A stretch of DNA of 64,000 nt from assembly GCA_031291755.1 (NCBI GenBank), contig JARLIK010000019.1, positions 62,001 through 126,000 of the forward strand. The letters are read 5' to 3'. Below the pieces are notes generated by a model that was not told where the DNA came from, made no database searches, and saw nothing but the letters and a program-made list of their open reading frames with translations. Source of the DNA: Acidocella sp. (GTDB taxonomy: Bacteria > Pseudomonadota > Alphaproteobacteria > Acetobacterales > Acetobacteraceae). The position numbers and the translations under genes are program-made. This document shows, piece by piece, positions 1 to 64,000 of the stretch; position 1 is the stretch's first letter; every line of letters starts with the position of its first letter.

Positions 1-344
1 CCGCTATCGAGACACGCTTTGCCGCCATGCTGGAAATGGGCGCTATCGAAGAGGTCAAGGATTTGCTGGCATTGGGGTTAGACCCCGCTTTGCCGTTGCT
101 GAGGGCGCATGGCGTGCCTGAACTCGGGGCGTTTTTGCGCGGCGAAAAAACCCTGGTGGAGGCCGCTGCTGCGGCGGTATTGGTGACTTATCAATACACC
201 AAGCGGCAAAGCACCTGGTTCCGGCATCAGAATTTGGTGGGCAAGTCAGCCCTGCATATAATTCATGCGCGAATTGACGGTTTTGCGCAATTTTCGGAAA
301 GTTTTATGGGGGAATTGGTTAATTTTATAATCGACAAAGGTTGA
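1..344 (+). CDS. miaA: tRNA dimethylallyltransferase, C-terminal part (partial)
   Basis: This is the 3' end of a gene whose start lies before the window; the first whole codon is at base 3. MiaA transfers a dimethylallyl group to A37 of tRNAs that read UNN codons. The visible ~113 residues match the C-terminal part of the family: an M-x-x-x-G-A-x-E-E helix, an R-A-H-G-V-P-E-L segment with an acidic E-L-x-x-F-L-x-G stretch, and the late Y-x-K-R-Q-x-T-W-F-R motif that closes MiaA proteins. The tail after this motif is about 35 residues and is not informative. About 60 nt separate it from ilvB. Identification rests on the C-terminal motifs only. Confidence 0.87.
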   Translation, partial: AIETRFAAMLEMGAIEEVKDLLALGLDPALPLLRAHGVPELGAFLRGEKTLVEAAAAAVLVTYQYTKRQSTWFRHQNLVGKSALHIIHARIDGFAQFSESFMGELVNFIIDKG

Positions 345-368
345 CGTGCTGCACCGCACCCCTTAATG
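341..368 (+). promoter_or_regulatory. candidate promoter for ilvBH
   Basis: A TTGACG box (341-346) is followed after 16 nt by TTAATG (363-368), about 37 nt before the ilvB start. The -35 box is good and the -10 box is weak. This is a spacing-based guess; no leader peptide rich in branched-chain codons was seen that would suggest attenuation. Confidence 0.3.
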
Positions 369-405
369 GCGGACCTTCCGATTAACGAAAGCGGCGGAAA
401 CTCAT

Positions 406-2217
406 ATGGACGGCTCGATCAAGACCACTGAGATCATGAAATCAGGCGCCGAAGCCTTGTTGCGGGCCCTGAAGGACCAGGGAGTCGATGTGATTTTCGG
501 CTATCCCGGTGGGGCCGTGCTGCCAATTTACGATGCGATTTTCCAGCAAAACGCCATCCGCCATATTCTGGTGCGTCATGAACAAGCAGCGGTGCATGCT
601 GCCGAGGGCTATGCCCGTTCCACCGGCAAGGTGGGCGTGGTGCTGGTCACCTCCGGCCCTGGTGCCACCAATGCCGTCACCGGCCTGGTGGATGCGCTGA
701 TGGACAGCATCCCCATCGTTTGCCTGACCGGTCAGGTGCCGACGCATCTGATCGGCAATGACGCGTTCCAGGAAGCCGACACTACCGGCATCACCCGCCA
801 GGCGACCAAGCATAATTACCTCGTGAAACGCTCGGAAGATCTCTCCCGCGTGGTGCATGAGGCGTTTCATGTGGCCAAAACTGGCCGCCCCGGCCCGGTG
901 CTGATTGATCTGCCGAAAGATATTCTGATCAACCCGGCGCCCTACGCTGAACCAAATGGCTTGCCGCACCGCAGTTACCGGCCGCGCACCGCGCCGGATG
1001 CCCGCAAGGTGGCGGAAGCGGTGGCGCTGATGAAGCGTGCCGAGCGGCCGATTGTGTATTCCGGCGGCGGCGTGATCAATGCTGGCCCGGAAGCGGCGAA
1101 GCTGCTGATGGAATTTGTGCGCCTCACCGGATTTCCCTGCACCTCGACCCTGATGGGCCTGGGCGCGTACCCCGCATCCGACCCGCAATTTTTGGGCATG
1201 CTGGGTATGCACGGTACCTACGAAGCGAACATGGTGATGCATGGTTGCGACGTGATGCTGAACATGGGTGCGCGGTTTGATGACCGCGTGACGGGCCGGC
1301 TGAATGCATTCAGCCCAGGTTCGAAGAAAATCCATGTCGATATCGACCCGTCCAGCATCAATAAATCGGTGGTGGTGGATGTGGCGATTGTGGGCGATGC
1401 GACTGAAACGTTACGCGCCCTGATCGCCGCCTGGAAAGCCGACACGCAAACGCAGGACCGCGAGGCGTTGGCGAAATGGTGGCAGCAGATTGATGTGTGG
1501 CGGAGTAAAAACTCGCTGCGCTTCACGCAGAACCGCGATCCTGGCAGCATCATCAAGCCGCAATACGCCATTGAACGGCTTTATAAAGCCACCCGTGGGA
1601 TTGCCAAAGATACATACGTGACCACGGAAGTTGGTCAGCACCAAATGTGGGCGGCGCAGCATTTCAAGTTTGATAAGCCAAACCGCTGGATGACTTCCGG
1701 TGGCCTGGGCACCATGGGCTATGGTCTGCCGGCGGCGATGGGTGTGCAGGTGGCGAACCCTGATGCGCTGGTGATCGACATTGCCGGCGAGGCCAGCATT
1801 TTGATGAATATTCAGGAAATGGGCACGCTGGCGCAGTACCGTTTGCCGGTGAAGATTTTCATCCTCAATAACCAATATATGGGCATGGTGCGGCAATGGC
1901 AGGAGTTGCTGCACGGTAATCGCTATTCGGAGAGCTATTCCGCGGCGCTGCCGGATTTTGTGAAGCTGGCGGAGAGTTTCCACGCTGTCGGGCTTCGCGC
2001 CGAAAAGGTTGAAGACCTGGACAAGGTGATTGCCGAAATGCTGGCGGTGGACCGCCCGGTGATTGCGGATATCTGCGTGGACCAGAAGGAAAACGTGTTC
2101 CCGATGATCCCATCGGGGGCTGCACATAATGAGATGCTGTTGGGGCCGGAACATAAGGCAAATGCCGGCGGTTATGGCGGTGGTTCAGTAACAGACGAAG
2201 GCTTGGTGCTGGTATAA
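406..2217 (+). CDS. ilvB: acetolactate synthase, large (catalytic) subunit
   Basis: Thiamine-diphosphate enzyme that condenses pyruvate with pyruvate or 2-oxobutyrate in the first common step of valine, leucine and isoleucine synthesis. At 603 aa it has the usual length. The N-terminal TPP-binding domain has F-G-Y-P-G-G and the catalytic Glu59 in R-H-E-Q-A-A; the C-terminal domain has the metal/TPP motif A-G-E-A-S (Glu462) followed by F-I-L-N-N. The first acidic residue of that motif is more often Asp. The start is the ATG preceded by GGCGGAA. The gene ends in TAATG, so its stop overlaps the start of the regulatory subunit by one base, which points to coupled translation of the two subunits. 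Feedback control by valine is expected through IlvH. Confidence 0.96.
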   Translation: MDGSIKTTEIMKSGAEALLRALKDQGVDVIFGYPGGAVLPIYDAIFQQNAIRHILVRHEQAAVHAAEGYARSTGKVGVVLVTSGPGATNAVTGLVDALMDSIPIVCLTGQVPTHLIGNDAFQEADTTGITRQATKHNYLVKRSEDLSRVVHEAFHVAKTGRPGPVLIDLPKDILINPAPYAEPNGLPHRSYRPRTAPDARKVAEAVALMKRAERPIVYSGGGVINAGPEAAKLLMEFVRLTGFPCTSTLMGLGAYPASDPQFLGMLGMHGTYEANMVMHGCDVMLNMGARFDDRVTGRLNAFSPGSKKIHVDIDPSSINKSVVVDVAIVGDATETLRALIAAWKADTQTQDREALAKWWQQIDVWRSKNSLRFTQNRDPGSIIKPQYAIERLYKATRGIAKDTYVTTEVGQHQMWAAQHFKFDKPNRWMTSGGLGTMGYGLPAAMGVQVANPDALVIDIAGEASILMNIQEMGTLAQYRLPVKIFILNNQYMGMVRQWQELLHGNRYSESYSAALPDFVKLAESFHAVGLRAEKVEDLDKVIAEMLAVDRPVIADICVDQKENVFPMIPSGAAHNEMLLGPEHKANAGGYGGGSVTDEGLVLV

Positions 2218-2735
2218 TGGTTGAACAAAATAACGGAAATCGCTCCGCCACCATCTCGGTGCTGGTGGAAAATGAATCGGGCGTGCTAGCGCGGGTGATC
2301 GGGCTGTTCTCAGGCCGCGGTTATAATATTGATAGCCTGACCGTGGCGCCGGTGGAACGCGACCGCAGCAAAAGCCGGATTACCATCGTCACCTCGGGCA
2401 CCGAGATGGTGATCGAACAGATCAAGGCGCAGCTTGGGCGTTTGGTGCCGGTCTATCGCGTGCAGGACCTCTCAAAGGATGGTCCGCATCTGGCGCGGGA
2501 ACTGGCACTGATTAAGGTCGTCGGCATCGGCGATGCCCGGCAGGAGGCGCTGCGACTCGCGGATGCCTTCCGCGCCCGGGTCATTGATGCCTCGACCGAG
2601 AGTTTTATTTTTGAACTGACCGGTGCCACCGATAAACTGGACGCATTCCTGGATCTGATGCGGCCCCTAGGGTTGGCCGAAGTATCCCGTACCGGTGTGG
2701 CTGCGATTGCGCGGGGTAAAAGCACCATCGAATAG
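2217..2735 (+). CDS. ilvH: acetolactate synthase, small (regulatory) subunit
   Basis: Regulatory partner of IlvB: it stimulates the catalytic subunit and in known enzymes carries valine feedback inhibition. The 172-aa product has an N-terminal ACT domain (about residues 12-85), with the typical I-S-V-L-V-E-N-E-S-G-V-L-A-R start and a G-x-x-I-D-S-L-T-V-A segment, then the C-terminal ALS_ss_C domain ending in G-x-A-A-I-A-R-G. The length is normal for ilvH/ilvN. The start ATG shares its A with the ilvB stop. ilvC does not follow; the next genes run on the opposite strand. Confidence 0.96.
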   Translation: MVEQNNGNRSATISVLVENESGVLARVIGLFSGRGYNIDSLTVAPVERDRSKSRITIVTSGTEMVIEQIKAQLGRLVPVYRVQDLSKDGPHLARELALIKVVGIGDARQEALRLADAFRARVIDASTESFIFELTGATDKLDAFLDLMRPLGLAEVSRTGVAAIARGKSTIE

Positions 2736-2751
2736 AAGTGCTTCGTTAAAC

Positions 2752-3276
2752 CTACCTCACAAACCGATCCGCGTACCCCGCGCCAAGCCCAATTGCCTCA
2801 TAATGCTTGCGGACATTGGCGAGCTTGGTGAACACATCCTCATAGCCCAACGCTGTGCCGTAAGGGTCCACATAGGTGTAGCCGCCGGTGACATGGAATA
2901 AGGTGGCCATCTCGGCGCAATCATCCGGCACCACCAGCGTATGCGTCTCGCCGGGTGGCTCAAAGGCATAGTCTCCGGCTTTGGCCACCCAGTCATGTTC
3001 CAGATAATGCCAGGTGCCGCGTAACGTGAAGGCATGCACCGGCCCGGTGTGGCGGTGGCGGGATAACACGCCGGAGGACCGCACCCGCAGGATATTGACA
3101 TAATACCCCTGCGACACGCTGAGCACGAGCGGCTTGAACGAGACGTCAGGTGATTGTGCCACCCAGTCGCGCTCATCGCCATCGAGGTTCATGGCCGCAC
3201 CAATGAATACATCGGGCAGCATCCCGGTAGGCTGCGGGAGCTGATAGGCTATCTTGCTGACATCCAAATCCGCCAT
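2752..3276 (-). CDS. cupin-domain protein, 2,4'-dihydroxyacetophenone dioxygenase-like
   Basis: A 174-aa protein with a single cupin barrel. The metal-binding cupin motif is visible as R-H-R-H-T-G (about residues 73-78) followed by a G-x-W-H-Y segment, and a second motif P-G-E-T-H-T-L-V-V lies near residues 108-116. The overall pattern fits the ChrR-like/DHAP dioxygenase group, non-haem iron proteins that cleave C-C bonds in aryl ketones, but the true substrate here cannot be told from sequence. A strong AAGGAGG lies 6 nt before the ATG. The gene follows ppa by 18 nt on the same strand, so the two are probably co-transcribed; no functional link is evident. Confidence 0.75.
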   Translation of the reverse strand: MADLDVSKIAYQLPQPTGMLPDVFIGAAMNLDGDERDWVAQSPDVSFKPLVLSVSQGYYVNILRVRSSGVLSRHRHTGPVHAFTLRGTWHYLEHDWVAKAGDYAFEPPGETHTLVVPDDCAEMATLFHVTGGYTYVDPYGTALGYEDVFTKLANVRKHYEAIGLGAGYADRFVR

Positions 3277-3294
3277 CGCAGCCTCCTTTGCGGG

Positions 3295-3819
3295 TTACTT
3301 CGCAGCGCGCTTCTGGCTGTCCAGAATGGCTTTTTCGGCCTCGGCGGCATCGCCCCAGCCGGTGATTTTGACCCATTTACCCTTTTCCAGGTCCTTATAA
3401 TGGGTGAAAAAATGCTCAATGGCATCGCGGGTGATGGCGGGTAACTGTGCCACTTCGGTCACGCCGGCATAGTGCGGGTGCACCTTGTCATGCGGCACGC
3501 AGACGATTTTCTCGTCCTGGCCAGCTTCGTCTTCCATCTTCAAAAGGCCAATCGGCCGGGCGCGGATCACGGCACCAGGCACGATCGCGGTGGGGATCAG
3601 CACCAGCGCATCCGCCGGGTCGCCGTCATCGGCCAGGGTGTTGGGGATAAAGCCGTAAGCGGCCGGGTACACCATGGGGGTAAATACCACCCGGTCCACC
3701 ACCAAAGCCCCACTTTCCTTGTCAATTTCATATTTCACGCCGGAACCGGACGGGATCTCGATGACCACGTTGATGTCCTTCGGCACATCCTTGCCGGCTG
3801 AAATTTTTGAAACATCCAT
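3295..3819 (-). CDS. ppa: inorganic pyrophosphatase
   Basis: Soluble family I pyrophosphatase, which hydrolyses PPi to phosphate and pulls biosynthetic reactions forward. The 174-aa length is typical. The Mg-binding signature D-G-D-P-A-D sits at residues 65-70, preceded by Y-P-A-A-Y-G-F-I-P. The reading frame stays open to 3885, but I place the start at the internal ATG (3819) because AGGGAG lies 12 nt upstream and the family begins near this M-D-V-S-K-I. The gene lies upstream of the cupin gene in a likely two-gene unit, transcribed away from the tRNA gene. Confidence 0.95.
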
Positions 3820-3932
3820 AACCCAAAACTCCCTGGTTAAAATCTGCCGCCCTATAGCCTGCCCAGGGGCATCTTGCCAACGCAAGCGCCCCCGCTATGT
3901 TGCGCCCGGGCCAATTGGCCTGTTGCTCTTAA

Positions 3933-4005
3933 GCGCCGGTAGCTCAACGGTTAGAGCGGACCGCTCATAACGGTTTGGTTGCGGGTTCGATTCCTGCCCG
4001 GCGCA
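3933..4005 (+). tRNA. tRNA with CAU anticodon, probably tRNA-Ile2 (lysidine type)
   Basis: A 73-nt cloverleaf folds fully: acceptor GCGCCGG/CCGGCGC with discriminator A, D-arm GCTC/GAGC, anticodon stem GACCG/CGGTT, loop CTCATAA, and T-arm GCGGG/CCTGC with loop TTCGATT. The anticodon is CAT (3966-3968). The loop and the following T-T-G-G-T-T variable region resemble E. coli tRNA-Ile2, whose C34 is changed to lysidine by TilS so that it reads AUA, more than elongator tRNA-Met. Initiator Met is excluded because the three G-C pairs next to the anticodon loop are missing. CCA is not encoded (GAG follows), so it must be added by the CCA enzyme. Ile2 versus elongator Met is not settled. Confidence 0.85.
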
Positions 4006-4069
4006 GAGCGGTTGCCCCCACTGTCGGTGCCCCTTATACGCAAGCCAACCCTCTTAAAAGGCAAAGATT

Positions 4070-5749
4070 ATGGCCAGCTATCAGTATGTCTATGTGATGA
4101 AAGACCTCACCAAAGCCTATCCGGGCGGGCGCGAGGTGTTCAAAGGCATTACCCTCTCCTTCCTGCCAGGCGTGAAAATCGGCGTGCTGGGTGTCAACGG
4201 CGCCGGTAAATCCACGCTTTTGAAAATCATCGCCGGCATTGAAAAGGAATATGGCGGCGAGGCTTGGGCTGCTGAGGGTGCCCGCGTGGGGTATCTGGCA
4301 CAGGAGCCGCATCTGGACCCCACTAAAACGGTTGGGGAGAATGTGGCCGAGGCTTTTGCGGACCTGCGAGCAACGTTGGCGCGGTTCAACGAAATTTCAG
4401 AAGAATTCGCGCAGCCGATGGATGATGGAAAAATGGAGGCGCTGTTGGCCGAGCAGGCTGTGCTGCAGGAGGTCATCGACGCCCAGGATGGCTGGGACCT
4501 CGATCGCCGCATCGAAATCGCGCTCGACGCCCTGCGCTGCCCGCCGCCCGATGCTGCCGTTGGGCCACTTTCAGGTGGTGAACGCCGCCGGGTGGCACTT
4601 TGCCGCCTGCTGCTGGAAAAGCCTGATCTGCTGCTGCTTGACGAACCAACCAACCATCTGGATGCGGAATCCGTCTCATGGCTGGAACGCACGCTGCAAA
4701 ACTACGCCGGCACCGTCATCCTCGTTACCCATGACCGCTACTTCCTGGACAACGTGACCAACTGGATCCTCGAAATCGAACGTGGCCGCGGCTACCCGTA
4801 CGAAGGCAACTACTCCTCCTGGCTGGAGCAAAAACGCAAACGCCTGGCGCAGGAGGAGAAGGAAGAATCCGCCCGCCAGCGCGCCCTGGCCGAGGAACAG
4901 GACTGGATCGCCTCCTCCCCCAAAGCCCGCCAGACCAAATCCCGCGCCCGTATCCAGCGCTACGAGGAAATGCTGGCGAAATCGCAGGAACAGCAAACCG
5001 GCGTGGCTGAAATCGTCATCCCGCCCGGCCCGCGTTTGGGTGGCACCGTCATCGAGGCAATCGACCTGCATAAAGGCTTCGGTGACCGCGAGCTGATCGA
5101 TGGCCTGAACTTCAAACTCCCACCCGGCGGCATCGTTGGCGTCATCGGCCCGAACGGCGCTGGTAAAACCACCCTCTTCAAAATGATCACCGGCGCCGAC
5201 AAGCCTGACTCCGGCAGCCTGAAAATCGGCGATACCGTCAAGCTCGGCTATGTCGACCAGTCCCGCGACTCGCTCGACGGCAACAAAAACGTCTGGGAGG
5301 AAATCTCCGGCGGCACGGATGTCATCCATCTCGGCAAACGCACCGTCCAATCGCGCGCCTATGTCGGCGCCTTCAACTTCAAAGGCTCCGACCAGCAGAA
5401 GAAAGTCGGCATCCTCTCCGGCGGCGAACGCAACCGCGTGCATCTCGCCAAAATGCTGAAATCCGAAGCCAACGTCATCCTGCTCGACGAACCGACCAAC
5501 GACCTCGATGTCGATACCCTCCGCGCCCTCGAAGAAGCCCTGATGGAATTCCCCGGCTGCGCCGTGATCATCTCCCATGACCGCTGGTTCCTCGACCGCC
5601 TGGCAACCCACATCCTCGCCTTCGAAGGCGACTCCCACGTCGAATGGTTCGAAGGCAACTTCCAGGCCTACGAAGAAGACAAACGCCGCCGCCTCGGCCA
5701 CGACGCCACCGAACCACACCGTATCAAATACCGGCCTTTGACGCGGTAG
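4070..5749 (+). CDS. ettA: energy-dependent translational throttle protein EttA (ABC-F ATPase)
   Basis: ABC-F protein of 559 aa (family about 555) that binds the ribosomal E site and gates the first peptide bond according to ADP/ATP levels. Two ABC cassettes are visible: Walker A G-V-N-G-A-G-K-S (residues 42-49) and G-P-N-G-A-G-K-T (about 360-367), two L-S-G-G-E-R signatures, and two L-L-L-D-E-P-T-N / L-L-D-E-P-T-N Walker B segments. There is no transmembrane part, as expected for ABC-F proteins. The linker has the charged [13 protein letters not shown] stretch typical of the P-site tRNA interaction motif. The gene stands alone between a tRNA gene and a large inverted repeat. Confidence 0.95.
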
Positions 5750-5756
5750 GGCTGTC

Positions 5757-5967
5757 GTGGGTGGCCAAGTAAGGCCAAGGGGCTCCGCCCCCTGGACCCC
5801 CGCTAAGGGCACAGCCCTTAGAACCCTTAAGGCAAGGAAAGGCGGCCACCACCGCTGTTTCCAAAGCCTCGGGTGGCCGCCTTTCCTTGCCTTAAAAAAT
5901 GGATTCCAAAGGCTCAGCCTTTGGCGGGGTCCAGGGGCGGAGCCCTTGGCCTTACTTGGCCACCCAC
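5757..5967. repeat. composite inverted repeat with three nested hairpins
   Basis: A 211-nt palindromic unit fills the ettA/GNAT gap. The outer arms start with a perfect 24-bp inverted repeat (5757-5780 with 5944-5967) and continue, with three single-base indels, to 5803 and 5924. Inside lie a short hairpin (CTAAGGGC-ACA-GCCCTTAG, 5803-5821), a long perfect 24-bp stem (5827-5850 with 5872-5895, loop 21 nt) and another short hairpin (CCAAAGGC-TCA-GCCTTTGG, 5906-5924). The whole can fold as a four-way cloverleaf. It has no coding capacity of its own. It resembles the repetitive REP/MITE-like intergenic elements of Acetobacteraceae, but copy number cannot be judged from this window. Confidence 0.9.
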
Positions 5968-5980
5968 CCCAGGCCATACC

Positions 5981-6502
5981 ATGATCACAGCCCGGCACTT
6001 GGTGACGGCGCGGCTGGAAATGTCACCGGTGGGGGGGCGGGATTTGCCTGAGCTGGTGGCGTTGAAGGGTGATCCGAGGGCGTATGCGCAGATGCTGGGT
6101 GGGGTTCGCTCAGCGCAGCGGACGGTGGAGGAGCTGGCCGAGGAGATTCAGGCCTGGGGTGAGTTTGGCTTTGGCATGTGGGCGGTCCGGCTGCGGGACG
6201 GGCGCAAGCTGCTGGGGGTAACCGGGCTGATGCACCGCCCTGATGGCCGGGGGGTTGCGTTACGGTTCGCATTTTGGCCGGCGGCGCGCGGGGTGGGGCT
6301 GGCCACGGAGGCTGTCCACGCGGCGTTAGTTTATGCGCATGAGACGGCAGAGTTGGAGAAAATTGTCGCCGTGGCACGTGAGGATAATTTTGCCTCACGG
6401 ATTGTGCTGGGTGCCATTGGAATGTCAGAAGCAGAGCGTTTTGACAGAAATGGAGTGACTTTATTGGTTTATCAATCTGTTCGTTACCGCAACGCTGGGT
6501 GA
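5981..6502 (+). CDS. GNAT-family N-acetyltransferase (RimJ-like)
   Basis: A 173-aa acetyltransferase of the RimJ/RimL type, expected to move an acetyl group from acetyl-CoA to an amino group; the substrate is unknown. The N-terminus has the usual L-x-T-A-R-L-E-M strand. The later W-P-A-A-R-G-V-G-L-A-T-E-A segment is the acetyl-CoA pyrophosphate-binding motif (R-x-x-G-x-A/G), and A-V-A-R-E-D-N-F-A-S followed by G-A-I-G-M gives the last part of the fold. The frame is open upstream into the inverted repeat, but the residues encoded there are low-complexity repeat translation, so I start at ATG 5981. The ribosome binding site is weak, and the repeat ends 13 nt before the start. Confidence 0.8.
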   Translation: MITARHLVTARLEMSPVGGRDLPELVALKGDPRAYAQMLGGVRSAQRTVEELAEEIQAWGEFGFGMWAVRLRDGRKLLGVTGLMHRPDGRGVALRFAFWPAARGVGLATEAVHAALVYAHETAELEKIVAVAREDNFASRIVLGAIGMSEAERFDRNGVTLLVYQSVRYRNAG

Positions 6503-6583
6503 AATCCCCTCCATTATCGTTCAATAAGCTTGCCTAATGCCGGTTGTGGTTTGATAGGGTCTTTTGATGAAAAAGGCATGTCG

Positions 6584-6889
6584 ATGAACCGCGATGAGCA
6601 TAAGCAGATAATTGAGTTTATTGAGCATGCGACAGCTGGTTCGGTTGTTGATGGCGGACCGGTCGATATCGAGGCGGACGCGATTATTCGTGCCTTGTTT
6701 GTACGAAACCCCGATGCGGCATATCGGGTCACCATGCTGGCCATGAATCAGGCGCGCGAGTTGGGCCGGATGCGGACGCAGCCAGAGAGTATGGCGGCGC
6801 CTGCCCGAAAGGGGTTGATCGCCAGGATGTTTGGGTTTGCACGTTTCTTTCATCGGCACGTTGGTCAGGGCACGCCGCAGCAATTTTAA
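6584..6889 (+). CDS. small protein of unknown function
   Basis: A 101-aa product that I do not recognise with certainty. The N-terminal ~60 residues are helical and acidic, with a segment I-E-A-D-A-I-I-R-A-L-F-V-R-N-P-D-A-A-Y that recalls the start of DUF2076-type proteins; the C-terminal part is basic (A-R-K-G-L-I-A-R-M-F-G-F). No signal peptide or clear membrane segment is seen. Two ATGs are possible (6578 and 6584); AAAAGG at 6571-6576 has proper spacing only for 6584. The gene stands alone between GNAT and SDR genes. That it is a real gene is moderately likely from its start context and balanced composition. Confidence 0.55.
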   Translation: MNRDEHKQIIEFIEHATAGSVVDGGPVDIEADAIIRALFVRNPDAAYRVTMLAMNQARELGRMRTQPESMAAPARKGLIARMFGFARFFHRHVGQGTPQQF

Positions 6890-6987
6890 CCGGTTTTTTG
6901 CCGGATTGAATGCCGCTAGATAATTTGTCCCCCTTGCCGTGCTAAGGCCGCGTGACCTTATAGGTGGCCTAACAGTAGGGGGTTATC

Positions 6988-7683
6988 ATGCCAGCTTCTC
7001 AATCAGATAAATCAGCTCTCGTTATTGGTGCATCGCGTGGTCTGGGCCTGGGGCTGGCGGAGGAGTTTGCAGCGCGTGGTTGGCGTGTGACCGCAACAAT
7101 CCGCCATGAACCAGCACCGGCGGCATTACAGCGTCTTGGCGGGCGGGTGGCGGTTGAGATTTTGGACATCAACGATCCTCACTCGGTTGCGGCGTTTTTG
7201 CCGCATATTGCGAATCGGATGTTTGATGTCGTGTTCATCAATGCGGGTGTTGGCGGGCCGGAGGGCAAAACGGCCGAAACGGTGACGCCGGAGGAGATGA
7301 CATATTTGTTCATGACCAACGCCATTTCGCCGGTCAATTTAGGTTATAAACTGTTGCGCAACGTTAAGCCCGGCTCGGGTATTTTGGCATTCATGACATC
7401 GATTCTGGGTAGTGTGACACTGAGTGGCGGCAGTTATGCGCCGCTCTATTGTGCCAGCAAAGCCGCTTTGAATCAGTTGACCCGCAGCTTTGTGGCGGGC
7501 TTGAATGAAAATATCACAGTGTTATCGATGCATCCTGGCTGGGTTAAAACAGATATGGGCGGCGCTGGCGCTGACATTGATGTTGCCACCAGTGTAAAAG
7601 GCATGGTGGACGTGCTTGAAGCCAAAGCTGGCAGTGGTAAGCACGAATATTTGGATTATCGGGGAAAAGCCATTCCCTGGTAG
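6988..7683 (+). CDS. short-chain dehydrogenase/reductase (SDR)
   Basis: A 231-aa NAD(P)-dependent oxidoreductase of the classical SDR fold. The cofactor motif G-A-S-R-G-L-G is at residues 14-20, N-A-G-V-G follows strand 4, and the catalytic Y-C-A-S-K runs from Tyr154 to Lys158. A short V-T-A-T-I-R-H region after strand 2 suggests NADP preference, but this is inference. The closest general type is the CsgA/sniffer-like group; the substrate is unknown. AGGGGG lies 6 nt before the ATG. No partner gene is adjacent, so no pathway can be assigned. Confidence 0.85.
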   Translation: MPASQSDKSALVIGASRGLGLGLAEEFAARGWRVTATIRHEPAPAALQRLGGRVAVEILDINDPHSVAAFLPHIANRMFDVVFINAGVGGPEGKTAETVTPEEMTYLFMTNAISPVNLGYKLLRNVKPGSGILAFMTSILGSVTLSGGSYAPLYCASKAALNQLTRSFVAGLNENITVLSMHPGWVKTDMGGAGADIDVATSVKGMVDVLEAKAGSGKHEYLDYRGKAIPW

Positions 7684-7772
7684 TCATTTGCTCCAGCAGA
7701 TTGTTTTATTAATTTTTTCGGCCCGCTTCGTGCCCGTCATTTTTCATTAACCTGTCGATGATAAGTCAAAAA

Positions 7773-7791
7773 CGCCCGCAAAATGCGGGCG
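7773..7791 (-). terminator. perfect 8-bp hairpin, T-tract on the minus strand
   Basis: CGCCCGCA-AAA-TGCGGGCG forms a perfect 8-bp stem with a 3-nt loop. Read on the minus strand it is followed by TTTTTGACTT, as in an intrinsic terminator; read on the plus strand it is followed only by GCTTT. It could end minus-strand transcripts that run past eamA and antisense through flbT, or act weakly for the SDR gene upstream. Confidence 0.5.
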
Positions 7792-7890
7792 GCTTTGAAA
7801 TCATTGTGGCGGATATCGGAAGCATTGAATGGGTCAAGACATTTAGAACCGTAAGGAGATATTTGCACTTTGAATGCATAGGGTATGAAA

Positions 7891-8301
7891 ATGGCGGGGC
7901 TTGTCGTCGAGCTAAAACAAAATGAGATGATTATCATCAATGGTGCCGCCATTCGCTTTCGCACAAAATCGCGCGTTGAAATTACCGGAAAAGCCCAGTT
8001 TCTATATGGCAAACAAATTTTACTGCCTGAGGATGCCAATACACCGGCCGCGCTGATTTATCTGGCAGTTCAGACGGCGTATATTGGCAATTTTGATGAG
8101 CGCATCAAAGCGATTGACGAAGCGCAAAATTTGGTTGCGCAGTTTAAATCCCAAACGAAATCTGCTCTTGCCGGGGATATTCTGGATAAAATCATGGTTC
8201 TGGTTGAAACGCAGCAATGTTATGAGGCGTTGAAATTAGCGCGGCGCATTATGCAGCATGAGGCCGCCTTGCCGGAGGCGCGTTATCGTTGTGAGAGATA
8301 A
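7891..8301 (+). CDS. flbT: flagellar biosynthesis repressor FlbT
   Basis: A 136-aa protein of the FlbT family. In Caulobacter and relatives FlbT binds the 5' region of flagellin mRNA and triggers its decay until the hook is finished. Family marks seen: the start L-V-V-E-L-K-Q-N-E-M-I-I-I-N-G-A, the segment L-L-P-E-D-A-N-T-P-A-A-L-I-Y-L-A-V-Q, and the helical C-terminal half. AGGG at 7880-7883 is correctly spaced for the ATG at 7891; an ATG six bases earlier is possible. The usual partner flaF and flagellin genes are absent nearby, so this copy is isolated. Its last 19 bases overlap the end of the convergent exporter gene. Confidence 0.85.
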   Translation: MAGLVVELKQNEMIIINGAAIRFRTKSRVEITGKAQFLYGKQILLPEDANTPAALIYLAVQTAYIGNFDERIKAIDEAQNLVAQFKSQTKSALAGDILDKIMVLVETQQCYEALKLARRIMQHEAALPEARYRCER

Positions 8302-9230
8302 ACCGCCAGCAATACCAATGCTCCGCCGGCCAATTCCCATAACCGTACCGGCTCGCCCAGCAGTAACGCCCCGCCGATCAGGCTGACCACCGGCAATAAA
8401 TATAAATACCAACCGGCTTTTTCTGCGCCCAAAACAGCGCTTCCGGCGTTCCAGGCCAACATGGCGATGACCGAGGTGCCAAGCGTGAGGGTGATTGTCA
8501 CCAGCCAATCCCAACCGGTCATGGTTATCAGCATGCCCTGCATTTGCGGCAGGCCGCTGAGCAGCATGGGGATGGCCCCGAACATGATGGTGACGGCGGT
8601 GGTGGGCAGTGCCCCGCGCCGGTTGATCAGGGCGGGCACGATCACACAGTAAATGGCCCAGAGCACCGCCGCCAATAATACCAGTGCGTCGCCCTCCGGG
8701 TCACCCAAGGCGGGACCGCTGCCTTGGGCCAGCAAAACAACCCCGGCCAGCCCGATGAATGTGGCGATGATGGTCAATGGGGCTGGAAACCGGCGCTGGG
8801 CGATGGCTGAGAACAACACGATAAACAGCGGCTCCACGCCATCAAGCAGGCCGGTCAGCCCCGCCGAGACGCTGCGCTGCCCGAGGGCTGCCGGTATATT
8901 ATACCCCGCCACGCCGACCAGCCCGCAGATCAACCCCAGTGCCCAGTCGCGCCGGTTCCAGTGTCGGGCCTGCCATAATAAAGGTGAGAAAATCAGCGCT
9001 GCCAGCGTATAGCGCAGCCCGGTAAAGGCCATGGCGGGCATTCCGGCGAAACCGGTACCCACCATGTAGCGTGTGCCGATGGGGGAAAACCCCCATAATA
9101 TGACCGCTAGAACGGTGGCGGCAATGGCAAACCCGGGGGTTAACCCGGGCTTGGAACCAAGATTCAGCCCAGGTTTGAGAGACCTGCGCTCAAAACCTCC
9201 ACGCCCGGCAGAATTTTGCCCTCCATCCAT
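8283..9230 (-). CDS. EamA/DMT-family transporter
   Basis: A 315-aa inner-membrane protein with about ten hydrophobic segments arranged as two EamA repeats (roughly residues 33-165 and 175-315); the first starts [14 protein letters not shown] and the last helix ends L-V-L-L-A-V-Y-L. Members export metabolites such as amino acids; the substrate is unknown. The only ATG in a suitable place is 9230, giving a ~32-residue hydrophilic Gly/Lys-rich N-terminus and a 67-nt overlap with the end of pgk in another frame. It may be the last gene of the tkt-gap-pgk unit. Its 3' end overlaps flbT by 19 nt. Confidence 0.82.
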
Positions 9231-10375
9231 TCGAGGAATGCTCCGCCGGCACTTGATAAATACGTCATGGAGTCAGCCGCACCAGCCAGACGCAGGGCGG
9301 AAACGGTATCACCGCCGCCACCAACTGAGATCAACGTACCATCCACCGTGGCCTTGGCAACCGCATCGGCCAGGGCGTTGGTAGCTGTCTGGAAAGGGGG
9401 GGTCTCGAACGCGCCAAGCGGGCCGTTCCAAAGCAGGGTTTTGATATGTGGCAACCGGGCGATAATGCCCGCCACCGTTGCCGGGCCGACATCCAGCGCC
9501 ATCATGTTGGCAGGTACGGCGTCGATACCGACCACCTGTGTTGGGGGATTCGGCGCAAAAGTGGCGCTGACCACGAGGTCGACGGGTAGAATAATCTCGC
9601 AGCCCTTTTCCTTGGCGGTCGCCAGGATGCTGAGCGCGGTGGCATGCAGGTCTTTTTCCTGCAAGGATTTGCCAACATCATGGCCTTGCGCGGCCAGGAA
9701 GGTATTGGCCATGGCGCCGCCGATGACCAGAATGTCGACCTTGGCAACCAAATTGGTGAGCAGATCGAGTTTGGTTGAGACCTTCGAGCCGGCCACAATG
9801 GCTGCCACGGGCCGTTGCGGGTCGCCCAAAGCTGCCGAGAGGGCGGCCAATTCGGCCTGCATTAAGCGTCCGGCATAGGCCGGGCGCAACCGCGCCACGC
9901 CCTCGGTGCTGGAATGGGCACGATGGGCTGCGGAAAAGGCGTCGTTCACATATATATCGGCCAGATCAGCCAGCGATTGCGAGAGGTTAGGGTCGTTGGC
10001 TTCCTCGCCGGCGTGGAAGCGGGTATTTTCCAGTACCAGCACGTCACCATCAGCCAGTTTCGCCACGGCGGCCTCGGCCACCGGGCCGATGCAATCATCA
10101 GCAAAGGCAACCTCATGGCCAAGCACCGTACCAAGGGCTGCAGCGATGGGCCGCAGTGACATGGCGGGGACGGGCTTGCCCTTCGGACGGTCAAAATGGC
10201 TGCAAACAATCACCTTTGCCCCGGCGGCGGACAATTCGTTGATGGTTGGGGCCAGGCGTTCCAGCCGTGTCAGGTCGGAGATTTTGCCGTCCTGCATGGG
10301 TACGTTCAAATCCGCGCGCACCAGGACGCGCAGACCTTTCACGGCGACATCGTCCAGGGTGCGCGCGGACGCCAT
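9164..10375 (-). CDS. pgk: phosphoglycerate kinase
   Basis: Interconverts 1,3-bisphosphoglycerate + ADP and 3-phosphoglycerate + ATP in the cytoplasm. The 403-aa length fits the family (about 395-415). Marks: V-R-A-D-L-N-V-P near the N-terminus, S-H-F-D-R-P-K-G (commonly S-H-L-G-R-P), the nucleotide-binding end G-G-G-D-T-V-S-A, and S-S-A-G-G-A-F-L-E. The frame is open 20 codons further upstream, but the internal ATG at 10375 starts one base after the gap stop codon (TAA-T-ATG), which is the natural start for a coupled downstream gene. It is the third gene of the tkt-gap-pgk operon. Confidence 0.96.
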
Positions 10376-10376
10376 A

Positions 10377-11390
10377 TTAAAGTGACCCGAACAGAGCGGC
10401 GGTGTCGGACATGCGGCTCGAGAAGCCCCATTCATTGTCGTACCAGCCCATCACGCGGGCCAGAGCGCCATCGACCACGGCGGTCTGTGGGGCATCGAAG
10501 CTGCATGAGAACGGCACATGGTTGAAGTCCATGCTGACCAGCTTGGCGGTAGAGTAATCCAAAATACCATTAAGCTCGCCCTCGCTCGCTGCCTTCATGG
10601 CGGCGTTGATCTGTTCCTTGGTCGCCTGCGTCTTCAAATTCACGTCGAAAGACACCAGCGAGACGTTCGGGGTCGGCACGCGAATCGAGGTGCCATCCAG
10701 CTTGCCCAGCAGGTCAGGGAACACCAAGCCAACGGCCTTGGCGGCGCCCGTGCTGGTCGGGATCATGGAGAGGGCGGCGGCGCGGGCGCGGTGCAAATCC
10801 TTATGCAGCGTGTCCACGGTTTTCTGGTCGCCGGTGTAGGAATGGATGGTGACCATGTAGCCGCGCTCGATGCCGAAGTTTTCGTGCAGCACTTTCACCA
10901 TCGGCGCCAGGCAGTTGGTGGTGCAGGAGGCGTTCGAGATGATGGTCATGTTCTTGGTGATGGTCTTGTGGTTCACGCCATAGACGATGGTGGCATCAAC
11001 CCCGTCTGCCGGGGCGGAGATCAGCACTTTGCGAGCACCTGCGGCAATCAGCTTGGCGGCATCATCGCGCTTGGTGAACAGCCCGGTGCATTCCATCGCC
11101 ACATCAACGCCTGCCAGCGGCACCTTGGCGGGATCACGTTCAGCGGTCACCTTGATGGGCGCGTAGGCGCGGCCGTTGTGGGTGATGACCAGGGTATCGC
11201 CCACCACGTCAACCGTGCCGGGAAAGCGGCCATGTACGGAATCATAGCGGAACATATGGGCATTATCCTCGACGCTGCCGAGGTCGTTGATCAGAACCGG
11301 GGTGATATCGGTGCGGCCACTTTCGATCATGGCGCGCAGCACCAGACGGCCGATACGCCCAAACCCGTTGATGGCGATTTTAACGGTCAT
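10377..11390 (-). CDS. gap: glyceraldehyde-3-phosphate dehydrogenase, type I
   Basis: NAD(P)-dependent oxidation and phosphorylation of glyceraldehyde-3-phosphate. The 337-aa length is normal. The Rossmann start I-N-G-F-G-R-I-G-R is at residues 7-15, the catalytic cysteine lies in [12 protein letters not shown], and the C-terminal end [12 protein letters not shown] is canonical. Asn-Asp at the end of strand 2 (I-N-D-L) points to NAD as cofactor. An AGGGAG site lies inside the end of tkt, and only two bases separate the two genes. In many Alphaproteobacteria the tkt-gap-pgk order serves glycolysis, gluconeogenesis or the Calvin cycle. Confidence 0.97.
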
Positions 11391-11392
11391 TC

Positions 11393-13429
<2,037 letters not shown>

Positions 13430-13461
13430 GTCTTATTCGTTCCAACCTGATTAGGCTGTCC

Positions 13462-13467
13462 ATAATA
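13462..13467 (-). promoter_or_regulatory. candidate -10 box of the tkt operon
   Basis: TATTAT on the minus strand, 33 nt before the tkt start, matches five of six consensus bases. A possible -35 box TTGGGT (13487-13492) lies 19 nt upstream, which is long spacing, so the promoter may need an activator. Confidence 0.35.
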
Positions 13468-13490
13468 GGCAACACGGCGCGCAGCAACCC

Positions 13491-13523
13491 AAGTCGCACT
13501 TAATCCCTGTTAAAGTGCTACTT
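13491..13523. promoter_or_regulatory. tandem AAGT-N3-ACTT operator-like repeats upstream of tkt
   Basis: Two 11-nt inverted repeats, AAGT-CGC-ACTT (13491-13501) and AAGT-GCT-ACTT (13513-13523), are separated by 11 nt, so their centres are exactly 22 bp apart, about two helical turns. The nearer one overlaps the candidate -35 region of the tkt-gap-pgk operon. The arrangement suits a dimeric regulator bound at two in-phase sites; the regulator is unknown. Confidence 0.5.
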
Positions 13524-13543
13524 AAAGGTTTTGGGAATTATAA

Positions 13544-14227
13544 CTATTGTTGCTTAAAATACCCGGCCAGAGCCGCAGTGGCACGCTGCCAGCTGTCGGT
13601 GCTGTCGGCCGGGTCGTAATGCTCTCCTTCGGTGATAAAATCATGTTGGGCATTGGGGTAGGTCACCACGGTAATTGGCGCATTGGCTTGCGTTGCGGCG
13701 GCGGCGATCGCCTGTGCCGTGGCAATCAGGCAACAGCTTTTGTAGGTATCCTGCACGCCTGCGAACATTAAAATAGGCACTTTCACAGTACTGACGAACT
13801 TCGGAGCGTCCTTGATCGGCGTGGTGAGCGGATACCAGGCAACAATGCCGTTAACTAGGTCCGGCCAGTGCGAGGCGTAAAATAGTGCCAAGCCGCCGCC
13901 GAGCGAAAAGCCTGCAACCGCCACTTTACCCGGCATGCCATGCTGGGCTTGCTGCGCCTGCATAATTTGGTTGTGCAGCGACTGGCCCTTGTCACCTTCC
14001 ATATTGTTGCCGTCGAGCAGAACCGCGTCATAGCCCATGGCGGCAATTTGCTTCGCCATCGGCCAGTCAGCGTTGGCCCCCATCTGGCCTGAAATCACCA
14101 CTACTACCGGGCCTTTGCCTTGCGGTGGTGGGAATTCCGTCTGGGCGTTCGCCAGTGTGCGGGTCAAAAATATTGTGGCCAGCAGCATGATTGAGGGTAA
14201 CCAATAAATCCGCGAAGACTTGTTCAT
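13544..14227 (-). CDS. exported dienelactone hydrolase-family protein
   Basis: A 227-aa alpha/beta hydrolase with an N-terminal signal peptide (hydrophobic core about residues 8-24, likely cut after A-N-A at residue 28), so it should act in the periplasm. The catalytic set fits the dienelactone hydrolase family: nucleophile Ser108 in G-F-S-L-G-G, Asp160 in A-G-V-Q-D, and His195 in N-A-Q-H-D-F. Classic dienelactone hydrolases use Cys, so this is a serine variant; the substrate is unknown. An AGGAGA site is 7 nt before the ATG. The gene stands alone, with a ~290-nt gap upstream. Confidence 0.8.
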   Translation of the reverse strand: MNKSSRIYWLPSIMLLATIFLTRTLANAQTEFPPPQGKGPVVVVISGQMGANADWPMAKQIAAMGYDAVLLDGNNMEGDKGQSLHNQIMQAQQAQHGMPGKVAVAGFSLGGGLALFYASHWPDLVNGIVAWYPLTTPIKDAPKFVSTVKVPILMFAGVQDTYKSCCLIATAQAIAAAATQANAPITVVTYPNAQHDFITEGEHYDPADSTDSWQRATAALAGYFKQQ

Positions 14228-14520
14228 GGCTCGTTCTCCTGTGCGAGGAACATCAGAAATTCAGGCGGCTTTTATTTGTATTGGACGAAATTCAAGCGGT
14301 GAGGGGTTATTACGGCAGGCAACATAATAAATCAGAACTTGAAGTGGTCAGCCATTGCGGCAGCAAAAACTTCTCCTGCGCCAGGGCCGGAAAAATAGGT
14401 CTGCACGGAAGAATAACGAATGCTGCCAGCTAGTTATGCGGCGGGGGTGGTCTCATTTGGCTTCCCTCCGGCTTTGACGGTGAGACTATCCGAACCGGGT
14501 TCATTGCACAATCTGATAAA
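14228..14520. other. non-coding gap between two minus-strand genes
   Basis: The longest gene-free stretch of the window (293 nt). It contains a 6-bp inverted pair GTCTCA/TGAGAC (14450-14455 and 14481-14486) with a GC-rich interior, and a 14-nt direct repeat ATAAATCAGAACTT (14327-14340 and 14516-14529), the second copy covering the stop of the downstream-lying methyltransferase gene. On the minus strand it would form the leader of the hydrolase gene. I could not match it to a known riboswitch. Confidence 0.5.
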
Positions 14521-14994
14521 TCAGAACTTCAGCCAACGCGGCACGTGCTTGGCATAATTTTGCCACTCAGGGCCGAATAAGGCGGCCAGATGACCTTCCT
14601 CACGCCGGATCGCCAGGATCGTAACGGCCTGAACGGCGGCGGCATCGAGCACGGCAAACCATAAATTACTGAAGGCCACGGCGGCACCGACCAATAGAAT
14701 GGTATTGCCCAGGTAAATCGGGTTGCGTGACACTGAAAAGGGAAAGCTCGTTACCAGGGCCGTGGCGGCGCGATGCGGGAGGATATTGGCATGGTGGCGA
14801 TACATCGAGATCATTGCGAAGAGGTCGAATGAAAGTCCTGCCAGCATCACGATGGCACCAACAGGGTGCAGTGCCGGCGGCAGAAATCCGCCTACCGGTA
14901 TCAGTCTATTTAGCAGCCAGGCTGCCAGGGCGGCAGCTCCATAGATTATCGGGGGCCAAGGCACAGTGTTTGGTGCGGCGGCAGATGGTTCCAT
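14521..14994 (-). CDS. isoprenylcysteine carboxyl methyltransferase-like membrane protein
   Basis: A 157-aa integral membrane protein with about four hydrophobic segments. The C-terminal half carries S-R-N-P-I-Y-L-G-N and later R-R-E-E-x-H-L-A-x-L-F-G-P-E-W-x-x-Y, the fingerprint of the ICMT/PEMT-like methyltransferase superfamily, which uses S-adenosylmethionine at the membrane face. Bacterial members act on unknown small molecules or lipids. The start overlaps nothing; about 110 nt separate it from divergent dnaN. Confidence 0.75.
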   Translation of the reverse strand: MEPSAAAPNTVPWPPIIYGAAALAAWLLNRLIPVGGFLPPALHPVGAIVMLAGLSFDLFAMISMYRHHANILPHRAATALVTSFPFSVSRNPIYLGNTILLVGAAVAFSNLWFAVLDAAAVQAVTILAIRREEGHLAALFGPEWQNYAKHVPRWLKF

Positions 14995-15106
14995 GGCCGC
15001 TATATGGCCCCAAATCTAGCCCTGCGCTACGGTCTTTCCCGAATCCCGGCCTATTGCTAGTGTAGCCCGAATCGGCGGCACTAAAGCTGGCGTTGGGGAC
15101 AATATT

Positions 15107-16231
15107 ATGAAGTTCAAGGCTGATCGTGCCACCCTGATGAAGTCTCTGGCCCATGTGCAGAACGTCGTCGAGAAGCGTAATACCATCCCCATTCTGGCGA
15201 ATGTGCTTTTGGCTGTGCGTGATGGCAAGCTGACGATCGCCGCCACAGACCTTGAAATTGCCCTCGTTGAGGAAGTGCCGGCGCAGACCACCCGTAACGG
15301 GGCCATCACAGTTCCAGCCGCTACCTTGTACGAAATTGTCCGCCGCCAGCCTGAAAATGCCGAAATTGAGCTTGACCATCCAGGTGGAGATGCCCAGCTG
15401 GCGCTGCGAGCCGGCCGCTATGCTACCAGTCTGGTGGCTCTCAGCGTTGATGAATTCCCTAAGCTCGATGCCGGTAAGCTCTCCCATACGTTTACCCTGT
15501 CGGCCGTGAATTTGCGCGGGTTGATTGATCGCACGAAGTTCGCGATCTCAACCGAGGAGACCCGCTATTACCTCAATGGCATTTTTCTACACGCTGCGGA
15601 ATCTGATGGTGAGCCGGTGTTGCGCGCCGTGGCGACCGATGGGCATCGTCTCGCCAGGGTTGAGGAGCCTTTGCCAGAAGGTGCCGCGGGAATGCCGGGC
15701 GTGATTATTCCACGTAAGACCGTCAATGAGTTGCGCAAGTTGCTCGACGAAGTGAGCGGAGAGATCGAGATTGCGCTGTCGGAGACCCGTATCCAGTTCA
15801 CGATCGGCACGATGCGGTTGACCAGCAAATTGATCGACGGCACTTTCCCCGATTATGACCGGGTAATTCCACGCGGTAATGATAAAATCCTGCGCGTTAA
15901 TCAGAAGGATTTTTCGGCGGCGGTATCGCGTGTCTCGGCCATCTCCTCCGAGCGTCATCGGCCGGTGAAACTCTCCTTGGCGAAGGATTTGCTGGTGATC
16001 TCCGCGGCCAGTCCGGAGCAGGGAACGGCTTCTGAGGAATTGGACGCTGACCGGATCAAGTACGATGCAGGCCCTCTCGAAATTGGCTTTCAGGCGCGTT
16101 ATTTGAACGATGTGACCGAGCAGATTGAGGGCGACGTGGAGTTTGTATTCGCCGACGGTGCGGCTCCCACCTTGGTGCGTGACCCTAATGATCTGCGGGC
16201 GGTATACGTGCTTATGCCCATGCGTGTGTGA
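15107..16231 (+). CDS. dnaN: DNA polymerase III sliding clamp (beta subunit)
   Basis: Ring-shaped processivity clamp of the replicase. The 374-aa product has the three repeated clamp domains (about residues 1-120, 130-250 and 255-374), starting M-K-F-K-A-D-R-A-T-L-M and ending in the classical Y-V-L-M-P-M-R-V, the edge that forms the peptide-binding pocket. It is followed by recF and ymdB, but dnaA and gyrB, which often flank dnaN, are not here. HdaA, which needs the clamp to inactivate DnaA, is encoded elsewhere in the window (48.6-49.3 kb). Confidence 0.97.
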   Translation: MKFKADRATLMKSLAHVQNVVEKRNTIPILANVLLAVRDGKLTIAATDLEIALVEEVPAQTTRNGAITVPAATLYEIVRRQPENAEIELDHPGGDAQLALRAGRYATSLVALSVDEFPKLDAGKLSHTFTLSAVNLRGLIDRTKFAISTEETRYYLNGIFLHAAESDGEPVLRAVATDGHRLARVEEPLPEGAAGMPGVIIPRKTVNELRKLLDEVSGEIEIALSETRIQFTIGTMRLTSKLIDGTFPDYDRVIPRGNDKILRVNQKDFSAAVSRVSAISSERHRPVKLSLAKDLLVISAASPEQGTASEELDADRIKYDAGPLEIGFQARYLNDVTEQIEGDVEFVFADGAAPTLVRDPNDLRAVYVLMPMRV

Positions 16232-16260
16232 GCACGAAACAATTGATCGGGGTTTAAGCA

Positions 16261-17367
16261 ACGCTTCTCCGCCTAACCCTTACGGACTTTCGGTCTTACA
16301 AGGCGCTGCGGTTTACCCCCGCAGCGCCTGTATGCGTTTTCACGGGGCCCAACGGTTCAGGCAAGACCAATTTGCTGGAAGCGGTCTCGCTGCTGGTGCC
16401 AGGCCGTGGTTTGCGTGGCGCCAAATTTTCCGAACTAGCTAGGCAGGGGAAGGAAGCGAGCGGCGGTTGGGCAGTTGCAGCCACGTTGAGCGGTTCGCAG
16501 GGTAATTTCGAGATAGGCACCGGCACCGGGGATGATCAGGAGCGCCGGGTGTTTCGGCTTGATGGCGCGGCACCGCGCAGTCAAGCGGAAATTGGTGCAC
16601 GATTGGCGGCGGTCTGGCTCACGCCGCAAATGGATCGGCTATTTACTGAAGCGGCCTCTGGGCGGCGAAAGTTTCTTGACCGGTTGGTGGTAGCGCTTGA
16701 ACCCGCGCATGCACGGCAGATTGCAGCGTTCGAGGCGGCGTCCTCACAGCGTAACCGGTTGTTGGCGAACGGTGGGGCGGACCCGGATTGGCTGGCAGGG
16801 TTGGAGGACTCCATGGCCCGCCATGCCGTCGCCGCGACGGCGACACGTGCGGCTTTGGTCAGCCGGCTGAATGCAGCCTTGGCGGGCGGCGCAGCAGCGC
16901 CCTTTCCAGCGGTTACACTGGCGCTTGATTGTCCCATAGCGGACCGGCTGCTCCACGCCCCGGCGCTCGGAGTGGAGGATTTTTTAAGAGCCGCCTTGCG
17001 CGATGCCCGAATTGCTGATGCTACCCGCGGCACCGCAAGTTTTGGACCCAACCGGGCGGATATGATTATTGCCGATGCAAGCACCGGCCGCCCCGCCGGC
17101 CTGTCCTCGACCGGCCAACAAAAATCTATGCTCATAGGCATTGTTCTGGGCCATGCCGCCTTAATTGCCGCGGCCAGGGGGGTTGCCCCGTTATTGTTGC
17201 TGGATGAACCCCTGGTGCATCTGGATAGCGCCATGCGAGAAGCTCTTTTTGGGGCGTTGGGGACACAAAATTTTCACGCTTTGCTGACAGGCACGGATGT
17301 TGAGCCTTTTGGCACGCTGGCAGCAGCCTATTATCGGGTTCAAGAGGGCCGTATAGAACCTGCATGA
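16261..17367 (+). CDS. recF: DNA replication and repair protein RecF (start codon abnormal)
   Basis: RecF loads RecA at single-strand gaps. The frame encodes the whole protein: L-R-L-T-L-T-D-F-R-S-Y, Walker A G-P-N-G-S-G-K-T, the signature S-T-G-Q-Q-K-S and Walker B L-L-L-L-D-E-P; about 368 aa, as usual. The problem is the start. The frame opens after TAA (16255-16257) and there is no ATG, GTG or TTG before the TTG at 16372, which lies after Walker A. An ACG at 16261 is placed 8-9 nt after GGGG and gives the expected N-terminus, so I use it provisionally. Alternatives are a rare start, a sequencing error or a recent inactivating change. The 3' end overlaps ymdB by 4 nt. Confidence 0.85.
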   Translation, partial: TLLRLTLTDFRSYKALRFTPAAPVCVFTGPNGSGKTNLLEAVSLLVPGRGLRGAKFSELARQGKEASGGWAVAATLSGSQGNFEIGTGTGDDQERRVFRLDGAAPRSQAEIGARLAAVWLTPQMDRLFTEAASGRRKFLDRLVVALEPAHARQIAAFEAASSQRNRLLANGGADPDWLAGLEDSMARHAVAATATRAALVSRLNAALAGGAAAPFPAVTLALDCPIADRLLHAPALGVEDFLRAALRDARIADATRGTASFGPNRADMIIADASTGRPAGLSSTGQQKSMLIGIVLGHAALIAAARGVAPLLLLDEPLVHLDSAMREALFGALGTQNFHALLTGTDVEPFGTLAAAYYRVQEGRIEPA

Positions 17368-18182
17368 ATATGCGAATTCTCATACTGGGTGACTTAGTTG
17401 GCCGTTCTGGCCGCGATGCGGTGATTGCCGCTCTGCCGGGGCTGCGTGCCCAGACCAGGGCGGATTTTGTGGCGGTAAATGGCGAAAATGCCTCGCACGG
17501 TTTCGGCCTGGCCCCTGACATGGCGGACGCATTGTTTGCTGCGGGTGCCGATGCCATCACTTTGGGAAACCATGCCTGGGATCGCCGTGAGATTATTCCC
17601 TATATTGCCAAGGAACCCAGGCTGATCCGCCCGCTGAATTTTCCGCCTGGCACGCCGGGCAATGGCGCGTCCATTATAACCTTGAAGGATGGCCGTAAGG
17701 TTTTGATTACGCAGTTGATGGGCCGACTGTTTATGGACCCGCTGGATGACCCGTTCCGCGCTATGGAGGAATTACTTGCGCGCAATAAACTCGGATTAAA
17801 CTGCCAGGGGGTGTTTGTTGATTTTCACGGTGAGGCGACGTCTGAGAAAATGGCGTTTGCACACGCATTTGATGGCCGGGTTTCTGCAGTTGTTGGTACG
17901 CATACCCATATTCCTACAGCGGACCACCAAGTGTTGCCCGGTGGCACGGGGTTTACCGCCGATTTAGGGATGTGTGGCGATTATGACAGCGTGATCGGCA
18001 TGACGAAGGAACCTTCGATTGCAAAATTTACCAAAAAAATGCCTGGTGAGCGTTTGGCCCCGGCAGAAGGGCCAGCTACGATTTGCGGGACATTTATTGA
18101 GTTGAATGATAAAGGTCTGGCCTTACGCATTGAGCCGGTGCGTCTTGGTGGGCGGTTATTGCCGACGATGCCCGTGGTATGA
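17364..18182 (+). CDS. YmdB-family metallophosphoesterase (TIGR00282)
   Basis: A 272-aa dimetal phosphoesterase related to B. subtilis YmdB, a 2',3'-cyclic nucleotide phosphodiesterase that affects biofilm and motility decisions. The metal ligands are all visible: L-G-D (Asp9), N-G-E-N, G-N-H-A-W-D, F-H-G-E and G-T-H-T-H-I-P. The length matches the family (260-270). ATG 17364 overlaps the recF stop (ATGA), suggesting coupled translation; a second ATG two codons later is also possible. The cellular role in Alphaproteobacteria is not established. Confidence 0.9.
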   Translation: MNMRILILGDLVGRSGRDAVIAALPGLRAQTRADFVAVNGENASHGFGLAPDMADALFAAGADAITLGNHAWDRREIIPYIAKEPRLIRPLNFPPGTPGNGASIITLKDGRKVLITQLMGRLFMDPLDDPFRAMEELLARNKLGLNCQGVFVDFHGEATSEKMAFAHAFDGRVSAVVGTHTHIPTADHQVLPGGTGFTADLGMCGDYDSVIGMTKEPSIAKFTKKMPGERLAPAEGPATICGTFIELNDKGLALRIEPVRLGGRLLPTMPVV

Positions 18183-18297
18183 GTAAACGCGATTTCATCA
18201 AATAGTCATTGGTTATTCCTGAAAAGCAGCTTGTTGTTTACAAGTTTTTAGGCGCATCAGCGGTAGCTATTTCCTTTTATCAAATGGGATAAATTGC

Positions 18298-19329
18298 GTG
18301 AAATTTTTGAGCTTATTGGGTGCGCTCTCGCTGGCCATGTTGGCGGCAAATACAGTACCTGCCCAGGCGCAACCGCAGTATAAACTTACCAAAACCGTTA
18401 CCCTGGGTGGCGCGATAAAATGGGATTATCTGCATTTCGATGCCGCGACTGACCGTTTATACGTCTCGCATGGCGATGTGGTGGATGTGCTGAATGGCAA
18501 AACCGGCGCCAAAATTGGCGAACTTCGCGGCTTGCCCGGCAGTCATGGCATTACGGTGGACCCTGCCAGTGGGCTGGTTTACGCTGATAGCGCCAAAAAT
18601 AATCAGGCCATTGCGTTTGATCCCAAGAATTTCAAGCCGGTCGCCACAATGCCGGTGGTGCGGGATGCCGATGGCATGGCATATGATGCCCGAAGCCGGC
18701 AGATTTTTGTGGCAGGCGGTGATGGCAAAGCCATCACCCCGATCAGCACGGTGACACAAAAACCCGCTCCCGACATCGCGCTTGGTGGTTCGCCAGAATT
18801 TCTGGTGGCTGATGATGCTGGTTCGCTTTATGCGAATATCAACGACAAGAATGAGATTGTTCGGATTGACACCAAAACGAACACTGTTGCGGCGCGCTGG
18901 CCAGTGACCCCGTGCGAGAGCCCGACCGGCCTGGCGATTGATGCCAAAAACCGTCTGCTGTTTTCCTCATGCCATAGTGGCGTGATGATTGTGATGAATG
19001 CTGATACTGGCAAAATTGTCGCATCGCTGCCCATCGGCAATGGCACTGATGCCGCCGCGTTTGATGTGACAACTCATCAGGCATTTTCATCGAATGCTGA
19101 TGGCACATTGAATGTGATTGGTGAAACTTCCACCACGGCCTTCACGGAAGTCTCGATACCGACCGCCAAAGCCGCCCGCACCATGGCAGTGAACCCTGCC
19201 ACCGGGCGAATTTATTTAATCACCGCTACGGTGATCTCAACCACACCGCCTGCCATACCCGGCGGGCGAATCCATTATGTGTTCGCGCCAGGGTCAGTGA
19301 AATTACTGATCTTCGATCCAGTCAAATGA
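18298..19329 (+). CDS. exported YncE-like beta-propeller protein
   Basis: A 343-aa protein with an N-terminal signal peptide (about residues 1-25, ending A-Q-A) and then a run of short repeats of the 40-45-residue YVTN/NHL type, e.g. A-x-x-D-x-L-Y-V-S, A-S-G-L-V-Y-A-D and A-T-G-R-I-Y-L-I, which should form a periplasmic beta-propeller. Such proteins bind ligands or act as scaffolds; no catalytic site is seen. The start is GTG, chosen because it begins the signal peptide; the ribosome binding site is weak. The last 27 nt overlap the end of glpK on the opposite strand. Confidence 0.8.
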
Positions 19330-20793
19330 GCGTTGCACGGCTTTATGCCAAGATGCATAAAGCTTGGTGCGCAAGCGCTCATCCATTGTCGGCGTAAAAA
19401 TTTTGTCGGGGTGCCAATTTGCGTGTAATTCGTTCGTGTCATTCCAAAAACCAGTTGCCAGGCCGGCTGCATAGGCGGCACCGAGAGCTGTCGTTTCGCG
19501 GATTTTTGGTCTAATAACTGGCACATTTAGAATATCAGCCTGAAATTGCATGAGCAGCTCATTAGCGACCATGCCACCGTCAGTCTTCAAGGCAGCGAGC
19601 GCAATGCCACTGTCCTTGGCCATGGCATCGACAACATCGCGTACCTGATAGGCGGTGGCTTCGAGGGCGGCTCGTGCGATATGGGCGCGGTTGGCATAAC
19701 GGGTTAGCCCGGTGATGACGCCGCGGGCATCTTCCCGCCAATAAGGGGCATAAAGGCCTGAGAAGGCCGGAACGATATAGACGTCGCCATTGTCTGGCAC
19801 CGCCGATGCCAAGGCTTCGATTTGCGCCGCAGATTCAAATAACTGCAGATTATCTCTCAACCATTGCACTAACGCACCCGTAATGGCGATAGCGCCTTCA
19901 AGCGCATAGTGAGGTGGCGCGTTGCCGAATTGGTAGGCGATCGTGGTGAGTAACCCAGCGGTTGATTGCACCGGTATGGTGCCGGTATTCATGAGGAGAA
20001 AAGAGCCTGTGCCGTAGGTATTTTTGGCTTCGCCCGGTTTGAAGCCGGTTTGGCCAACGAGCGCGGCTTGTTGATCGCCCAGCATTCCGGCCAATGTGAC
20101 GCCTTTGAGCGGTCCCCGCTTGATGACGCCATAAATTTCTGACGAAGGTTTGATAATTGGGAGGCACGCAGCAGGAATATTGAAAGTCGTTAGGATAGAT
20201 TCATCCCAGTTACATGTTTCGATGTTCATAAGTTGGGTGCGGCTGGCATTGGAAACATCGGTGATGTGCTGGTCCGTCAGATTCCACGCCAGCCAACTGT
20301 CCATGGTTCCGAATAAAGCATTACCGAGTGTTGCTTCGGAGCGAGCACCTGTCACATTCTCGAGTAACCAATTAAGTTTCAGTCCCGAAAAATAACTGGT
20401 CAATGGCAGGCCTGTTCTACCGCGAAATTGATCTTGTCCGCCCTGGCGAATGAAATCGGCGACTTTGTCGTCAACCCTGGTATCTTGCCAGACAAGTGCA
20501 TTGTGCAACGGCCTGCCAGTTTGACGGTCCCACAGAATCGTTGTTTCGCGCTGATTGGTAATACCAACGCTATCAAGGTCTGTTGCACTTAAATTGCCCT
20601 GTGTCAGGGCCGCCGTAATCACCTCGTCGGTATTTCGTAAAATTTCTATGGGATCATGCTCAACCCAGCCGGGCTGAGGAAAGATCTGGCGATGCTCCTT
20701 CTGCGCTGAGGCTAGGATCGCTCCTGATTTATCAAACACAATGAACCTTGTGCTACTGGTTCCTTGATCGATGGCGCCGACGTATTTTGTCAT
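19303..20793 (-). CDS. glpK: glycerol kinase
   Basis: Phosphorylates glycerol to glycerol-3-phosphate with ATP. The 496-aa length is normal. The FGGY-family marks are present: the first phosphate loop D-Q-G-T-S-S-T-R at residues 9-16, the substrate segment R-Q-T-G-R-P, the second loop Y-G-T-G-S-F, and the late region [13 protein letters not shown]. The usual partners glpF and glpD are not next to it, so uptake may rely on diffusion or distant genes. The 110-nt upstream gap is AT-rich and probably contains its promoter. Confidence 0.96.
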
Positions 20794-20918
20794 TCTGAAA
20801 ATCGACCTATTTCACAAACATTTCCAATTATTTTACTTTTTTTGGTGACTGGTTGGCAGCCTCTCAAAAATAAACCATAAAACAGCCAAAATCAAATCGC
20901 AATGTGAAGGCAAATGTT

Positions 20919-22070
20919 ATGAATTTTCAGAGGATACAGGACGTTCTTGACGAGGCGGTAAGGAGTGGCGCCATCGCTGGTGCCGTAGCGGCAGCCACTG
21001 ACCCTGTCAGCACAATTTTTGAAATTTCATCTGGCCGTCAGAGTTTAGATGGTCCTGCGCTGATGCAGAGTGATAGTGTTTTTCGAATAGCCTCGATGAC
21101 GAAGGCTTTGACAAGTGTTGCCGCGTTGCAGCAGGTTGAAGTGGGAGCTCTGAAGCTGGATGCACCGCTATACGAAATGTTGCCCGATTTGGCGTCGCCG
21201 CAAGTGCTTGAAGGCTTTGACATTGACGGCAGACCTCAAATGCGGCCAGCCGTTGGCAGCATAACCCTCCGGCAGTTACTTACTCATACTGCGGGCTTTT
21301 CTTATGAATTTCTGAATCCGAAACTAGCGCGTTATTTGAAGGAGACAAACGCTCCAAGTGCTTCTACTGGACTATGGGCGGGGTTGAAGCAGCCATTGAT
21401 GTCTGACCCTGGGACAAGTTGGGAATATGGCATTAATACAGATTGGGCCGGCAGAGCTGTGGAAGTTGCTTCGGGCCTGCAGCTTGATGCCTATTTTGAT
21501 AAATACATTACCGGCCCTTTGGGAATGCGAGATACGCTGTTTTTACCTACACCGGCTCAGGCATCGCGGCGCGCAGCGATGCATGCTCGTGATGCGGATG
21601 GCCGTCTAAAAGTGATACCGTCTGAACCGCGCCCGGCGCCGGAGTTTTTAAGTGGCGGTGGTGGCCTATATTCAACTGCCCCTGATTATTTAGCCTTCAT
21701 GCGGATGATTTTGACCAACGGTGGAAAATTGTTGCAGCGGGAAACCGTAGAGATGATGGGTGTCAATCAGATAGGGTCTTTGCGCGCCGGCGTTCTGGGG
21801 AGTGTTAATCCTGCTTTGTGTTATGGGGTTGATTTTTATCCGGGAGTGGGCGCAAAATGGGGTCTTGGTTTTATATTAAATCCCGCCACGGGACGTTATG
21901 GCCGCAGTGCCGGCAGCTTGGCGTGGGCCGGTTTGCCGAACTGCTATTACTGGATTGATTTACCTCGCAAAATCGCTGTTGTGATATTAATGCAATTGAT
22001 GCCGTTTGGTGATCCGGTAGCCGTTAAAATCCATGAAGCATTTGAAGCCGCAGTTTATGCTTCACTTTGA
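20919..22070 (+). CDS. serine hydrolase, class C beta-lactamase/esterase family
   Basis: A 383-aa protein of the penicillin-binding/EstB-like fold. The nucleophile motif S-M-T-K is at residues 59-62, the tyrosine of the Y-x-N-like motif is Tyr170 in W-E-Y-G-I-N, and G-R-S-A-G-S-L-A-W-A-G stands where the third motif is expected. There is no signal peptide, so it is likely a cytoplasmic esterase rather than a true beta-lactamase. GAAGG 8 nt upstream supports the ATG at 20919 over an upstream GTG. It lies 50 nt before a class II aldolase gene; the two may share a transcript. Confidence 0.83.
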   Translation: MNFQRIQDVLDEAVRSGAIAGAVAAATDPVSTIFEISSGRQSLDGPALMQSDSVFRIASMTKALTSVAALQQVEVGALKLDAPLYEMLPDLASPQVLEGFDIDGRPQMRPAVGSITLRQLLTHTAGFSYEFLNPKLARYLKETNAPSASTGLWAGLKQPLMSDPGTSWEYGINTDWAGRAVEVASGLQLDAYFDKYITGPLGMRDTLFLPTPAQASRRAAMHARDADGRLKVIPSEPRPAPEFLSGGGGLYSTAPDYLAFMRMILTNGGKLLQRETVEMMGVNQIGSLRAGVLGSVNPALCYGVDFYPGVGAKWGLGFILNPATGRYGRSAGSLAWAGLPNCYYWIDLPRKIAVVILMQLMPFGDPVAVKIHEAFEAAVYASL

Positions 22071-22122
22071 GGTGAAATAACCGCATTATTGCAGCATATA
22101 ACAACCAAGAAAGGGGCGGCCC

Positions 22123-22908
22123 ATGGATATTACCGCGCGCGTTGATTGCCCGTCAGGCATGGATGAGGCCGAGTGGCAGGTGCGGTGTGATTTGGCGGCG
22201 CTTTACCGGTTGGTCGCGCATTTTCGGATGACGGATTTCATCTACACTCATATTAGTGCCCGCGTGCCAGGACCTGAGCATCATTTTCTCATCAATCAGT
22301 ATGGCGTTTTATTTGAAGACATGTGCGCCTCGGATTTGGTGAAGGTCGGACTGGATGGTAAAATTATTAACCAGAATGCAGCGGGAACCAAGTTTATCAA
22401 TGAGGCCGGGTTTACCATACATTCAGCTATACACGCGGCACGAGAGGATTTGATCTGTGTGGTGCACACCCACACTGCGGCAGGTATGGCTGTATCGGCC
22501 CAGGCGCACGGATTGCTGCCGATTACCCAGCATGCCCTAAAGTTTCACGGCTGTTTGTCTTATCATGGATATGAAGGGATTGCGTTGGAGTTAGATGAAC
22601 GTCCTCGTTTGGTCGCCGATTTGGGGCCGTCCAACCGGGCCATGATCCTCACGAATCACGGGCTATTGGCGGCTGGCCGCTCGATTGCCGAAGCATTTCT
22701 TGAAATCTATTATTTGGAACGGGCGTGCCAGGCTCAAGTGGCCGCGTTGTCGGGAGGTTCCAAGTTGATATTTCCGCCTGTGGCCGTGCAGGAGCATACA
22801 GCCCGGCAGTTTAATCCGCCCGAACCGTATCTTTCTGCGCATTGCAAAATGGCCTGGAAGTCGGCGCTTCGCTTGATTGAAAATACAGGCACTGACTACC
22901 GGTGCTAG
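22123..22908 (+). CDS. class II aldolase/adducin-family protein
   Basis: A 261-aa zinc-dependent aldolase/epimerase-fold protein. Metal-binding residues are seen in V-V-H-T-H-T-A-A-G (around residue 110) and L-T-N-H-G-L-L (about 178), with the acidic catalytic position in the F-x-I-H-S-A-I-H-A-A-R region. The variety found next to hydrolase genes often acts on unknown sugar-like compounds; no specific reaction can be assigned. AAGGGGCGG lies just upstream of the ATG. It ends in a CTAG shared with the stop of the convergent thpR gene. Confidence 0.85.
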   Translation: MDITARVDCPSGMDEAEWQVRCDLAALYRLVAHFRMTDFIYTHISARVPGPEHHFLINQYGVLFEDMCASDLVKVGLDGKIINQNAAGTKFINEAGFTIHSAIHAAREDLICVVHTHTAAGMAVSAQAHGLLPITQHALKFHGCLSYHGYEGIALELDERPRLVADLGPSNRAMILTNHGLLAAGRSIAEAFLEIYYLERACQAQVAALSGGSKLIFPPVAVQEHTARQFNPPEPYLSAHCKMAWKSALRLIENTGTDYRC

Positions 22909-23438
22909 CCCAGCGCGTACTCGGCTTCCTGGGTGTAGGTTGGCTGGTCCTTGCCGAGGAAGGAACTGAACAAGGTCACATTGTCAGCGCGGATCGGGAT
23001 TGAGCGGTAAAGATTATTCGCCTGCACGAAGGCGGCAAGGTTTGGGGTGACCGGCACGTCCATGCGAGCCAGGGCTACATGGGGCGTAAATCGCCGGCGG
23101 TCAGGCGGCATGCCTATTCTGTGCAGGGCGGTTTCCACCTTGGCCTGCAGCTTCGTTAAATGCTCATTACGTTCGACGCCGGCCCACAAGCATGAAACCC
23201 GCCCGGCTTTTTCAAACCACCCAAGGCCTGACAGTGAAAAGGCAAAACTGCGGCCGCGTAGTGAGGCCAAGGCATGGTCGATTTCCTCAGCTTGCAGGCG
23301 ATTTGCCTCTCCGATGAAGCGGAGGGTCAGGTGGAAATTGTCGGTTGGAACCCAACGAGCGCCCGGCATGTTAAAGGTGAGATCGCTCAATTCATCTTTG
23401 ACTTCCCAAGGGAGGTCGAGGGCCACGAACAGGCGCAT
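22905..23438 (-). CDS. thpR: RNA 2',3'-cyclic phosphodiesterase
   Basis: Member of the 2H phosphoesterase superfamily; known relatives open 2',3'-cyclic phosphates or ligate tRNA halves in vitro. At 177 aa it has the usual size. The first H-x-T motif is H-L-T (residues 36-38). The second is H-V-A-L (His120), where the usual threonine is replaced by alanine at position 122, which may lower activity. AAGGCGG is 7 nt before the ATG. The stop shares CTAG with the convergent aldolase gene. Confidence 0.88.
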   Translation of the reverse strand: MRLFVALDLPWEVKDELSDLTFNMPGARWVPTDNFHLTLRFIGEANRLQAEEIDHALASLRGRSFAFSLSGLGWFEKAGRVSCLWAGVERNEHLTKLQAKVETALHRIGMPPDRRRFTPHVALARMDVPVTPNLAAFVQANNLYRSIPIRADNVTLFSSFLGKDQPTYTQEAEYALG

Positions 23439-23515
23439 GGTTCAGCCGCCTTTTTGATAGAGTGGTCACGATTCGCATGAGAATCTTGCAATAACAAAGA
23501 GCAGAAGGTCAATCT

Positions 23516-25294
23516 TTAAATCGGGGCTGTGGCTTTGCTGAGCCAAGCCAGTGTTTTGGCATCCCGTTCGGGGTCGAGTTGCGAGGCCAGCCGCTGACGA
23601 ACCTTGGAATGGTAGGTATTCAGCCAGTTTATCGCGTTAGGAGTCAGGAAGGCCGGGTCAATGAGCGCGTTATCGAAGGGCGCTAAGGTCAATGTCTCGA
23701 AATGCAGGAACTTCCGTGTGGTGTCTGAGAATGGGGCGGGCTGCGCCAATATTAAATTTTCGAGGCGGATGCCGTAACTGCCGGGCAGGTAATAACCAGG
23801 TTCATTGGAGAGAATCATCCCGACCTGCAGCGGCACCGGCTTGGCGGTGCGCGAAATGCTCGCCGGGCCTTCATGAACCGACAAATAGGAGCCAACGCCG
23901 TGGCCGGTGCCGTGGTCATAATCGAGCCCGGCCTGCCATAATGAGCCGCGCGCCAAAGCGTCGAGATGCGGGCCGGCGACGCCCTCAGGGAATACTGCCT
24001 CCGCAATGGCGATGTGACCGGCAAGTACCCTTGTATAGCGCTCCTTGATGTCTTGCGGTGCCGTGCCGGGGCCGGTCCAAATGGTCCGCGTGATGTCGGT
24101 GGTGCCGTCCAGATACTGGCCGCCGCTATCGATCAGATAGGCTTCATCAGGGTTGAGGGGACGGTTGCTCGCAGGGGTCACCCGGTAATGGATGATGGCG
24201 CCGTGCTCGCCAGCACCTGAGATGGCGGGGAAACTCTCGCCTTTGAACTTGTCTCCCATGGCCCGAAAGGTCAGCAATTTTGCGGCGGCGGACATTTCCG
24301 TTTCACGGCCTTGCGGTGCCGCCTCGGCCAGCCAGGCTAAAAATCTTGCCATGGCGGTTCCGTCGCGGAGATGGGCGGCGCGAGCCCCGGCTTGTTCAAT
24401 GGCATTTTTGCAGGCTCTGGGCAGAGCCACAGGGTCAGGCCCTAGGGCTATTTTGGCCCCGGCAGCTTCCAACGTAGTTTTGAACCATGCCGGCATGGTG
24501 GCGCTGTCATAGCGGATTGTTTTGCCGGTCAGTGCCTGAAGAGACGCCGCCATGGTACGCCGATCGGCGATGGTGATATCGGTGCCGAGGTGGGTCATTG
24601 TCTCCGGCGGCAGTTTCTCGGGAGGCATAAAAATGGTTGCGCTGGCGTCGGCGTTGACTAGTGCAAAGCCAAGGGTGACGGGGGTGAACTCAAGATCACT
24701 GCCGCGGAGATTGAACAGCCAAGCCAAAGATGCGGGGTCGGTTAAAATTGCCGCATTCTGGGCGGCTTTGAGGAGAAGCTGGGCAAGGTCTTGGCGCTTT
24801 TCAGCGGAGGATCGGCCGGCATAGGCGATATCGTGAGGTACAGCCGGTGCCATCGGCGAAGCCGGCCGGTCGGCCCATAGGCTGTCAATTGGGTTTGGCT
24901 CGACGGGGACCATTTTTGATTCAGAAAATCGCGCCAGAAAGTCGGGTGAAACGAGCATGGGATCGTACCCGATCCTTAGGCCGTCAGCGTTGGCCTTCAA
25001 CCAGGCTTCGGGCGGATGCTCAGTGATATGGATTTGCTCCCACAAATCTGCATCGGTCTCGGTTTTGAGTTGCAGCGTGTAGCGGCCATCAGAAAATACC
25101 GCGGCCTTGTCGGGTAATATGATCGCTAGCCCGGCGCTGCCGGTGAAACCACTTATAAAGGCGAGCCTTTCTGCCGATGCCGGGACATATTCGCCAAGAT
25201 GTTCATCGGATCGTGGAATTAGAAACCCATCTAACTCTAATGCCAGCAACTTTGCCCGAAGAGCGGAAATTCGGGCACTATGTAATTTAATCAT
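23516..25294 (-). CDS. aminopeptidase P family protein (Xaa-Pro aminopeptidase)
   Basis: A 592-aa M24 metallopeptidase of the long, cytoplasmic form, with two creatinase N-like domains (about 1-150 and 155-310) before the catalytic pita-bread domain. Metal ligands are visible: I-D-S-G-G-Q-Y-L-D-G-T-T-D, H-G-T-G-H-G-V-G, L-S-N-E-P-G-Y-Y and the final glutamate in F-E-T-L-T-L. It should remove an N-terminal residue that precedes proline, feeding peptide recycling. GAGGT precedes the ATG. It stands alone with a 77-nt gap from thpR. Confidence 0.92.
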   Translation of the reverse strand: MIKLHSARISALRAKLLALELDGFLIPRSDEHLGEYVPASAERLAFISGFTGSAGLAIILPDKAAVFSDGRYTLQLKTETDADLWEQIHITEHPPEAWLKANADGLRIGYDPMLVSPDFLARFSESKMVPVEPNPIDSLWADRPASPMAPAVPHDIAYAGRSSAEKRQDLAQLLLKAAQNAAILTDPASLAWLFNLRGSDLEFTPVTLGFALVNADASATIFMPPEKLPPETMTHLGTDITIADRRTMAASLQALTGKTIRYDSATMPAWFKTTLEAAGAKIALGPDPVALPRACKNAIEQAGARAAHLRDGTAMARFLAWLAEAAPQGRETEMSAAAKLLTFRAMGDKFKGESFPAISGAGEHGAIIHYRVTPASNRPLNPDEAYLIDSGGQYLDGTTDITRTIWTGPGTAPQDIKERYTRVLAGHIAIAEAVFPEGVAGPHLDALARGSLWQAGLDYDHGTGHGVGSYLSVHEGPASISRTAKPVPLQVGMILSNEPGYYLPGSYGIRLENLILAQPAPFSDTTRKFLHFETLTLAPFDNALIDPAFLTPNAINWLNTYHSKVRQRLASQLDPERDAKTLAWLSKATAPI

Positions 25295-25315
25295 ATCTTA
25301 CCTCTTATCATGCGA

Positions 25316-25344
25316 TTGACGCATATCTGACTCGGCGGTGATAT
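25316..25344 (+). promoter_or_regulatory. candidate promoter for the DUF1127 gene
   Basis: TTGACG (25316-25321) and TGATAT (25339-25344) are separated by 17 nt, about 100 nt before the start. The -35 box is good, the -10 box poor; an untranslated leader of roughly 90 nt would follow. Confidence 0.3.
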
Positions 25345-25442
25345 TAGCCTAAAAATTCAGCAAATGTGCTACAGAATTAGGCGAGATGATGCTGCTCAGC
25401 TGTTTCGGCTAGGCCGTCATTCTAGAATCATAGGTGCGTATC

Positions 25443-25679
25443 ATGACTACCAATATTTATAATTCCTTCTCACTCGGTAAGGTTGGCTCGCTGCTGTTCG
25501 CGCGCCAAACGCCGATGGTTGCTGCGGAACGGCACCCGACATTGCTGGCATCGCTGAAAGCTTGGCGTGAGCGGCGGGCTGCGAAGGCTGAGTTGGAATC
25601 ACTTTCTGATCGAGAGCTTGCTGACATTGGCGTAACGCGTCAGGAAATTTCATCTGTGGTCGTTCGCGGGCCGCGCTAG
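25443..25679 (+). CDS. DUF1127 (YjiS-like) small protein
   Basis: A 78-aa basic protein. The C-terminal ~45 residues are a DUF1127 domain: L-K-A-W-R-E-R-R-A-A-K-A-E-L-E-S-L-S followed by D-R-E-L-A-D-I-G-V-T-R-Q-E-I. In other Alphaproteobacteria small DUF1127 proteins take part in RNA turnover and stress or phosphate responses; the role here is inferred only. I use the ATG at 25443 because AGGTG is 7 nt upstream, rather than a GTG three codons earlier. The stop shares CTAG with the convergent prmA. Confidence 0.82.
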   Translation: MTTNIYNSFSLGKVGSLLFARQTPMVAAERHPTLLASLKAWRERRAAKAELESLSDRELADIGVTRQEISSVVVRGPR

Positions 25680-26563
25680 AAATTGCCGCGGCGGCGCAGA
25701 ATAAGCGTCGTCCAGGCGCCATCGATGACCCGGGTGTTGAGTGTTAACCCGGCCCGCCGATGGGCCGAGAGAACCCAGTTAGCTTGAATCGAGAGCAGTC
25801 CGGCGAGGATGGCAATCCCGCCGGGCTGCAGATTTTGGGCTAAGTGGTGCGCCATTGCGCAGAGCGGGCGCGCCAGGATGTTGGCAAATACCAGGTCGTA
25901 GGGGGCGGCGCGTTGGATGCGTTTGTCCATCCAGCCGTCTGCTTTGATGGCACGGATGTGCTTGGCGACGCCGTTCAATTTTGCATTGCCGGAGGCGACC
26001 CGCGCGGCGCGCGGATCGATGTCGCTCGCCAGCACGTTCCTATGCAGCAGCTTTGCCGCCGCAATGGCCAGCACGCCTGAGCCGGTGCCGAGATCGAGAA
26101 TACGCATAGGGCGATGGTGACGCGCGATATGTTCGAGCGCGATCAGGCAGCCGCGGGTGGAGTTGTGTTCGCCGGTGCCAAAGGCAAGGCCTGCATCCAG
26201 GGTTAGGGTAATCCGGCCAGGGATGGCGGCGGCGTTGATATGGGTGCCGCGAACGACGAAACGCTTGCCAATGATTTGTTCGGGAAACGCCGCCTTGGTG
26301 CGAGCGAGCCAACCGCCTACCGGCACTAAGCTGCGGGCAATCTCAGGAGAGTATCCGGTAAGAATTTCAGCGACGGCCAATGCCGATGATAATTCGGCCT
26401 CGTAAGCGCCACGCTCCTTGACGCCTTGAATGTCCCAAAGATTATTGTCTTCATCATAAAAAAATGACACGGCACGGCACACGGCGCCCAATGCGGCTTC
26501 GTATGTTTCCATCGCGTCAGCCGGCACGATGATGGCAATGCAGTCCAGTAGTTCAGGCGCCAT
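25676..26563 (-). CDS. prmA: ribosomal protein L11 methyltransferase
   Basis: SAM-dependent enzyme that trimethylates ribosomal protein L11. The 295-aa product has the Rossmann SAM motif L-D-L-G-T-G-S-G-V-L-A-I-A (around residues 155-167) and the characteristic N-I-L-A-R-P-L (family N-I-L-A-x-P-L). The N-terminal part binds L11 in known members. It starts inside the end of uvrD (11-nt overlap), so it is the third gene of a metF-uvrD-prmA unit. Confidence 0.93.
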   Translation of the reverse strand: MAPELLDCIAIIVPADAMETYEAALGAVCRAVSFFYDEDNNLWDIQGVKERGAYEAELSSALAVAEILTGYSPEIARSLVPVGGWLARTKAAFPEQIIGKRFVVRGTHINAAAIPGRITLTLDAGLAFGTGEHNSTRGCLIALEHIARHHRPMRILDLGTGSGVLAIAAAKLLHRNVLASDIDPRAARVASGNAKLNGVAKHIRAIKADGWMDKRIQRAAPYDLVFANILARPLCAMAHHLAQNLQPGGIAILAGLLSIQANWVLSAHRRAGLTLNTRVIDGAWTTLILRRRGNF

Positions 26564-28733
26564 GTTTTTCTATAAACCTATCTAGTACGCGTTTTTTGCC
26601 GGAAGTTTCAAAGTTTATGTCCAGCCGGTCGTCCTCAACGGCAGTGACGATGCCATAGCCGAATTTTTGGTGGAATACCCGCGTGCCAACCAAAATGTTT
26701 CGGGCTTGGCTAGCTCGAGATGGTTGGTTTGAATGATCCACTTGGCGCGGCCGGCTTGCCATGACGGAAAATTGTGCTGGTGCTGAAAGCGGCTTTGATT
26801 TGTTGATCGCAGCGGAGCCGGATGTTGTGATGAATTCGGGCGGTAATTCTTCGATGAAGCGGCTGGGGATTGAGGCTTGCCAATTGGCATAGATGCGGCG
26901 GTTGGCGGCATGCGAGATGATGGCGCGCTCCCGGGCGCGGGTAATGCCGACGTACGCAAGGCGGCGCTCTTCCTCGAGGCTTTTCAGTCCGCCTTCGTCC
27001 AAAGCCCGTTGATTGGGAAATACGCCTTCCTCCCAGCCGGGGAGAAACACCGTATCGAATTCCAAACCCTTCGCACCATGCAAGGTCATCATGCTGAGTT
27101 TTGCATCGCTGGTGTTTTCTTCATTTTCCATTACCAGTGCAACGTGATCCAGAAATCCTTGCAACGTTTCAAAATCGGCGATGGCGCGAACAAGCTCTTT
27201 GAGGTTTTCAAGCCGGCCTGGGGCGTCAGGGGATTTATCAGCCTGCCACATGGCAGTGTAGCCGGATTCATCAAGCAAGGTGGCGAGTGTGACAACATGG
27301 CCCTCGCGCCCGAGCATGGCGCGCCATTGTTCAAACTGGTGCAGAAAATTCTTCATGGTATCACGCAGCTTGCCGCGCAGATCACCCGACGAAATCAAAA
27401 ATTCTGTTGCCGCATAAAGCGAGATTTGCGCCGTGCGGGCCTTGTTATGCATGGCCCGTAGTGAGACGTCGCCGACGCCGCGTTTTGGCGTATTGATAAT
27501 TCTTTCGAAGGCCAGATCGTCAGATGGTTGTGCGAGCACGCGCAAATAGGCGATGGCGTCACGGATTTCCGCTCGCTCATAAAAGCGTAAGCCACCGACG
27601 ATCCGGTAGGGCACACCTAAAGTTATCAAACGCTCCTCGAACGCGCGGGTCTGGAAGCCGGCGCGTACCAGAATAGCCATCTCGGCGAGTGAGTTACCAT
27701 TGCGGCGCAGCGCTTCCACGCGGCTGCCGACCATTCGGGCCTCTTCCTCAGAATCCCACAACGCGACGATCTCGACGTTTTCGCCGGCTGAGTTGCTACG
27801 CCCGGAATGCAAGGTCTTCCCGAGCCGGGATTCATTATGTGAGATAAGATGCGAAGCGGCGGCGAGGATCGGGGCCGTTGAGCGGTAATTGGCCTCTAGC
27901 TTGACAATTTTAGCGCCCGGAAAATCCCGTTCGAATTTCAGGATGTTCTCGATTTCGGCGCCGCGCCAGGAATAGATGCTTTGATCATCATCACCCACGC
28001 AGCAAATATTTTTATGTGCCTGCGCCAACAGCCGCAGCCAGTAGTATTGGACGAGATTGGTGTCCTGGTATTCATCAACCAATATATAACGAAAAGCCCG
28101 ATGATAGGTAGCCAGCACTTCGGGATCGGTTTTCAGCAGATGTGTCGTCAGAAGCAGTAAGTCACCGAAGTCGGCGGCGTTTAACGTTTGTAGTCTGGCC
28201 TGATAATCGGCGTACAAGGATTTTGCCTTGCCGTTGGCAAAATCACTGTCCTGGTCAGAAGGAATTTCACTGGGCATGAAGCCGCGGTCTTTCCAGCCTT
28301 GGATCAGCGCCATCAACGCTTTTGGGGGCCAGCGTTTTATGTCGATCCGGGCGGCTTCCATGATTTGCTTGAGCAGGCGCAGCTGGTCGTCCGGGTCGAG
28401 GATTGAGAAGTTACTTTGCAGTCCTACCCGGTCAGCAAACCGCCGGAGCATGCGGGCGCCAAGGGCGTGGAAGGTGCCAAGCCACAGGCCTTCCGCCGGC
28501 TGGCCGATGATTTTGGCCACCCGCTCGCGCATTTCGCGAGCGGCTTTGTTGGTGAATGTGACGGTGAGTATTTGATTTGGAAATGCCCGCTTGGTGAGCA
28601 AAATATGGGCAAAGCGGGTTGTCAGCACCCGCGTTTTGCCGGTGCCAGCCCCGGCGAGGACCAGTAATGGTCCCTCGGTGGCCTCGACGGCATCGCGCTG
28701 GGCGGTGTTCAGCCCCTCAAGGTAGGCGCTCAA
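26553..28733 (-). CDS. uvrD: ATP-dependent DNA helicase UvrD/PcrA
   Basis: Superfamily 1A 3'-5' helicase for nucleotide-excision and mismatch repair and removal of blocked RNA polymerase. The 726-aa length is typical. Motifs: Walker A G-A-G-T-G-K-T (28-34), V-D-E-Y-Q-D-T-N (Walker B), G-D-D-D-Q-S-I-Y-S-W-R-G-A, L-E-A-N-Y-R-S, T-L-H-G-A-K-G-L-E-F and L-A-Y-V-G-I-T-R-A. The C-terminal end K-F-G-Y-G-I-V-T-A-V-E-D-D is the RNA-polymerase-binding Tudor-like domain of PcrA-type proteins. The start is TTG, overlapping the metF stop as TTGA. Confidence 0.95.
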   Translation of the reverse strand: MSAYLEGLNTAQRDAVEATEGPLLVLAGAGTGKTRVLTTRFAHILLTKRAFPNQILTVTFTNKAAREMRERVAKIIGQPAEGLWLGTFHALGARMLRRFADRVGLQSNFSILDPDDQLRLLKQIMEAARIDIKRWPPKALMALIQGWKDRGFMPSEIPSDQDSDFANGKAKSLYADYQARLQTLNAADFGDLLLLTTHLLKTDPEVLATYHRAFRYILVDEYQDTNLVQYYWLRLLAQAHKNICCVGDDDQSIYSWRGAEIENILKFERDFPGAKIVKLEANYRSTAPILAAASHLISHNESRLGKTLHSGRSNSAGENVEIVALWDSEEEARMVGSRVEALRRNGNSLAEMAILVRAGFQTRAFEERLITLGVPYRIVGGLRFYERAEIRDAIAYLRVLAQPSDDLAFERIINTPKRGVGDVSLRAMHNKARTAQISLYAATEFLISSGDLRGKLRDTMKNFLHQFEQWRAMLGREGHVVTLATLLDESGYTAMWQADKSPDAPGRLENLKELVRAIADFETLQGFLDHVALVMENEENTSDAKLSMMTLHGAKGLEFDTVFLPGWEEGVFPNQRALDEGGLKSLEEERRLAYVGITRARERAIISHAANRRIYANWQASIPSRFIEELPPEFITTSGSAAINKSKPLSAPAQFSVMASRPRQVDHSNQPSRASQARNILVGTRVFHQKFGYGIVTAVEDDRLDINFETSGKKRVLDRFIEKHGA

Positions 28734-29662
28734 ACTGCCGCCGGTTTCACACCCAAAATCCGTGCAATCGCGTACACAAGGTCAGGCCGGTTCAATGTGT
28801 AGAAATGGAATTCATCCACACCATTGGCCTGTAAAAAGCGCACCTGCTCAGCCGCGGTGGCGGCGGCGACCATCCGGCGGGTTTCGGCATCTTCCTCCAA
28901 CCCGTCGAACAGATCAGCCATCCAGTCGGGCACCGAGGTTCCGCAGCTTTTGCAGAATTTGGCGGCTTGCACGAAATTTGAAACCGGCATGATTCCAGGC
29001 ACGATCGGCGCCGTAATGCCGGTGGCAACTGCCTTGTCGAGGAAGCGCAGGAAGGTGGCATTTTCGAAAAAGACCTGGGTGATGGCCCTTGTGGCACCGG
29101 CGTCGAGTTTGCGCTTGAGATTATCCAGATCCGCTTCGGCACTGGTGGCTTGCGGATGCACCTCGGGGTAGGCAGCGACGGTGATTTCAAAGTCAGCGAC
29201 GCGCTTTAGCCCCGCCACTAGATCGGCAGCGTAGGCGTAGCCGCCGGGGTGAGGCGTATAGGTCTGGCCGGCAGGGGCATCGCCGCGCAGTGCTACGATA
29301 TGCCGAATCCCGGCCTCCCAGTAGCGGCGGGCCACCTCATCAACTTCCGCCCGGGTTGCGCCAACGCAAGTGAGATGAGCGGCGGGCACCAGGTTGGTCT
29401 CCTGCACCAGACGCACCAGAGTGGCATGGGTACGCTCCTGGGTGCTGCCGCCAGCGCCGTAAGTCACTGATACAAACCGTGGCCGCAACGTTGCCAGACG
29501 CTCGACGCAGGCCCAAAGCTGGGCCTCCAAGGCAGGGGTCTTCGGCGGGAAAAATTCAAATGAAATGGCCGGTGCACCGGCGTCAGCCCGGCCCGGCAGG
29601 GGCATAACGCGCTCACCAGCTACCCAGCGTTCCAGGGTATCGCGGGGTGGGGAATGGGTCAT
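28730..29662 (-). CDS. metF: methylenetetrahydrofolate reductase
   Basis: FAD enzyme that reduces 5,10-methylene-THF to 5-methyl-THF for methionine synthesis. Family marks: S-F-E-F-F-P-P-K-T, V-S-V-T-Y-G-A-G-G-S-T-Q, H-L-T-C-V-G-A and F-F-E-N-A-T-F-L-R-F. The frame is open to an ATG at 29722; I prefer the internal ATG at 29662 because the extra 20 residues do not resemble MetF N-termini, but neither start has a strong ribosome binding site. It is the first gene of a metF-uvrD-prmA unit and overlaps uvrD by four bases. Confidence 0.93.
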   Translation of the reverse strand: MTHSPPRDTLERWVAGERVMPLPGRADAGAPAISFEFFPPKTPALEAQLWACVERLATLRPRFVSVTYGAGGSTQERTHATLVRLVQETNLVPAAHLTCVGATRAEVDEVARRYWEAGIRHIVALRGDAPAGQTYTPHPGGYAYAADLVAGLKRVADFEITVAAYPEVHPQATSAEADLDNLKRKLDAGATRAITQVFFENATFLRFLDKAVATGITAPIVPGIMPVSNFVQAAKFCKSCGTSVPDWMADLFDGLEEDAETRRMVAAATAAEQVRFLQANGVDEFHFYTLNRPDLVYAIARILGVKPAAV

Positions 29663-29860
29663 TATAAATATCAAATCCGGGTTATCGAGGTGTTGGGGGC
29701 CTTTTGTGGCACTCCGGGCCATTTTCGCAAGTGCCTTTTGTTCATCAAAGCGATACTGTTATCATCTCTTTATATTGTGACCAGTTGATCCTGCCTCAAT
29801 GTGAGATACATAACCCATGGACCATAATCGGCGCTTTGCTGGTTGGACGAGGAGGCTTGA

Positions 29861-30688
29861 GTGCTGAAGAATTCTGTTTTGCGCTTTTTTGGGGCTAATT
29901 CTGGCAGAAAATCAAGGTTTTTGGCTGGAATTGCGGTTCCAGGCTTGCTCGCTGGCTTGCTGGCGGGTTGCGCAACCCCGCCCCCACAGTCCGATACGGA
30001 GGACTATCAAGCGTATATTCAGCAAAATGACCCGCTCGAGCCCACCAATCGGGTATTCTACAGCGTCAATGACAAGATCGACCGTTATGCCCTCAAGCCA
30101 GTGGCCGAGGGGTATGTGCACATCACGACTCAGCCAATTCGCAACCATGTCGGTGATTTTGTCACCAACATATCGGAACCGGGACGCCTGATTTATTTCA
30201 TGTTCGGCGGCAAGCCGCGTGATGCTGGTACCTCCTTGGTGCGGTTTCTGGTTGATTCGACGATCGGAATCGGGGGCATTTTTGACCCTGCAACCTCGCT
30301 TGGCTACCCGGAGACCGATACAGACTTTGGCTTGACCCTGGCTGAGTGGGGTGTCCCGGCCGGGCCATATCTGTATTTACCGGTCTTTGGTCCCTCTGGT
30401 GCACGTGATGTATTTTATTTGCCGGCGGCCTACTTCTTGACGCCCATGGAAGCGGCACCAGCGAGCACCGCGCTTAGTGTATTCAGCTACTCAGAAACTG
30501 GGCTGCGATTGGTGAATACACGGGCCGAGTTTATCGACCCGATCGACCAGATCGAGGCTACCGCACTGGACCCCTATGCCACATTTCGGAGCCTTTATCG
30601 CCAGCAACGTGCCTCACAGTTGCAGTTAATTGACCAGCGCGACACGCCGACCGTACCGGATTGGTACCCTCAGCCAGCGCAGAAATAA
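29861..30688 (+). CDS. mlaA: MlaA (VacJ) family outer-membrane lipoprotein
   Basis: A 275-aa lipoprotein that in known systems removes misplaced phospholipids from the outer leaflet of the outer membrane. The lipobox L-L-A-G-C places the lipidated cysteine at residue 37. The mature part has the MlaA motifs N-D-P-L-E-P-T-N-R-x-F-Y, E-P-x-x-x-I-Y-F (as E-P-G-R-L-I-Y-F) and D-F-G-L-T-L-A-E-W-G-V. The GTG start follows GGAGG. mlaC follows after 30 nt, so the two form a small operon, but mlaFEDB are not adjacent. Confidence 0.93.
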   Translation: MLKNSVLRFFGANSGRKSRFLAGIAVPGLLAGLLAGCATPPPQSDTEDYQAYIQQNDPLEPTNRVFYSVNDKIDRYALKPVAEGYVHITTQPIRNHVGDFVTNISEPGRLIYFMFGGKPRDAGTSLVRFLVDSTIGIGGIFDPATSLGYPETDTDFGLTLAEWGVPAGPYLYLPVFGPSGARDVFYLPAAYFLTPMEAAPASTALSVFSYSETGLRLVNTRAEFIDPIDQIEATALDPYATFRSLYRQQRASQLQLIDQRDTPTVPDWYPQPAQK

Positions 30689-30718
30689 CGTCTGCAACCT
30701 CTAAAAGGACTTAACTCA

Positions 30719-31336
30719 ATGATTTTTCGCCGTTTTATTTTAGGGGCCGTCGCCGGGCTGCCTATGCTGGCCGCTATGTCAGCGGCGCATGCTCAAGTTG
30801 CTCCAGACGCTGCCAAGACCTTTATTCAACAGGCCGGTCAGCAACTGGTTGCCATCGTGAATGGTAATGCCGCACCTGCGCAGAAGGCCGATGAGCTTCG
30901 GCAACTGGTTGATCAGATTGTAGCGGTTGATCAGGTGGGGGATTACGTTCTGGGCCGCTATAAGAATGTTGCCACTCCTGACGAGCACGTCAAGTTTCTA
31001 GCACTTTTTCACCAGCTTCTCTCATATAACATCACCTATCAAATCAAAGCTTATCAGGGCATCACGTTTACCGTGAATAGCAGCTCGGTGATGGGCAACG
31101 ATACCATTGTTGATACCACCATCACGCGTCCTGGCCAGGCGGCGGCGGATGTGGGCTGGGCGGTGGATGAGGTTGATGGTGGGCCCAAGATTGTCGATGT
31201 GATTGTGGCGGGCACCAGCCTGCGCATTACAACGAGAAATGATTATGCGTCGGTTGTGACAAGCCACGGCGGCCAGATTTCAGCTCTGCTGGCAGCCATG
31301 CAGACGCAGATTGATCGTCACAAGGCGGAAAATTAA
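30719..31336 (+). CDS. mlaC: MlaC-like periplasmic phospholipid-binding protein
   Basis: A 205-aa protein of the Ttg2D/MlaC family with an N-terminal signal peptide (likely cut after A-H-A at residue 25). Known members shuttle phospholipid between the MlaA complex in the outer membrane and the MlaFEDB transporter in the inner membrane. Family traits are the helical N-terminal half ending V-G-D-Y-V-L-G-R-Y and the later strand set G-W-A-V-D-E-V-D-G-G-P-K-I-V-D-V-I-V. It sits directly behind mlaA. Confidence 0.9.
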   Translation: MIFRRFILGAVAGLPMLAAMSAAHAQVAPDAAKTFIQQAGQQLVAIVNGNAAPAQKADELRQLVDQIVAVDQVGDYVLGRYKNVATPDEHVKFLALFHQLLSYNITYQIKAYQGITFTVNSSSVMGNDTIVDTTITRPGQAAADVGWAVDEVDGGPKIVDVIVAGTSLRITTRNDYASVVTSHGGQISALLAAMQTQIDRHKAEN

Positions 31337-31366
31337 TCCCAGCAAAAAATGCCGGAGTGCGTCATA

Positions 31367-32638
31367 ATGCCACGCCCGGATAATATTAAAACGCCAAGGC
31401 ACGCTGCCTTGGCGTTTATTTTAGTGACGATTATGCTGGATATGCTAGCAATGTCGCTGGTTATTCCGGTGTTACCGCGGCTGGTCCTGGGGTTTCTGCA
31501 TAATGACACGGCGGCTGCGTCGCGCGTCATTGGTGTTTTCGGGACCGCCTGGGCGTTTATGCAGTTCATTTTTTCGCCGGTTCTAGGCGCCCTGTCTGAC
31601 CGTTTTGGCCGTCGGCCAGTTGTGCTGATATCCAATGTGGGGCTGGGATTGGATTATGTTTTGATGGCCCTAGCGCCCGGTATTGGCCTGCTTTTTGTTG
31701 GCCGGCTTATATCCGGAATCACGGCCGCCAGTATTTCAACGGCGCAGGCTTATATTGCCGATGTATCGCCGCCGGAGAAGCGAGCGACCAATTTTGGATT
31801 GATGAGTGTGGCATTCGGTCTAGGCTTCATTTTGGGCCCGGCATTTGGTGGTTTGCTGGGGCAGATTAATCCGAGATTGCCGTTTTGGGTGGCCGCTGGT
31901 TTGAGCATGAGCAATGCTTTGTACGGTTACTTTATACTGCCTGAGTCACTTGCAGCCGATCGGCGGGGAAGTTTTTTCTGGCGCAAAGCGAATCCGCTTG
32001 GTGCGTTGAAATTTTTGCGCGGGCATGCAGGTTTGGCGCCGCTAGCGATGATTCATTTTCTGTTCTGGTTGAGCCGTGCCGCGTTACCAGCCGTCATGGT
32101 GCTCTACGTGACCTACCGGTACGGCTGGAATATTGCGACGGTGGGTCTGACGTTTGCGGGTGTTGGGCTGTGCTCCATGATTGTCGGCGGCGTCATGGTG
32201 AAACCCATTGTGACCAGGCTTGGCGAACGGATTTGTCTTATTATCGGATTGCTTTGTGGGGCGGCTGGGATGGGGTTGTTCGGCTTTGCCGATAAGCCGC
32301 TGATTTTTTGGATCGGCGTTCCCGTGATGTCGCTAATGGGTTTGGCTACACCCGCTCTGCAAGGTCTGATGACAAGGCGCATCTCGCCCAACGCTCAAGG
32401 TGAGTTACAAGGCGCTATTGGCAGTGTTGGGGCGGTTGCCCAAATGATCGGTCCGGGTCTGTTCAGCTTTGTTTTTGCCCATAGCATCTCGGCGCATTTG
32501 ACCTTGCTTGGGGGCAGTCTGACAGGGGGCCCATTTTTTGTGGCAGCGGTTTTGCTGGCCATAGCCGCCACATTAGCGCTGCTGGGCGCACATAAAGGCA
32601 GAGTTGCCATGCCGCCGAAGGTGACGATTAACGACTAG
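31367..32638 (+). CDS. MFS efflux transporter, TetA-like
   Basis: A 423-aa inner-membrane protein with about twelve hydrophobic segments. The motif between helices 2 and 3, [11 protein letters not shown], and the helix 5 stretch [14 protein letters not shown] are those of drug:H+ antiporters of the TetA type. The cargo is unknown; tetracycline resistance should not be assumed. GGAG about 10 nt upstream favours the ATG at 31367 over one 18 bases earlier. It follows mlaC on the same strand. Confidence 0.85.
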
Positions 32639-32669
32639 CCTTCCTGGCGTGACGTGTTATTCCAGCGGC

Positions 32670-33788
32670 ATGTCTTACAACAGCTTCGGCCATTTATTCA
32701 GAGTCACCACATGGGGCGAGAGTCATGGTCCGGCGATAGGCTGCGTCATTGATGGTACGCCGCCTGGTTTACGCCTTTCAGAGGCGGATATTCAGCCGTT
32801 TCTGGATAAGCGGCGGCCTGGCCAGTCCAAATTCACCACGCAAAGGCAGGAACCTGACCAGGTTAAAATATTGTCTGGTGTTTATGAGGGACATACGACC
32901 GGCACACCGATCGCGTTGATGATAGATAATGTCGATCAAAGGTCAAAAGATTATAGCAATATTTCCGCTCAATTTCGGCCTGGTCATGCGGACATAACAT
33001 ATGAGTTAAAGTATGGCGTTCGGGATCCGCGCGGCGGCGGCCGGTCATCCGCCCGGGAAACCGCGATGCGCGTGGCGGCTGGAGCCGTTGCCCGTAAAGT
33101 TCTCGGGGAGCAGGTTGTCATTCGAGGTGCCATGGTCGCTCTTGGGAGCCATTGGGTGAGCCAGCCGCGATGGGATTGGGATGAGGTGGAGAAGAATCCG
33201 TTTTTTTGCCCTGATCCGGTAGCCGCTGAGGAGTGGGAGGCGGTTTTGGATAGCATTCGCAAGCAAGGATCGTCGCTGGGCGCGGTAGTTGAAATTGTTG
33301 CCGAAGGGGTAAAACCCGGATTAGGTGCGCCGGTTTACGGGAAGCTGGATGCAGACATCGCGGCGGGCCTGATGAGCATTAACGCTGTCAAAGGCGTGGA
33401 AATAGGAGATGGCTTCGCTGCCGCTGCTGCCCGCGGCGAGGATAACGCTGATGAAATGCGGATGGACGAGGGAGAAGTGCAGTTCCTCGCTAACCATGCC
33501 GGTGGTATTTTGGGCGGAATATCAACGGGCCAACCGATTGTGGCCAGGTTTGCCGTCAAGCCGACGAGTTCGATCCTTACCCCCGTTCGCGCGGTGGACC
33601 GTGCCGGCGCAGAGGTGGAATTGGTCACCAAAGGCAGGCATGACCCCTGTGTTGGTATTCGTGCGGTGCCGGTCGGTGAAGCGATGCTGGCTTGTATTCT
33701 GGCAGACCATTTGCTGCGGCATCGGGCCCAGAATGGTGAAACACCCGATACCGCGAGGTTACCAAATTTGCGCTTCACCAAACTGTGA
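32670..33788 (+). CDS. aroC: chorismate synthase
   Basis: Last enzyme of the shikimate pathway; makes chorismate from EPSP using reduced FMN. The 372-aa product starts [20 protein letters not shown] (signature 1); it has R-P-G-H-A-D (signature 2) and [11 protein letters not shown] (signature 3). The frame is open seven codons upstream but family alignment fixes the start at 32670. It is followed after 35 nt by an unknown gene on the same strand. Confidence 0.97.
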
Positions 33789-33823
33789 ATGTTGTGGTGA
33801 ATAATTAGCGCTACAAGTCCGGA

Positions 33824-35002
33824 ATGATATATCCGGGCGCAAACGCATTTGTATCTTTGGTCGGCGACGTAGTTTGGCAAAAACGTGTCCAGACGATTGC
33901 GGAACGGGTTGCCAAACCAACCCGTTCGAGCAAGCTGGCAGCCACCAAATTCGCCGCTGAATGCGCGATCGAAAAGGCGCGGCGGGGGCTGCCATTGTCC
34001 CCCCGTGAGATGTCGTTCGTAAATTTGGCGACCAGATTGCCGGAGTTGTACGAAACACTTGCATCGCACGGCCGTACCAGGCTCGGCGGGGCTTTGGAGG
34101 CAGCGATGCTAGGTGATGCGACCATCATTCCCTTGCTTCATCTGATGCATACCGCCGAATTGCAAAAGGCGCGTGGTTTTGATGTGGTCTTTACAGGCCT
34201 GAACGAGGCGACGCCATTTGATCTTTTGATTAAGCGTGATGGTGCAGCGGCTGAAATTGCGTGCGAGCCAATGTCCGCCGAGGATGGCCGTGCCGTTCAT
34301 CGCGGCGCCTGGACAGCACTTGTTGACCGGATTGATCCTGATTTACAAACATGGTTGGCGGCTCACCCTGGTAGATATTTACTGAAGCTGACTCTACCGC
34401 AGGGTCTGCGGTCGGGTGCCGAGACCGAGGACCTGCCGCTCTTGCATGCGCGGATTAATCATATGCTCGCGAATGCTAAGCGCTCGGACTATGACGAAGC
34501 CGCTGTGCTGCGGCTTGACCCACTGCTTTTAGCGGGTGCCCAGGCCGGTGATGGCCAGGTCTCTCAGCCAGGTGTTTTGGCCAAGCTTCGTCATGAATTT
34601 GGCCCGGAGGCGCATTTTTCGGTAACCGAAGCGGGTCCGAGCATGTTTATTATGGCGGCCCGAGGTAGTGCGGAAAATGCAATTGCCGGAGCTGTCCGCC
34701 GCCGGATGGCCGCTGTTGCGCCGACTCGGCTGTCGGGTACGCGGGCCGGCATTTTAGCGATGATGATAGATGATACCGATCGGGCTGAATGGAAAATTTT
34801 ATGTGAACAACTATTGCTTGAGGGTGAAGCAAGGCAGTTTTTGACGTTTCAGGAAGCCAGAAACGTTGTTGCCGTCACGTGCGTGTCGCGATTTGAGTTG
34901 GGGCAGGTTGGTGCCCCGGAGGGAGATTTAAGATTTCGTAATCCAATGCACCCGCAGGCCAAATCTCCCGCTCTGGCACCGGCGGTGCTCTCAACGTTTT
35001 AG
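33824..35002 (+). CDS. unrecognised 392-aa protein, possible restriction-endonuclease-like core
   Basis: I do not recognise the family. The protein is soluble, without signal peptide or membrane segments. The N-terminal third is helical and basic. A central segment, T-P-F-D-L-L-I-K-R-D-G-A-A-A-E-I-A-C-E-P (about residues 126-144), has the layout of a PD-(D/E)XK nuclease core (hydrophobic strand with Asp, then Glu-x-x-x-Glu), but the catalytic lysine is not obvious. The C-terminal half contains a repeated A-G-A/L-R-L-D-P-type pattern and ends in a proline-rich tail. It follows aroC on the same strand and ends 11 nt before the convergent hydrolase gene. The start follows no strong ribosome binding site. 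Confidence 0.6.
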   Translation: MIYPGANAFVSLVGDVVWQKRVQTIAERVAKPTRSSKLAATKFAAECAIEKARRGLPLSPREMSFVNLATRLPELYETLASHGRTRLGGALEAAMLGDATIIPLLHLMHTAELQKARGFDVVFTGLNEATPFDLLIKRDGAAAEIACEPMSAEDGRAVHRGAWTALVDRIDPDLQTWLAAHPGRYLLKLTLPQGLRSGAETEDLPLLHARINHMLANAKRSDYDEAAVLRLDPLLLAGAQAGDGQVSQPGVLAKLRHEFGPEAHFSVTEAGPSMFIMAARGSAENAIAGAVRRRMAAVAPTRLSGTRAGILAMMIDDTDRAEWKILCEQLLLEGEARQFLTFQEARNVVAVTCVSRFELGQVGAPEGDLRFRNPMHPQAKSPALAPAVLSTF

Positions 35003-35013
35003 TTCCGCTCTAT

Positions 35014-36009
35014 TTAACCAAGCCTGGCGAGACGAATCGCGGTATGGCCCCGGCTCGGCTTTAGACTCGGCATAATCAGCAAGCAGTCATCGTGCGGCGT
35101 GCGAATTTCCGTATCGCCATCGTGAGCGATCAGAGTGTCCTTTGCCTTGATGATTTCGCCACCCCAAAAATCTCTGACAAAAACGAAGCGGTTGGTGCGC
35201 GCCGTGACAAGCTGGGTCACTTGCGCGAACCGCGTTGCTGTTGGCTGCGTCTTCGCAGCGTGTTTGATCATTCTCGTGTGGGTCAACAGCGCTGTGATCG
35301 TCGCGCGTATTTGAACAACTGTCGAATATTCCCAGTGCTGCCCGGCTTCGACCAGTATGCATCCCGCCTGTCCGGAGCTTTCTGTAAAACGGCCATAGTC
35401 GATCAGTCGTTTACCGCCTGCGTGGCCTTGGTCTGCAATGACCATAGGCGGGGTGCCGATTGCCAGAGCGAGTTTACGGCCTTGTTGGCCAGGCCCGCAT
35501 AGCAGCAAGGGTTCTGAAGGCCATAGCATCGAGTGTAGATCCAGCACGATATCGGCGCTGTCGATCAGAGGCCGGATATCACGCGCCCGGTCGAGTTCAA
35601 GTGAGCGCCGGATACCAAACAGGTCAATATCATCCCAGACGCGGTTCATATCTTCTTCGACATATCTCGACGACACCGGGTTTTCCGGATCGAATCTGGC
35701 GAACGCGGCAAGATTTGCAAATCCGAAGGTAAGCTTGCCGCAACTTGGCGTAAAATTCGCACGCAGCATTTCATCTAAAACAATGGCCCCAGCGAACTCA
35801 TTGCCGTGGATTAAAGAGATCAACACGACGTGGGGGCCGGCAATGCCTGAGTCTCGCGTTGTAAAACCAGCAATCCCAGAGTTTCCAGCAAGCCATGGGG
35901 TGAGGTCTGGCGCTTCGATAAACACTGGAAAATGCGGCAGGTCCGCTGGGAGCAGTGCAGCTGGCGCCGGCATGTCTCGTGATGGTGGTCGGTCGGCCGA
36001 ACTAGGCAT
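35014..36009 (-). CDS. succinylglutamate desuccinylase/aspartoacylase-family protein
   Basis: A 331-aa zinc hydrolase of the AstE/AspA group (M14-like fold). Zinc ligands are visible as H-G-N-E (His68, Glu71) and His159 in L-D-L-H-S; S-S-R-Y-V-E-E-D-M-N-R-V-W (about 113-125) is the family's arginine/asparagine substrate-binding block. Members cut N-acyl groups from amino acids. Neither arginine-catabolic ast genes nor ectoine genes are near, so the substrate is unknown. It is divergent from the ELM1-like gene, with a ~60-nt gap between them. Confidence 0.85.
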   Translation of the reverse strand: MPSSADRPPSRDMPAPAALLPADLPHFPVFIEAPDLTPWLAGNSGIAGFTTRDSGIAGPHVVLISLIHGNEFAGAIVLDEMLRANFTPSCGKLTFGFANLAAFARFDPENPVSSRYVEEDMNRVWDDIDLFGIRRSLELDRARDIRPLIDSADIVLDLHSMLWPSEPLLLCGPGQQGRKLALAIGTPPMVIADQGHAGGKRLIDYGRFTESSGQAGCILVEAGQHWEYSTVVQIRATITALLTHTRMIKHAAKTQPTATRFAQVTQLVTARTNRFVFVRDFWGGEIIKAKDTLIAHDGDTEIRTPHDDCLLIMPSLKPSRGHTAIRLARLG

Positions 36010-36071
36010 GAGCGCACTCTAGCCGGACCTCTGCCGCACGCAAATATTCCCGTTATCGTAAAGGCTGAATA

Positions 36072-37058
36072 TTGACGAGCCGGGTTATGGGCCTCAAACC
36101 GCCCCGCATGGAGATTGCGCGAATATTATGCACGGATTTGGCCGGGTTACGGGCTCAGGCCATAGGACTGGCGGAGGCCGCTGGTTTGACCCCGGATTTA
36201 CGGACATTAACAATCAAAAAGCCCTGGTCGGGGCTGTCACCCAGCCTGTGGCCAAACCCTTTGAAAGCCGTTGATGAAGCAGCCGTTGCCGGACCTTTGC
36301 CGCGATTGATCATTGGCTGCGGTGGGGCGGGCGCACGTGTTGCGGCGGCTCTGCGTGGGCCGAATGTTAAGGTTGTCGTTATTCAGCATCCCCGCATGGC
36401 ATTGAAAAAGTTTGATTTGGTATTTGCGGGTCGCCATGACGGTATCGCCGGTGCCAATGTGGTCGTCACACGTAATGCATTGCATCGGGTTACTATGCAG
36501 CGTCTGGCCGCTGAGGCTGATTTATGGCGTCCTTTTTTTGCGCCGCAAAATCGCCCTTTGGTCGCGGTTTTGCTGGGGGGCAGCAATGGCCGCTACCGGT
36601 TCGACGCCGCCGCTGCAGAGCAATTTGCGAGGCAACTGGCCGCGATGATGGAGCGGGATGGGACTGGCCTGGTTATCACGCCGTCGCGCCGGACCAGCCA
36701 TGAGGTTGTTTCCATCCTGCGGCGGGTTTTGGAACCGCTGGGCGCATGGATTTGGGACGGTACTGGCGAGAATCCTTATTTCGGGATGCTCGGCGTTGCC
36801 GACGCAATTATTGTGAGCGCCGATTCAGTCTCAATGGTGTCAGAGGCCGTGGCGACCTCAAAGCCCGTTTTCCTGTTGCGGTTGCCTGGTAAATCGTCCC
36901 GAATTGGGGCCTTTATGGACATGCTGGTGGCTGATGGCCGGGTCCGGGACTTTGCCGGCCGGTTTGAGACATGGGATTGTGAGCCACTTGACGATACGCC
37001 GCTGGCAGGTGCGAGATTGCGGCAATTGTTGGAAGTCCAAGAGAGCGGTTCATGTTAG
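36072..37058 (+). CDS. ELM1/GtrOC1-family protein
   Basis: A 328-aa protein resembling the ELM1 (DUF1022) family, a glycosyltransferase-like fold known from plant mitochondrial fission factor ELM1 and from bacterial putative lipopolysaccharide glycosyltransferases. Typical parts: G-L-A-E-A-A-G-L near the start, C-G-G-A-G-A-R-V-A, V-V-I-Q-H-P-R-M-A, L-L-G-G-S-N-G-R-Y and D-S-V-S-M-V-S-E-A with K-P-V-F-L. I use the TTG start because AAGG is 7 nt upstream; ATG 36087 is possible. The last seven bases overlap the next gene, so the two are probably co-translated. Confidence 0.75.
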   Translation: MTSRVMGLKPPRMEIARILCTDLAGLRAQAIGLAEAAGLTPDLRTLTIKKPWSGLSPSLWPNPLKAVDEAAVAGPLPRLIIGCGGAGARVAAALRGPNVKVVVIQHPRMALKKFDLVFAGRHDGIAGANVVVTRNALHRVTMQRLAAEADLWRPFFAPQNRPLVAVLLGGSNGRYRFDAAAAEQFARQLAAMMERDGTGLVITPSRRTSHEVVSILRRVLEPLGAWIWDGTGENPYFGMLGVADAIIVSADSVSMVSEAVATSKPVFLLRLPGKSSRIGAFMDMLVADGRVRDFAGRFETWDCEPLDDTPLAGARLRQLLEVQESGSC

Positions 37059-38947
37059 ACATCGAAACATTCGACAATCGGCGCGGTGGCAATGTCGTTT
37101 ATAAGGCGTTGGCGCACCCTCTCGCGGCTGGGGCGCTGGCCCGGTTGGCGTTGAAGCTCAATAAGGCGGGCTCGACGGCGATATATGATCCGGACGGCAT
37201 TGCGGGCCCGTTGCTGGCGTTGAGTCCGGCAATCAATATCGAAGGTATTTATGTGCATGACACTCTGGCGGTGGGCGAGGCGCGTGGGAGCCATATTGCC
37301 CGTGCCCTGACCGAACTGCCGCATTCAAGCGCCGTCACAGTGCTTATTGCAGCGTTTGATGCCGGCCGGTTGGCTGCACGGATAAAAGCATTGTTGCCTG
37401 CGGCTTTGACTGTTGTGACGCTTGATGAAGTTAAGTTGCCAGAGCCCTTCATCACGAATGTTAAGCGCTATCTCGACCCGGTGAATTTTGCGACGAATTT
37501 TGTATTTTTTCGGGACGACGATCATTTTGCCACCCGTTTGACCACTGCCAATTACTGGGCGGGTTACGGTGCGCAAGCTGTCAAGTTTTTTCATCTTTTG
37601 TTTAACGATGCAGGGGTCGTTCTGGCGGAATGGGAGACGCCGGCACCACCAAAAGCAGGTGGCTTCATCATTGATAGCTGCGATGTCAGACACAGGTTTA
37701 ATCTTGGGCCATTTACTGGCCAGTTGTTTATTCATGCCGTCGGTGTGGCGGGGCATGATGTCGTTAAATATGCGCTTGATACTTACGCGACTGATAACGG
37801 TGCGTCATTATCGTGTACCCATGATGCCAATGCCTGGCCGTCGGAGAGGTTCGCTGGATTACCAGCGCCACGGCATGATGAAAAAGTCGTTTTATGGATT
37901 CAGAATAGTCACGCTGTCACGATTCCCGCAGGCGCATTGTCGCTTGATCGGATGGGGGCGGAGGTACCGGTCGCGCTGGACATCGAGATTCCGCCGTTTG
38001 CAACGTATCCGGTGGATGTTGCAAATTTATTTCCTGCCTTGCAGTGGCCAGCCCAAATTGAATTGCGGGCGGGGCGGCATTTGGTTAGGCCTCGCTATGA
38101 GGTCACCAGGAAAGGCCGGACGAGAATTGCACATATCAACGTTGAACGCAGTGATCTGCAATCCGATCCTGGCATCAAGACTCTCTCTCCGGCTTTAGGC
38201 CGCGGGTTTTTGTTGCCTTTCCCGATTCTGCCGCGCCGTAACTATAAAACAATTGTGCAGCCAACGCCGATGGCAATTTGCGAAATGAATATGCCGCTGC
38301 GGATCGATATATTTGACGCCGATGGCGTGAAGCTGGCGGAACATTATATGGGAGTGCTGACCCGTCATCATGATGTGGCAGTTGATCTAGATGATCTGCT
38401 GCCGCCCGAAGCGTTGTCAGAAGGCGGGCATGCCGAGCTTGTTTATGATTTTCGAGCAGGTGGAGACGCCAACGGTTGGTTACATGCGCTGTTCCGCTTT
38501 GAGGATCGGTTAAGTGGTCATGCGGCCGAGAGCAGTTTTGGCGCGCATATGTTCAATACGATCATGACCTATAAAGGCGAGCCGCAGTCCTACAATGGTC
38601 CGCCGCCGGGGCTTTCTACGCGCCTGTTCTTAAAGTTGGGGTTTTTGGGCCGCTCGAGTTTTTGCGTGCTGATATATCCTGCCTCGGCCGCCTGGAATGA
38701 AGTATCCAGTACGAAACTGGAGTTATATGACTCGGATGGCACATTGTTGGAGACGAAACCGCTTTCCGTTGTGTGCTCGGGTTCAGTGATTGTCCACCCA
38801 AGGGAGCATTTTGAGGAGGACAAAATCAAGGTTGCTGGCGAAGCAGGTTATATCCTCATCCGAGACGCCACCTGCCGGCTATTTGGCTTTCATGGGGTTA
38901 CCGACGGTGCCGGAAGTTTTTCCCTCGACCATATGTTCGGGTTCTAG
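37052..38947 (+). CDS. unrecognised 631-aa protein coupled to the ELM1-like gene
   Basis: I cannot assign a family. The protein has no signal peptide and no clear membrane segment. Residues 1-215 look like an alpha/beta domain with repeated hydrophobic strands ending in acidic residues (I-Y-D-P-D-G, V-V-T-L-D-E). Residues 215-631 are strand-rich with aromatic and proline residues, suggesting two or more beta-sandwich domains. It starts inside the ELM1-like gene (7-nt overlap), so the two likely work together. Given ELM1-like proteins' link to cell-surface sugar transfer, a role in surface polysaccharide assembly is a guess. A tRNA-Val gene on the other strand follows after about 20 nt. Confidence 0.7.
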   Translation: MLDIETFDNRRGGNVVYKALAHPLAAGALARLALKLNKAGSTAIYDPDGIAGPLLALSPAINIEGIYVHDTLAVGEARGSHIARALTELPHSSAVTVLIAAFDAGRLAARIKALLPAALTVVTLDEVKLPEPFITNVKRYLDPVNFATNFVFFRDDDHFATRLTTANYWAGYGAQAVKFFHLLFNDAGVVLAEWETPAPPKAGGFIIDSCDVRHRFNLGPFTGQLFIHAVGVAGHDVVKYALDTYATDNGASLSCTHDANAWPSERFAGLPAPRHDEKVVLWIQNSHAVTIPAGALSLDRMGAEVPVALDIEIPPFATYPVDVANLFPALQWPAQIELRAGRHLVRPRYEVTRKGRTRIAHINVERSDLQSDPGIKTLSPALGRGFLLPFPILPRRNYKTIVQPTPMAICEMNMPLRIDIFDADGVKLAEHYMGVLTRHHDVAVDLDDLLPPEALSEGGHAELVYDFRAGGDANGWLHALFRFEDRLSGHAAESSFGAHMFNTIMTYKGEPQSYNGPPPGLSTRLFLKLGFLGRSSFCVLIYPASAAWNEVSSTKLELYDSDGTLLETKPLSVVCSGSVIVHPREHFEEDKIKVAGEAGYILIRDATCRLFGFHGVTDGAGSFSLDHMFGF

Positions 38948-38966
38948 GCCGTTTGAGGGAGGCCAA

Positions 38967-39041
38967 TGGTGGGCGCGACAGGGATTGAACCTGTGACCCT
39001 TCGCGTGTGAAGCGAATGCTCTACCGCTGAGCTACGCGCCC
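38967..39041 (-). tRNA. tRNA-Val (CAC anticodon)
   Basis: Complete cloverleaf on the minus strand: acceptor GGGCGCG/CGCGCCC with discriminator A, D-arm GCTC/GAGC, anticodon stem TTCGC/GCGAA with loop TTCACAC, and T-arm ACAGG/CCTGT with loop TTCAATC. The anticodon CAC reads GUG valine codons. Unlike the CAU tRNA at 3.9 kb, the terminal CCA is encoded (38967-38969). It lies between two plus-strand genes. Confidence 0.95.
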
Positions 39042-39184
39042 GATTGGGGAGGCCATCGGATAGTCCTGCTGGGTTTATTTTGTCAACCTTCGGAGATCGA
39101 CTTGGCCTCGCGGAGACGTCATTTCGTGAACTTTGGAAAAGCGTCCCTATAATCAGAGGACAAAAGCTGGAGACCAAAAATATC

Positions 39185-40540
39185 ATGCTCAATCAGTTGG
39201 ACGGGTTTGCTTGGAACAAGTTCCATCGCAGGGCTTCCTTGGCTCTTGGACTAGGCTGGGGCATGGATGCTTTTGAAGTGGCGCTGATCGGCTCAATATT
39301 GGGCGTGTTGGGCCCGCTATGGCATTTAAGTGGCTTTGCACTCTCGGCCATTCTGGGGGCCTGGTTTGCCGGCATCATGCTGGGTGCACTCGGCTTTGGC
39401 GTTTTGGCTGATCGGTATGGCCGCCGGGCGATATTTCTGGCCAGCCTGATCATATATGGTGCGGCAACCTTTCTGACGGCGTTTGCCCCAGGGATTTGGA
39501 TATTGCTGCTTTTGCGATTTGTCGCGGGGGCCGGTGTGGGAGCTGAGTATTCGGCGGTGAATGCGGCGATCGCCGAGTTTATTCCCAGTGCCAAGCGCGG
39601 GTTCGCGGGCAGTTTTGTGATGAATTTCTGGTCGGTTGGCACATTGGTTGCGGCGATGCTGTCCTGGTTGGTTTTGTCGCTTTTACCGTTCGATTTTGGA
39701 TGGCGGATTATATTTGCCTGTGGCGGGGGCGTAGCGCTCGCCACCCTATGGCTGCGGCGGCAGCTGCCTGAGTCGCCCCGTTGGCTACTGGCGCAGGGCC
39801 GGGATGCCGAAGCTGAGTTGGTTATTCAGGCTATTGGCCGGGGTGACGTTCATCTGACCAAGCCGGGAGCTATCAAAGGGCGATTTTTACGGCGGATAAA
39901 AAGGGGCTTTCGGAGCGATTTACGGCCGCTGATTGCTCATCATAAGTCTGTATTGGCATTGGGGTGCGTTCTCGATTTTGCCGAGGCGGGAGGTTATTAT
40001 GGCCTGTTCGCCTTCCTGCCATTGGCCGTTCTGCCGAATCTGCATCTGACAGCAAAGGCGCTGCCGCCATTTTACATTGCGGGCAGTTTGGGGGCCTTGC
40101 TGGGTGGTGTCATGGTGAGCCTGCTATTGGACAGACTAGGCCGAAAACTGGTGGTGAGTTTCTGTTATGGTGCCACGGCTCTGGCTTGTCTGGGGTTTGC
40201 GGAATGGGTGAACGCTCAAATTTGGGTGTTGGCTGCTGGTTATGTCTTGGTAAATATGCTGGCGACGGCCAGTTGGGTTGGAGCTTATCCGACATTTTCC
40301 GAATTGTTTCCCACCCATTTGCGGGCGACCGGCATTGGAATATCGGTCGCGGTTGGACGTGTTGGCGCACTGATATCGCCATTTTTAATAGATTTTGCAG
40401 GCAAAATGGGGTTGGCTGCCGCTCTGGCAGTGCTCGCTGGTTTTTGGTTGATAGGATTTTTGGCCATGTTGGTGTGGTGGTTTGTTGGGGTTGAGGCGAA
40501 TGGCGTACCGCTTGAGCGGCTGAGCAAACTTCCGGCTTGA
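39185..40540 (+). CDS. MFS transporter, AAHS/sugar-porter type
   Basis: A 451-aa inner-membrane transporter with about twelve hydrophobic segments. The opening G-L-G-W-G-M-D-A-F-E-V-A-L is typical of aromatic acid:H+ and related symporters; the cytoplasmic loop G-V-L-A-D-R-Y-G-R-R-A lies between helices 2 and 3, and L-P-E-S-P-R-W-L closes the first half. The frame is open far upstream into the tRNA gene, but ATG 39185 gives the family N-terminus. The stop overlaps the TTG of the radical SAM fusion (TTGA), so transporter and enzyme probably act in one pathway, importing its substrate or exporting its product. Confidence 0.85.
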   Translation: MLNQLDGFAWNKFHRRASLALGLGWGMDAFEVALIGSILGVLGPLWHLSGFALSAILGAWFAGIMLGALGFGVLADRYGRRAIFLASLIIYGAATFLTAFAPGIWILLLLRFVAGAGVGAEYSAVNAAIAEFIPSAKRGFAGSFVMNFWSVGTLVAAMLSWLVLSLLPFDFGWRIIFACGGGVALATLWLRRQLPESPRWLLAQGRDAEAELVIQAIGRGDVHLTKPGAIKGRFLRRIKRGFRSDLRPLIAHHKSVLALGCVLDFAEAGGYYGLFAFLPLAVLPNLHLTAKALPPFYIAGSLGALLGGVMVSLLLDRLGRKLVVSFCYGATALACLGFAEWVNAQIWVLAAGYVLVNMLATASWVGAYPTFSELFPTHLRATGIGISVAVGRVGALISPFLIDFAGKMGLAAALAVLAGFWLIGFLAMLVWWFVGVEANGVPLERLSKLPA

Positions 40541-42225
40541 AGTTGCAGCGTGAAGGCAAGCTGCTGGTTTTCGGCGGCTGCTACAGTAACTTGCAGGCGA
40601 CGCAGGCGTTGTTTGATCAGGCGCGAAGTCTCGGAATTGCCGCTTCGAACATTATATGCACGGGCGATATCATTGCGTATGGTGCCGATGCACAGGCAAC
40701 TCTGGCACTGATCCGGCAGTCGGGCGTTGCCGTGGTGATGGGCAATTGCGAGGAAGCTCTCGGCTTGGAAGCGGACAATTGCGGCTGTGGATTTCCTCGA
40801 GGTTCGGCTTGTGATGTTCTGTCGGCGGCATGGTACGCGCACGCGGTGGCGGATATTGATGAGTCTGATCGGCATTATTTAGCGCATCAGCCGAAAAAAA
40901 TTGAAATTGAAACTGCTGGTAAGAAATTATTGTTTGTGCATGGCAATGTGGAGAGAATAAACGCGTTTGTTTTTCCATCGGCCAGTGATTTAGAGCTTGA
41001 TTATCAGTTGGAGATATCGGGATGCGATGCGGTGATCGCGGGGCATAGCGGTATCCCATTTACCAGGAACTTCGGGCGGAAAATATGGCATAATGCCGGT
41101 AGCATTGGGATGCCTGCGAATGACGGCACGCCGCGGGGCTGGTTTAGCATTATTGATGTCCATGACGGCGAAATCTCGATCGTAAGCCACCCTTTGATCT
41201 ACGATTATCGGGCCGCCGCAGACTCGATGCGGCGGGCTGAATTGCCAGAAGAATACGCTACGGCGCTCGAGACAGGCATTTGGCCCAGCCTGGATATCCT
41301 TCCGGCTGTTGACCGTTATTTCACGGGCATTCCATTTGAAGAGCGGGTGATGGCCGAGGAAATTCCCGCGGTTCAGATGCAGCGGCTGGAAAATTTGTGG
41401 GTGAACACCGGCAGTTTATGCAATCTGGCCTGCAGGAATTGCTTTATGGAAAGCACGCCTACCAATGATCGTTTGGATTATTTTGGGTTGAATGATTTTC
41501 AAACTGTTCTCGCGCAATTACCGGCGTCTGTGACCGAGGTGGGCTTCACCGGTGGTGAGCCTTTCATGAATCCCGACATTATGGCGATGTTGAATACTTG
41601 TCTTGCATCCGGACGGTGCGCGCTGGTTCTGACCAATGCCATGCGTCCGATGCAGCGCCATAAGACGGCGCTTGCGCGGTTGGTTGCAAATCACCCGGGC
41701 TGTTTGGCCGTAAGGGTCTCCTTGGACCATTACCAGCCGAGTCGCCATGACATTTTGCGCGGCGAGGGTAGTTTTAAGTCAAGTTTGGTGGGGTTGAAGC
41801 TGCTGGGGGAACTAGGTGTAAATTTGTCAGTCGCCGCGCGTACCCCTTGGGGTGAGACGGAGGCTATGATGCGCTCCGGATTCGCTGGATTGTTTGCGGA
41901 CCGGGAGATTGGCTTGGATGCCGATAATCCAAATGACCTGGTCCTATTTCCAGAGATGGATACTGATTCTCGAGAAACTATACACGTCACTGACCGGGCG
42001 CTTTCGTTGGTCGGGGACAATAACCCATTGATGTGCAAGAATTCCCGGATGGTGCTGCGGCGTAAGGGAGAGACTGGCGTCAGCTTCACGCCCTGCACGC
42101 TGCTGCCGGACGTCGATCTTGGCCCGTCTCTGGTTCAGGCTTCTGCCCCCATTACCCTGGCACACGCCCATTGCGGGCAGTTTTGCGTGTATGGCGGCGC
42201 CTCATGCGCAGGTGCCCCTGGTTAA
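40537..42225 (+). CDS. metallophosphoesterase-like domain fused to a radical SAM/SPASM-type enzyme
   Basis: A 562-aa two-domain protein. Residues ~9-220 follow the YfcE/MJ0936-type phosphoesterase pattern, but the first metal motif reads V-F-G-G-C-Y-S-N (canonical Gly-Asp-x-His lost at positions 14 and 16) and the last G-H-S-G lacks the final His. Asp44, Asn70, His135 and His170 remain, so one metal site may survive. Residues ~285-562 are a radical SAM domain: C-N-L-A-C-R-N-C (Cys295, 299, 302), the SAM motif G-G-E-P-F (339-343), and C-terminal cysteines 500, 520, 546, 550 and 557 that suit extra Fe-S clusters. The start is TTG, coupled to the MFS gene. The substrate is unknown; no precursor peptide gene is obvious nearby. 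Confidence 0.82.
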   Translation: MKLQREGKLLVFGGCYSNLQATQALFDQARSLGIAASNIICTGDIIAYGADAQATLALIRQSGVAVVMGNCEEALGLEADNCGCGFPRGSACDVLSAAWYAHAVADIDESDRHYLAHQPKKIEIETAGKKLLFVHGNVERINAFVFPSASDLELDYQLEISGCDAVIAGHSGIPFTRNFGRKIWHNAGSIGMPANDGTPRGWFSIIDVHDGEISIVSHPLIYDYRAAADSMRRAELPEEYATALETGIWPSLDILPAVDRYFTGIPFEERVMAEEIPAVQMQRLENLWVNTGSLCNLACRNCFMESTPTNDRLDYFGLNDFQTVLAQLPASVTEVGFTGGEPFMNPDIMAMLNTCLASGRCALVLTNAMRPMQRHKTALARLVANHPGCLAVRVSLDHYQPSRHDILRGEGSFKSSLVGLKLLGELGVNLSVAARTPWGETEAMMRSGFAGLFADREIGLDADNPNDLVLFPEMDTDSRETIHVTDRALSLVGDNNPLMCKNSRMVLRRKGETGVSFTPCTLLPDVDLGPSLVQASAPITLAHAHCGQFCVYGGASCAGAPG

Positions 42226-42267
42226 AACCTCTTGTGAACCTTGGCGGACCGTGCTGTTTGCGGTCCC

Positions 42268-43818
42268 ATGCAAGATGAAAAAATTCTGATCCTGGATTTC
42301 GGCAGCCAGGTAACACAGCTTATTGCCAGGCGCCTGCGTGAGTCAGGCGTGTATTGCGAGATTTGGCCGTTTAATGCGGATCCGGCTCGCATAGCGGCGT
42401 TCGGGGCCAAGGGATTTATCCTTTCCGGAGGGCCCGCCAGCGTTTCCGATGCCGGTTCACCACGCGCACCAGACATGGTGTTTTCCGCCGGCGTGCCGGT
42501 ATTGGGCATTTGTTACGGGCAGATGGTCATGTGCGCTCAATTGGGCGGTGATGTCCGTGGTGCGGATATTCGTGAATTTGGCCGGGCATACATTGATGTG
42601 GTCGAAAATTGTGCTTTGTTCGAAGGTGCTTGGGTGAAGGGAGCGCGCGAGCAGGTTTGGATGAGCCATGGCGATCATATTTCGGCACCTCCCCCCGGTT
42701 TTCGAACAGTTGCCGTAAGCGAAGGCGCGCCATTTGCACTCATTGCTGACGATGCGCGGCATTTTTACGGGCTGATGTTTCACCCGGAGGTGGTGCACAC
42801 GCCGCATGGTGCGCAACTGCTCCGTAATTTCACGCATAATGTCTGTGGACTTTCGGGCGGTTGGACAATGGCTGGCTTCAAGGAAGCCGAAAAAGCTAAA
42901 ATTCGCGCTCAGGTTGGAAATAGCAGAGTTGTTTGCGGCTTATCTGGCGGTGTTGATTCTTCGGTTGCGGCCGCTTTGATTCATGAGGCCATCGGCGATC
43001 AGCTAACCTGCATATTTGTGGATCATGGGCTATTGCGGGCGCATGAGGCTGAGCAAGTCGTGAAGGTCTTTCGGGATCAATTCAAAATCAATCTGATTCA
43101 TCGTGACGCTTCAGATTTATTTTTAGGCAAACTTGAAGGGGTTACTGACCCGGAACAGAAGCGGAAAATTATTGGTAAACTCTTCATTGACGTATTCGAT
43201 GAAGAGGCTGCTAAAATTGGAGGCGTCGAATTTCTTGCACAGGGAACCTTGTATCCTGATGTCATTGAGTCGGTAAGTGTGTTGGGCGGACCTAGCGTTA
43301 CGATCAAGTCGCATCATAATGTCGGCGGGTTGCCGGCGCATATGAAAATGCAATTGGTTGAGCCTCTGAGAGAACTTTTCAAGGATGAAGTGCGCGTGCT
43401 GGGCCACGAACTTGGATTGCCGGAAGCGATTGTTGGCAGGCATCCCTTCCCGGGACCTGGCTTGGCGATCCGCATTCTTGGAGCGGTAACCCGCGAGGCG
43501 GTGACGGTGTTACAGAAGGCTGATGCGATTTATCTGGAAGAAATTCGGTCGGCTGGCTTATACGATGCCATCTGGCAGGCTTTTGCTGTGCTGTTGCCGG
43601 TAAAATCTGTGGGGGTTATGGGGGATGGCCGGACTTATGATCAAGTATGCGCCCTGCGTGCCGTAACCAGTACCGATGGCATGACCGCCGATGTCTATCC
43701 GTTTGAGATGTCATTTCTCTCGCGTGTTTCCAACAGAATTGTCAACGAAGTGCGTGGTATTAACCGCGTTACTTATGACATTACCAGTAAGCCGCCTGGT
43801 ACGATTGAATGGGAATAA
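42268..43818 (+). CDS. guaA: GMP synthase (glutamine-hydrolysing)
   Basis: Converts XMP to GMP using glutamine and ATP. The 516-aa product has the class I glutaminase domain with nucleophile Cys82 in G-I-C-Y-G-Q-M and the later H-P-E-V, the ATP-pyrophosphatase loop G-L-S-G-G-V-D-S-S (about residue 228) and the C-terminal dimerisation domain ending K-P-P-G-T-I-E-W-E. The frame is open nine codons upstream; [12 protein letters not shown] is the family start. No clear ribosome binding site is seen. It follows the radical SAM gene by about 40 nt. Confidence 0.97.
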
Positions 43819-43822
43819 GGTT

Positions 43823-44461
43823 GTGAGCGATCTTAAAGTTACGATTATTCCGGTTACACCCTTCCAGCAAAATTGTGCGCTCATTTGGAATGCCGAGACT
43901 TTAAAAGGCGCAGTTATTGACCCTGGCGGCGATATTCAGAAAATAATGAAGGCGGTAAAATCTGCCGGTGTAACGGTTGAAACGATATTTTTGACCCATG
44001 GGCATTTGGACCACGCGGCGGGTGCCAATGAATTGGCAGAACTTATTGGGGCGCGTGTCGTTGGCCCACAGAAAGGCGATCAATTTTTATTGGATAGTTT
44101 ACCCGAGCAGGCCATCCGCTTTGGTGTTCATGGCTTAAAGGCCGTGAAGCCGGATCAATGGCTGGATGAAGGCGATAATATTTCAATAGGCGGCGAGAGT
44201 TTCGAGGTTTTGCATTGCCCTGGTCATACGCCGGGACATGTGGTGTTTGTCAGCCGGCATTTGAATTTTGGAATTTTTGGCGATGTTCTGTTTCGCAATT
44301 CAATTGGCCGTACCGATTTTGAATACGGAAATCACGAGGAATTGCTAGCTGCAATTTCAGGGAAAATTATGGTTTTGCCGGATGATTTTTGTTTTATATG
44401 TGGACATGGCGAAAGCTCGACAATCGGCGCGGAGCGTAAAAGCAATCCATTCATACGGTAA
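43823..44461 (+). CDS. MBL-fold metallohydrolase, glyoxalase II-like (YcbL type)
   Basis: A 212-aa metallo-beta-lactamase-fold hydrolase. The metal motif T-H-G-H-L-D-H is at residues 58-64, followed by H-C-P-G-H-T-P-G-H, G-D-V-L-F and a final C-G-H-G-E. This is the compact YcbL/GloB2 type, which may hydrolyse thioesters such as S-lactoylglutathione; activity is not proven by sequence. The start is GTG 43823, with GGGA 8 nt upstream; the frame is open far into guaA but that part is out-of-frame noise. It begins five bases after the guaA stop. Confidence 0.88.
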   Translation: MSDLKVTIIPVTPFQQNCALIWNAETLKGAVIDPGGDIQKIMKAVKSAGVTVETIFLTHGHLDHAAGANELAELIGARVVGPQKGDQFLLDSLPEQAIRFGVHGLKAVKPDQWLDEGDNISIGGESFEVLHCPGHTPGHVVFVSRHLNFGIFGDVLFRNSIGRTDFEYGNHEELLAAISGKIMVLPDDFCFICGHGESSTIGAERKSNPFIR

Positions 44462-44486
44462 AATTTATTTGTAAAGTGCAATAAAA

Positions 44487-46364
44487 ATGAACCGCAAAAC
44501 CCGCCGCGCAGAACGGCAGCATTCAAAGCATAGTGGATTGGGTCAAGTTGAACGAGAACAAAGATTATTCAGAGTCGCAACTCAATACCATCAATCGAAT
44601 AATATCGCAGAAGCGGTTGAATTTTATAAGCAGGTGCTGGCGATAAATCCCACCCATGATGCGAGCCTATTTGGGTTGGGCTTGATTTCAGGAAAAATGG
44701 GAAAAATTGATACTGCGATCCGCATGTTTGAGATGGCGGTTGCAGTGAATTCCGGTGAAGCTTCGTACCATCAGAGCTTAGGTAATGCGTATTTTCAGCA
44801 AAAAATATTTGATAAAGCCGAAGTTTGCTACAGGAACGCTGTTTCGTTGAAGCCTGAAGCCGCTGATGCTTGGAACAATTTGGGAGGAACGCTTGAGGCT
44901 TTAGGTCGTTTGGATGACGCAGTTGCATGCTATCGTAAGGCTTTGTTTGTGCAGCCGATTTATTACCAAGCTCTTAATAATTTAGGGAACATAATCGCCC
45001 AAAGATTGCTGCATGCTCTAGCGGAACCGGAGCAATGGGACGAGGTCATTGATTTATATCGTAGAGCTATTGAGCTGAATCCAAGCTTCGTAGAGGCATA
45101 TTCCAATATAGGTATCGCCTTGCGCGAAGTTGGCCGGTACGATGATGCATTGGATTATTATCGTCGTGCCATTCAGCTTGTCCCTGCATTTGCCGAAGCA
45201 CATTCTAATTGTGGAAATATCCATTCCGATACGGGAGAGTGGAATCAAGCGATTGAATGTTACGACACGGCGTTGGCGATAAACCCTGATTATTCAGAAG
45301 CGCATAATAATCGTGGTGTCGTATTGGCGATGCATAGAAAATTTGCGGAGGCAGCATCGTCCTTTCAAAAGGCTATTTTCCTGAAGCAAAATTATGCGGA
45401 AGCGCACGATAATTTAGCTGGGGTTCTTTTAGCAAAAGGTGATTTTTCGGCTGGGTGGCAAGAGTATGAATGGCGCTGGCAGACTCCATCCATGCTGCCG
45501 GCTAAGCGGAATTTCGCGCAGCCGGCTTGGCAAGGGGAGGCGGCTGAAGGGCAGACTTTGCTTATATATGCGGAGCAAGGTTTAGGCGATACATTACAAT
45601 TCTGCCGTTACGCTCAGCTTGCCGCCATGCGGGGGTTTCGAGTGGTCATGCAAGTGCAGCGTCCTTTAGTCAGGCTGCTGCATAGTGTGCCGGGAGTTGA
45701 TAAAATAATCAGCCAAGAGGAGGATGTTCCGGCATTTGATAAGCATATTGCGCTGATGAGCTTGCCAAGGGTCGTTGGTACAGCGCTGGAAACGATCCCC
45801 TCAATGGTATCTTATATTGAGGCTGATGAAACGGCAGTGGCTATTTGGCGAGAACGCTTGTCTTGTGTGGCCCCCGATGAGTCGCGGATTGGATTGGTGT
45901 GGGCGGGCAACGCACACAAAAATTCTGCACCTCTAAGAGCGATTGATAGGCGACGGTCAATAAGTCCGGATGAGCTTCTATTGCCGTTGCTGAGTGTTAA
46001 AGACTTGCAATTTGTTAGCCTCCAAAAGATTGGACCGGCGGCACCGAAAAATTTTCCGATGATTGATCTAATGGATGAAGTATCTGATTTTGCAGACACG
46101 GCTGCTCTGATTAAAAACCTTGATCTTGTTATCTCTGTTGATACAGCTGTTGCGCATCTTGCAGCAGCGCTCGGCAAACCGGTTTGGCTGTTGAATCGTT
46201 TTGATTCCTGCTGGCGTTGGCTAAATGGCCGGCGTGACAGCCCATGGTACCCCACCCTGCGCCTTTACACACAGCTTGAGCCAGGTAATTGGGAACCGGT
46301 TATAGCCGAGATTGTCCACGATCTGCAGCTAAGAAAATTTAAAAACCCGGATATTCTCCAGTAG
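44487..46364 (+). CDS. TPR protein with glycosyltransferase-9-like C-terminal domain
   Basis: A 625-aa protein. Residues ~20-330 are seven to eight tetratricopeptide repeats (e.g. A-W-N-N-L-G-G-T-L-E-A-L-G-R; A-Y-S-N-I-G-I-A-L-R-E-V-G-R). Residues ~355-620 resemble the ADP-heptose:LPS-type (GT9/GT41-like) fold: Y-A-E-Q-G-L-G-D-T-L-Q-F-C-R-Y, G-L-V-W-A-G-N and the late S-V-D-T-A-V-A-H-L-A-A-A-L-G-K-P-V-W segment. Such proteins occur beside motility or surface-sugar genes in Alphaproteobacteria. Codon use is slightly more AT-rich than in the neighbours. It ends 10 nt before the convergent ppk1. Confidence 0.85.
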   Translation: MNRKTRRAERQHSKHSGLGQVEREQRLFRVATQYHQSNNIAEAVEFYKQVLAINPTHDASLFGLGLISGKMGKIDTAIRMFEMAVAVNSGEASYHQSLGNAYFQQKIFDKAEVCYRNAVSLKPEAADAWNNLGGTLEALGRLDDAVACYRKALFVQPIYYQALNNLGNIIAQRLLHALAEPEQWDEVIDLYRRAIELNPSFVEAYSNIGIALREVGRYDDALDYYRRAIQLVPAFAEAHSNCGNIHSDTGEWNQAIECYDTALAINPDYSEAHNNRGVVLAMHRKFAEAASSFQKAIFLKQNYAEAHDNLAGVLLAKGDFSAGWQEYEWRWQTPSMLPAKRNFAQPAWQGEAAEGQTLLIYAEQGLGDTLQFCRYAQLAAMRGFRVVMQVQRPLVRLLHSVPGVDKIISQEEDVPAFDKHIALMSLPRVVGTALETIPSMVSYIEADETAVAIWRERLSCVAPDESRIGLVWAGNAHKNSAPLRAIDRRRSISPDELLLPLLSVKDLQFVSLQKIGPAAPKNFPMIDLMDEVSDFADTAALIKNLDLVISVDTAVAHLAAALGKPVWLLNRFDSCWRWLNGRRDSPWYPTLRLYTQLEPGNWEPVIAEIVHDLQLRKFKNPDILQ

Positions 46365-46374
46365 CTATCGTAAT

Positions 46375-48540
46375 TTAATCAACCCGGCGCTTATATTTAC
46401 CTTTTGGTTTCTCAGCACTCAGCCCGCCGTGTATCGCGGAGCCGCGCCCTGACAGCGAAGGGTTCGTCATAAAATATTCATGTGCGGAGGCGGGAGGATC
46501 TCCCGGCGTAACGCGTACCCAAGAGCCATCCGGGCGTAGCTCAGAAGATTGTGCATCGTCGCGCAGATTCACCACCATGATCTGATCAAGAATCTGCGCA
46601 TGAACGGTCTCATTGTGGATCGGAACGAAAGTCTCGATCCGGCCATCCATATTGCGTGCCATCCAATCGGCGCTAGACATGAACACCTTGTTTTCCCTGG
46701 ACGGTAGTTTGTGGCCGTTCGCAAAAACGCAGATTCGCGCATGCTCCAGGAAACGTCCCACGATAGATTTTACTTTGATGTTCTCCGACAAACCCGGCAC
46801 ACCAGGCCGCAGGCAGCAAATGCCGCGGACGACAATGTTGATATGTACGCCGACGCGTGAGGCTTCATATAGCTGGTCGATCAACCGGTCATCGACCAAG
46901 GAATTCATTTTCAACCACATTCCGGCAGGTTTGCCGGCTTTGGCATTCGCGATCTCCTGGTCGATGAGTGCGCCGATGGTTTTGCGCGTGGTCAGCGGGG
47001 AGAAAGCTAGCTGTTCCATCTCCTCGGGCCTCGCGTAGCCGGTCATATAGTTAAATAATCTGGCGGCATCGCGGGTCAAAGCCGGGTCGCAGGTAAAGAA
47101 CGACAGGTCAGTGTAAATTCGTGCTGTAATGGGATGATAATTTCCCGTACCGAAATGTGCATAGGCACGAAGGCTTCCGGATTCGCGCCTGACGACGTAC
47201 GATATTTTGGCATGTGTTTTTAAGCCGACAAATCCGAATACCACCTGCACACCGGCAGCTTCAAGTGAACGAGACAACCGGATATTGGCTTCTTCGTCAA
47301 AACGCGCCCGCAATTCCACCATGGCAGTGACAGATTTTCCAGCCTCGGAGGCTTCGATGAGCGCCTTGACGATCGGGGAATCCCGGCTGGTGCGATAAAG
47401 CGTTTGCTTAATTGCAACTACAGCGGGGTCGGCAGCAGCTTGGCGAAGAAACTGCACCACCACATCGAAGCTCTCAAATGGATGATGGACTAGAATATCT
47501 TTGGCGCGGATTGCGGCAAAACAATCACCGGCAAAATCGCGGATGCGTTCAGGGAAACGCGCCGTATAAGGGGGGAATAGTAAGTCAGGGCGATCATCAA
47601 CGATGAGTTGTTTAACATCCACGAGGCCCATGATGCCGGTTTCGATGTAAACTTCATCATTTGGCGCGTCGACGGCATGAATCACCAGGTCGCGCAGTTC
47701 AAGCGGCATCTCGGCCTGGATTGTAAGTTGAATGGCCTTGCCGCGGCGGCGGCGTTTCAACGCGGTTTCGTAGGACTGAACAAGATCTTCGGCTTCTTCC
47801 TCAAACTCAACATCAGTGTCGCGGATCAAGCGAAACAGACCAGACCCTTCAACTTTGAAGCCTGGGAACAGACGGTTCATGAACATGCTGACCAGGTCTT
47901 CAAGCATTACAAACCGAATCGGATGGTCTAGGTCCGTTGGCAGGCGAACAAAACGCTCGATCTGGCTAGGCAGTGGAATCAGTGCGGCCATGTTACCGTG
48001 GTCGTCGTCGCGCGCCAAATTCAGGGCCATGACCAGCCCCATGTTGGGAATGAATGGGAAGGGGTGCGCCGGGTCTACCGCCAGAGGCGTCAGTACCGGA
48101 AATACTCTCTCCATAAAATAACTATCAAGGAACTGCGCATCATCAGATGTAAGAGAAATGGTTGGACAGACTACGATTCCAGCAGTCGCCAACAATGTTC
48201 GAAGATGGCTAAAGGCGCGTTGCTGAGCGGCGATGAGTTCCCGGGCGTGGCCGTTGATGGCAATGAGTTGCTGGGCGGGAGTCGCCCCGTCGGCGGAGCG
48301 TTCGAGCACGCCAGCATTCGACTGACCGATTAGGCCGGCGACACGCACCGAGTAAAATTCATCGAGGTTCGAGGCGCTGATTGAGACGAACCGTAAGCGC
48401 TCCAATAATGGGTGGCGCGGATTTTCAGCCTCGGAAACGACGCGGAAGTTGAAATCGAGCCATGAAAGTTCGCGATTGATGAAGCGGCTGGGGTCATCAA
48501 AGGTAATTTCGGCTACAGGAGCCGTTGCGGATTGATCCAT
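46375..48540 (-). CDS. ppk1: polyphosphate kinase 1
   Basis: Makes polyphosphate from ATP. The 721-aa product has the four-domain Ppk1 layout: N-terminal F-I-N-R-E-L-S-W-L-D-F-N-x-R, the H-P-F-E-S-F segment, A-H-F-G-T-G-N-Y-H-P-I-T-A-R-I-Y, and the PLD-like region with S-S-A-D-W-M-A-R-N-M-D-G-R. AGGA is 7 nt before the ATG. It lies 66 nt downstream of hdaA on the same strand, an arrangement often found in Alphaproteobacteria (perM-hdaA-ppk). Confidence 0.96.
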   Translation of the reverse strand: MDQSATAPVAEITFDDPSRFINRELSWLDFNFRVVSEAENPRHPLLERLRFVSISASNLDEFYSVRVAGLIGQSNAGVLERSADGATPAQQLIAINGHARELIAAQQRAFSHLRTLLATAGIVVCPTISLTSDDAQFLDSYFMERVFPVLTPLAVDPAHPFPFIPNMGLVMALNLARDDDHGNMAALIPLPSQIERFVRLPTDLDHPIRFVMLEDLVSMFMNRLFPGFKVEGSGLFRLIRDTDVEFEEEAEDLVQSYETALKRRRRGKAIQLTIQAEMPLELRDLVIHAVDAPNDEVYIETGIMGLVDVKQLIVDDRPDLLFPPYTARFPERIRDFAGDCFAAIRAKDILVHHPFESFDVVVQFLRQAAADPAVVAIKQTLYRTSRDSPIVKALIEASEAGKSVTAMVELRARFDEEANIRLSRSLEAAGVQVVFGFVGLKTHAKISYVVRRESGSLRAYAHFGTGNYHPITARIYTDLSFFTCDPALTRDAARLFNYMTGYARPEEMEQLAFSPLTTRKTIGALIDQEIANAKAGKPAGMWLKMNSLVDDRLIDQLYEASRVGVHINIVVRGICCLRPGVPGLSENIKVKSIVGRFLEHARICVFANGHKLPSRENKVFMSSADWMARNMDGRIETFVPIHNETVHAQILDQIMVVNLRDDAQSSELRPDGSWVRVTPGDPPASAHEYFMTNPSLSGRGSAIHGGLSAEKPKGKYKRRVD

Positions 48541-48606
48541 GGTCTGTTCCTACATCAACGCTGGGCTGCCGGGCGAGTGACGGTTTAGTAACAGTTTTTC
48601 ATCGGC

Positions 48607-49266
48607 TTAGTCGATAATTCTTAGGTCGTTTATCAGGCTGAGCGCTAGTGTGCGCGTTATTTTACCCCCGTTAGCTAAGGCGGCACGATCCAGCCGAACG
48701 ATTGCCTCGGCGAGCGCCGCAGGGGTCCGGGGCAGGTGAGACAACAGTAAATTTTGGACGTGAATGTCTAATACGAGCTGCCGGGAGGCAGCCAGACGGG
48801 TCAAAAAAATGGCCAATGCTGCATCATCGGGGGTACGAACCTCGGCGGCTAGACTGGCGCGTAAGCGACTTGCCAGGTCTGGAAGCCGTACCGTTTGCCG
48901 TGCGGGTGGCAGCCGGGCGGTCATTAGTACCGGTAGCCCGGCCTCGGCGGCGGCATTTAATAGGTGTAACATCGCGATTTCGTCCGCTGGCATATCGGCG
49001 TCGTCGATCGCCAGGGCGCATGAGGGGGCTTCTTGGACGTCTCGCAAATGGGGGCCGTGGAGAATTTTTGCCTGATTGGCGTCGGCCCAGATATGGAGCA
49101 GGTGCGTCTTCCCACATCCGGACTCTCCCCAGAGCACTAGCCGGCCATTTGTCCAACCGGAAGGATTTGCGAGCCACCTTTGGGCAAGAGCGTTGCCGGA
49201 GTTTGACCAAAAATTATCTGCAGAATAGTCCGGACGTTGATCAAAAGGGAGCAGCAACTGCCTCAT
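48607..49266 (-). CDS. hdaA: regulatory inactivation of DnaA protein, Hda/HdaA
   Basis: A 219-aa DnaA-homologous AAA+ protein that with the sliding clamp promotes ATP hydrolysis by DnaA and so prevents re-initiation. The N-terminus has the clamp-binding hexapeptide Q-L-L-L-P-F (residues 3-8), then Walker A G-E-S-G-C-G-K-T (47-54) and Walker B-like A-L-A-I-D-D-A-D. There is no DNA-binding domain IV, as expected. The frame extends upstream but the ATG at 49266 sits in ATGA with the perM stop and gives the correct N-terminus. Confidence 0.93.
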   Translation of the reverse strand: MRQLLLPFDQRPDYSADNFWSNSGNALAQRWLANPSGWTNGRLVLWGESGCGKTHLLHIWADANQAKILHGPHLRDVQEAPSCALAIDDADMPADEIAMLHLLNAAAEAGLPVLMTARLPPARQTVRLPDLASRLRASLAAEVRTPDDAALAIFLTRLAASRQLVLDIHVQNLLLSHLPRTPAALAEAIVRLDRAALANGGKITRTLALSLINDLRIID

Positions 49267-50441
49267 GGTGCGGGGGGCATATCCAGGTAGAGAGGGCTTG
49301 ATAAATAGCGCTTCAGCCAAAAACGCGCCAGCACGCCGAGCGTCGCCGTGACTGGTACGGCCAGCATAATGCCCAGAAACCCGAAAGCAGCGGCGCCCGC
49401 GAACAGAGAAAATATAACCCAAACGGCGGGCAGACCTACACGGTCCCCGAGAAAGCGCGGTTGAATAACGTAATCATTAAGGGCTTGGCCAAGGGCGAAG
49501 ACGGCCAGAACCGACAGCACACCATGCCAGCCGGGCTCCTGAGACAGTACCAGAAGCACAGCACTGCCAGCGCCAATAATTGTGCCGACGTAAGGAATAA
49601 ATGAGAGGAATCCAGCTGTAAGCCCTACGATCAGTCCCAAATCCAGCCCTACGATGGTGAGGCCGGCGGCATAAATGACTGCCAAAATTAGGCAACAAAT
49701 GGCCTGACCGCGTATCCAGGCGGCTAAGATACGATTTACTTCAAGGGCCTGCGCACGGATGACGGCTTCATAAGGACGTGGCAGCCAAGTATCGACATGA
49801 CGGATAATACCCGGCCAGTCGCGTAAAAAATAGAACGCGACGATCGGGGTAATGACGAGCAGAGTCAGGATATTGACCACCGCAAATCCGCTGCCAACGA
49901 TGTTTCCAGCAGCGGTCCCTGCGAAGGAGACAATGGCCCCCGCTTGATTGGTGGCCAAGTCCTTAAGCTTTTGGCTCATGACGCCAGGCCCAAGCCGGGC
50001 CTGCAGAACGTTTATGATATGGCCAAAGTCAGCCTGTGCCGTCTTTAGATAGGTGGGCAGGTTGGTGATTAGAATTGTCGCCTGGGCGGAAATGATAGGG
50101 TAGAGCAATAGAATAAAAATAACGACGAAAAGCAGGACCGCTCCCAGCAAGATAGCCGCGCCGATGGATCGCGGTACCTTATACGCTGAAAGCCGGCTGA
50201 CCGCGGGATCGAGGAAGTATGCCACCCCGGCAGCGACCACAAAGGGCGTTAATACTGAGGAAAATAGCCTGAAAAACAGCCAAAGCAGCAGCAAAAACCC
50301 CAATATGAGGCCGAGGCGTTGCCAATGGATTTTGCGGGCTGCATCGTCTCGTCCGATAGGGTCGCTCACGCCGGTGCCGTCACTGATTGCGCCTTGGATG
50401 CGCCTATGGTGAAAGATGCGGAGTATTGATCGGGCGGGCAT
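49263..50441 (-). CDS. AI-2E/PerM-family membrane protein
   Basis: A ~392-aa inner-membrane protein of the AI-2E transporter/PerM family. Hydrophobic segments cluster near residues 43-105 and 150-375, with the family block S-F-I-P-Y-V-G-T-I-I-G. Members are variously reported as permeases or Na+/H+ antiporters; the function here is unknown. The start is uncertain: ATG 50441 is used, but a GTG at 50369 is possible and neither has a good ribosome binding site. The stop overlaps hdaA (ATGA). It is divergent from purM. Confidence 0.85.
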   Translation of the reverse strand: MPARSILRIFHHRRIQGAISDGTGVSDPIGRDDAARKIHWQRLGLILGFLLLLWLFFRLFSSVLTPFVVAAGVAYFLDPAVSRLSAYKVPRSIGAAILLGAVLLFVVIFILLLYPIISAQATILITNLPTYLKTAQADFGHIINVLQARLGPGVMSQKLKDLATNQAGAIVSFAGTAAGNIVGSGFAVVNILTLLVITPIVAFYFLRDWPGIIRHVDTWLPRPYEAVIRAQALEVNRILAAWIRGQAICCLILAVIYAAGLTIVGLDLGLIVGLTAGFLSFIPYVGTIIGAGSAVLLVLSQEPGWHGVLSVLAVFALGQALNDYVIQPRFLGDRVGLPAVWVIFSLFAGAAAFGFLGIMLAVPVTATLGVLARFWLKRYLSSPLYLDMPPAP

Positions 50442-50487
50442 GGGCGTCGAGAACTCATGGCACAGACTTAGCGCATTGGGGGCTGAT

Positions 50488-51525
50488 ATGACTAGCGTGA
50501 CCTATCGGGATGCCGGGGTTGATATTGAGGCGGGCGATGCGTTGGTGGAGGCGATTAAGCCTCTGGCGAAGGCGACCGCACGCAAGGGTGTTTTGGGGGG
50601 GCTTGGCGGCTTTGGGGCGCTGTTCGACCTCAAGGCGTCAGGTTACCAAGACCCGATTTTGGTCTCGACGACGGATGGCGTGGGGACGAAGCTGAAACTT
50701 GCGATTGACACCGGTATTCATGATTTTGTCGGGATCGATCTGGTGGCGATGTGCGTCAACGATCTTGTGGTTCAGGGCGCAGTTCCTTTGTTTTTCTTGG
50801 ATTATTTTGCCACTGCCGCGTTGGATGTTGCAGCGGCTTCACGAGTTATTGCCGGGATTGCGGAAGGTTGCCGCATTGCAGGATGCGCCTTGGTAGGGGG
50901 TGAGACTGCCGAGATGCCAGGGCTGTATGCGCCAGGCGATTACGACCTTGCCGGATTTTCGGTGGGCGCGGCCGAGCGTGGGGACCTATTGCCGGCGAAC
51001 GTGAAGGTAGGGAATGCCGTCATCGGATTGCCGAGCTCGGGCGTCCACTCCAATGGATTTTCACTGGTCAGGCGCGTGATTGCCGACGTGGGTCTGGGTC
51101 TTGACGAGGTCTCCCCTTTTTCGAGCGAGGGAACTTTGGGCGAAGCCCTCATGAAGCCCACCCGCATCTATGTCCGCTCCATGCTTGCCTTGCATAGTGC
51201 CGGTTTGCTTAAAGGTGCAGCGCATATAACGGGCGGCGGTTTGCCGGGGAACCTGCCACGCGCGCTACCCGCTGGCATGGGAGCTAAGTTGACAGCACCT
51301 TGGCCAGTACCTGCAGTTTTCTCTTGGTTGGCTAAAACCGGCAATATCGAGTCGAGTGAAATGCTGAGGGTCTTTAATTGCGGCGTCGGGATGGCGCTCA
51401 TTGTTTCAGATGCTGAAGCGGCGATGAATATTTTGCGTGAAGCGGGTGAGGAGCCATTTTTGCTTGGTTTGGTCACCGATACCCCTGGCATTGAAATTGC
51501 CAACGAGGCTCTGATTTTCGGGTGA
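50488..51525 (+). CDS. purM: phosphoribosylformylglycinamidine cyclo-ligase
   Basis: Closes the imidazole ring to give AIR in purine synthesis. The 345-aa product has the N-terminal Y-R-D-A-G-V-D-I-E-A-G, the ATP-binding A-x-x-T-D-G-V-G-T-K-L segment (S-T-T-D-G-V-G-T-K-L), C-V-N-D-L-V-V-Q-G-A and G-G-E-T-A-E-M-P-G-L-Y. GGGGG lies 6 nt before ATG 50488; the upstream frame extension is dropped for this reason. It overlaps purN as GTGA. Confidence 0.96.
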   Translation: MTSVTYRDAGVDIEAGDALVEAIKPLAKATARKGVLGGLGGFGALFDLKASGYQDPILVSTTDGVGTKLKLAIDTGIHDFVGIDLVAMCVNDLVVQGAVPLFFLDYFATAALDVAAASRVIAGIAEGCRIAGCALVGGETAEMPGLYAPGDYDLAGFSVGAAERGDLLPANVKVGNAVIGLPSSGVHSNGFSLVRRVIADVGLGLDEVSPFSSEGTLGEALMKPTRIYVRSMLALHSAGLLKGAAHITGGGLPGNLPRALPAGMGAKLTAPWPVPAVFSWLAKTGNIESSEMLRVFNCGVGMALIVSDAEAAMNILREAGEEPFLLGLVTDTPGIEIANEALIFG

Positions 51526-52109
51526 AACCGCGCGTTGCCATTTTAATTTCAGGACGTGGCTCCAATATGGCAGCGCTCATTGAGGCTGCTCGAGCGCCAG
51601 ATTATCCGGCAGAAGTCGTACTTGTTCTGTCTAATCGTGAAGACGCGCCAGGTTTGGCATTTGCCCGCGACCATGGGGTTAGGGCCATGGCCATCGGGAC
51701 ACAGCGGTTTGGCCGCGACCGGGAGGCGCATGAACGTGCCGTAAATACTGAATTAAGGAATGCCGGCGTTCAGATTGTGTGTTTGGCCGGCTATATGCGT
51801 TTGTTGACCCCATATTTTGTTGGGGAATGGGTTGGGCGCATGCTGAATATTCATCCCAGTTTGCTACCAAAATACCCCGGACTGGATACTCACAAAAAAG
51901 TTCTGGAAGCAGGTGATGCCGTTCACGGTTGCACGGTGCATCTTGTTACTGAGCAAATGGACGAAGGTCCAATTTTGGCGCAAGCGCAAGTGCCGGTACT
52001 GCCGGGCGATACTGAAGAAACACTGGCCGCGCGTGTCCTCATTGAAGAACATAGGATCTATCCTGAGGCCTTGGCTGGATGGGTTGCAGGAAAGAATTTT
52101 AAAACTTAG
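51522..52109 (+). CDS. purN: phosphoribosylglycinamide formyltransferase
   Basis: Uses 10-formyl-THF to formylate GAR. The 195-aa product has the phosphate-binding S-G-R-G-S-N near residue 10, the catalytic block N-I-H-P-S-L-L-P, and V-H-x-V-T-E-x-M-D-E-G-P-I-L containing the catalytic Asp. The GTG start shares GTGA with the purM stop, so both genes are translated as a pair. A gap of about 137 nt with AT-rich sequence follows. Confidence 0.96.
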   Translation: MKPRVAILISGRGSNMAALIEAARAPDYPAEVVLVLSNREDAPGLAFARDHGVRAMAIGTQRFGRDREAHERAVNTELRNAGVQIVCLAGYMRLLTPYFVGEWVGRMLNIHPSLLPKYPGLDTHKKVLEAGDAVHGCTVHLVTEQMDEGPILAQAQVPVLPGDTEETLAARVLIEEHRIYPEALAGWVAGKNFKT

Positions 52110-52246
52110 GATAGAATATTTTATTATAGATTCAATCTTAAAGAGAGTTGACTCCGAAAAACTATTGCCAAACCGAAGTGTTGCCCGCTAAAGAACCCCA
52201 TAAGCCCGATTGAGGGTTTGAAACGGTAAGGCAGGCAGGAAAACTT

Positions 52247-52408
52247 ATGGCTGAGCAGATTTCTAAACTTAACGATTCCGCGGAAAATGACCCGTTTACC
52301 TCTGTAAGTCAGACTGGCTGGAACCGCTTCAGCCGGTTTTTGCTGATTAACGTTCTGGTTGCCGTTGCTGTCCTGTTGCTTATCGGCGCTTTCACCGTTT
52401 GGTCCTAG
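52247..52408 (+). CDS. small single-pass membrane protein, 53 aa
   Basis: A short gene with a clear ribosome binding site (AGGA, 8 nt before ATG). The product has a ~30-residue polar N-terminus (M-A-E-Q-I-S-K-L-N-D…) and one predicted membrane helix (about residues 31-50, F-L-L-I-N-V-L-V-A-V…), ending F-T-V-W-S. It resembles in size and layout small accessory subunits of respiratory complexes, but no family match is claimed. It lies between purN and pdxY. Confidence 0.6.
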   Translation: MAEQISKLNDSAENDPFTSVSQTGWNRFSRFLLINVLVAVAVLLLIGAFTVWS

Positions 52409-52459
52409 CGTTCCGGGGGGCTGATTGCTCTCCGCTTTGAGTAGTGTTTTGCTCCAGGT

Positions 52460-53305
52460 ATGGGCATTATATCTATACAATCGCAGGTCGTCGCAGGATA
52501 CGTTGGTAACTCCGCTGCGGCTTTTGCGTTGCAGCGGTTGGGCACTGAGGTATTTGCCATTCCGACTGTGCTGCTCTCACACCACCCAGGTCATGGCGGT
52601 GCCGGAGGTGAGGCGGTTCCGCCGCGTATTTTGGCGCGAATCCTTGAGGGGTTGCAGGCTCGCGGATGTTATTCCCGCTGTGAGGCCATACTTTCCGGTT
52701 ACTTAGGCTCTGCTGAAAATGCTGACATAGTCCGCGAGGTTATAGATCGCGTTCATGCGGCGAGGCCAGACTTTACATATTTATGTGATCCTGTCCTCGG
52801 CGATGATGGCCGTACATACGTGAATGATTCGGTCGTGGCGGCGGTACAAGGCCTAGTGAGATTGGCAGATATTGTAACCCCGAATGCCTATGAATTGTCA
52901 CTTCTCTCAGGGCGTAACTTTGCTAACCGATGCCAAGCATTGCAGGCCATGCGGGTGGTGCAGGCGTCTGGTCCTAAAATCGTTTTTTTGACGAGTTTTT
53001 GTGGCAACGATACCCCAAAAAATACAATTGATATGTTAATTATAGACGGAGAGTTGGCTTGGCGACTAACGATTCCGAAATTTGAGCGTGAATTTTCTGG
53101 CGCAGGGGACTTGTTGGCGGCCTCGTTCTTGTATTTTTGGCTGCCAGACCACGATACCCGCTTGGCGTTAGGTGCTGCATGTTCTGCGCTGCACGAGGTG
53201 CTGCTTGAGACAGTTGCACAAGATTCAGATGAGCTCTCTTTGATTTCCGCCCAAAATCGCATGGCCGCGCCAGCTTGCAACTTCACGGCGGAGATCATTG
53301 TATGA
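52460..53305 (+). CDS. pdxY: pyridoxal kinase
   Basis: Ribokinase-fold enzyme that phosphorylates pyridoxal to pyridoxal 5'-phosphate in B6 salvage. The 281-aa product begins I-I-S-I-Q-S-Q-V-V-A-G-Y-V-G-N-S-A-A, has D-P-V-L-G-D, T-P-N-A-Y-E-L and the catalytic block F-S-G-A-G-D (Asp base; the typical PdxY has G-T-G-D). The window also carries pdxH, so both salvage steps are covered. The last bases overlap the next gene's ATG (ATGA). Confidence 0.92.
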   Translation: MGIISIQSQVVAGYVGNSAAAFALQRLGTEVFAIPTVLLSHHPGHGGAGGEAVPPRILARILEGLQARGCYSRCEAILSGYLGSAENADIVREVIDRVHAARPDFTYLCDPVLGDDGRTYVNDSVVAAVQGLVRLADIVTPNAYELSLLSGRNFANRCQALQAMRVVQASGPKIVFLTSFCGNDTPKNTIDMLIIDGELAWRLTIPKFEREFSGAGDLLAASFLYFWLPDHDTRLALGAACSALHEVLLETVAQDSDELSLISAQNRMAAPACNFTAEIIV

Positions 53306-55062
53306 GTTTTTGGGCCGTCTATCGTCGCGTTCTCGGGCTATTGAAGCCCGACCGCCGCGTCGCGGCGGCCCTGGTATTTGGTAATTTTTTTGTGGTTGGT
53401 CTGCAGTTCGCTGAGCCGGTACTTTTTGGACGGGTGATCAATCTTCTTACCCAATCTGATAGCATGAGCCGGAACATTCTTTTCCATAAAGCCGAGGTTC
53501 TGCTGCTTGTTTGGGCTGTGGTCGGGCTCGCCAGCATACTGGCGAATGTAATGGTTGCCGTGCATGCTGACCGGTTGGCCCATCGTAATCGCCTGGCGGC
53601 GATGGCACGTTACTTCGAGCATGTTCTATCTTTGCCCCCCGCCTTTCATCGCGAACGGCAATCGGGCCGTTTACTTAAAATGATGCTCTCCGGCGCCGAT
53701 GGTCTCTTTGGGATATGGCTTTCATTTTTCAGGGAACATTTGGCAACATTCCTGGCCACCGTATTTTTGCTGCCTTTGACGATTTTTTTGAATTGGCAAC
53801 TGGCAATCGCCTTGATTGTTTTGGTTATCGTTTTTTGTATTTTTACGGTGCTTGTTATCCGCAAAACAGAAACTGCTCAAAGACAGGTTGAAGCCTATCA
53901 TTCTGCATTGGCTGGTACGGCTCAGGATGCGCTGACAAATATTCTTGTTGTACAATCATTTACGAGATTGTCAGCGGAGGCTAGAAATTTCTCCCGTACG
54001 ACTGACCTTGTGCTGGCAAAGCAATTTCCGGTTTTGAACTGGTGGGCGGTTTTAAGCGTTGTCACGTCTGCTGCCAGTACGATAACGATTATCGCAATCT
54101 TTATCGTCGGAACATTTTTGCATCTACGCGGTGAAGCCAGCATTGGCGAAATCGTTGCATTCATGGGTTTTGCTACGTTATTAATTGGCAGACTTACGGG
54201 CGCTATGGGATTTATCGCCCGCCTATTCATGCAAATGCCCATATTGATAGATTTTTTTGCTGTGCTGGACGCAAAGACGACCATTCATGAGCAGCCGGGC
54301 ACTTTGCCGATACATGTTAAGGCCGGTCGCGTAAAATTTGAAAATGTCAGCTTTGAATATATTCCTGGCATACCAACCGTAGACGATGTGTCATTTGAGG
54401 CCAGTCCGGGCAGCGTGATCGCGCTGGTGGGCGCAACAGGAGCGGGCAAATCTAGCACTATGGCTTTGTTGCAGCGTTACTGGGATCCCACGAGGGGGCG
54501 CATTACCATTGATGGTCAGGATATAAAGTCCGTAACGCTGGATAGTTTGCGCGGTGCAATAGGCGTGGTCTTCCAGGATAGTCTGCTTTTTAACCGTTCT
54601 ATTCGTGAGAATCTGCTCGTCGGTAAGCCTGATGCAACGGAAGCTGAACTGCGTAAGGCCTGTAGTATGGCGGAGGCCTTGGACTTTATTGCAGCGCAAC
54701 CAAATGGTTTCGAGACTATGATAGGGGAGCGAGGATCAAATCTGTCTGGCGGGCAACGTCAGCGCCTCGCAATTGCGCGGGCGATTTTAAAAGACCCACC
54801 GTTACTGATTCTTGACGAGGCGACGAGTGCACTGGATGCAGCAACGGAGTCAAAAGTCAGCCAAGCACTCAGATCGTTGATGGTAGGCCGCACAAGTTTT
54901 GTGATAGCCCACAGGCTGTCGACCATACGTGATGCTGACGAAATTTTAGTATTCGACGATGGGAAAATCGTTGAGCACGGGGGCTTTGCGCAATTATTGG
55001 CGGTCAAAGGCAAGTTTGCTTACCTGGTAGAGACGCAAATTATGGCTGATACTGCGCATTGA
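53302..55062 (+). CDS. ndvA: glucan-exporter-type ABC transporter, fused permease/ATPase
   Basis: A 586-aa half-transporter of the ChvA/NdvA type, which in Rhizobiales exports cyclic beta-1,2-glucan. The N-terminal ~320 residues contain six hydrophobic segments; the ATPase has Walker A G-A-T-G-A-G-K-S-S, signature L-S-G-G-Q-R-Q-R-L-A-I-A-R-A and Walker B L-L-I-L-D-E-A-T-S-A-L-D. ATG 53302 follows GGAG and overlaps the pdxY stop. The glucan synthase gene ndvB is not nearby, so the cargo is inferred from family only. Confidence 0.82.
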   Translation: MSFWAVYRRVLGLLKPDRRVAAALVFGNFFVVGLQFAEPVLFGRVINLLTQSDSMSRNILFHKAEVLLLVWAVVGLASILANVMVAVHADRLAHRNRLAAMARYFEHVLSLPPAFHRERQSGRLLKMMLSGADGLFGIWLSFFREHLATFLATVFLLPLTIFLNWQLAIALIVLVIVFCIFTVLVIRKTETAQRQVEAYHSALAGTAQDALTNILVVQSFTRLSAEARNFSRTTDLVLAKQFPVLNWWAVLSVVTSAASTITIIAIFIVGTFLHLRGEASIGEIVAFMGFATLLIGRLTGAMGFIARLFMQMPILIDFFAVLDAKTTIHEQPGTLPIHVKAGRVKFENVSFEYIPGIPTVDDVSFEASPGSVIALVGATGAGKSSTMALLQRYWDPTRGRITIDGQDIKSVTLDSLRGAIGVVFQDSLLFNRSIRENLLVGKPDATEAELRKACSMAEALDFIAAQPNGFETMIGERGSNLSGGQRQRLAIARAILKDPPLLILDEATSALDAATESKVSQALRSLMVGRTSFVIAHRLSTIRDADEILVFDDGKIVEHGGFAQLLAVKGKFAYLVETQIMADTAH

Positions 55063-55147
55063 AGGACAGTAATCAAGGCGTGGTTGTAAAAACCGATTGA
55101 TTTGCTACCGCCGCTTATTACATAATGCCGGAAAGGAGGACGCCATA

Positions 55148-55585
55148 ATGATGCTTTCCGCAATTTTAAAAAATAAGCCGGCGGCGGTAATTTCAGTTCA
55201 TCCTGATGCGAGCATAACAAGTGTTGTTAAGTTGCTTGGTGAGAAACGTATCGGTGCGGTGCTTGTCATTGACGCTGAAGAGAGGCTGGTCGGTATTTTA
55301 AGTGAGCGCGATATTGTGCGGATGCTAAATACCCATGCTGCTGCCACACTCGATATGACAGTCGCTCAACTAATGACGCCTTCGCCGACCGTCACATCGC
55401 CGGAGGCAACAGTCGTCGAGGCTATGCAGATTATGACTGATGGCCGCTTTCGTCATTTACCGGTGGTCAGCGGCGGCAAATTGGTCGGATTGGTCAGCAT
55501 TGGCGACGTAGTTAAGGCGAGAATTGATCAGCAGGCTCATGAGGTGGATAGTTTGCGGGCCTACGTGGTGGGCGCAGTCGCCTAG
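55148..55585 (+). CDS. CBS-domain protein
   Basis: A 145-aa protein consisting of two CBS domains (about residues 8-65 and 75-130) with the usual V-L-V-I-D, L-V-G-I-L-S-E-R-D-I-V-R and L-V-G-L-V-S-I-G-D-V-V-K blocks. CBS pairs bind adenine nucleotides or SAM and act as energy sensors; the partner is unknown. A strong AGGAGG site is 8 nt before ATG 55148. The stop shares CTAG with the convergent lipoprotein gene. Confidence 0.88.
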   Translation: MMLSAILKNKPAAVISVHPDASITSVVKLLGEKRIGAVLVIDAEERLVGILSERDIVRMLNTHAAATLDMTVAQLMTPSPTVTSPEATVVEAMQIMTDGRFRHLPVVSGGKLVGLVSIGDVVKARIDQQAHEVDSLRAYVVGAVA

Positions 55586-55842
55586 GTTCCACCACGCTGC
55601 CAGATAGGTTTGCCGAGGTCGACTTGCTTTGGTGATGTTGTCGTGGAGGTGATGGCACCGGCGGCGCCACCAATGGCCGCGCCTACGACTACGCCCACAG
55701 GTCCACCGATGAGCCCGAATGTGGCGCCGGCCACGGCTCCTCCCGCAGTGCCGCCTTGCAAGCGGCCCGGTTGTCCATCGCCGCAGGCCGTGAGGCTGAA
55801 TGACAAGCTAGCAGCGAGCGTTAAACGAATCACAGTACGCAT
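55582..55842 (-). CDS. glycine-zipper lipoprotein
   Basis: An 86-aa exported protein. The signal peptide ends in a lipobox S-L-T-A-C (Cys20). The mature part holds a glycine-zipper segment with G-G-T-A-G-G-A-V-A-G-A and G-V-V-V-G-A-A-I-G-G-A-A-G repeats, the kind found in small outer-membrane or envelope-associated lipoproteins (Rick_17kDa-like). It overlaps the CBS gene's stop by the four bases CTAG. A 20-nt palindrome lies about 60 nt upstream of its start. Confidence 0.78.
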   Translation of the reverse strand: MRTVIRLTLAASLSFSLTACGDGQPGRLQGGTAGGAVAGATFGLIGGPVGVVVGAAIGGAAGAITSTTTSPKQVDLGKPIWQRGGT

Positions 55843-55904
55843 CAGAAACTCCTAAGGCAACGCCACGTACTTGTCACAGAAGCTTTACGCATCTGGCAAG
55901 TGCG

Positions 55905-55924
55905 TAAACGTTTAATAACGTTTA
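55905..55924. promoter_or_regulatory. 20-nt perfect palindrome, operator candidate
   Basis: TAAACGTT-TAAT-AACGTTTA, an 8-bp inverted repeat around a 4-nt palindromic centre, sits in the 279-nt gap between the divergent glycine-zipper lipoprotein gene and mscL. Such symmetry is typical of LacI/TetR-type operators; the factor is unknown. The rest of the gap shows no gene. Confidence 0.5.
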
Positions 55925-56121
55925 TATGGCAAAAATTAGCCGTTGAGAATCATTCAAACCCGATCTCCCTTTTGATCGTTCATGCAAAACTCCGATCTGA
56001 TTATGTGTAAAACCGGCATTAGTGAGCACGGGCGTCCTCGCCATGCCAAGTGGTAGATAAATTGTTGGCGGAATCGTGAAGACCAGGTACGGTGGCTTTG
56101 TAATGAATATGGGAAGATTTT

Positions 56122-56568
56122 ATGTCTGATAAGCTGAAAATAAGCTCGCCGGCTTGGCTGGACGAATTCAAAGCCTTCATCATGCGCGGCAATGTGGTTG
56201 ATTTGGCTGTTGGCGTCGTCATCGGTGCCGCATTTACCGGGATTGTCGGCAGTCTGGTCAAGGACATGATTACCCCTGTGATCGGCCTGCTCACTGGCGG
56301 CGTGGACTTCTCTAATTTGTTCATTACCCTGAAAGGGCCGGTGGAGCCCACCATTGCCGAGGCTGTAAAAGCTGGCGCAGTGACGCTGAATTATGGAATT
56401 TTCTTGAACGCCGTGATTAATTTTGTAATCGTTGCGTTTGCCATTTTCTGGTTAGTTCGGCTGGTCTCTAAACTCTACAAAGCGCCGCCGTCGGCTCCAG
56501 CAGGACCGACCGCGTCAGAAAAACTTCTTACCGAAATCCGCGACCTGCTGAAGACTCGCGCCGAGTGA
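56122..56568 (+). CDS. mscL: large-conductance mechanosensitive channel
   Basis: Stretch-gated pore in the inner membrane that releases solutes under hypo-osmotic shock. The 148-aa product has the N-terminal amphipathic segment F-K-A-F-I-M-R-G-N-V-V-D-L-A-V-G-V-V-I-G (pore helix TM1), a periplasmic loop, TM2 (about residues 95-118) and a charged C-terminal bundle. It follows GGGAAG. It is convergent with secA. Confidence 0.96.
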   Translation: MSDKLKISSPAWLDEFKAFIMRGNVVDLAVGVVIGAAFTGIVGSLVKDMITPVIGLLTGGVDFSNLFITLKGPVEPTIAEAVKAGAVTLNYGIFLNAVINFVIVAFAIFWLVRLVSKLYKAPPSAPAGPTASEKLLTEIRDLLKTRAE

Positions 56569-56587
56569 ATTGACCGCTATCGAGGCT

Positions 56588-56618
56588 AGAGTGTGAGCCG
56601 AACAGGACCTCACACTCT
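56588..56618. terminator. inverted repeat between mscL and secA ends
   Basis: AGAGTGTGAG and CTCACACTCT form a perfect 10-bp stem with an 11-nt loop. It starts 20 nt after the mscL stop, and the right arm includes the secA stop. There is no T-run on either side, so it may work as a bidirectional Rho-assisted or mRNA-stabilising structure rather than a classic terminator. Confidence 0.55.
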
Positions 56619-59330
56619 GCCGTGGCAGTATTTGTACTTCTTACCCGACCCGCACGGACATGGGGCATTTCTTGGGGTGGCTCCCCAAGTTTCCGGTCGG
56701 TCGTGGTCGATGTCCTCTTCGCGGTATGGTTGCACCAAGACGGGTACAGGTGATCGATCATCACTGCCGCCGCCAGAGCTGCCCCCCACAAGTGGCTGAG
56801 GTTCCGGATGATTTTCAATCATCACAGGTGGTGGTGGCGGTGCAACCTGAGGCGCCGTGCCGATCACGACATGGGACAGCAATAAGGTCACGCGTTCTTT
56901 CAAATCTTCGAGCAGGCTGCTGAACAGCACGAAGGCTTCGCGTTTGTATTCATTCAGCGGATCGCGGTTGCCATAAGCGCGCAGGCCAATGCCTTGCCGA
57001 AGATGGTCAAGTGCTAGCAGATGCTCTTTCCAGACCTGATCAAGCGTTTGAAGCAGGATCGATTTTTCGACGAAATTGGTGAGCTCAACGCCGGTGCTCT
57101 GCATTTTTTCAGACGCTGCAGCCTCCGCAGCCTCGATCAATCTTTCGCGGATACCGTTTTCATCGATCCCTTCTTCCGCGGCCCATTCAACAACCGGAAG
57201 GTCAAGGTTGAGGATCCGTTTAACGTCCTCAGCGAGTTCCTTGGCTTCCCACTGCTCGGCAAACGCCCGTTCGGGAATTCGCCGGTGAACGAGATTTGCG
57301 ATGACATCTTCGCGCATTTCTGCGACCACGGTCTGGACGGAATCACTCCCCATGAATTCCCGGCGCTGGGCATAAACTTCCTTGCGCTGATCATTCATGA
57401 CATCGTCATATTTGAGCAAGTTCTTGCGGGTATCGAAATTTCGAGCCTCAACCTTCTTTTGGGCTTTTTCCAAGGCCTTATTGATCCAGGCATGGGTAAT
57501 CGCCTCGCCCTCCTGCAAGCCTAGCCGCTGCAACATGCCGCCCATCCGGTCAGAGCCGAAAATGCGCATGAGGTCATCTTCAAGTGACAGGAAAAACCGC
57601 GAGGCACCCTCATCGCCCTGGCGCCCGGCACGGCCGCGCAGCTGGTTATCAATTCGGCGGCTTTCATGGCGTTCGGTGCCGATGACGAAAAGCCCGCCCG
57701 CAGCCTTAACAATGGCTTGGTATTCTTCGATCTCGGCGCGGATTTTGGCCTCGTCGGCGGCCGGCTCCAGCTTCAGCCGCATATCAAGATTGCCGCCGAG
57801 CTTAATATCGGTGCCGCGGCCGGCCATGTTCGTTGCGATTGTAATAGCCCCAGGTGCGCCGGCTTGCGCCACAATGGTCGCTTCCTGTTCATGAAACCGC
57901 GCGTTCAGGACACTGTGCGGAATTTTCTTTTGCTTGAGCAAATCGCTGATGATTTCGCTTTTTTCGATGCTGGTGGTGCCGACCAGAACGGGCTGATTGC
58001 GTTCGCGGCATTCTTCGATCAGCTTTGCAACAGCTTCATATTTTTCGGTGGCCGTGCGATAGACTTCGTCATCATAGTCCTTGCGTGTGACAGCAACGTT
58101 GGTGGGAATTTCCACCACCTGCAATTTATAAATCTGCTCGAATTCATCGGCTTCTGTCAGGGCTGTGCCGGTCATGCCGGCCAGCTTGGGAAACAGCCGG
58201 AAATAATTCTGGAAGGTGATCGAGGCGAGAGTCTGATTTTCTCTCTCGACGGTCACTTTTTCCTTGGCTTCCAAAGCCTGGTGCAGGCCGTCGGAGTAAC
58301 GCCGGCCTTCCATCATACGGCCGGTGAATTCGTCGATGATGATGACTTTCCCGTCGCGGACGATGTAATCCACGTCGCGTGTGAAAAGAACCCGCGCACG
58401 CAGGGATTGCTGAACATGATGGATCAATGAAATATTGAAGATATCGTATAAATTGCCCTCGGTTAGCAAACCGAAGTCACGCAGCAACTGCTCCACATGC
58501 TCGGAGCCGTCATCCGTGAGTGTTACGGTTTTGGCCTTTTCATCCTTTTCGTACATCGGATGCTTACCATCCTCATCAAGGGGTGTCTTGAGGAGTTCAA
58601 TGACGATGACATCGACTTTGCCGTATAATTCGGTTGGTTCGTCAGAAGGGCCGGAAATGATGAGCGGTGTACGGGCTTCGTCGATGAGAATTGAGTCAAC
58701 CTCGTCAACGATGGCATAGTTAAACGGTCTTTGAACCATGTCTTCGAGACGGTATTTCATATTATCACGCAGATAATCGAACCCGAATTCGTTGTTGGTG
58801 CCGTAGGTGATGTCAGCCGCGTAGGCGGCGCGGCGTTCAAGGTCATTTAACCCATGAACGATGATACCGGTCGTCAGCCCTAGAAATCCGTATAGCTGGC
58901 TCATCCATTCGGCGTCGCGGCGTGCCAGATAGTCGTTCACCGTAACGACATGAACACCTTTGCCCGACAGAGCGTTCAAATAGACAGCTAAGGTGGCCAC
59001 CAGGGTTTTACCCTCGCCGGTCTTCATTTCGGCAATTCTGCCGGAATGCAGAACCATGGCGCCGATGAGCTGAACATCAAAATGACGCAACCCTAACGAG
59101 CGTTTACTGGCTTCCCGGACCACGGCGAAAGCTTCTTCCAGGATATCGTCCAACGTCTCACCGTCGGCCAGCCGGGCCTTGAAAGCGGCGGTCTTGGCCT
59201 GGAGAGCTGTGTCGTCGAGGGCTGTCATTTCAGCTTCAAAGGCGTTTATGGCGGCGACTCTGCGCTTGAAGCCCTTCAGAGCGCGGTCATTGCTGGTGCC
59301 GAATACGGTGCGGGCGAGGTTGGCAAACAT
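56610..59330 (-). CDS. secA: preprotein translocase ATPase SecA
   Basis: Motor that pushes unfolded preproteins through SecYEG. The 906-aa product has Walker A M-K-T-G-E-G-K-T, the DEAD-like [29 protein letters not shown] and the C-terminal zinc-binding [14 protein letters not shown] that binds SecB and lipids. The start is the ATG 59330. It is divergent from the parvulin gene. Confidence 0.97.
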
Positions 59331-59364
59331 TTTTGGCGATATCCGCTATAATAAGATCGGTTGT

Positions 59365-59393
59365 CACATAGTCGCGGGGTGGGGGAGGGTCAA
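59365..59393 (-). promoter_or_regulatory. candidate secA promoter
   Basis: On the minus strand TTGACC (59388-59393) and TATGTG (59365-59370) are spaced by exactly 17 nt, about 35 nt before the secA start. The -35 box is good and the -10 box weak. Confidence 0.35.
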
Positions 59394-59493
59394 TTGAAGC
59401 CGTTTCATGACAACCTGGAATACCCGGCCTATCTTGCCCGTTTTCACCACTTGGCTCATAGACGCGCCGAAGCTAACGAAAAAGGTTTGTCAC

Positions 59494-60399
59494 ATGCGCC
59501 GTTTCCCTATGATCTCTGCCCTTGCTTTTGCGGCTTCTTTGGCCGCTGTGTCTGCGTTTGCTCAAACGGCGGCACCGGCACCAGCCGCAACTTCCGCCGC
59601 AGCACCTGCCCCGGCTCCGGCTGACCCGGTTTTGGCAACGGTAAATGGGGCCGCTATCCACATGAGCGACGTACAGAGTGCCGCGGCAAATCTGCCCCCT
59701 GAACTGCAGCAAATGAAGCCAGAGCAACTGTTTCCTTTGCTGGTGAATCAGTTGATCGACCGTCAGGCTTTGCTGGTCGCCGCGCACGCTGAAAGCCTTG
59801 ATAAGGATGCTAAAATTCAGGCTTTGATGCAGGCAGCCGCGAATGAACAGCTCGAAAATGCTTATGTTCAGGAGCAAGTGAGCAGCCAGGTTACTGATGC
59901 CGCCGTACAGGCTGAATTTAATAAGGACTATGCTGGCAAGCCGGGCCCCGCGCAGGTAGATGCTCGCCATATCCTGGTGAAAACCAAGGCTGAGGCTGAA
60001 AGCATCATTACGCAGCTTGAGCACGGTGCTGACTTCGCCAAATTGGCGACCAAATATAGCATCGACCCAGGCGCCAAAGACGGCGGTGAACTGGGCTGGT
60101 TCAGCCAGGATGAGATGGTACAGCCATTTGCTGATGCCGCTTTTGCGTTAAAGCCCGGTCAATACACGAAAACCCCGGTTCAGACGCAGTTCGGTTGGCA
60201 TGTTATTCTTTGTGAAGGCAAACGGACTGGTCCGGCGCCGACGCTCGATGACGTGAAGGACCAAATTCGCAAGAATTTGGCCGATAACGCGATCAAAGCG
60301 ACACTTGCCGCAGCGCGCGGCAAGGTGAAGATCCAGATTTTTAACCCGGATGGCTCGCCTGTTGCTGCTCCGGACGCTGGAACTCCTGCTGGGAAGTAA
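59494..60399 (+). CDS. periplasmic parvulin-type peptidyl-prolyl isomerase
   Basis: A 301-aa folding catalyst. The signal peptide (residues 1-23, cut after A-F-A) is followed by an Ala/Pro-rich linker (about 27-50), a SurA-N-like helical part, and a parvulin domain beginning V-D-A-R-H-I-L-V-K-T-K-A-E and containing G-E-L-G-W-F and F-G-W-H-V-I-L. Such proteins help fold outer-membrane and periplasmic proteins delivered by Sec, fitting its place opposite secA. AAGG 8 nt upstream selects ATG 59494; the longer upstream frame is not needed. argJ begins 4 nt after the stop. Confidence 0.93.
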   Translation: MRRFPMISALAFAASLAAVSAFAQTAAPAPAATSAAAPAPAPADPVLATVNGAAIHMSDVQSAAANLPPELQQMKPEQLFPLLVNQLIDRQALLVAAHAESLDKDAKIQALMQAAANEQLENAYVQEQVSSQVTDAAVQAEFNKDYAGKPGPAQVDARHILVKTKAEAESIITQLEHGADFAKLATKYSIDPGAKDGGELGWFSQDEMVQPFADAAFALKPGQYTKTPVQTQFGWHVILCEGKRTGPAPTLDDVKDQIRKNLADNAIKATLAAARGKVKIQIFNPDGSPVAAPDAGTPAGK

Positions 60400-60403
60400 T
60401 ATC

Positions 60404-61633
60404 TTGGCAGCGTCGATACCCGTCTCGCCCCTCGCTTTGCCGTTGCCACATTTGGCACCGGTGGCAGGGGTGCTGACGGCGGTTGGCCAGGCGGGTATTC
60501 GTTATAAAGGCAGAACCGACGTTCTTTTGGTAAAGTTCGCGCCAGGTACCTCTGTAGCAGGCGTGTTTACTAAAAATCTCTGCCCTGGAGCGCCAGTTTC
60601 ATGGTGCCGGGAAATTTTACCGGCAGGACTAGCCCGCGGACTTGTTGTGAATGCCGGAAATGCCAATGTTTTTAATGGAATAGCTGGTCAGCGTGCCGTT
60701 GAAGCGACCGCCCAGGCGGCGGCAAAAAGCCTAGGTTCCACGCCTGAGACAATCTATCTTGCTTCTACGGGTGTCATAGGAGAGCCTATGCCGGCTCACA
60801 AAATCGTCGCCGTCATGGACGATTTATGCGCCAATTTGCAAGAAGGCGGCCTGGCTGAGGCTGCCCGTGCCATCATGACGACGGATACGTTTCCGAAAGC
60901 TGCTACCCGCACCGCTAAAATTGGTGGTGTGGAGGTATGTATTTCAGGGATTGCCAAAGGCAGCGGCATGATCGCGCCTGATATGGCAACAATGTTGTCG
61001 TTTATTTTCACTGATGCCGCAATTCCCGCACACGCTTTACAGCCGATGCTGAGCAAGCTGGTGGATCAGAGCTTTAATTGCATCACCATCGACTCCGATA
61101 CATCGACATCTGATACAGTCCTGCTGTTCGCAACGGGACAAGCCGTCAATAAGCCCACCGATGATCCGTCGGCCTTGGCCGATTTCCGTCGTGCCCTCGG
61201 TGAGGTTCTGCATGAGCTGGCGATGATGGTCGTGCGTGATGGCGAGGGGGCGCAAAAGCTTGTCCGCATCACGGTTGATGGTGCTGTTTCAAACCACTCA
61301 GCCAAGCGTATCGGCATGTCCATAGCCAATTCTCCACTCGTTAAGACCGCAATTGCCGGCGAGGATGCGAACTGGGGCCGCATTGTCATGGCGGTTGGAA
61401 AGGCCGGCGAGCCGGCTGACAGGGATAAGTTAGCCATTGCGGTGGGCGGAACATGGATGGCGAAAGCCGGCGGCATCGTGCCAGGCTACGATGAAGCTCC
61501 CGTCGTGGCTCACATGAAGGGCCGGGAGATTGAAATTGACGTTGATATCGGCCTGGGTGCCGGGCGCGCCACGGTTTGGACCTGTGATCTCACGCACGGG
61601 TATATCGATATCAACGGCAGCTACCGGAGTTAG
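60404..61633 (+). CDS. argJ: glutamate N-acetyltransferase/N-acetylglutamate synthase (bifunctional ArgJ)
   Basis: Transfers acetyl from N-acetylornithine to glutamate, recycling the acetyl group in arginine synthesis. The 409-aa precursor self-cleaves before the nucleophile Thr196 in P-D-M-A-T-M-L-S-F, which is present. Other marks are the K-G-S-G-M-I-A-P preceding it and the C-terminal T-C-D-L-T-H-G-Y-I-D-I-N. The TTG start is chosen because GGAAG lies 7 nt upstream and the frame before it is inside the parvulin gene. Confidence 0.94.
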   Translation: MAASIPVSPLALPLPHLAPVAGVLTAVGQAGIRYKGRTDVLLVKFAPGTSVAGVFTKNLCPGAPVSWCREILPAGLARGLVVNAGNANVFNGIAGQRAVEATAQAAAKSLGSTPETIYLASTGVIGEPMPAHKIVAVMDDLCANLQEGGLAEAARAIMTTDTFPKAATRTAKIGGVEVCISGIAKGSGMIAPDMATMLSFIFTDAAIPAHALQPMLSKLVDQSFNCITIDSDTSTSDTVLLFATGQAVNKPTDDPSALADFRRALGEVLHELAMMVVRDGEGAQKLVRITVDGAVSNHSAKRIGMSIANSPLVKTAIAGEDANWGRIVMAVGKAGEPADRDKLAIAVGGTWMAKAGGIVPGYDEAPVVAHMKGREIEIDVDIGLGAGRATVWTCDLTHGYIDINGSYRS

Positions 61634-61654
61634 GGCTGCAACGACGGGCTGTTG

Positions 61655-62242
61655 TTACGGATACAACATGCCTGATAGCCAATGTCCTTCTGTCAGCGTG
61701 TAAGTCGTGCGTTCGTGCAGCCGGTACTTAATGTCCTGCCAAAATTCAAAATAATTCGGGGTGACACGCCAACCTGACCAGTTAGGCGGGCGCGGAATGG
61801 CGTCGCCGGGGAATTTTGCCTCGAATTCCTTGAACCTCGCCTCGAAGGTTTCACGATCGGGGAGCGGCTTGGATTGTGCTGAAGCCCAGGCACCGATTCG
61901 CGAACCGCGAGGCCGGGACGCATAATATTCATCGGCCTGCGCGTCTGAAACCTGGGATATTGCGCCTTCGATGCGGACCTGCCGATGCAACGTTTTCCAG
62001 TAAAACAACAATGCCGCGCGAGGGTTTTGTTTTAATTCCAATGATTTACGGGACTCCAAGTTGGTATAGAATACAAATCCTTGGTGGTCCCAGGCTTTAA
62101 GGAGGAGCGTGCGGGCAGATGGTTTGCCCTCCGGCGTCGCTGTGGCCAGTATCATTGCGTTCGGATCGTTTGGCTCAGAGGTTTCGGCCTCGGCTAACCA
62201 GTCGCCAAATGTAGCAAAGGGGTCGTTTTTTACTTGTTTCAC
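61655..62242 (-). CDS. pdxH: pyridoxamine/pyridoxine 5'-phosphate oxidase
   Basis: FMN enzyme that makes pyridoxal 5'-phosphate, the last step of de novo B6 synthesis and salvage. The 195-aa product has A-R-T-L-L-L-K, F-Y-T-N-x-x-S-R-K, A-L-L-F-Y-W-x-x-L-x-R-Q-V-R-I-E-G, S-R-P-R-G-S-R-I-G-A-W-A-S-x-Q-S and the C-terminal W-R-V-T-P. GGAGAG upstream supports the GTG at 62242; the frame is open to a GTG at 62275 as well. It is divergent from fabI. Confidence 0.93.
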   Translation of the reverse strand: MKQVKNDPFATFGDWLAEAETSEPNDPNAMILATATPEGKPSARTLLLKAWDHQGFVFYTNLESRKSLELKQNPRAALLFYWKTLHRQVRIEGAISQVSDAQADEYYASRPRGSRIGAWASAQSKPLPDRETFEARFKEFEAKFPGDAIPRPPNWSGWRVTPNYFEFWQDIKYRLHERTTYTLTEGHWLSGMLYP

Positions 62243-62343
62243 AGCGAAGCTCTCCAAAGCGAAATTTCGTAGCACTTGATCGCATGAGATACTCTATGCC
62301 ACCACCATATCACTTATGTAACGCCACTAAGGAGAGAGACCCC

Positions 62344-63186
62344 ATGCCTGATACCGCATCCCAGATATCGCCCCCGAAGGGGACTCTTATGCAGGGCAAG
62401 CGCGGGTTGATCATGGGTGTTGCCAACAATCGCTCAATTGCCTGGGCGATTGCGCAAGCAGTCGCCGCACAGGGTGGCGAGGTTGCCTTCACTTACCAGG
62501 GTGAGGCACTGGAAAAGCGAGTCCGGCCGTTGGCCGAGTCAATCGGGTCGGATTTGGTGTTGCCATGCGATGTGAGCAGCGATTCGGCGATGGATGAAAC
62601 TTTTGCGGCAATTAAGGAAAAATGGGGCAAAATCGACTTTTTGGTTCATGCTATTGGATTCGCCGATAAAAACTTTCTTCGTGGTAGGTATCTCGACACG
62701 CCGCGGTCAGCTTTTTTACAGGCTTTGGATATCTCTTGTTTTTCATTTACGGCGGTCGGCCAACGGGCGGCGGCGCTTATGCCCGATGGTGGTGCCCTTC
62801 TGACGCTCACCTACCTGGGGGCAGAGCGTGTTGTGCCGCACTATAATGTCATGGGTGTAGCCAAGGCAGCGCTGGAGGCCTCGGTACGTTATATGGCAGC
62901 GGATTTAGGGCCGAATCAGATCAGGGTGAATGCCATCAGCGCCGGGCCGATCAAGACTCTGGCGGCCAGCGGCATTGGTGATTTCAGCTACATCATGAAA
63001 TGGAACAAATATAATTCGCCGCTTGAGCGCAACGTGGAACTTGAGGAAGTCGGCGGTGCAGGGCTTTATATGCTGTCGGACCTCTCAAAGGGCGTCACAG
63101 GCGAGGTTCACCATGTGGATTGCGGCTATCACACGGTAGGAATGAAGAACCCTAACGCACCAGACATCGCGGTTGCCAGCGACTAA
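62344..63186 (+). CDS. fabI: enoyl-ACP reductase, FabI type
   Basis: NADH-dependent last step of fatty-acid elongation and the triclosan target. The 280-aa product starts with the atypical FabI cofactor motif G-V-A-N-N-R-S-I-A-W-A-I and has the active-site Y-x(6)-K as Y-N-V-M-G-V-A-K, plus R-V-N-A-I-S-A-G-P-I-K-T. AAGGAGAG lies 8 nt before ATG 62344. accA follows after ~46 nt, so the two fatty-acid genes likely form an operon. Confidence 0.95.
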   Translation: MPDTASQISPPKGTLMQGKRGLIMGVANNRSIAWAIAQAVAAQGGEVAFTYQGEALEKRVRPLAESIGSDLVLPCDVSSDSAMDETFAAIKEKWGKIDFLVHAIGFADKNFLRGRYLDTPRSAFLQALDISCFSFTAVGQRAAALMPDGGALLTLTYLGAERVVPHYNVMGVAKAALEASVRYMAADLGPNQIRVNAISAGPIKTLAASGIGDFSYIMKWNKYNSPLERNVELEEVGGAGLYMLSDLSKGVTGEVHHVDCGYHTVGMKNPNAPDIAVASD

Positions 63187-63232
63187 GCGCCTGGGTTCCC
63201 TCAACAGCTTTATGTGGTAAACGCCGGGGCAC

Positions 63233-64000
63233 ATGCGCCAATATCTGGAATTTGAAAAACCCGTCGCCGAGCTCGAAAGCAAAATCGAGGAACTGCGGCG
63301 GATGACCTCTCCCGGTGAGATAAACATCGCCGATGAGGTGCACCGGCTCTCGGATAAGGCCGATAAGCAGCTGCGGGCTCTCTATGCTAAGCTCACCCCT
63401 TGGCAGAAAACTTTGGTGGCACGTCATGCGGAGCGGCCCAAGGCTGCTGCTGTGATTTCAGCTCTCATTGATGATTTTATTCCGCTCGCCGGAGACCGTG
63501 CTTTTGCCGATGATGCGGCTATCATCGGCGGCATGGGGCGGTTTCGAGGCACGCCGGTGATGGTGATCGGCACCGAAAAAGGCACCGATACCGAGACTCG
63601 GATTAAGCATAATTTTGGCATGGCTCGGCCTGAAGGCTACCGCAAGGCGCATCGGTTGATGGATCTGGCCGGCCGGTTTGGCTTACCGATTTTAACATTT
63701 GTCGACACGTCCGGTGCATTTCCCGGCATTGATGCCGAGGCGCGTGGCCAGGCGGAAGCCATTGCACGCGGTATCGAGGTTTGCCTCAGTGCGCCGGTGC
63801 CGCTGATCGCTTCAATCATCGGTGAAGGCGGCTCGGGTGGCGCGATTGCGTTGGCGGCCGGCAATACGGTTCTGATGTTTGAACACGCAATTTACTCGGT
63901 TATTTCGCCGGAAGGCTGCGCTTCAATTTTATGGCGCGATGCCGCGCAAGCGCCGTTGGCGGCTGAGGCCATGCGGATTACCGCCCAGGATTTGAAGAGG
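63233..64000 (+). CDS. accA: acetyl-CoA carboxylase carboxyltransferase alpha subunit (partial)
   Basis: The gene runs off the right edge after 256 codons. It encodes the alpha part of the carboxyltransferase that makes malonyl-CoA. The opening [15 protein letters not shown] and later [32 protein letters not shown] and the end near [11 protein letters not shown] match AccA. There is no stop codon within the window. The ATG lacks a strong Shine-Dalgarno sequence. Confidence 0.95.

Follow-up and report, generated by a model that had tools for sequence, protein, structure and literature searches.

Glutamate in place of aspartate at the metal motif of an AHAS large subunit is the usual residue of its lineage

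The large subunit of acetohydroxyacid synthase (AHAS, acetolactate synthase) encoded in the window, the 64,000-nucleotide stretch of Acidocella sp. DNA analysed here, carries glutamate at residue 462, where the metal motif of thiamine diphosphate (ThDP) enzymes commonly has aspartate. This glutamate is the usual residue of the window's lineage and the finding is thus an ordinary one, within a phylum in which Asp and Glu have replaced each other repeatedly at this place. We put a probability of about 0.87 on the reading that the protein is an ordinary enzyme of the AHAS III (IlvI) kind, in which Glu for Asp is a tolerated carboxylate swap that keeps the role of Mg2+ ligand.

The gene and its metal motif

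The large-subunit gene (Table 1) is a single frame that runs to its stop codon with no internal stops. Its product matches NF006581 ('acetolactate synthase 3 large subunit', PRK09107) with 1020.9 bits (cut-off 974) and TIGR00118 with 781.7 bits (cut-off 538.35), in both cases over the whole length, and it contains the Pfam domains TPP_enzyme_N, M and C. The small-subunit gene follows directly downstream, its first base being the third of the ilvB stop codon (a 1-base overlap), and matches NF008864 (222 bits, cut-off 119) and TIGR00119 (179.2 bits, cut-off 56.9). Judged from these family matches, the large-subunit product is an ordinary biosynthetic AHAS of the AHAS III (IlvI) kind, AHAS catalysing the first step on the way to valine, leucine and isoleucine. 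In the whole assembly, which is incomplete (83.67%, 38 contigs), this is the one place at which the AHAS family cut-off is passed.

Table 1. Features of the AHAS locus, in positions of the window
Feature	Position	Strand	Basis
ilvB / ilvI-type gene, AHAS large (catalytic) subunit, 603 aa	406..2217	+	open frame, NCBIfam and Pfam
Motif G461-E462-A463-S464	1786..1797	+	translation, in agreement with a pattern match at G000:C3:63786 (window start C3:62001)
Glu462 codon GAG	1789-1791	+	codon reading
Asn489 codon, second expected side-chain metal ligand	1870..1872	+	Asn in 168/168 rows
ilvN/ilvH-type gene, AHAS small (regulatory) subunit	2217..2735	+	frame and NCBIfam

On its upstream side ilvB is preceded by the end of a miaA-like frame, which scores 51.5 bits against a family cut-off of 148.65, as expected of a fragment. 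On the other side, between the small-subunit gene and an inorganic diphosphatase gene, is a 174-aa frame (2752-3276, minus strand) that has no NCBIfam match at 0.001 and looks cupin-like by eye. Elsewhere in the same genome, another ThDP-enzyme-like stretch (G000:C5:47076-48665) was matched as two separate pieces, L003 and L005; a TGA inside the match of the second piece is perhaps only the gene's own end.

The sequence-only reading had pointed to a glutamate in an A-G-E-A-S motif, and the translation bears this out: AGEAS begins at residue 460, which puts Glu at 462, and an NN pair follows at the usual distance. In ThDP enzymes the motif Asp, an Asn 27 residues further on and a nearby main-chain carbonyl hold Mg2+, which in turn holds the cofactor diphosphate; we take Asn489 to be the corresponding ligand here, its role being carried over from ThDP enzymes in general. 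Gly461 and Asn489 are present in all 168 rows of our alignment, and the catalytic Glu59 of the N-terminal domain, which the window protein also has, is present in 167 of them, with one gap. Place 462 is acidic, either Asp or Glu, in 167 of the 168 rows, so that an AHAS large subunit is not defined by a strict Asp. The window protein has the consensus residue at each of the 121 near-invariant columns (>98% of rows agree), which, together with the small-subunit gene directly after it, fits the suggestion that the variant is probably functional.

Given that Gly461, Asn489 and Glu59 are kept and that the protein follows the consensus at these 121 columns, the simplest reading is that Glu462 is the same carboxylate ligand. 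Its carboxylate would do the job of Asp as one of the ligands of the Mg2+ to which the ThDP diphosphate is bound, and the side chain of Asn489 and the nearby main-chain carbonyl would stand beside it in the Mg2+ shell.

Glutamate in the genus, the family and near relatives

We drew 40 relatives, 24 from the same genus and 16 from the same class, in addition to the window's own genome, and found 30 IlvB homologues, 29 of which were read across the motif. All 29 have Glu; one belongs to the own genome, and the others come from 20 of the 24 same-genus and 8 of the 16 same-class genomes. The same-genus genomes outside this count are G005 (L028, whose match ends at residue 483), G001 (a partial match), and G015 and G018, which are without a clear IlvB; the eight same-class genomes outside it include three that do have a match (G025, G032 and G036). 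When the own genome, genus and family are taken together, Glu is found in 22/22 homologues read. Among named relatives, which are mostly alphaproteobacterial, 76 of 80 have Glu, 3 Asp and 1 Arg, a set that consists of the best 80 among at least 591 relatives and so leans to near relatives; the named records in the tree set, from which L035 was removed, give 75/79 Glu, 3 Asp and 1 Arg. Alignment with relatives thus removes the surprise that the sequence-only reading had attached to this residue, as Glu is the norm in the genus, in the family and among near named relatives, which is the outcome that reading had named as its refutation.

These counts also bear on the idea that the glutamate is a sequencing error or the mark of a decaying gene, to which the incompleteness of the assembly and the Arg at place 462 of one other record (L075) could lend some colour. 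Against it, the gene has no internal stop and keeps the consensus at 121/121 near-invariant columns, nothing else in its assembly passes the AHAS family cut-off, and the same residue occurs in independent genomes (20/20 same-genus homologues read), which rules out a local error or a decaying gene; we give this idea practically no weight. A trait confined to the genus is ruled out as well, Glu being present in the 76 named relatives above and in 16 of 30 loci from outside the class.

Two records deserve mention in their own right. L075 (Magnetospirillum sp. MAG, JANQAI010000013.1) has Arg at place 462, with codon AGA and motif GRSS, in a gene that is otherwise normal and departs from the consensus at none of the 121 near-invariant columns; in the related L082 the codon is GAA. 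The Arg could reflect a fault in the assembly or a genuine loss of the acidic ligand. L112 (JAUCSE010000134.1), one of the named records, is filed as Mucilaginibacter (Bacteroidota); its IlvB shares 66% identity with that of the window and has Glu, as alphaproteobacteria do. The contig was probably binned into the wrong genome.

Asp and Glu across the phylum

Not every member of the class has Glu, and in parts of it Asp is common. The motif pattern, which also matches other genes, was found in 280/385 genomes of the class and 342/398 of the phylum. From the pattern matches listed, 40 class or family genomes were chosen, many of them on purpose for Asp strings; among the 34 of these with a match, 30 loci were read, 19 with Asp and 11 with Glu, numbers that reflect the Asp-enriched choice and are not a frequency. 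Asp is found in 4/4 of family f174, in 3/4 of family f171 and in the named Sinorhizobium record. Outside the class but within the phylum, 30 genomes were chosen blind to the motif; 29 had a match, at 35 places, and 30 loci from 29 genomes were read, with 16 Glu and 14 Asp. Some of these Asp loci belong to a second type of AHAS with lower similarity (43-48% identity). A match was present in 117 plasmid records, of which 17 were read: the 9 AHAS from Pseudomonadota have 3 Glu and 6 Asp, and the 8 from outside it, which span four phyla (Bacillus, Enterococcus, Peptoclostridium, Miltoncostaea, Streptomyces, Rhodococcus, Gemmatirosa and Parabacteroides), all have Asp. This retention of Asp outside Pseudomonadota indicates that the swap is not free everywhere.

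The distribution was placed on a quick FastTree tree of 168 sequences, built with column 462 left out. Two sequences were dropped, L028, whose match stops short of residue 500, and L035, which is probably the same genome as L010; the sequences come from two genome collections, between which L035 is the only duplicate removed. In the 167 rows with Asp or Glu at 462 (131 Glu, 36 Asp), the place has changed between the two at least 12 times, direction aside, as compared with an average of 33.2 changes, and never fewer than 28, in 200 label shuffles. The codons at this place are GAG (76), GAA (55), GAC (21), GAT (15) and AGA (1), and those for Asp and Glu differ at the third base only. The few changes relative to the shuffles, together with this third-base difference, indicate that the state is inherited in blocks and flips readily. 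The suggestion that Glu might be a lineage trait is therefore right as to inheritance, but the lineage is far wider than the term implied, and Asp and Glu alternate within it. We infer that the swap, a conservative exchange that lineages of the phylum have made repeatedly through a third-base change, is close to neutral.

Inheritance in blocks would suit a functional explanation, in which having Glu adjusts which metal is used or how tightly ThDP binds, for example through better use of Mn2+ or Co2+ or through weaker binding of Mg2+, and lineages switch for that reason. Residue 500 could be counted in its favour, being Glu in 114/131 Glu462 rows vs 9/36 Asp462 rows (Gln in 7/131 and 18/36, respectively). 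However, as far as can be told this link reflects shared ancestry: over 9 independent pairs, residues 500 and 462 differed the same way in 3.6, the opposite way in 0.2 and showed no difference in 5.2, with a median p of 0.25. We consider such tuning, and with it the effect on metal preference that the sequence-only reading raised, unlikely. More doubtful still is the version in which the place is a repeatedly thrown switch in proteobacterial AHAS, one that, together with residue 500 (Glu/Gln) as a partner, adjusts metal choice or cofactor affinity. Column 500 was picked beforehand as the strongest of many columns, among the columns listed, and as the independent-pair test is far from significant, we do not claim it as a compensating partner.

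Comparison with known systems

Asp is the residue at this place in two other ThDP enzymes of the own genome (L002 and L004) and in its E1-alpha frame L180 (GDGAANQ, one frame read); the E1-alpha of branched-chain ketoacid dehydrogenase is reported to have Glu there. Engineered forms, E. coli AHAS II D428E and Zymomonas pyruvate decarboxylase D440E, have reportedly been studied, and our search for literature on engineered Asp-to-Glu mutants or Glu ligands in other ThDP enzymes found nothing usable. We also found no literature tying the Glu form to the AHAS of Pseudomonadota, in a search whose coverage of subscription journals was thin.

A 2012 numbering study of ~3000 sequences of ThDP-dependent decarboxylases gives 91% Asp and 7% Glu at standard position 444 (PMC3534367). 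The earlier statement that the common form has Asp therefore holds for the superfamily and fails for the window's own lineage. The Glu described here is the same residue as in that minority, at the same position of the G-D-G-X motif; the Glu-bearing subgroup is without a name in sections 6 and 8 of that study, and here it is the AHAS of Pseudomonadota. The variant is thus a conservative one that is typical of its lineage and, for the superfamily as a whole, was already on record. In a 2017 paper on AHAS evolution, D487 of AHAS III-A-L is listed among the conserved ThDP-binding sites (PMC5727371); its 27-residue spacing from N514 suggests that it is the same place as 462, and if so, its listing there as conserved is too strict.

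Based on these results, we propose that for annotation the Asp of the G-D-x motif is better read as Asp or Glu in the AHAS of Pseudomonadota. The wider importance is small, since the seemingly odd residue is usual in the window's lineage. With the AHAS III / IlvI type (NF006581, TIGR00118) the window protein shares the whole-length match, the three TPP-enzyme domains and the small-subunit gene directly downstream. A search for a structure or assay of a Glu-form AHAS found none, and of the solved AHAS sequences listed, the nine distinct ones read in alignment (examples 6dek, 1jsc, 6u9d, 6wo1, 7tzz, 3e9y, 6u9h, 1ybh and 6lpi) all have Asp; it is from these, and from E. coli IlvI (L192), which likewise has Asp, that the window protein differs by its Glu, whereas at the metal motif it does not differ from its own relatives.

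Follow-up and report, generated by a model that had tools for sequence, protein, structure and literature searches.

A radical SAM enzyme of Acidocella fused to a metallophosphoesterase-fold domain that lacks one metal site: a candidate for organoarsenical biosynthesis

Why should a metallophosphoesterase-like (MPE) domain and a radical SAM core be joined in one reading frame next to a transporter gene, and what might the resulting protein do? The question is raised by a locus of Acidocella sp. located within a stretch of 64,000 nucleotides, here termed the window. A preliminary description of this DNA proposed that a degenerate phosphoesterase domain serves the radical SAM enzyme as a binding or gating module. 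Our analysis leads us to give a modest preference to another role, namely that of an enzyme with two domains in the biosynthesis of organoarsenicals of the arsenosugar type, which replaces ArsS and carries its own arsenic-reducing or arsenic-holding domain. The features of the locus, all on the plus strand, are as follows.

39185..40540, +, MFS transporter gene, the partner of the fusion (longest open reading frame from 39044, probable ATG at 39185; Pfam/NCBIfam)
40537..40540, +, TTGA overlap of the MFS stop and the fusion start (sequence)
40537..42225, +, MPE-radical SAM fusion, 562 aa, TTG start (sequence, Pfam, same-genus genomes, AlphaFold)
40558..41301, +, MPE-fold domain, residues 8-255, first metal site missing (Pfam PF12850, Foldseek, ligand counts)
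40666..40668, +, Asp44, kept second-site ligand (80/80 relatives)
40744..40749, +, Asn70, kept ligand, and Cys71, which replaces the GNH[DE] His (80/80 each)
40780..40788, +, Cys82-Gly-Cys84, which aligns with the cysteine pair of Car1 (79/80 and 80/80; alignment with ars-operon MPEs)
40810..40812, +, Cys92, conserved (80/80 relatives)
40939..40941, +, His135, kept ligand (80/80 relatives)
41044..41046, +, His170, kept ligand (80/80 relatives)
41389..41841, +, radical SAM core, residues 285-435 (Pfam PF04055 at residues 290-429)
41419..41442, +, CxxxCxxC cluster motif, residues 295-302 (49/51 rows; gaps in the remaining 2)
42034..42207, +, C-terminal region with Cys500, 520, 546, 550 and 557 (each 50/51 rows) and His543 (49/51)

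The join itself is real. Both domains exceed their Pfam gathering scores, Metallophos_2 (PF12850) with 38.3 against 27 bits at residues 17-208 and Radical_SAM (PF04055) with 45.7 against 29.5 bits at residues 290-429, and the latter score together with the CxxxCxxC motif places the second half in the radical SAM superfamily. The AlphaFold model of the whole chain, based on 47 rows, is confident (pLDDT 90.7, pTM 0.87). As the genome of the window is a draft assembly with a completeness of 84%, one might suspect an artefact of assembly or annotation; however, the fusion recurs as a single open frame in 13 of 37 same-genus genomes, the window's own included, and at 20 of 80 loci from genome contigs, and we therefore regard such an origin as practically excluded. 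It had also been suggested that separate homologs with intact phosphoesterase ligands would point to an artefact, but where the two genes lie apart, at 27 of 82 loci, the same ligands are absent. No description of this fusion was found in the searched literature, mostly without subscription journals.

In 25 of these 27 loci the separate genes are neighbors, located within 300 bp of each other on the same strand. A tree of 79 MPEs requires five changes between the fused and the separate state, at least three of which are forced by well-supported branches, so that gains and splits of the fusion are indistinguishable and a single origin is not upheld.

With regard to the MPE half, the preliminary description correctly listed which metal ligands are lost and which are retained. 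In the fusion, Asp14 is replaced by Gly, His16 by Tyr and the last His of the GHxH motif by Gly172, and all three are likewise replaced in 80 of 80 MPE relatives. The same is true for the His of GNH[DE], the position of which is occupied by Cys71 in all 80 proteins, while the second-site ligands Asp44, Asn70, His135 and His170 are kept throughout. The domain accordingly lacks the full D-H / GD / GNH[DE] / H / GHxH set of a two-metal metallophosphoesterase, and it is unlikely that its pocket acts as an ordinary two-metal phosphatase. As this pattern is family-wide, local decay of such a phosphatase can be rejected, and the term 'degenerate' does not describe the domain well: one metal site has been lost across the family, and a cluster of cysteines (C71, C82-G-C84, C92) had been overlooked. 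Each of C41, C71, C82, C84 and C92 is found in at least 79 of the 80 relatives; as judged by sequence, these residues point to redox chemistry or arsenic binding. Thus, of the proposed binding or gating module, the doubt about a phosphatase stands, whereas gating is disfavored.

The same residues also allow the MPE half to be read as a one-metal phosphoesterase that hydrolyzes a phosphorylated intermediate in this sugar pathway, with the cysteines playing a structural role as zinc or Fe-S ligands. The complete second site in all 80 relatives would be in line with this, as would the structural comparison, in which the top Foldseek match was 3qfm (E 8e-14, TM-score 0.80 by target length) and the nearest PDB fold was that of the Ap4A hydrolase SapH. 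In addition, the MTAP encoded near some relatives would give a sugar 1-phosphate. However, two-metal hydrolases use the Asp and His of the first site as well as the GNH His and the final His, none of which survives anywhere in the family, and the two best-scoring MPEs among those compared outside the family are ars-operon proteins. We therefore consider a phosphoesterase function quite improbable.

The ars-operon relatives lead back to arsenic chemistry. MPE relatives were identified in arsenic-resistance operons of Hymenobacter, Paraclostridium and Rubrobacter (three of six regions inspected), and the alignment shows that they have the CGC motif in common with the fusion. As cited in PMC12124457, Car1 of Rufibacter tibetensis is an arsenate reductase of the MPE type, in which Cys74 and Cys76 are reported to be essential for activity. 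C82 and C84 of the fusion align with this reported pair, and a Paraclostridium protein (L113) has its CGC at exactly 74 and 76. The fusion thus shares with Car1-type reductases the CGC pair on an MPE fold as well as relatives in ars operons. It differs from them by the additional C71 and C92 and by its linkage to radical SAM and arsenosugar genes; moreover, the fusion family is devoid of DxH and of the final His in GHxH, whereas both are intact in the three ars-operon MPEs. Further MPEs are encoded next to or near arsS, in Burkholderia glumae and two sampled genomes (L163, L194, L198). These separate proteins are about 25% identical to the fusion MPE, lack the same first-site ligands and keep CGC, but have GNVE and HTC where the fusion family has GNCE and HxG. 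The B. glumae protein was matched by profile with an E value of 2e-14, the L163 protein has no Pfam or NCBIfam match, and a search of plasmids with the MPE adjacent to arsS matched 47 records from Burkholderia and, in Azonexus, a single partial relative.

Several conserved thiols and the loss of the ligands of one metal site would also suit a non-catalytic domain, an As(III) carrier or docking module which feeds the radical SAM site. That the MPE is a separate neighboring protein in 25 of the 27 loci with genes apart fits such a role, and it shows that the partners can meet without fusion. This explanation nevertheless appears unlikely to us, as CGC aligns with the pair reported to be essential for the activity of Car1 (PMC12124457), and as one complete metal site is kept.

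For the radical SAM half, the CxxxCxxC motif and the five C-terminal cysteines had been recognized correctly; the latter and His543 may possibly serve as ligands of an auxiliary Fe-S cluster. The core with its CxxxCxxC motif is shared with ArsS (TIGR04167), as indicated by a profile match over 150 columns, a comparison made without a control pair. The fusion is not a member of ArsS itself: it scores 69.1 bits against a cut-off of 300, covering model positions 2-148 of 303, its radical SAM half falls into a separate clade of the tree (in which weak radical SAM matches from the same-genus search served as outgroups only), and it carries the added MPE domain. DUF3641 gave no Pfam match in the C-terminus of the fusion (hhalign probability 1.5%), whereas the ArsS of L148 yields 184.8 bits. 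A resemblance of the C-terminal regions is confined to 16 columns (HC..C...SC, E 0.034), and homology of the five-cysteine region to DUF3641 was rejected. The best NCBIfam score was obtained with the Rv1681 family (NF049973), to which the fusion does not belong either (88.9 against 380 bits). A verified member of that family, L207 (536 bits), groups in the tree as a weak sister (85/71) and is adjoined by a verified Rv1680-type PhnD-like gene; PhnD also occurs near some fusion relatives. By description, ArsL of arsinothricin biosynthesis is comparable, as this radical SAM enzyme acts on As(III) and has a transporter gene alongside; its partners, ArsQ (GntP-type) and ArsM, are different (PMC8552651).

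The neighborhoods provide the main link to arsenosugars, a label that for TIGR04282 and TIGR04283 follows the naming by NCBI. In the window itself no arsenic genes adjoin the fusion, and only the MFS gene is shared with ArsS clusters. Many relatives, in contrast, have the neighbors of ArsS, namely TIGR04282 and TIGR04283 glycosyltransferases, a MerA-like flavoprotein/VTT, MTAP, SSS, PhnD/E and MFS. Two genomes (G050, G183) possess a single cluster in which authentic ArsS (445 and 438 bits) occurs with MTAP, both glycosyltransferases, FADox-VTT, PhnD/E and an MPE of the family. A fused locus of Ancylobacter has the same gene set, in which the fusion takes the position of ArsS, and its PhnD is 74% identical to that of the ArsS clusters. 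Four of five further Acidocella loci show the order MFS-fusion-[FADox-VTT]-TIGR04283-TIGR04282, and the genome of the window carries adjacent TIGR04282 and TIGR04283 genes, both above the cut-off, on another contig. Such neighbors are not universal: no TIGR04282/04283, MTAP, MerA-like flavoprotein or ArsM gene was found nearby in 25 of 27 separate-gene loci and in all 32 MPE-only loci.

The TTGA overlap noted before is present at 40537-40540, and translational coupling of transporter and fusion is likely. The MFS protein, the best NCBIfam match of which is TIGR00895 with a score under the cut-off, is 48.7% identical over 458 aa to the MFS protein of the B. glumae arsS cluster, and its gene adjoins the fusion in four of four window-like Acidocella loci and four of five others. 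The earlier idea of a small unit that makes or moves one metabolite thus holds with respect to the transporter, but missed the class of the metabolite, which is likely an organoarsenical.

Among 240 genomes of Alphaproteobacteria, the window's own included, the radical SAM family of the fusion is present in about 30%, and true ArsS in two. TIGR04283 occurs in 90 genomes at E<=1e-35 (81 above the cut-off), and in 67 of 71 with the radical SAM half versus 23 of 169 without (Fisher 3e-34, relatedness ignored). The MPE is accompanied by the radical SAM half or ArsS in 18 of the 19 genomes that encode it; its absence from 55 of the 71 radical SAM genomes implies that the radical SAM half can work without it. 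An arsenite methyltransferase match (E<=1e-30) was obtained in 17 of the 78 genomes with radical SAM or MPE, five of which pass the cut-off. Two of the 19 MPE genomes are among these, both with scores under the cut-off, while the five Acidocella genomes searched gave no match, so that a full ArsM-ArsS-like path was not seen. An ArsM search of eight genomes, which had no positive control, found nothing; another, including two known-matching genomes, gave weak general matches in three of seven Acidocella and none in the other four. ArsM is absent from all 25 fused loci counted. ArsM-like genes (204 and 163 bits, under the cut-off of 263) adjoin the radical SAM gene or lie close to it at two of 17 such loci, L214 and L218, in other genomes of the class.

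The lack of an ArsM match in 61 of the 78 genomes, which speaks against a self-contained ArsM path, would also be compatible with a pathway for another oxyanion, phosphonate/phosphite or selenium, for which the arsenosugar names would be misleading. Of the 16 fused loci outside Acidocella, three have PhnD/E-type transporter genes, as does the Roseomonas locus, and one such PhnD scores with phosphonate and selenate models as well. On the other hand, clusters of the same make-up contain authentic ArsS, and the MPE has relatives in ars operons; a different oxyanion is therefore a rather remote prospect.

Based on these data, our favored model of an ArsS-replacing two-domain enzyme may be outlined as follows. 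The radical SAM half would take the part of ArsS by cleaving SAM and attaching a carbon radical to trivalent arsenic; this radical would probably be 5'-deoxyadenosyl. The MPE half, a Car1-like fold with the first metal site lost and the second kept, might use Cys82/Cys84 together with Cys71/Cys92 to reduce pentavalent arsenic, either arsenate or a methylated form; alternatively, these residues might hold As(III) and pass it on to the C-terminal half. The MFS protein may move the arsenical substrate or product, the direction of transport being presumptive, while the MTAP, flavoprotein and TIGR04282/TIGR04283 glycosyltransferases encoded beside the fusion in relatives would complete the sugar. 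More speculatively, and with clear reservation, it might be hypothesized that Alphaproteobacteria, which are almost devoid of ArsS, make organoarsenicals through an unnamed radical SAM family that is partly fused to a one-metal Car1-like arsenic reductase. One polypeptide would then both reduce arsenic and form the As-C bond, and in the Acidocella genomes searched, where ArsM was not detectable, it would perhaps do so on inorganic arsenic.

If true, this would name the missing enzyme for Alphaproteobacteria, where TIGR04283 is present in 90 and ArsS in 2 of 240 genomes, and would add a further radical SAM route to As-C bonds. It would also show how a phosphatase fold was recruited for arsenic chemistry with the removal of one metal site, and mean that arsenic reduction and radical capture could be tested together in a single protein. 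Furthermore, the gene would serve as a marker of where organoarsenicals are formed in soils and acid waters.

A single open reading frame of 562 residues was confirmed at 40537-42225, and its TTG start overlaps the stop codon of the MFS gene in the TTGA arrangement noted in the preliminary description. The proposed two-domain organization was recovered by a Pfam search, in which Metallophos_2 (residues 17-208) and Radical_SAM (290-429) each exceeded the gathering score; against NCBIfam, no family was above cut-off among the 25 matches listed of 51. Both domains are confident in the predicted AlphaFold structure, and by Foldseek comparison SapH (3qfm) resembles the first half, BlsE and SkfB the second. 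The residues said to be lost from the metallophosphoesterase (MPE) half are missing from all 80 MPE domains aligned: Gly occupies position 14 in 79 and Asp in none, Tyr occupies position 16 in 74 and His in none, and position 172, the former last His, is Gly in all. Thus, the three ligands of the first metal site are gone, while Asp44, Asn70, His135 and His170 are retained in 80/80; ligands are sorted here into a first and a second site as is usual for metallophosphoesterases. The His of the GNH[DE] motif, position 71, is Cys in every domain, as are C84 and C92 (80/80 each), with C82 and C41 present in 79/80. In the radical SAM half, CxxxCxxC is found in 49 of 51 aligned rows (the other two have gaps there), and the five C-terminal cysteines are each present in 50. 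Elsewhere in the window (37052-38947), a 631-residue ORF with no Pfam or NCBIfam family above cut-off comes after an ELM1-type gene, an order retained in Acidocella L032-L034.

A whole-genome search identified the fusion as a single frame in 13 of 37 same-genus genomes, its own included. Our locus set (n=82) comprised the best 80 of 134 confirmed genome_contigs loci, a Roseomonas plasmid locus and the window; 21 loci carry the fused gene, 27 both genes separately, 32 only the MPE and two only the radical SAM gene. The possibility that separate, intact homologues would expose the fusion as an artefact was not borne out: separate genes do exist, but the first-site ligands are replaced in their MPE domains too. 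Fused members occur in Acidocella, Magnetospirillum, Reyranella, Ancylobacter, Pseudolabrys, Afipia, Azospirillum, Bradyrhizobium, Methylopila and others. Separate genes lie at most 300 bp apart on one strand in 25/27 loci, and in 26/27 (exception L067) the radical SAM gene precedes the MPE gene, the reverse of the fusion. On a tree of 79 MPE domains, the fused/split label requires five changes. In Rhodospirillales MAGs (L055-L104, e.g. L155), the separate radical SAM and MPE genes often have neighbours that, judged by eye, resemble metZ, apaG and folE.

Membership of the radical SAM half in ArsS (TIGR04167), the radical SAM enzyme of arsenosugar biosynthesis, was ruled out by score, clade and C-terminal domain; its core can be fitted to ArsS, as might be the case for any two radical SAM proteins. 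The nearest named family is, weakly, Rv1681. On a Mycolicibacterium plasmid (L207:1391-6765), MFS, Rv1680-type and Rv1681-type radical SAM genes lie close together, the latter two above their cut-offs, resembling the pairing of PhnD and radical SAM genes among relatives of the fusion.

The link to arsenosugar genes is provided by gene clusters. Among 240 class genomes, ArsS scored above cut-off in two (G050, G183); in both, TIGR04282, FADox-VTT, ArsS, MTAP, TIGR04283, the first-site-less MPE, PhnD, PhnE and a further flavoprotein form one contiguous cluster. The Ancylobacter fused locus contains MTAP, a second short radical SAM ORF, the fusion, TIGR04283, TIGR04282, PhnD, PhnE, an ABC ATPase, VTT and FADox, and its PhnD is 74% identical to that of the ArsS cluster; here the fusion takes the place of ArsS. 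The arsS cluster of a B. glumae plasmid comprises TIGR04282, TIGR04283, MTAP, a flavoprotein, an MFS gene, a second radical SAM gene and DUF547, and its MFS protein is 48.7% identical to that of the window over 458 aa. The protein encoded next to arsS, annotated "hypothetical", is another MPE without the same ligands, with no Pfam or NCBIfam match. This second MPE type was located as follows:

L163 (B. glumae plasmid arsS locus), 10951-11970: second MPE type, first-site ligands absent, CGC kept
L194 (ArsS locus), 11177-12145: second MPE type, first-site ligands absent, CGC kept
L198, 7707-8681: second MPE type, first-site ligands absent, CGC kept

As a yardstick, 30 ArsS loci were hand-picked to cover different families; they come from the 114 genomes, out of 398 in the phylum, with ArsS above cut-off. 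FADox was found in 11, TIGR04283 and TIGR04282 in eight each, ArsM in four, MTAP in three, an SSS symporter and the second MPE type in two each, and the MPE family of the fusion in none. Thus, many ArsS loci are themselves without these neighbours, and ArsS seldom has an MPE next to it. Both halves of the fusion fall into known superfamilies, and the cluster is similar to arsenosugar clusters already described. No NCBIfam model above cut-off was seen for the radical SAM half, for the first-site-less MPE or for the fusion of the two, nor was any of them found described in the literature searched.

Neighbours were counted over whole loci (E<=1e-10), leaving aside L162, L008, L009 and L012, which are ended by contig edges and show MFS, the fusion and part of FADox-VTT. 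The 16 non-Acidocella fused loci (14 of at least 12 kb) contain TIGR04283 in 11, TIGR04282 in 10, VTT in eight, FADox in seven, PhnD and SSS in three each, and MFS and MTAP in two each. Window-like Acidocella loci have MFS (4/4) and none of the other counted neighbours. In a further Acidocella group (L157-L161), MFS, FADox, TIGR04283 and TIGR04282 each occur in 4/5, in the order MFS-fusion-[FADox-VTT]-TIGR04283-TIGR04282, and L160 has none of them. The 27 separate-gene loci (13 of at least 12 kb) yielded TIGR04283 and TIGR04282 once each and FADox and SSS twice each; the 32 MPE-only loci yielded an SSS-type symporter in 17, PhnE in two, ArsC and a FADox2-type flavoprotein in one each, and no TIGR04282/04283, MTAP, FADox or ArsM. 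Local support from both groups is therefore small. Their tie to ArsS is the symporter, which also lies beside ArsS in L194 and L199. This SSS-like protein (e.g. L069:6581-7960; 38 bits to TIGR00813, below cut-off) recurs in 17/32 MPE-only, 3/16 non-Acidocella fused and 2/30 ArsS loci. MNIO (MbnB/TglH/ChrH) genes adjoin two fused loci (L040:931-5396, with DUF2063, and L044:2-6361), accompanied by DoxX, ECF-type and NrsF-like genes; the latter three also occur in L157:1099-7419 and ArsS locus L164:2-3437. The set resembles that of bufferin operons.

Across the 240 class genomes (own included; 203 genera), the MPE was present in 19 (E<=1e-30), the radical SAM protein in 71 (E<=1e-40) and TIGR04283 in 90 (E<=1e-35; 81 above its cut-off). 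The latter two co-occur in 67, with radical SAM only in four, TIGR04283 only in 23 and neither in 146 (Fisher 2.9e-34, relatedness ignored). Sixteen of the 19 MPE genomes have the radical SAM protein, two more ArsS, and one neither (G089, 87% complete). Counting against the mechanism proposed below, 55/71 radical SAM genomes lack the MPE. In the window's genome, TIGR04282 (156 bits, cut-off 134) adjoins TIGR04283 (201 bits, cut-off 182) on another contig.

Arsenite methyltransferase (ArsM, NF008823) matched 17 of 78 genomes at E<=1e-30, five above cut-off. Among the 19 MPE genomes it matched two without reaching its cut-off, and it was not found in five Acidocella genomes, in G050 and G183, or near any of 25 fused loci counted. 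In two (L214, L218) of 17 hand-picked, non-random radical SAM loci (6 + 11) from other class genomes, an ArsM-like gene adjoins the radical SAM gene or lies close to it; these, and one near ArsS in L187, are below the model's cut-off. Accordingly, methylated arsenicals may be taken up, the substrate may be inorganic As(III), or the element may not be arsenic. One in-frame TGA interrupts some matches (radical SAM in G090 and G174; arsenite methyltransferase in G129, G230 and G232) and might encode selenocysteine; the name of the ArsS model mentions selenoproteins.

A translated plasmid search with the fusion returned 39 records, and in nearly all of them it was the MPE half that matched. Of six MPE regions inspected, Roseomonas apart, three are part of arsenic-resistance (ars) operons (Hymenobacter, Paraclostridium, Rubrobacter); those of Picosynechococcus and Haloplanus are not, and that of Azospirillum is without annotation. 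The three ars-operon proteins share a CGC aligned with C82/C84 but, unlike the fusion, keep DxH and GHTH and have GNYD; Picosynechococcus has CEC at this position, Haloplanus and Azospirillum nothing. The window MPE scored 105 and 96 bits against two ars-operon proteins, 74 against the third and 61-64 against three general MPEs, and a small tree did not single out its nearest relative among them. According to PMC12124457, an MPE of Paraclostridium ars operons shares about 40% identity with Car1, the arsenate reductase from Rufibacter tibetensis, and carries Cys74 and Cys76, the two cysteines that Car1 activity requires; the CGC cysteines of our Paraclostridium protein (L113) are numbered exactly 74 and 76. 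For Mucilaginibacter too, PMC10652896 describes MPE genes, uncharacterised, within ars operons.

In arsenosugar biosynthesis a radical SAM enzyme adenosylates arsenic (PMC12159101, citing the ArsS paper), and ArsL, encoded with a transporter, places a 3-amino-3-carboxypropyl group onto As(III) (PMC8552651), a precedent for radical SAM chemistry on As(III) alongside a transporter. In the mechanism that we favour, the MPE half would provide As(III), either reducing arsenic at Cys82/Cys84 or holding the trivalent form with Cys71/Cys92, and its remaining single metal site would bind the oxyanion. The radical SAM half would generate a radical from SAM and then form an As-C bond, MTAP and the glycosyltransferases, judging by their family names, would contribute further pathway steps, and the MFS protein would transport the arsenical.
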